DNA from: Brevundimonas sp.
GTDB lineage: Bacteria > Pseudomonadota > Alphaproteobacteria > Caulobacterales > Caulobacteraceae
Direction of reading: 5' to 3'
Length of the DNA: 16,102 nt
NCBI RefSeq assembly: GCF_031082345.1
Contig: NZ_JAVHLH010000023.1
Location: 1 to 16,102, forward strand
Made by a program: the position numbers and the translations under genes. The notes under the pieces are model-generated. The model was not told where the DNA came from, did no database searches, and worked only from the letters and a program-made list of their open reading frames with translations. Position 1 is the stretch's first letter; every line of letters begins with the position of its first letter. Below are positions 1 to 16,102 of this stretch, in pieces.

Positions 1-41
1 GTCGGCTGGCGCCCGGTCCAGAGCCGGCTTACCACTCATCC

Positions 42-78
42 GCCCCTCCGGGGCACCTTCTCCCCCAAGGGGAGAAGG
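42..78. repeat. Hairpin-type intergenic repeat
   Basis: Two adjacent hairpins lie between an unseen upstream gene and the end of the first amidohydrolase gene. The first is GCCCC-TCC-GGGGC (42-54). The second is a 10-bp perfect stem, CCTTCTCCCC (56-65) with GGGGAGAAGG (69-78), around a CAA loop. The second stem resembles the outer hairpins of the element at 14169-14306, so both probably belong to a dispersed palindromic family of this genome. It may also end transcription of the minus-strand amidohydrolase operon, although no T-run follows. Confidence 0.6.
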
Positions 79-89
79 GACCATGACGG

Positions 90-1442
90 TTACCGCCCGT
101 AGGCCGGCGGCATCGCGCCTTCGCCGCCGGAGGCGTAGCGGTCGCGCAGCAGGAACTGGCGGCTGGTCAGGGCCTGTTCGGCGCCGCCGATGAAGATGGT
201 CTCAGCGAGGCTGAGGGGCTCCAGCGGGTCGCCGGACCAGATGACCACGTCGGCGGCGGCGCCGGGGCGCAGCTCGCCGAACTGGCCGGCCATGCCGAAG
301 ATGCGGGCCGGATTGACCGTGATCGCCTCGATCGCCGACTCATAGGACAGGCCGTGAGAGACGGCGTTGCCGGCGTTGTAGCGAGTCTCGCGGGCGCGGT
401 GGATCGAGCCTTCGTTGCCCTTGATGGCGATGGTCACCCCGGCCGCGTCGAGGGCGGCGGCGTTCTGCATCCGCGCCGCCCGGGTCTCGAGATTGCCGGG
501 CAGGTTGGAGATCGGATTGAGCAGCACCGGCACGTTCGCGGCGGCGATCTGGCCGGCCACCAGCCAGCCCTCCTCGGCCCCGTCGAGGATGATCCTGACC
601 CCCTCCTCCCGCGCCAGGCGCAGCACCTGCTGGATGTCGGCGGCGCGGCGCACGGTGACGATCAGGGGCATGGTCCCGTTGGCGACCGGGATCAGGGCCT
701 CGAGGTCGGCGCGCGACAGGCTGAGGTCGCGCAGGCCGGCGCGGTCGTAGGCGGCCTTGTTGCGGGCGTAGAGGCGGACCTCGGCGAGGGTCTCCTTGAA
801 CTGGGTGAACTGGGCCCCGCGGGCGCCGCCGGCGACCCCGGCCCCGGCCTCGCCGAACGGGGCGACCATGGCCACGCGCGCCTTGACGAGGATGTCGGTT
901 CCCTCGGCGAGGTGGATGACGGCGGCCTGGCCGGCGAACAGGCTGGGCGACTGGAAGCCGCCGTCGCCGACGCCGGCGAAGTCCGAGTCGTCGTGGGCGT
1001 GGGCCCCGCCCCCGCCGCCCGGATGGTTGGGGACGACGACGGCGCGGGTGATGCCGCCGAGGCGGGCCACCGGCAGGGTGAAGGACCACGGATCGAGGCC
1101 GTAGGAGACGTCGAACGAGGCGCTGATGGTGTTGGCGCCGTTGCGCAGGTCGTCGGAGCCGCCGACGGAGGAGATCTCGGAGCCGCCGAGGCCGGCGTCG
1201 ACGGCGACGAAGCCGGGCGTGACGACCTTGCCGCGGGCGTCGATGACCCGGGCCCCCGAGGGGGCGGCGCCGGTCCCGACCGAGACCACGCGGCCGTCGC
1301 GGATGACGACAGTGCCGTTCTCGATGACGGAGGTACCGGTCAGGACGCGGCCGCCGGTGATGGCGGTCAGGGACTGGGCGAGGGCGGGGCTGGCGAGCGC
1401 GGCCAGGCAGGCGGCGCCGAGGATGAGGCTCTTGAGGCGCAT
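90..1442 (-). CDS. Periplasmic amidohydrolase-like protein without HxH motif
   Basis: This 450-residue protein belongs to the amidohydrolase (imidazolonepropionase-like) superfamily. It has a Sec signal peptide (hydrophobic residues 5-21, likely cleavage after ALA at 20-22), so it probably acts in the periplasm. The N-terminal beta sandwich and the C-terminal return to it (ITVNPARIFGM, then GAAADVVIWSGDPLE) are well kept. The usual TPG-x-ID-x-H-x-H metal site reads TPGFVAVDAGLGG at 75-87, so both histidines are missing. A late SD(D) aspartate motif like that of its neighbour is also not evident; the comparable region reads IAIKGNEG. A Gly-rich stretch at 142-146 is followed by HAHDD. Its start overlaps the stop of the upstream amidohydrolase by one base (TGATG), implying translational coupling. 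It may be a non-catalytic partner subunit or may use altered chemistry. The substrate is unknown. Confidence 0.85.
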   Translation of the reverse strand: MRLKSLILGAACLAALASPALAQSLTAITGGRVLTGTSVIENGTVVIRDGRVVSVGTGAAPSGARVIDARGKVVTPGFVAVDAGLGGSEISSVGGSDDLRNGANTISASFDVSYGLDPWSFTLPVARLGGITRAVVVPNHPGGGGGAHAHDDSDFAGVGDGGFQSPSLFAGQAAVIHLAEGTDILVKARVAMVAPFGEAGAGVAGGARGAQFTQFKETLAEVRLYARNKAAYDRAGLRDLSLSRADLEALIPVANGTMPLIVTVRRAADIQQVLRLAREEGVRIILDGAEEGWLVAGQIAAANVPVLLNPISNLPGNLETRAARMQNAAALDAAGVTIAIKGNEGSIHRARETRYNAGNAVSHGLSYESAIEAITVNPARIFGMAGQFGELRPGAAADVVIWSGDPLEPLSLAETIFIGGAEQALTSRQFLLRDRYASGGEGAMPPAYGR

Positions 1443-2926
1443 CAGCGGGCTCCCTGGGCGACGTCGGCGGCGGACAGGCCGTAGCCGGGCTGGCCGAGCT
1501 CGAAATCGGAGACCGGCTGATAGGCGGGGTTGAAGCGGTCGAAGGCGAGGCCGCCGTCGATGAAGACCTGGTCGGCGCGGGCGTAGACGCTGAACGGATT
1601 GGCGCTCCAGATGACCACGTCGGCGCGCTTGCCGGCCTCGAGCGAGCCGGTCTGGTCAGCGATGCCGAGCGACCGGGCCGGGTTGAGGGTGATCCAGCTG
1701 ATGGCCCGCTCCTCGGAGATGTCCATGCCGATGCGGCGGCCGGCGGCGAGGGCGGCGGCGGCCTCCTGGTTGAGGCGCTGGGTCAGTTCGGCGTCGTCGG
1801 AGTGGATGACGGCGCAGGAGCCTTCCGGCGCGTCGACGAGGGCGGCGTTGGCCTCGACCCCGTCGAGGGCCTCCATCTTGAAGCCCCACCAGCCGGTCCA
1901 CATGTCGGCGCAGATGCCCTCGCGGGCCAGCAGCGGCGCGACCTTGTAGGCCTCGATGGCGTGGTGGAAGGCGGTGATCTTGTAGCCGAATTCCTTGGCG
2001 ATATCGATCATCACCGCCATCTCGTCGGCGCGGTAGCAGTGGTTCTGGATCAGGATCGAGCCGTCGAGCACGCCGACCAGGGTCTCCATCTGCAGGTTGC
2101 GGGTCGGGGGCGAGCCCTCGCCGTCCTCGCGCCACTTGTCCCATTTGGCCTTGTACTCGCGGGCGGCGATGAAGGCGGCGCGGTAGCCGGCGACATTGCC
2201 CATGCCGGTGGCGGGCGAAGAGTTGCGGCCGCCGTAGACGCGCGACGGGTTCTCGCCGCAGGCCATCTTCAGGCCATAGGGGGCGTCGGGCATCTTCATG
2301 CCCTGCATGGTCACCGAGGGGATGTTGCGGACGGTGACGCCGCGGCCGCCGAACAGGTTGGCCGAGCCGGGCAGGATCTGGAGGGTGGTGACGCCGCCGG
2401 CGCGGGCGGCGTTGAAGCCGGGGTCCTGGGGCCAGATCGAATGCTCGGCCCAGACCTGGGCGGTGTTGGGATTGGTGGCCTCGTTGCCGTCGCTCATCCC
2501 CGAAACGCCGGGCGAGGGATAGACGCCGAGGTGGCTGTGGGTGTCGATGACGCCCGGGGTGACGAAGCGGCCGGCGGCGTCGACGCGGCGGTGGCCGGCC
2601 GGGATGGGGGTCGAGGCCCCGCCGACGGCGGCGATCCGGCCGTCGGTGACCACGACCACGCCGTTCTCGATGCGCTGTCCGGCGCCGGTGAAGACCGTGG
2701 CCCCGACGATGGCCATGTTCGCGCGCGGCAGGCCGCGATAGGTCGAGGGGAAGGGATCGGGGTTGGCGGCGGCGTCGAGGCCCATGGCCAGGGGCTTGCG
2801 GGCCTCGCTGTCGCCGGCGGAGGCGGCGTCGCCGTTCGATCCGTTGTCGCCGGTGGTGGCGCAGGCGGTCAGGGCCACGCAGGCCAGGGCGGCGAGGCTG
2901 GCGCCCCGCAGGCGTTGAAGTCTCAT
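1442..2926 (-). CDS. Amidohydrolase lipoprotein, intact metal site
   Basis: This 494-residue amidohydrolase superfamily member starts with a lipoprotein signal (MRLQRLRGASL..., lipobox LTAC with Cys22), followed by a low-complexity Gly/Asn/Ser/Ala linker, so it is probably membrane-tethered. The metal-binding motif is intact: TPGVIDTHSH places D128, H130 and H132 at the end of the first strand. Further candidates for the active site are the FHH motif (TAFHHAIEAYK) and the HSDDAEL segment, whose aspartate fits the conserved catalytic Asp. The C-terminus has the family pattern LNPARSLGI...GSLEAGKRADVVIW. An AGGGGGA ribosome-binding site precedes the ATG by about nine bases. It is the upstream gene of a coupled pair with the degenerate paralogue at 90-1442. 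Hydrolysis of a cyclic amide or peptide-like bond is likely, but the substrate cannot be read from the sequence. Confidence 0.9.
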   Translation of the reverse strand: MRLQRLRGASLAALACVALTACATTGDNGSNGDAASAGDSEARKPLAMGLDAAANPDPFPSTYRGLPRANMAIVGATVFTGAGQRIENGVVVVTDGRIAAVGGASTPIPAGHRRVDAAGRFVTPGVIDTHSHLGVYPSPGVSGMSDGNEATNPNTAQVWAEHSIWPQDPGFNAARAGGVTTLQILPGSANLFGGRGVTVRNIPSVTMQGMKMPDAPYGLKMACGENPSRVYGGRNSSPATGMGNVAGYRAAFIAAREYKAKWDKWREDGEGSPPTRNLQMETLVGVLDGSILIQNHCYRADEMAVMIDIAKEFGYKITAFHHAIEAYKVAPLLAREGICADMWTGWWGFKMEALDGVEANAALVDAPEGSCAVIHSDDAELTQRLNQEAAAALAAGRRIGMDISEERAISWITLNPARSLGIADQTGSLEAGKRADVVIWSANPFSVYARADQVFIDGGLAFDRFNPAYQPVSDFELGQPGYGLSAADVAQGAR

Positions 2927-3008
2927 CGAAGCATCCCCCTGATGCGCTGTCGGCGCCGGTCGGGACGATTACAAAGGCTTCGCCCGCGCCGCGACAAGGC
3001 CGGAAACA

Positions 3009-3287
3009 TTACAAGTCGGTAAGGCGGGTCCGGAGCTCGTCGGGGGACAGGTCGGCGACGCTGATCATCTTGGTGCGCGACTGGCCGCCGCGGTCGAGCG
3101 TGACCGAGGATTTCGGCACGCCGAGAGTTTTCGCGAGCAGCTTGATCAGGGCGACATTGGCCTCGCCCTCGACCGGGCGGGCGCGGACGCGGACCTTGAG
3201 GACGGGGCGGCCGTCGGCGTCGACGTCCCAGCCGTCGATGCGGTCGGAAGCGGCGCCGGGGGTGAGGCGGACGGGGAGGTTGGCCAT
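3009..3287 (-). CDS. DUF167 (YggU-type) family protein
   Basis: This small 92-residue protein matches the DUF167/YggU family in length and in its hallmark core: VRARPVEGEANVALI, then LAKTLGVP, then a SRTKMI segment near residue 70. The family forms a compact alpha/beta fold. Its molecular function is not established. The ATG at 3285-3287 gives the expected family N-terminus (MANLPVRLTPGA). It ends 82 bases before the lipoprotein amidohydrolase on the same strand and could share its transcript. It marks the left edge of normal GC-rich sequence, because the base composition falls just upstream of its start. Confidence 0.9.
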   Translation of the reverse strand: MANLPVRLTPGAASDRIDGWDVDADGRPVLKVRVRARPVEGEANVALIKLLAKTLGVPKSSVTLDRGGQSRTKMISVADLSPDELRTRLTDL

Positions 3288-3330
3288 GGCGAATGAGAGA
3301 GCAGCTGCGGACAGGCGCGGCGGAGAAAGT

Positions 3331-3358
3331 TTGGTGGCGCACGGCCTTGCATTATAGG
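3331..3358 (+). promoter_or_regulatory. Possible promoter of the HNH cassette
   Basis: TTGGTG (3331-3336), a 16-base spacer and TATAGG (3353-3358) form a weak match to a housekeeping promoter. It would give a leader of about 30 bases before the TTG start at 3395. A small inverted repeat, GCTAG-N7-CTAGC (3360-3376), sits at the expected transcription start and could bind a regulator. The elements are visible but their function is inferred. No better candidate lies between the DUF167 gene and the cassette. Confidence 0.3.
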
Positions 3359-3394
3359 TGCTAGCTCGAACCTAGCGATTTCGGATGCAAGAAT

Positions 3395-4096
3395 TTGAAG
3401 TGCTCTCGCGGTGAAGCCAATCCAAGCGCGGCAACGCGAACAAAGCTGTTCGCCGACTCTGCGGGCTATTGTCAGAATCCGGCTTGTACGCAGCACTTGT
3501 TCGTCGAGACAGCGAAGGACGGACCCATCCACTTCGCTGAAATGGCCCACATCTTCGCAGCGAGCGAGCGGGGACCGAGGTCGAACGCAGACCTGACCGA
3601 CGCTGAGCGAGGGTCATACGACAACCTCATCCTCCTTTGCGCCAACTGTCACACGGCCATCGACAAGGCACCTGACGACTATCCGGACACGTTGATCAGA
3701 CAATGGAAACTCGAACGGGCGGAACGGCTGGCAGACCTGTTTTCCGTCAAGGCTTATGGCTCCCGTGCCGAAGTTCGTGCGGTTATCGAACCGCTACTAA
3801 CGGCGAACAGGGTCACATTCGAAACCTACGGTCCAGGCTCCGACGCACGGTTTGATCTTGAGAGTGAGGTGCCCGCCGCTTGGCACCGTAAGGTGCTCGG
3901 AAGCATCATCCCGAACAACAAGCGGGTCTTGGCAACTTTGGACAAAAATCGAGGCTTGGCGGCCGGCCGGGAGTTCACAACAATTGAGGCCTTTCGCCAG
4001 CACACTGACGACCTTATCGCTCGCCACCTCACGGGTGCAGACGGCGGACAAAGATTCCCTGAGGCAATGGACCGGATGATGGTGGGTGATGCCTGA
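3395..4096 (+). CDS. HNH endonuclease, first gene of cassette
   Basis: This 233-residue protein has an N-terminal zinc-supported HNH nuclease domain. Visible elements are CQNPAC (C26, C31), AEMAHI (H52, the first H of HNH), YDNLILLC (N77, C82) and ANCH (C85, H86), so both zinc-type cysteine pairs and all the H/N/H residues are present. HNH domains of this layout cut DNA with a metal ion. The C-terminal part (about 120-233) has separate conserved-looking blocks: YGP (145-147), IIPNN (171-175), H203 and a final RFPEAMDRMM (220-229). From memory, such a tail follows HNH domains elsewhere, but its role is unknown to me. The only start before the CQNPAC motif in this frame is TTG at 3395, because an in-frame stop lies at 3362. 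It overlaps the next gene by 8 to 11 bases. GC content is visibly lower than in the neighbours, suggesting transfer. Confidence 0.88.
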   Translation: MKCSRGEANPSAATRTKLFADSAGYCQNPACTQHLFVETAKDGPIHFAEMAHIFAASERGPRSNADLTDAERGSYDNLILLCANCHTAIDKAPDDYPDTLIRQWKLERAERLADLFSVKAYGSRAEVRAVIEPLLTANRVTFETYGPGSDARFDLESEVPAAWHRKVLGSIIPNNKRVLATLDKNRGLAAGREFTTIEAFRQHTDDLIARHLTGADGGQRFPEAMDRMMVGDA

Positions 4097-4748
4097 CCAC
4101 GCAAACTGGCTAGTCGGAGTCCTGCCTCAGCATGCAGAAGTCACACGCCTCGAACGTCTCGGGCCAAGCCTCGTGCGGGTTGAGCGGAAGGCGGCGCCCC
4201 CTGCAATCATTGGCGTGATTTCGACCGACCCAGTTCGAATGGATGACTGTGAGGAGTTGTTGGGCGGTAGTCCGCGTCCGGATTTTATTCTAAATATACC
4301 CAAGTCCGCAAAGTGGCTGGGAGATGTAATAGACACCTTGGAAGCCCAGGGTTTATCTTGGGGCAAGATGTATGACCTTTATCGTGCTCTGAACTTTGAA
4401 AACGATGTCTCAGATTATCGCAATCCCGGCCTGTCGTTTATCGAACGGCTATTCCAACAGCATAGGAATGTGGACCACCTCGAACGCGTAAGCGATCAGG
4501 TCTATCGCCTTCACCGTGGGAAGGGTGAGCCTGTCGTGGTGGCCTTGACGGACGCGTACGAAGTAACCGCAGACGCGGTGCGTTCAGCATATGGATTACT
4601 CGCGCCGTTCGACGTTCTCCTCAAGAACACTCCCTACGGTCGCATTTCAACCCAAGGATCGGCAGCCGCTGCCGAACTTGGCATCGAAATATGTGATCAA
4701 TCCAGTATCTTTACCCGGTTAAGAAATGACGGCGCAGGCGATCATTAG
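4089..4748 (+). CDS. Unknown protein with internal duplication, cassette middle gene
   Basis: I do not recognise this protein. It is 219 residues from the ATG at 4089; a GTG at 4086 is equally possible and adds one residue. By eye it contains two diverged copies of one module, residues about 19-102 and 129-213 (numbered from the GTG), related at a nearly constant offset of 110. V19/V129, LER 22-24/132-134, R31/R141, R34/R144, P39/P149, D66/D176 and G89/G199 coincide. Each copy looks alpha/beta. The second half runs FDVLLKNTPYGRISTQ then AAAAELGIEI, a strand-helix-strand pattern a little like the end of restriction-endonuclease-type folds, but no catalytic motif is evident. There is no signal peptide or membrane segment, so it is probably cytoplasmic. 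It overlaps the genes on both sides, so a shared function with the nuclease and nucleotidyltransferase is likely. Confidence 0.8.
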   Translation: MPDHANWLVGVLPQHAEVTRLERLGPSLVRVERKAAPPAIIGVISTDPVRMDDCEELLGGSPRPDFILNIPKSAKWLGDVIDTLEAQGLSWGKMYDLYRALNFENDVSDYRNPGLSFIERLFQQHRNVDHLERVSDQVYRLHRGKGEPVVVALTDAYEVTADAVRSAYGLLAPFDVLLKNTPYGRISTQGSAAAAELGIEICDQSSIFTRLRNDGAGDH

Positions 4749-5028
4749 AGCGATCGCTGAGACAGTTGGCAGCCTGAGGACAAGAGAGCGCCTCGACGCC
4801 TTTGTCTTCGGCTCGGCTCTTGATCAGCAAACGACGACATGGTCGGACATCGACATCCTGCTGATCTGTGAACTTGAGGCTGACGGACTTCTGGCTCGAG
4901 AGAGTTTAGCGGAGCTTTCTGACAAGTTCCCGATCGACCTAACCATCATGTTGGCCAAGGAGGAGATGGAGCTCGACTTCATCAGGTCGGAACGGTGCCG
5001 CTGGCTCACGTCATCCATGAGCGAGTAG
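4726..5028 (+). CDS. Minimal nucleotidyltransferase (MNT-type), cassette third gene
   Basis: This 100-residue protein is a minimal nucleotidyltransferase of the Pol-beta superfamily. GS at 29-30, SDIDILLI with D41 and D43, and the third carboxylate D71 in PIDLTIM complete the expected metal triad. Such domains transfer a nucleotide or AMP to a protein, RNA or small molecule. Many stand-alone copies are antitoxins of HEPN-MNT pairs, where they AMPylate the toxin. No HEPN protein is recognisable here, because the preceding gene looks alpha/beta. The loop between GS and SDID (ALDQQTTTW) lacks the usual Arg and Gly. The ATG at 4726 lies 23 bases inside the upstream gene and has only a weak ribosome-binding site, which suggests translational coupling. 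A protective or modifying role towards the HNH nuclease is possible but inferred. Confidence 0.87.
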   Translation: MTAQAIIRAIAETVGSLRTRERLDAFVFGSALDQQTTTWSDIDILLICELEADGLLARESLAELSDKFPIDLTIMLAKEEMELDFIRSERCRWLTSSMSE

Positions 5029-5061
5029 TTTGGTGAGCCACTTCGGCTCGCGCCAAGGAAA

Positions 5062-5089
5062 GGGCGCGGCCCCCTGCAGCGCCGCGCCC
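5062..5089. terminator. Hairpin terminator between convergent genes
   Basis: GGGCGCGGC (5062-5070) and GCCGCGCCC (5081-5089) form a perfect 9-bp GC stem with a 10-base loop, between the convergent ends of the nucleotidyltransferase gene and etfA. Read on the minus strand the stem is followed by TTTCCTT, so it fits best as the intrinsic terminator of etfBA. On the plus strand the T-run is poor. It also marks the right edge of the low-GC cassette. Confidence 0.7.
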
Positions 5090-5114
5090 GTCCTGATCGG
5101 ATTTTGGCCGGCCC

Positions 5115-6044
5115 CTACCCCAGCGCCTTCATCAGCTCAGGGACGGCCGTCTTGTAGTCCGCGACCCAACCGAAGTCGGCGACCTGGAAGATCGGCGCGT
5201 CGGCGTCCTTGTTGATGGCGACGATGATCTTGGAGTCCTTCATCCCGGCGAGGTGCTGGATGGCGCCCGAGATGCCGATGGCGATGTAGAGGCCCGGGGC
5301 GACGACCTTGCCGGTCTGGCCGACCTGGTAGTCGTTGGGGGCGTAGCCGGCGTCGACGGCGGCGCGCGAGGCGCCCACGGCGGCGCCCAGCTTGTCGGCC
5401 AGCGGGTCCATGACGGCGTGGAATTCCTCGGCCGAGCCGAGGGCGCGGCCGCCGGAAACGACGATCTTGGCCGCGCCGAGCTCGGGACGGTCCGACTTGA
5501 CCATCTCCTCGGAGACGAAGGCGGCCTTGCCGGCGTCGGCGCCCGCGACGGTCTGGACGGAGGCGGAACCGCCCTCGGCGGCGGCGTCGAAGCCGGTCGG
5601 GCGGACGGTGATGACCTTCTTGGCGTCGCCGGACTGGATCGTCTCGAGAGCGTTGCCGGCGTAGATCGGGCGCACGAAGGTGTCGGCGCTGACCACTTCG
5701 ATGATGTCCGAGATGGGGGCGACGTCCAGTTTGGCGGCGATGCGCGGCATGAAATTCTTGCCGTCGGTGGTGGCCGGCGAAAGGATGGCGTCATAGCCGG
5801 CGGCGAGGCCCAGGACGGTGGCCTCGACGGCCTCGGCCAGCTGGTGGGACAGGCCGGCGCTTTCGGCCAGCAGCACCTTGCGCACGCCGGCGATCTTCGC
5901 GGCGGCGTCGGCGGCGGCCTTCGAGCCCTGGCCGATGACGAGGACGTCGACCTCACCCGACAGCTTGAGGGCGGCGGTGACGGTCTTGTGGGTGGTGTCG
6001 CGGACGGTATCCCCGTCGCGGTCGGCGATGACGAGAACGGCCAT
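5115..6044 (-). CDS. etfA: Electron transfer flavoprotein subunit alpha
   Basis: This 309-residue subunit holds most of the FAD site of the ETF heterodimer, which carries electrons from acyl-CoA and related dehydrogenases to ETF:ubiquinone oxidoreductase in the membrane. The N-terminal domain ([12 protein letters not shown]...) and the C-terminal FAD domain are complete. The latter shows [13 protein letters not shown] (196-208), [20 protein letters not shown] (226-245) and the family signature [17 protein letters not shown] (252-268) followed by NKDADAPIF (278-286). Length is normal. The ATG overlaps the etfB stop by one base (TAATG), so the two are translated from one message in equal amounts. 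No defect is visible. Confidence 0.98.
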
Positions 6045-6808
6045 TACAGGACCCCCGCGGTCTTGAGTTTGGCGACCAGATCGGCCGCGTCGGTCACCTT
6101 GACGCCGGCGGAGCGTTTCGGCGGCTCGGCGACCTTGAGCACCTTGAGGCGCGGCGCCGTGTCGACGCCGTAGTCGGCGACCGCCTTGACGGCGATCTCC
6201 TTCTTCTTGGCCTTCATGATGTTGGGCAGGGAGGCGTAGCGCGGGGTGTTGAGGCGCAGGTCGACGGTGACCACGGCCGGCAGGGTCGCGGCCAGGGTCT
6301 GGAGGCCGCCGTCGACCTCGCGCGTGACCGTGGCCTTGCCGCCCTCGATGACCAGCTTGCCGGCGAAGGTGGCCTGGGGCCAGTCGAGCAGGGCGGCCAG
6401 CATCTGGCCGACGGCGTTGTTGTCGCCGTCGATCGACTGCTTGCCCATCAGGACCAGGTCGGGCTTTTCCTCATCGATCACGGCCTTGAGCAGTTTGGCG
6501 ACGGCGAGGGGCTCGAGGTCCGTGTCGGACTGGATCAGCAGACCGCGGTCGGCGCCCATGGCCAGGGCGGTGCGGATGGTCTCCTGGGCCTGGGTCACGC
6601 CGATCGAGACGACGACGATCTCGGTCGCCGTGCCCGCCGCGTGATGCTCCTTGCCTTCCTTGAGCCGAACCGCTTCCTCGACGGCGATTTCGTCGAACGG
6701 ATTCATGCTCATCTTGACGTTGGCCAGATCGACGCCGGTCTGGTCCGCCTTGACGCGGGCCTTGACGTTATAGTCGATCACCCGTTTGACGGGGACGAGT
6801 ACCTTCAT
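6044..6808 (-). CDS. etfB: Electron transfer flavoprotein subunit beta
   Basis: This 254-residue partner of EtfA binds AMP and contacts the dehydrogenases. I chose the ATG at 6806-6808 ([14 protein letters not shown]), which gives the standard family N-terminus. The frame stays open to 6889, but the extra residues look like non-coding sequence, and a GGACAG ribosome-binding site lies just upstream of the chosen ATG. Family motifs are [17 protein letters not shown] (about 35-51), [20 protein letters not shown] and the signature ending [20 protein letters not shown]. The KKKEI segment matches the recognition loop that is lysine-methylated in some bacterial and mitochondrial ETFs. It forms an operon with etfA. 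Confidence 0.97.
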
Positions 6809-6886
6809 TGCGCTGTCCATCAGATCGCCGGAATGTGCGGGCAGGGAATGGAACGGCTGTCCCGGCCTGTCAACGTAACGCCGCGT

Positions 6887-6900
6887 CAACGGGCCCGTTG
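6887..6900. promoter_or_regulatory. 14-bp palindrome between divergent genes
   Basis: CAACGGGCCCGTTG is a perfect 14-bp palindrome in the short divergent gap between etfB and the plus-strand small protein gene. Two TTGAC boxes pointing toward etfB (read on the minus strand from 6889 and 6873) overlap or follow it. They could be -35 elements, but no good -10 was found. An operator role is inferred from the symmetry and position alone. Confidence 0.35.
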
Positions 6901-6932
6901 CCCGATGCGCGGATCAAGAGTGGAACCAACCG

Positions 6933-7265
6933 ATGCAACGTCTGCTGACCATGAAGCGACTGAGCGTGCTGTTCGTGGCCCTCTTCGCGGTGCTGATGGG
7001 CGGCATGTTCGCCTGGGAGGCGCTGGTGGTGGCGCCGGGGGACCGCTGCGAGGCGGACGGCGGCTGGTGGGACCGGGAGACGTCGATCTGCGCCCGTCCG
7101 ATCTCGATCGCCGAGGTCACCGGACGGCCGATCGGTCAGAGCCGGGCCGAGGCGTCCGACGCCAAGAATCGCGAGCTGATCGCTATCGAGGACCGGATGG
7201 CGGCGGCGAAGGCGGCGCGCGACGCGGACGCCGAGCGCCAGCGCATCGCCCTGGCGGCGCAGTAG
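6933..7265 (+). CDS. Small membrane-anchored hypothetical protein
   Basis: This 110-residue protein has one N-terminal hydrophobic segment (about 9-33, after KRLSVLF). A periplasmic part follows with two cysteines (EADGGWWDRETSICARP, including DRC just before it) that could form a disulfide bridge. The C-terminal half is charged and Ala-rich (IAIEDRMAAAKAARDADAERQR) and probably helical. The ATG at 6933 is used here; the in-frame ATG at 6951 (MKRLSVLF) is a good alternative. I do not recognise a family. It is the only plus-strand gene between etfB and the cobalamin adenosyltransferase, and so interrupts what is otherwise a minus-strand cluster. Confidence 0.75.
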   Translation: MQRLLTMKRLSVLFVALFAVLMGGMFAWEALVVAPGDRCEADGGWWDRETSICARPISIAEVTGRPIGQSRAEASDAKNRELIAIEDRMAAAKAARDADAERQRIALAAQ

Positions 7266-7275
7266 GCGAGAGCCC

Positions 7276-7848
7276 TCAGCGGGTCGCGCCGGGAACCCAT
7301 TTGATGTCGTCGGCGCCGTGGGCGTTGGCCCGGCGGGCGGCGACGAACAGGTGATCCGACAGGCGATTGAGATAGCGCAGCGCGGCCGGCGACAACTCGC
7401 GCCCGGCCTCCCGCGCGCGGACCGCGTCGCGCTCGGCCCGGCGGCAGACCGTGCGGGCGAGGTGCAGGTGGGCCGACAGGGGCGAGCCGCCGGGGAGGAT
7501 GAAGCTGTCCAGCGGCTTCTGGCACTCGTTCATCCAGTCGATCTCGGTTTCGAGCCGTTCGACCTGGCTGTCGAGCACGCGCAGGGCCTCCCATTTCGGC
7601 GGCGGATCGTGCGGGGTGGCGAGGTCGGCGCCGAGGTCGAACAGCTCGTTCTGGATGCGGCCCAGCATGGCGTCGATGCGGTCGTTCTGGCCCGCGTGCA
7701 GCCGGGCCACGCCGATGACGGCGTTCAGCTCGTCGACGGCGCCATAGGCGTCGACGCGGGGATCGGTCTTGGACACCGGGGCGCCGGAGGCCAGCCGCGT
7801 CTCGCCGCCGTCGCCGGTCTTCGTATAGATGCGGTTGAGGACGACCAT
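7276..7848 (-). CDS. pduO: Cob(I)yrinic acid a,c-diamide adenosyltransferase, PduO type
   Basis: This 190-residue ATP:cob(I)alamin adenosyltransferase is of the PduO/ATR type and makes adenosylcobalamin, the cofactor of methylmalonyl-CoA mutase and related enzymes. The ATP-binding N-terminus YTKTGDGGETRL (8-19), the DPRVDAYGAVDELN block (29-42) and the C-terminal RRAERDAVR...LNRLSDHLFVAAR helices are typical of the trimeric helical-bundle family. Length is that of the single-domain form. The start lies four bases after the stop of the HIG1 protein gene, so the two form an operon. In many alphaproteobacteria these genes sit beside etfBA, as here, which fits a shared role in fatty or branched-chain acid oxidation. 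The symbol reflects the enzyme type; other names such as mmaB are used. Confidence 0.95.
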   Translation of the reverse strand: MVVLNRIYTKTGDGGETRLASGAPVSKTDPRVDAYGAVDELNAVIGVARLHAGQNDRIDAMLGRIQNELFDLGADLATPHDPPPKWEALRVLDSQVERLETEIDWMNECQKPLDSFILPGGSPLSAHLHLARTVCRRAERDAVRAREAGRELSPAALRYLNRLSDHLFVAARRANAHGADDIKWVPGATR

Positions 7849-7852
7849 GCGA

Positions 7853-8059
7853 TCAGGCTCCGTGCGCCGACTTCCACCACATGGCCGCCACCAGCAGGAT
7901 CACCGCCAGGGCCTGCAGTGCGACCCTGAGCCGCATCAGCCTGTTGGAATGCGAGCGGGCCTCGGGGCCGGTCCGGTAGAGCGAGCGGATGCCGAAGCCG
8001 AGGGTGATGGCGACCGCCGCGATGGCGAGGACGATCAGGATGTCGAATACGGTTCCCAT
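7853..8059 (-). CDS. HIG1-type twin-transmembrane protein
   Basis: This 68-residue protein has two membrane helices (about 4-25 and 46-63) joined by a basic loop with SNRLMRLRVALQ, the pattern of the HIG1 domain (hypoxia-induced gene 1 family, also annotated as twin transmembrane protein). In mitochondria such proteins associate with respiratory supercomplexes; the bacterial role is not settled. It is the first gene of an operon with the cobalamin adenosyltransferase, four bases downstream. This neighbourhood next to etfBA recurs in alphaproteobacteria as far as I recall. Length is normal for the family. Confidence 0.88.
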   Translation of the reverse strand: MGTVFDILIVLAIAAVAITLGFGIRSLYRTGPEARSHSNRLMRLRVALQALAVILLVAAMWWKSAHGA

Positions 8060-8202
8060 GACGGGTTTCTAGGCTCCCGCCGGGCGGAGCGCCAGCGGCG
8101 GCCGCCGCGACCATCTGAACCAATCGCCGCCAAACTGTCGGAAAGCCGTCATGGGAACGAGTTCTCGGTCGGGTAGTTCAGGGCGCCCGGAACGAGGGAC
8201 CC

Positions 8203-8415
8203 ATGGACTCCTACTACTGCATCGTCAGCACGGCTGAAGACCCGGTCGCCGACCTGTGCGTGCTGGACGCGCGGGACGACGGGATCGCCCGCGCCCGCGC
8301 CCTGGCCGCCGCCGAAGGCGTGGTCGGCTGGGAACGGGTCAGCGTCTACGCCGGCGAGCGGCTGGTCGACCGCGTCGAACGGGCCGCGATACCGGAGCTG
8401 CCGCTGGCGGCGTGA
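8203..8415 (+). CDS. Small hypothetical protein
   Basis: This 70-residue soluble protein (MDSYYCIVSTAEDP...) is not recognised. It reads as a short alpha/beta unit: a first strand YYCIVST, then VADLCVLDARDDGIARARALAAAEG with helical character, then WERVSVYAGERLVDRV. There is no signal peptide or membrane segment. A GAGGGA ribosome-binding site lies just upstream of the ATG at 8203, and codon use matches the genome, so it is probably real. It diverges from the HIG1 gene and converges with the methyltransferase gene. Confidence 0.6.
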   Translation: MDSYYCIVSTAEDPVADLCVLDARDDGIARARALAAAEGVVGWERVSVYAGERLVDRVERAAIPELPLAA

Positions 8416-8460
8416 GCCGGCGGACCTGCGGGACGGCGCGGGTCTTGCGAATCCCGCCTC

Positions 8461-9075
8461 TCATTCCACCCGGCAGAAGCAATACATGAACTGTTGAGGC
8501 GCCCCCCAGGGCGTCTCATGCAACTCGGTGACGCTGTCCAGCAGACGGAATTTCGGCCCGAACTCGCCGTGCAGACTCCCCGCGTCGTAGCGGACGACAT
8601 CCAGTCCGCTGCATTTCTCCGGTCCCTCCGGCCCGAAGGTCGCGACGATGACGTGACCGCCGGGCTTAACGGCGTGCGCGACCTGGCGCACGTATGCGGC
8701 CCTGTCCTTCGCGTCGGTCAGGAAGTGGAACACGGCCCGGTCATGCCACACGTCGTAGCGAGAGCCTTCCAGTTCGGCCGTCGTGACATCACCGATCATC
8801 CAGTGCACCGGGCCGGCGGAAGGGCCCAGCCGCGCCCTGGCCACGTCAATCGCCGCCTGGGAGATATCGAGCACTGTCACGTCCTCGTAGCCGCGCGCGA
8901 CGAGATCATCGACCAGAGTCGCCTCCCCGCCGCCCACATCGATGAGCGCGCTGCCGGTGTCCGGCGCGGCCTCCTGGATCAGCTTCAGGGATACGTCCAG
9001 GTGGGGACGATACCAGCTTACCTCGTCCACCGCCTTGGTTTGATAGACGTTTTCCCAATGGGCCTTGGTCGTCAT
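8461..9075 (-). CDS. Class I SAM-dependent methyltransferase
   Basis: This 204-residue enzyme has the Rossmann-like fold of class I methyltransferases. Motif I is ALIDVGGGEATL (43-54), followed by VTVLDIS with the acidic residue for the SAM ribose, and a motif IV-like stretch before the KPGGHVIVATFGPEG segment (motif VI). The N-terminus HWENVYQTKAVDEVSWYRPH is typical of a common bacterial subfamily with small, unassigned acceptors. There is no signal sequence. It is a single gene with a GGAG site about ten bases upstream of its ATG. The substrate cannot be told from the sequence. Confidence 0.92.
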   Translation of the reverse strand: MTTKAHWENVYQTKAVDEVSWYRPHLDVSLKLIQEAAPDTGSALIDVGGGEATLVDDLVARGYEDVTVLDISQAAIDVARARLGPSAGPVHWMIGDVTTAELEGSRYDVWHDRAVFHFLTDAKDRAAYVRQVAHAVKPGGHVIVATFGPEGPEKCSGLDVVRYDAGSLHGEFGPKFRLLDSVTELHETPWGAPQQFMYCFCRVE

Positions 9076-9138
9076 CTTCGCCGCTCCCGAGCCGTCTGCA
9101 GAAGCTGGGGTCGGAGCCCCAGGAACGCCAGAGGAGCA

Positions 9139-9197
9139 GGTCCGAATGTCCGCAGCGGGTCGAAGCCGGACCCTCTCCCGGAGGCTGGAAGCGGACA
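9139..9197. repeat. Nested inverted repeats upstream of the PepSY gene
   Basis: The 167-base gap between the divergent methyltransferase and PepSY genes holds two nested inverted pairs: GGTCCG (9139-9144) with CGGACC (9167-9172), and TGTCCGC (9147-9153) with GCGGACA (9191-9197). The arms could form alternative hairpins. They look like a remnant of a dispersed intergenic element, but this cannot be shown from one copy. I see no clear promoter here. Confidence 0.4.
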
Positions 9198-9242
9198 GAA
9201 CCGTCCAGCCGTGCTAGCGCGCCGGTAGTCCCCAAGCAGCGA

Positions 9243-9974
9243 GTGAGCCCTCCGTTGAAGATTTTCCGCTGGTCGAGCCAGGTCCACAAATGGCTGGCGC
9301 TCATCGTCGGGGTGCAGGTGCTGTTCTGGGTGGGCGGCGGCATGCTGATGACCATGATGCCGATCGAGACGGTGCGCAGCGAGCACCGGGTCGCCGCGGC
9401 CCCGGCCACGGCCCTCGATCCGGCCGGCGTGATCGATGCGGCCGAGGCGGCCCGGGCCGCCGGCGTCACGGCCTTCGGCAAGGCGGAGATCCGGACCACC
9501 CGGCGCGGGCCGGTGTGGACGCTGACGCCGATCGAGGGCGAGCCGGTCACCGTCTCGGCGGTCGACGGCCGGCCCCTGCCGCCGCTGGACGAAGCGGAGG
9601 CGCGGCGGCTGGCGGCGCTCGGCTATGCGGGGCCGGGCAAGCCCGTGTCCGCCGCCTTCCTGCCCGAGGCCCCGGAGGAAACCGGGCGCGAGGGGCCGCT
9701 GTGGCGGGTGGATTTCGACGACCGCGAGCGGACCAGCTTCTACCTGTCGCCCGAGACCGGCGAGGTCCTGACCCGGCGCTCGGAGATGTGGCGGTTCTTC
9801 GACCTGCTGTGGCGGCTGCACGTCATGGACTGGGACGACGGCGAGGATTTCAACCACCCGCTCATCATCGTGACGGCGGCGGTGTCGACCATCGTCGTCC
9901 TGTCCGGCTTCGTGCTGCTGTGGTTCCGCCTGCGGCCGACCCGCCGTGGCCGGAGGGTGGGCGACAAGGGGTGA
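9243..9974 (+). CDS. PepSY domain-containing membrane protein
   Basis: This 243-residue protein has an N-terminal membrane helix (about 17-39, with the family-type HKWLALIVGVQVLFW), a periplasmic middle region with PepSY-like repeats (a strand TRRGPVWTLTPIEGEPVTVSA, then a helix, then a second unit ending SFYLSPETGEVLTRRSE) and a C-terminal helix (about 207-230) followed by a basic tail. PepSY-TM proteins are linked to envelope electron transfer and siderophore or peptidase functions; the specific role here is unknown. It starts at GTG (9243) with a weak ribosome-binding site; an in-frame TTG at 9255 would remove only four residues. It is shorter than classical PepSY-TM proteins with four helices. 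Confidence 0.82.
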   Translation: MSPPLKIFRWSSQVHKWLALIVGVQVLFWVGGGMLMTMMPIETVRSEHRVAAAPATALDPAGVIDAAEAARAAGVTAFGKAEIRTTRRGPVWTLTPIEGEPVTVSAVDGRPLPPLDEAEARRLAALGYAGPGKPVSAAFLPEAPEETGREGPLWRVDFDDRERTSFYLSPETGEVLTRRSEMWRFFDLLWRLHVMDWDDGEDFNHPLIIVTAAVSTIVVLSGFVLLWFRLRPTRRGRRVGDKG

Positions 9975-10107
9975 TTTCCCGCCCCGCCTGGAGGGGAAAT
10001 GGGCGCGAAAGACTTGCGTTCAAGAATTGTCGGCGGGGAAAATATGCGCAGTCTTCGGAGCCCTCTCCGCGGGAGACGCTCCCGCTCCGCGCAAGGGCTG
10101 TTGATCC

Positions 10108-10524
10108 ATGACCGCTGCTCCGACCCCGCTGACCCAGGCTTTCTTCCACGGGACGAGGGCCTCTCTGGCGCCCGGTGACCGGATCGAGGCCGGCCGGCCC
10201 TCCAACTACGGGACCGGCAAGGCCGCGGCCTGGAGCTATGTGACCGCGACGCTGGACGCCGCCGTCTGGGGCGCAGAGCTGGCCGCCGGCGACGGCACGG
10301 CCCGCATCTATGTGGTGGAGCCGACCGGGCCGGTCGAGAACGATCCCAATCTCACTGACAAGCGGTTTCCGGGCAATCCGTCGATGTCGTACCGCACCCG
10401 CGAGCCCGTGCGGGTGCTGGGCGAAGTCAAAGGCTGGGAAGGGCATTCGCCCGGGCAGATCGAGGCGATGAAGGCCCATCTGGCCGAACTGGACCGGCTG
10501 GGCGTCGAGGCGATCGAGGACTGA
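10108..10524 (+). CDS. arr: NAD+-rifampin ADP-ribosyltransferase
   Basis: This 138-residue enzyme of the Arr family transfers ADP-ribose from NAD+ to a hydroxyl of rifamycins and inactivates them. The family core is intact: FFHGTRASLAPGD (H14), SNYGTGKAAAWSYVTATLD (Y44), AAVWGAELA, then IYVVEPTGPVENDPNLTDKR (D79) and FPGNPSMSYRTREPVRV. H14, Y44 and D79 line up at a constant offset of five with the catalytic H19, Y49 and D84 described for the Mycobacterium smegmatis enzyme. No integron or transposon sequence is nearby and the base composition matches the host, so this is probably an intrinsic chromosomal gene and not a mobile resistance cassette. It converges on ahcY. Confidence 0.95.
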   Translation: MTAAPTPLTQAFFHGTRASLAPGDRIEAGRPSNYGTGKAAAWSYVTATLDAAVWGAELAAGDGTARIYVVEPTGPVENDPNLTDKRFPGNPSMSYRTREPVRVLGEVKGWEGHSPGQIEAMKAHLAELDRLGVEAIED

Positions 10525-10548
10525 CGGGCCGGGCCTCAAGCCGGCCGC

Positions 10549-10587
10549 CCTCTCCCGGACAGCGGCTTGCGCCGGGTCCGGGAGGGG
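10549..10587. terminator. Bidirectional hairpin between arr and ahcY
   Basis: The arm at 10549-10560 (ending CTCCCGGAC) pairs with 10576-10587 (GTCCGGGAG plus GGG) in a 12-bp stem containing one G-T pair, around a 15-base loop. It lies between the convergent stops of arr and ahcY. It lacks a T-run on either strand, which is common in GC-rich genomes, so its role as a terminator is inferred from position and stem strength. Confidence 0.55.
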
Positions 10588-10606
10588 TCGAGCCGTTGTC
10601 GAGGTC

Positions 10607-11998
<1,392 letters not shown>

Positions 11999-12042
11999 GA
12001 AGGCCTCTGGCTGAAGTCGGGGGGGCGCGTGTTTCGGTCGGC

Positions 12043-12071
12043 GCTATAGCGCGCCGTCGGCCCGGGGGCAA
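12043..12071 (-). promoter_or_regulatory. ahcY promoter, Caulobacter housekeeping type
   Basis: Read on the minus strand, TTGCCCC (12071 to 12065), a 14-base spacer and GCTATAGC (12050 to 12043) fit the Caulobacter housekeeping consensus TTGACGS-N10-14-GCTANAWC, the -10 nearly perfectly. Transcription would start about 40 bases before the ahcY ATG. The -10 is also the centre of a 12-bp palindrome, GCGCTATAGCGC (12041-12052). The assignment is by pattern only. Confidence 0.6.
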
Positions 12072-12077
12072 TAATCG

Positions 12078-12095
12078 TATAAGGATATCCTTATA
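12078..12095. promoter_or_regulatory. 18-bp palindromic operator upstream of ahcY
   Basis: TATAAGGATATCCTTATA is a perfect 18-bp palindrome and strikingly AT-rich for this genome. It lies six bases upstream of the ahcY -35 element and 77 bases before the start of the divergent protease gene. In Proteobacteria the ArsR-family regulator SahR, which responds to S-adenosylhomocysteine, is known to control ahcY through palindromes. This site is a good candidate for such an operator, although I could not compare it with a binding matrix, and no arsR-type gene is in the window. Confidence 0.6.
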
Positions 12096-12172
12096 TGAAG
12101 CTTCTGACAGAATCCCGCGTTCAGGTCGCGGGCCGGCGTTATCCGTGCAACCCTCCCGGCGGGAGGTGCGTG

Positions 12173-13126
12173 ATGACGGCAGACGGATTGAGCCGCCGCC
12201 TCGTGGGCGGCGCCCTGTTGGGCGCACTGGTCGCGCCGGGCTCACTGGCCGCGCCGGGCGCGGCCTGGTCGCAAGAGACCCAGATCGACGAGTTTCGCGC
12301 CGACCAGACCACCGACCGGGTTCATCGGTCGACCGTGCCGGTCTTCATCAACGGCCAGGGCCCCCTGCGCTTCGCCGTCGACACGGCGGCCAGCGCCTCG
12401 GTGGTGGCCGGCGATCTCGTGGAGCGGTTGGGGATCGCGCCGGCGGGCGAACTGGACATGCATACGGTGATCGGGCTGGAGCGCGTACCCGCGGTGCGGG
12501 CGCGGACCCTGTCCAGCGGCTCGCTGTCGGTGGGCGAGGCGCGGATGGCGGTGGGGACCCGCCCCGGCCTGATCGGACTGGACGGCCTGCTGGGACTGGA
12601 CCTGCTGGCCGAGCAGCGGCTGATCATGCGCTTTCGCGGCCAGGGGCGGTCGTCGATCAACCGTTCGCGGCCTGATCCGGACCAGTTCCTCGGCGTGGTG
12701 CGGCCCCGGGTCCGTTTCCAGCCGCCGCAGGGGGGCGGCGCCGAACTGATGGTGGTCAACGCCCTCGTTCGCGGCCAGGCGGTCCAGGCGGTGGTCGACA
12801 CCGGCGCCCAGGTCACCCTGATCAATCCGGCCCTGGCCGAAGCCGCCAGCGCGCGGCCGTTCCAGAGCCGCGCGGCCTCGAGCGGGAATGCGCTGGTGCA
12901 GTCTCCGACGGGACGGGCGGCGCTGGCCCAGGCCATGGTGGTCTCGGCGGTGCATTTCGACGAACTGGTGCTGGACCGGCTGGCGGTGCTGATGGGCGAT
13001 TTCCACATCTTTCGCCTGCTCGGGCTGGAGAACACGCCGGCGATGCTGATGGGCGTCGACGTGCTGGGCGTGTTCGAGCGGGTGGTGATTGACCTGAAGC
13101 GCGGCGAGATCATCATGGACGTTTGA
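12173..13126 (+). CDS. Secreted two-lobe retropepsin-like aspartyl protease
   Basis: This 317-residue protein starts at the ATG at 12173, which follows a strong GGAGG (12162-12166) by six bases. The frame is open back to 12095, but there it overlaps the ahcY operator and lacks signal-peptide logic. A Sec-type signal peptide ([16 protein letters not shown]...) directs it to the envelope. Two retropepsin-like lobes follow. The first has AVDTAAS with D70 and ends [16 protein letters not shown]. The second has [11 protein letters not shown] with D209 and ends [19 protein letters not shown]. The two lobes would supply the two catalytic aspartates in one chain, as in pepsins. DTA in place of DTG in the first lobe is a mild deviation. 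Substrate unknown. It ends 41 bases before bioB and may be cotranscribed with it. Confidence 0.88.
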
Positions 13127-13167
13127 GGGTTGCCCGGCCGCGCCCCCTGCGTCAGGGAAACGGGATC

Positions 13168-14163
13168 ATGACCCGTGACCTTTCGATTCCCCGCCACGAC
13201 TGGACCCTGGACGAGGTCGAGGCCCTGTTCGCCCGGCCGTTCATGGAGCTGGTGTTCGAGGCCGCGACCGTGCACCGGCGCTGGTTCGACCCGTCCGAGG
13301 TGCAGAAGAGCCAGCTGCTGTCGATCAAGACCGGCGGTTGCGCCGAGAACTGCGGCTACTGTTCGCAGTCGGCCAGTTTCGACACCGGGCTTAAGGCCGA
13401 GAAGCTGATGGACGCCACGGCGGTGCTGGCCGAGGCCATGGCGGCCAAGGCCGGCGGGGCCAGCCGCTTCTGCATGGGGGCGGCCTGGCGCGAGCTGAAG
13501 GACCGCGACACGCCGAAGCTGGCGACCATGATCGCCGGGGTGAAGGCGCTGGGGCTGGAGACCTGCGCGACGCTGGGGATGCTGACAGCCGATCAGGCCC
13601 GGCAGCTGAAGGCGGCGGGGCTGGATTACTACAATCACAACCTGGATACGGGGCCGGAGTACTACGCCGAGGTGGTGACGACCCGGACCTATCAGGACCG
13701 TCTCGACACCCTGCAGCACGTCCGCGATGCGGGCATGGCGACCTGCTGCGGCGGCATCGTCGGCATGGGCGAGGCGCGGCGCGATCGGGCCGGCCTGCTG
13801 CATGCGCTGGCCACCCTGCCCGAGCATCCCGACAGCCTGCCGGTCAATGCGCTGGTGCCGGTGACGGGCACGCCGCTGGGCGACCGGGTGAAGCGGGAGG
13901 GCGAGATCGATCCGATCGAGTTCGTGCGGACGGTGGCCGTGGCGCGGCTGGTCTGTCCGAAGGCCATGGTGCGGCTGTCGGCCGGGCGCGAGACGATGAG
14001 CGCCGAGATGCAGGCGCTGTGCTTCCTCGCCGGGGCCAATTCCATCTTCGTCGGCGGCAAGCTGCTGACCACGCCCAACCCGGAACAGGACGAGGACGCG
14101 GCCCTGTTCGCCCTGCTGGACCTGAAGCCGATGGAGCCGAAGGCGGTCGAGGCGGCGGCGTAG
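13168..14163 (+). CDS. bioB: Biotin synthase
   Basis: This 331-residue radical SAM enzyme inserts sulfur into dethiobiotin to make biotin, the last step of the pathway. The [4Fe-4S] motif is C58-AEN-C62-GY-C65. Further cysteines for the [2Fe-2S] cluster occur in [23 protein letters not shown] and CCGGI, and the conserved arginine is in VRLSAGRE. The ATG at 13168 gives the typical N-terminus ([17 protein letters not shown]), preceded by AGGGAAACGGGA; a longer frame from TTG 13123 overlaps the protease stop and is unlikely. The C-terminus ([20 protein letters not shown]) is complete. No other bio genes are in the window. Confidence 0.97.
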
Positions 14164-14168
14164 AACAC

Positions 14169-14306
14169 CTTCTCCCTCCCCGTTCGGGGAGGGTGGCTGA
14201 GCCTCAGGCGAGGCCGGGTGTGGGCGGCGCCTTGGTCTGACAGCCGCCCCCCACCCTGTCGTCGCTGCGCGCCGACATCCCTCCCCGGGACGGGGAGGGA
14301 GAGGCT
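14169..14306. repeat. Inverted-repeat intergenic element after bioB
   Basis: The element has two similar outer hairpins: CCCTCCCC/GGGGAGGG at 14174-14193, and the same stem sequence at 14279-14299. Inside them lies an inner inverted pair, GGGTGTGGGCGGC (14216-14228) against GCCGCCCCCCACCC (14243-14256). The whole can fold into one long interrupted stem. Its left end (CCTTCTCC) resembles the hairpin at 56-78. This looks like a dispersed palindromic element of the type frequent between genes in Caulobacterales, and it may also end bioB transcription. No coding gene is in it. Confidence 0.65.
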
Positions 14307-14344
14307 GTAACCGGGCCTTAAGCGCCTCCCGCTAGCGTCGGCGC

Positions 14345-14719
14345 ATGGATAGACGCGCCCTGCTTGGACTCAAGGAAACCGCCCGCAAGACCGGGGGCGG
14401 CGGCGGCGCGCCGGAGCCCAGCTATATGCGGCTGCCGACCATCACGGCCAACGTTCGCCGGGCCGGCGGCCGGCGCGGGGTGATGACCGTCGAAACCGGA
14501 CTGGATACGCCGAACGCGGCGCTGCGCACGCGGGTGACGCAATCGGCCCCGCGCCTGCGGGCGGCCTACGCCGCGGTGGTGCAACAGGCGGCCAACGGGC
14601 TGCTGCCGGGGGCGCCGCCGGACGTCGAGCGGCTGGTGGCGCAGCTGCAGGCGGCCACCGACCGGACGCTGGGCCGGGCCGGGGCGCGGCTGCTGATCGG
14701 GACGGTGATGGTGGTTTGA
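14345..14719 (+). CDS. Conserved-looking hypothetical protein
   Basis: This 124-residue protein begins MDRRALLGLKETARKTGGGGG. The N-terminus carries basic residues and a short hydrophobic stretch, then a Gly run, but it has no convincing signal peptide or membrane helix. The rest alternates a beta part (YMRLPTITANVRRAGGRRGVMTV) with a helical part (ALRTRVTQSAPRLRAAYAAVVQQ, then a second helix around DVERLVAQLQAATDRTLGR) and a final strand GARLLIGTVMVV. From memory, similar proteins occur in Caulobacter relatives, with a layout faintly like the FliL-type fold, but no function can be assigned. The gene is followed immediately by a long hairpin. Confidence 0.7.
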   Translation: MDRRALLGLKETARKTGGGGGAPEPSYMRLPTITANVRRAGGRRGVMTVETGLDTPNAALRTRVTQSAPRLRAAYAAVVQQAANGLLPGAPPDVERLVAQLQAATDRTLGRAGARLLIGTVMVV

Positions 14720-14807
14720 GGCATCAGGCAACAGGCAACAGGGGACGCCGAGCCTGACGTCAGCGACGAGCCGCTTCCTGCTCCCTGCTGCCTGCTGCCT
14801 GATGCCT
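14719..14807. terminator. Stop-to-stop hairpin with repeated arms
   Basis: The arm at 14719-14743 (starting AGGCATCAGGCAACAGGC) pairs with 14783-14807 (ending GCTGCCTGATGCCT). There are 23 Watson-Crick pairs in a 25-bp stem with two A-C mismatches, plus one further G-T pair. It starts on the last base of one stop codon and ends inside the stop of the convergent ABC ATPase gene, so it fills the whole gap. Each arm contains a short direct repeat (GGCAACA twice; CTGCCTG units). The loop holds CTGACGTCAG, a 10-bp palindrome. It is a probable bidirectional terminator and possibly a mobile repeat. Confidence 0.65.
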
Positions 14808-15780
14808 AGTCTTTGGTCGGATCCGCCTGCCCCGCGTCGCCGTAGGTCAGGGCGAGGAAGACGTCTTCCAGATCGGGATCTTCCGTCGAGATGTCGGCGA
14901 TGGTGACGCCGGCGGCGCGCACCGCCGCCAGCACCTGTTCGACCGAGGCCTGGCCCTTCTTGTAGGTGACGGCGAAGGCGCCGTTCGGGCGGGCGACGGC
15001 CTCGAAACCCTTGAGCGTCGGCAGGCCGTCGAGTTCGCCCTCGGGCGTCACGATGACGTTGCGGGTGTCGAGTCGGCGCAGCAGCTGGGGCGTCGGCTCG
15101 CAGGCGACCACCTGGCCGCGGTTCATGATGGCGATGGTGTCGCAGAGCTCCTGCGCCTCTTCCAGATAGTGGGTGGTCAGCAGGATGGTGACGCCTTCGG
15201 CGTTGATGCGGCGGACATACTCCCAGAGCTGGCGGCGCAGCTCGACGTCGACCCCGGCGGTGGGCTCGTCGAGGATCAGGATCGGCGGATTGTGCACCAG
15301 GGCCTTGGCCACCATCAGGCGGCGCTTCATGCCGCCGGACAGGGCGCGGACATAGGCATGGGCCTTGTCGCTGAGGCCGAGGGCGGCGAGCAGTTCGTCG
15401 GAGCGGCGCTCATTGGCCGGGACGCCGTAGAAGCCGGCCTGGACCTCGAGGGCTTCCCGGGGGGTGAAGAAGACGTCGGCGACGATCTCCTGCGGCACCA
15501 CGCCGAGGGCGGCGCGGGCGGCGCGCGGCTGTTTGTCGATGTCGCGGCCCCAGATCTCGGCCGTGCCGCCAGTCTTGTTGACCACCCCGGCGAGGATGTT
15601 GATCAGGGTCGACTTACCGGCGCCGTTGGGACCCAGCAGGCCGAACATCGAGCCACGCGGAATGACCAGGTCGACGCCGCGCAGGGCGACCTTTGGCGGG
15701 GCCTTCTTCGATCCGGCGTAGGTCTTCTCCAGCCCGCGCACCTCGATGGCGTTGACGGGCAGCGGGTCTTGAACGGTCAT
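14806..15780 (-). CDS. ABC transporter ATP-binding protein
   Basis: This 324-residue ABC ATPase is of the ABC-2 export type (drug, polysaccharide or similar exporters). Walker A is GPNGAGKST (50-58), the Q-loop is VPQE (Q97), the signature is LSGGMKRR (147-154), Walker B is ILILDEP (167-173) and the H-loop is TTHYLEE. A C-terminal domain of about 90 residues follows (TPEGELDGLPTLKGFEAVARPNG...), as in DrrA-like proteins. No permease gene lies next to it on this strand. The gene ends in a convergent terminator and its upstream side is a divergent promoter region, so its membrane partner must be encoded elsewhere. Substrate unknown. Confidence 0.93.
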   Translation of the reverse strand: MTVQDPLPVNAIEVRGLEKTYAGSKKAPPKVALRGVDLVIPRGSMFGLLGPNGAGKSTLINILAGVVNKTGGTAEIWGRDIDKQPRAARAALGVVPQEIVADVFFTPREALEVQAGFYGVPANERRSDELLAALGLSDKAHAYVRALSGGMKRRLMVAKALVHNPPILILDEPTAGVDVELRRQLWEYVRRINAEGVTILLTTHYLEEAQELCDTIAIMNRGQVVACEPTPQLLRRLDTRNVIVTPEGELDGLPTLKGFEAVARPNGAFAVTYKKGQASVEQVLAAVRAAGVTIADISTEDPDLEDVFLALTYGDAGQADPTKD

Positions 15781-15858
15781 AGGCGGCTTTCGAGCGGAGC
15801 AGTCCGCCTAGGTAGGGGCGTGACCGGCCGCGGCCAAGCCCCGTGACCGTTCGAGGAT

Positions 15859-15878
15859 GTGTCAATGACGCTTGACAC
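15859..15878. promoter_or_regulatory. Inverted repeat with two outward -35-like boxes
   Basis: GTGTCAA-N6-TTGACAC forms an inverted repeat with seven-base arms between the divergent ABC ATPase gene and the 46-residue ORF. Each arm contains TTGACA reading outward, so it could supply -35 boxes for both genes and also bind a dimeric regulator. On the plus strand a TCTAGCTT box follows 14 bases after TTGACAC and is a partial match to the Caulobacter -10. Function is inferred. Confidence 0.45.
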
Positions 15879-15929
15879 CGCCGACCTGCGTGTCTAGCTT
15901 GCTTGTCATTATGAACAGCTTGCTTGACG
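15870..15929 (+). repeat. Three phased GCTTG(A/T)C direct repeats
   Basis: GCTTGACA (15870), GCTTGTCA (15901) and GCTTGACG (15922) recur at 31 and 21 bases, near whole turns of the helix. The last two share a 10-base exact copy, AGCTTGCTTG (15896-15905 and 15917-15926). They lie just before the ATG at 15939 and could be binding sites for a regulator on one face of the DNA. Confidence 0.45.
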
Positions 15930-15938
15930 GATAAAGCC

Positions 15939-16079
15939 ATGTCCCGGACCAAAATGATCGGCTGGAGCGCCTTCGGGGTCTGTCTTCTGGGCTATGGCGG
16001 CGCGGTGGCCGCGGCGGTGCTGACCTGGGTGGCCCTCTACGGCGTCAACCCGATCCATTTCACGGCGCCGTCGCCATGA
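15939..16079 (+). CDS. 46-residue single-helix membrane protein
   Basis: The ATG at 15939 opens a 46-residue frame (MSRTKMIGWSAFGVC..., ending HFTAPSP). Residues about 8-35 are a strongly hydrophobic, Gly/Ala-rich stretch (LLGYGGAVAAAVLTWVALYG) fitting one membrane helix. A GGATAA five bases upstream could be the ribosome-binding site, and an in-frame ATG at 15954 is an alternative. Well-placed upstream control elements and host-like codon use support it, but it is short and matches no family I recognise. Confidence 0.5.
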   Translation: MSRTKMIGWSAFGVCLLGYGGAVAAAVLTWVALYGVNPIHFTAPSP

Positions 16080-16102
16080 TTGCTACCCGCCGGTAGATCA
16101 CC

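Follow-up and report, generated by a model that had tools for sequence, protein, structure and literature searches.

Three overlapping genes in a 16,102-nucleotide stretch of Brevundimonas sp. DNA (the window) seem to form a compact, horizontally moving module directed against phages or mobile genetic elements, in which an HNH nuclease would be the effector, a pseudo-restriction endonuclease its platform and a minimal nucleotidyltransferase (NTase) its off-switch. We give this reading a probability of roughly 0.55; the broader statement that the trio is a conflict or defence module with an HNH effector is very probable. As far as can be read from sequence, the trio is characterised by close linkage in a constant order, co-divergence of the genes, intact HNH and NTase motifs, an invariant tyrosine, purifying selection and several insertion sites, and an anti-phage role is what we infer for it. 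Searches of Pfam, NCBIfam (June 2026), PADLOC and PHROGs gave no named system to which it could be assigned, in line with an earlier note (made from the sequence alone) whose author knew of none with this gene order, and as far as these libraries go it is a new combination within a known kind of multi-gene defence module.

The HNH endonuclease gene (3395..4096, + strand, 233 aa) begins with TTG, the middle gene (4089..4748, + strand, 219 aa) with ATG at 4089 or, alternatively, GTG at 4086, and the NTase gene (4726..5028, + strand, 100 aa) with ATG. The first two share 8 bases (11 with the GTG start) and the last two share 23, exactly the overlaps that had been described. The earlier note had placed the three genes between a DUF167 gene and etfA, to which the ORFs and the Pfam matches of the flanks agree. 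The range it gave, 3365..5028, is correct at its end, but its first 30 bases (3365-3394) lie upstream of the HNH start codon; the same start residue is found in several database homologues, others starting further upstream. The lower G+C content that had been noticed is evident as well, with 0.56 for the cassette versus 0.72 and 0.69 for its flanks. No mobility gene was noticed within the window when its ORF list was inspected by eye.

The DUF167-etfA site was compared with 29 same-genus etfA loci (L022-L050, L021 being the window itself). DUF167 is matched in 23 of these (partially in two), and no match occurs in the stretch taken around etfA in six. The interval between the two genes measures 66-1057 bp in the 23 relatives (152 bp or less in 12). 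The window has 1831 bp at this place, and another Brevundimonas copy of the trio (L002) has 1838 bp. The cassette is thus an insertion, relatives showing the site without the cassette, as the earlier note had suggested they might. By comparison with these relatives, the left edge falls within 3288..3394, a segment bounded by the DUF167 start and the first codon of the HNH gene, and the right edge within 5029..5114, which holds a G+C-rich inverted repeat (about 5060-5091) that, judged by eye, is likely the etfA terminator. Since this repeat is also present before etfA at several of the short sites, it can be taken as the right-hand limit of the cassette, whose left-hand limit is the DUF167 start. 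In a mechanical ORF listing (50 aa or more), each of the 11 intervals longer than 250 bp proved to hold other ORFs, so that the DUF167-etfA interval is a variable site in the genus. The closest trio was found in a Brevundimonas MAG. The L002 copy occupies the same site as that of the window, 4.7 kb can be aligned at 83% identity, and the dN/dS values between the two are 0.10 (HNH), 0.13 (middle) and 0.20 (NTase), which together indicate an old insertion under purifying selection.

The trio is rare and very patchy: the middle protein was found in one of 150 genomes searched (the window's own), a match to the HNH protein with an E-value of 1e-20 or lower occurred in 5 of 398 genomes of the phylum (that of the window being one of them), and 30 relatives of the middle protein, close copies included, were retrieved among 5.8 billion proteins. 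Two subtypes can be distinguished, with a double (type A, n = 18) or a single-copy (type B, n = 8) middle protein. Among loci with a full-length HNH gene and downstream DNA, the order HNH, middle, NTase is kept at 26 of 27, window included, which settles the co-occurrence that the earlier note had thought worth counting. Scanning the genome collection with an alignment of the middle protein gave five loci, all five with the three genes in order, and 20 of the 21 full-length loci retrieved through the HNH protein (4 of the 398 genomes in addition to that of the window, 2 further full-length matches, 8 plasmid loci and 7 viral-contig loci) have the middle and NTase genes behind it. The plasmid loci examined are 8 of the 13 records that carry the HNH tail; in PLSDB the HNH C-terminal domain occurs in 13 plasmid records, and the double (9) and single (4) middle proteins occur in the same 13. 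The one exception, L058, has a full-length type-B HNH gene without middle or NTase gene, near reading frames that we take to be transposase-like and secretion-like. In all 19 trios measured (with start codons of our choosing), adjacent genes either overlap or are separated by no more than 3 bases, and a comparison of 14 type-A trios showed that the pairwise distances co-vary (r 0.96, 0.88 and 0.92; 0 of 2000 permutations in each case). The trios are carried by chromosomes, plasmids and prophages, the named carriers all being Pseudomonadota. When two type-B trio sequences were compared with complete E. coli genomes at the DNA level, neither was matched, which may be part of the reason why E. 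coli-centred screens did not meet the trio.

The HNH protein is matched by Pfam HNH_2 and its HNH motif is intact, residues of about 8-117 making up a Cap5-type HNH/zinc domain and residues of about 118-233 a domain that is helical in the predicted model, i.e. the extra C-terminal region that had been pointed out. Its head matches Cap5 of CBASS as well as HMMs of other defence effectors, and its structural matches include McrA-type HNH restriction enzymes; the conservation of this head is partly by construction, since loci were retrieved through it (with two patterns). Pseudomonas and Burkholderia also yield HNH proteins.

The third gene had been called a complete minimal nucleotidyltransferase, which holds: it encodes FGS...DxD plus a third acid (PID), is matched by NTP_transf_2 and weakly by Polbeta, in the latter case below the model's cut-off. 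F28, G29, S30, D41 and D43 are present in 26 of 26 NTases, a conservation that is partly by construction because the motif helped to recognise the genes, while the third acid position, which is covered by 18 of the NTases, holds D or H in 17 of them and S in one. The protein weakly matches PDC-S09/M05A, and its PDB matches include minimal NTases, among them the Mnt antidote 5yep (E 0.018). At two loci the NTase is truncated, to 71 aa in L015 (8262-8474) and 70 aa in L018 (8040-8249, with IS66 genes close behind), and the HNH and middle genes are intact there. Given these two truncations and the solitary HNH gene of L058, the NTase may be dispensable, which would be awkward for an essential antitoxin.

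The earlier note recognised no family in the middle protein, and none of Pfam, NCBIfam (June 2026), PADLOC and PHROGs offers a model for it. It is a real tandem internal duplication, as had been supposed: in a profile comparison its N-terminal half scores 46.5 against its C-terminal half, versus 17.6 for the best of 100 column shuffles. Both halves probably adopt a restriction-endonuclease-like fold, judging from predicted models in which the alpha-beta-beta-beta-alpha-beta core was sought; the structural matches are middling (Z at most 7.9, Foldseek E 0.03 or worse), with EndoMS, LlaBIII and BspD6I among the top ones and MspJI lower. The lysine position of the (D/E)xK motif (in a register inferred from the model's strands) is a tyrosine in all 26 middle proteins and the acidic residue two positions earlier is present in 13 of the 26, so that a catalytic (D/E)xK motif is lacking and the protein is predicted to be catalytically dead. 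This tyrosine, Tyr157, is the sole residue invariant across both middle types among those tallied, and 20 of the 26 proteins come from loci that were not retrieved via the middle protein.

The probable fold of both halves, together with the McrA-type enzymes among the matches of the HNH head, would also suit a restriction-like system, in which certain kinds of DNA (perhaps modified, branched or broken) are bound by the double pseudonuclease, which guides the HNH protein there, the NTase being only a modulator. However, no methylase or other self/non-self mark was noticed among the listed ORFs around five trios (although a phage-type DNA methyltransferase is encoded about 2 kb from the trio of one viral-contig locus, L066), and a conserved NTase would be left unexplained, so that we consider restriction-like recognition unlikely, and a defence module gated by its NTase remains the preferred reading.

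The surroundings of the trios point towards defence, and the earlier note's proposal to look for known defence genes nearby was a fruitful one, several trios lying near such genes or in prophage cargo slots. PADLOC identified a Shedu SduA directly upstream (L014, a separate neighbour), a Hachiman HamA at about 4 kb (L015), a TIR protein directly upstream (L057), an LmuB-like ATPase downstream (L006) and a QatA/PifA-like NTPase nearby (L016), and gave no match for three other neighbours tested. From the record annotations, DRT3 stands directly behind one trio (L019), an ABC-3C system forms a separate operon on the other strand from another (L013), and a DUF4238 protein, of a type reported to resist T7 (PMC9122126), is found near that of L016. 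By annotated name, a defence gene is present in 3 of 8 plasmid trio neighbourhoods (114 features) versus none of 160 features in control regions of 50 kb, one taken from another part of each of four of these plasmids, a control that is small, analyst-chosen and limited to annotated names.

The trio also has carriers that are themselves mobile. Some trios reside on conjugative plasmids, and on viral contigs an integrase lies within 3 kb of the trio (L065, L067 and L068), an endolysin at 3.4 kb (L066) or a terminase adjoining it (L071); PHROGs gave no match for two neighbours in L069. Directly upstream of the L071 prophage trio is a 612-aa gene (1-1836, open at its start) with a DUF4365 domain and no PHROGs family, which is possibly another defence gene. 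In a P2-like prophage region (L072:894-10185) a type-B trio sits between a gpA-like replication protein and the portal/terminase genes, i.e. in the gpA-gpQ interval, where P2-like phages are described as being especially diverse and rich in anti-phage systems, a hotspot of both (PMC9122126). A further trio (L004:9116-11111) is bracketed by a 175-bp direct repeat (92.6% identity) of the 3' end of guaA (identified by Pfam), each copy of which contains GAGTGGGA, the sequence given as the integration site of the GIsul2 island at the guaA 3' end (PMC9376610). Apart from the trio and one antisense frame, the DNA between the two copies has no ORF that reaches 80 aa, and no recombinase ORF is among those present; the cassette may move in trans or by homologous recombination. 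The trio of L005 also lies directly behind guaA.

Conjugative plasmids, prophages and an island-like insertion are the carriers that would be expected of an addiction module (toxin-antitoxin) that stabilises such elements and gives no protection against phages, and the pairing of a nuclease with a minimal NTase resembles the MNT-linked toxin-antitoxin pairs (PMC3710099). On the other hand, three genes are conserved and not two, the chromosomal site in Brevundimonas is under purifying selection with no mobility gene noticed in the window, and the gpA-gpQ slot and the defence neighbours fit immunity better. Stabilisation of the carrier is thus improbable as the role of the trio, and it is immunity that we continue to favour.

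Several named systems share a part with the trio. The HNH head is of the Cap5 type, but the CBASS effector Cap5 has a SAVED sensor, which is absent here (the SAVED-HNH profiles of PADLOC align only with residues 4-123), and CBASS has a CD-NTase, in contrast to the 100-residue minimal NTase of the trio, for which no CD-NTase model was matched at E up to 1. Unlike Cap5, moreover, the HNH protein has a helical tail and a pseudo-restriction-endonuclease partner, and membership of CBASS was rejected for want of CD-NTase and SAVED. The type VII HEPN/MNT systems (HepT-MntA) likewise have a minimal NTase beside a nuclease; in the trio, however, the nuclease is HNH, a third protein is present and the NTase comes last in the operon, whereas MNT is almost always first in MNT-HEPN pairs (PMC3710099). 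With 23.4 bits against the MntA model (NCBI cut-off 60) and no HEPN family among the Pfam and NCBIfam matches of the trio proteins scanned, this assignment was rejected too, although a very divergent HEPN could still hide in the helical tail.

PDC-M68A has the same HNH head and is the best PADLOC match of the window's HNH protein (E 3.2e-30), but it aligns only over positions 6-110 of 253, and its five loci (in 5 of 200 genomes searched) contain no middle or NTase homologue (E up to 1, 1.5 kb flanks), so that only the head is shared and PDC-M68 was rejected. The ABC-3C systems with HNH effectors resemble the trio in their HNH head and in having a middle component in the operon; they differ in that the trio has no ATPase gene, has a pseudo-restriction endonuclease in the middle and includes an NTase. 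No ABC ATPase lies in or beside the window's trio, the sole one noticed in the window (14806-15780, - strand) being of the ABC-transporter type and 9.8 kb away, and ABC-3C was rejected on this ground. Shedu comes into view through one model of SduA with an HNH-like head (E 6.6e-11), which aligns solely with the HNH head; a Pfam scan found no DUF4263 in the trio, and in the absence of this nuclease domain Shedu was rejected. In Hailong (HalA-HalB), an NTase controls an effector, much as is proposed here, but the effector of the trio is HNH; the window's NTase does not match HalB at E up to 1, and with the Vibrio NTase (L012) at 17.2 bits (E 0.0029), far below the cut-off of 190, Hailong was rejected as well.

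The same comparisons bear on second-messenger signalling (CBASS- or Hailong-like), in which the NTase makes a nucleotide or oligonucleotide, either in response to infection or all the time, and this product is sensed by the middle protein or by the HNH tail so as to switch the HNH nuclease. The closeness of the head to Cap5, which is activated by the CBASS messenger (PMC8568899), the FGS-DxD motif in 26 of 26 NTases and the weak HalB match from Vibrio would all agree with this, but the missing SAVED domain, the minimal size of an NTase that no CD-NTase model recognises and the low HalB score argue the other way, which makes signalling quite improbable. Finally, repair proteins too can have REase-like and NTase folds, but housekeeping genes for DNA repair or processing, unrelated to conflict, are very hard to reconcile with so patchy a distribution (middle protein in 1 of 150 genomes, HNH protein in 5 of 398), several insertion sites and mobile carriers.

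For the defence module, then, the following course of events can be envisaged. The HNH protein would be the effector, cutting DNA with its Cap5-type head and a helical tail of its own, and the middle protein (double in type A, single in type B) would act as a DNA- or partner-binding platform that forms a complex with the HNH protein and holds or aims it. The effector is accompanied by the NTase and the pseudonuclease at almost every locus, and for this reason it is probably under their control. MntA is an NTase that modifies its toxin, and by this analogy our first guess is that the NTase puts a nucleotide on a partner (e.g. by AMPylation) and thereby keeps the nuclease off, although a role as off-switch should be taken as tentative, its chances being slightly under even. 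The likeliest acceptor would be Tyr157, which occupies the place of the lysine in the dead active site, but its identity as such is doubtful. For comparison, MNT antitoxins have been proposed to nucleotidylate a conserved tyrosine of HEPN toxins (PMC3710099). Infection, as the putative trigger, would then upset the modification or the complex, upon which the nuclease is freed. In its most specific form, this would amount to an unnamed class of immunity, with a minimal NTase that gates an HNH nuclease via a dead restriction-endonuclease fold by nucleotidylating the tyrosine at the catalytic-lysine position, in double and single versions on a cassette of 1.6-1.8 kb, a description that is rather unlikely to hold in full.

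The trio has thus been kept together across its carriers although its middle protein is not modelled in any of the four libraries. If cells are indeed protected by the module, it brings in an HNH effector under the joint control of a pseudonuclease and an NTase, and it raises the question of whether minimal NTases act beyond HEPN toxins, on a tyrosine that replaces a catalytic lysine. Should the reading of a nucleotidylated tyrosine be true, a nuclease fold would have been turned into a modification switch.

Two further observations were made along the way. At L060, L061 and L063, proteins with the HNH head are followed by an overlapping ORF of 75-82 aa, and these pairs are presumably HNH-effector ABC-3C operons. 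Elsewhere in the window, a 138-aa ORF (10108-10524, + strand) resembles the rifampin ADP-ribosyltransferase family Arr-ms (PF12120, E 2.5e-45).
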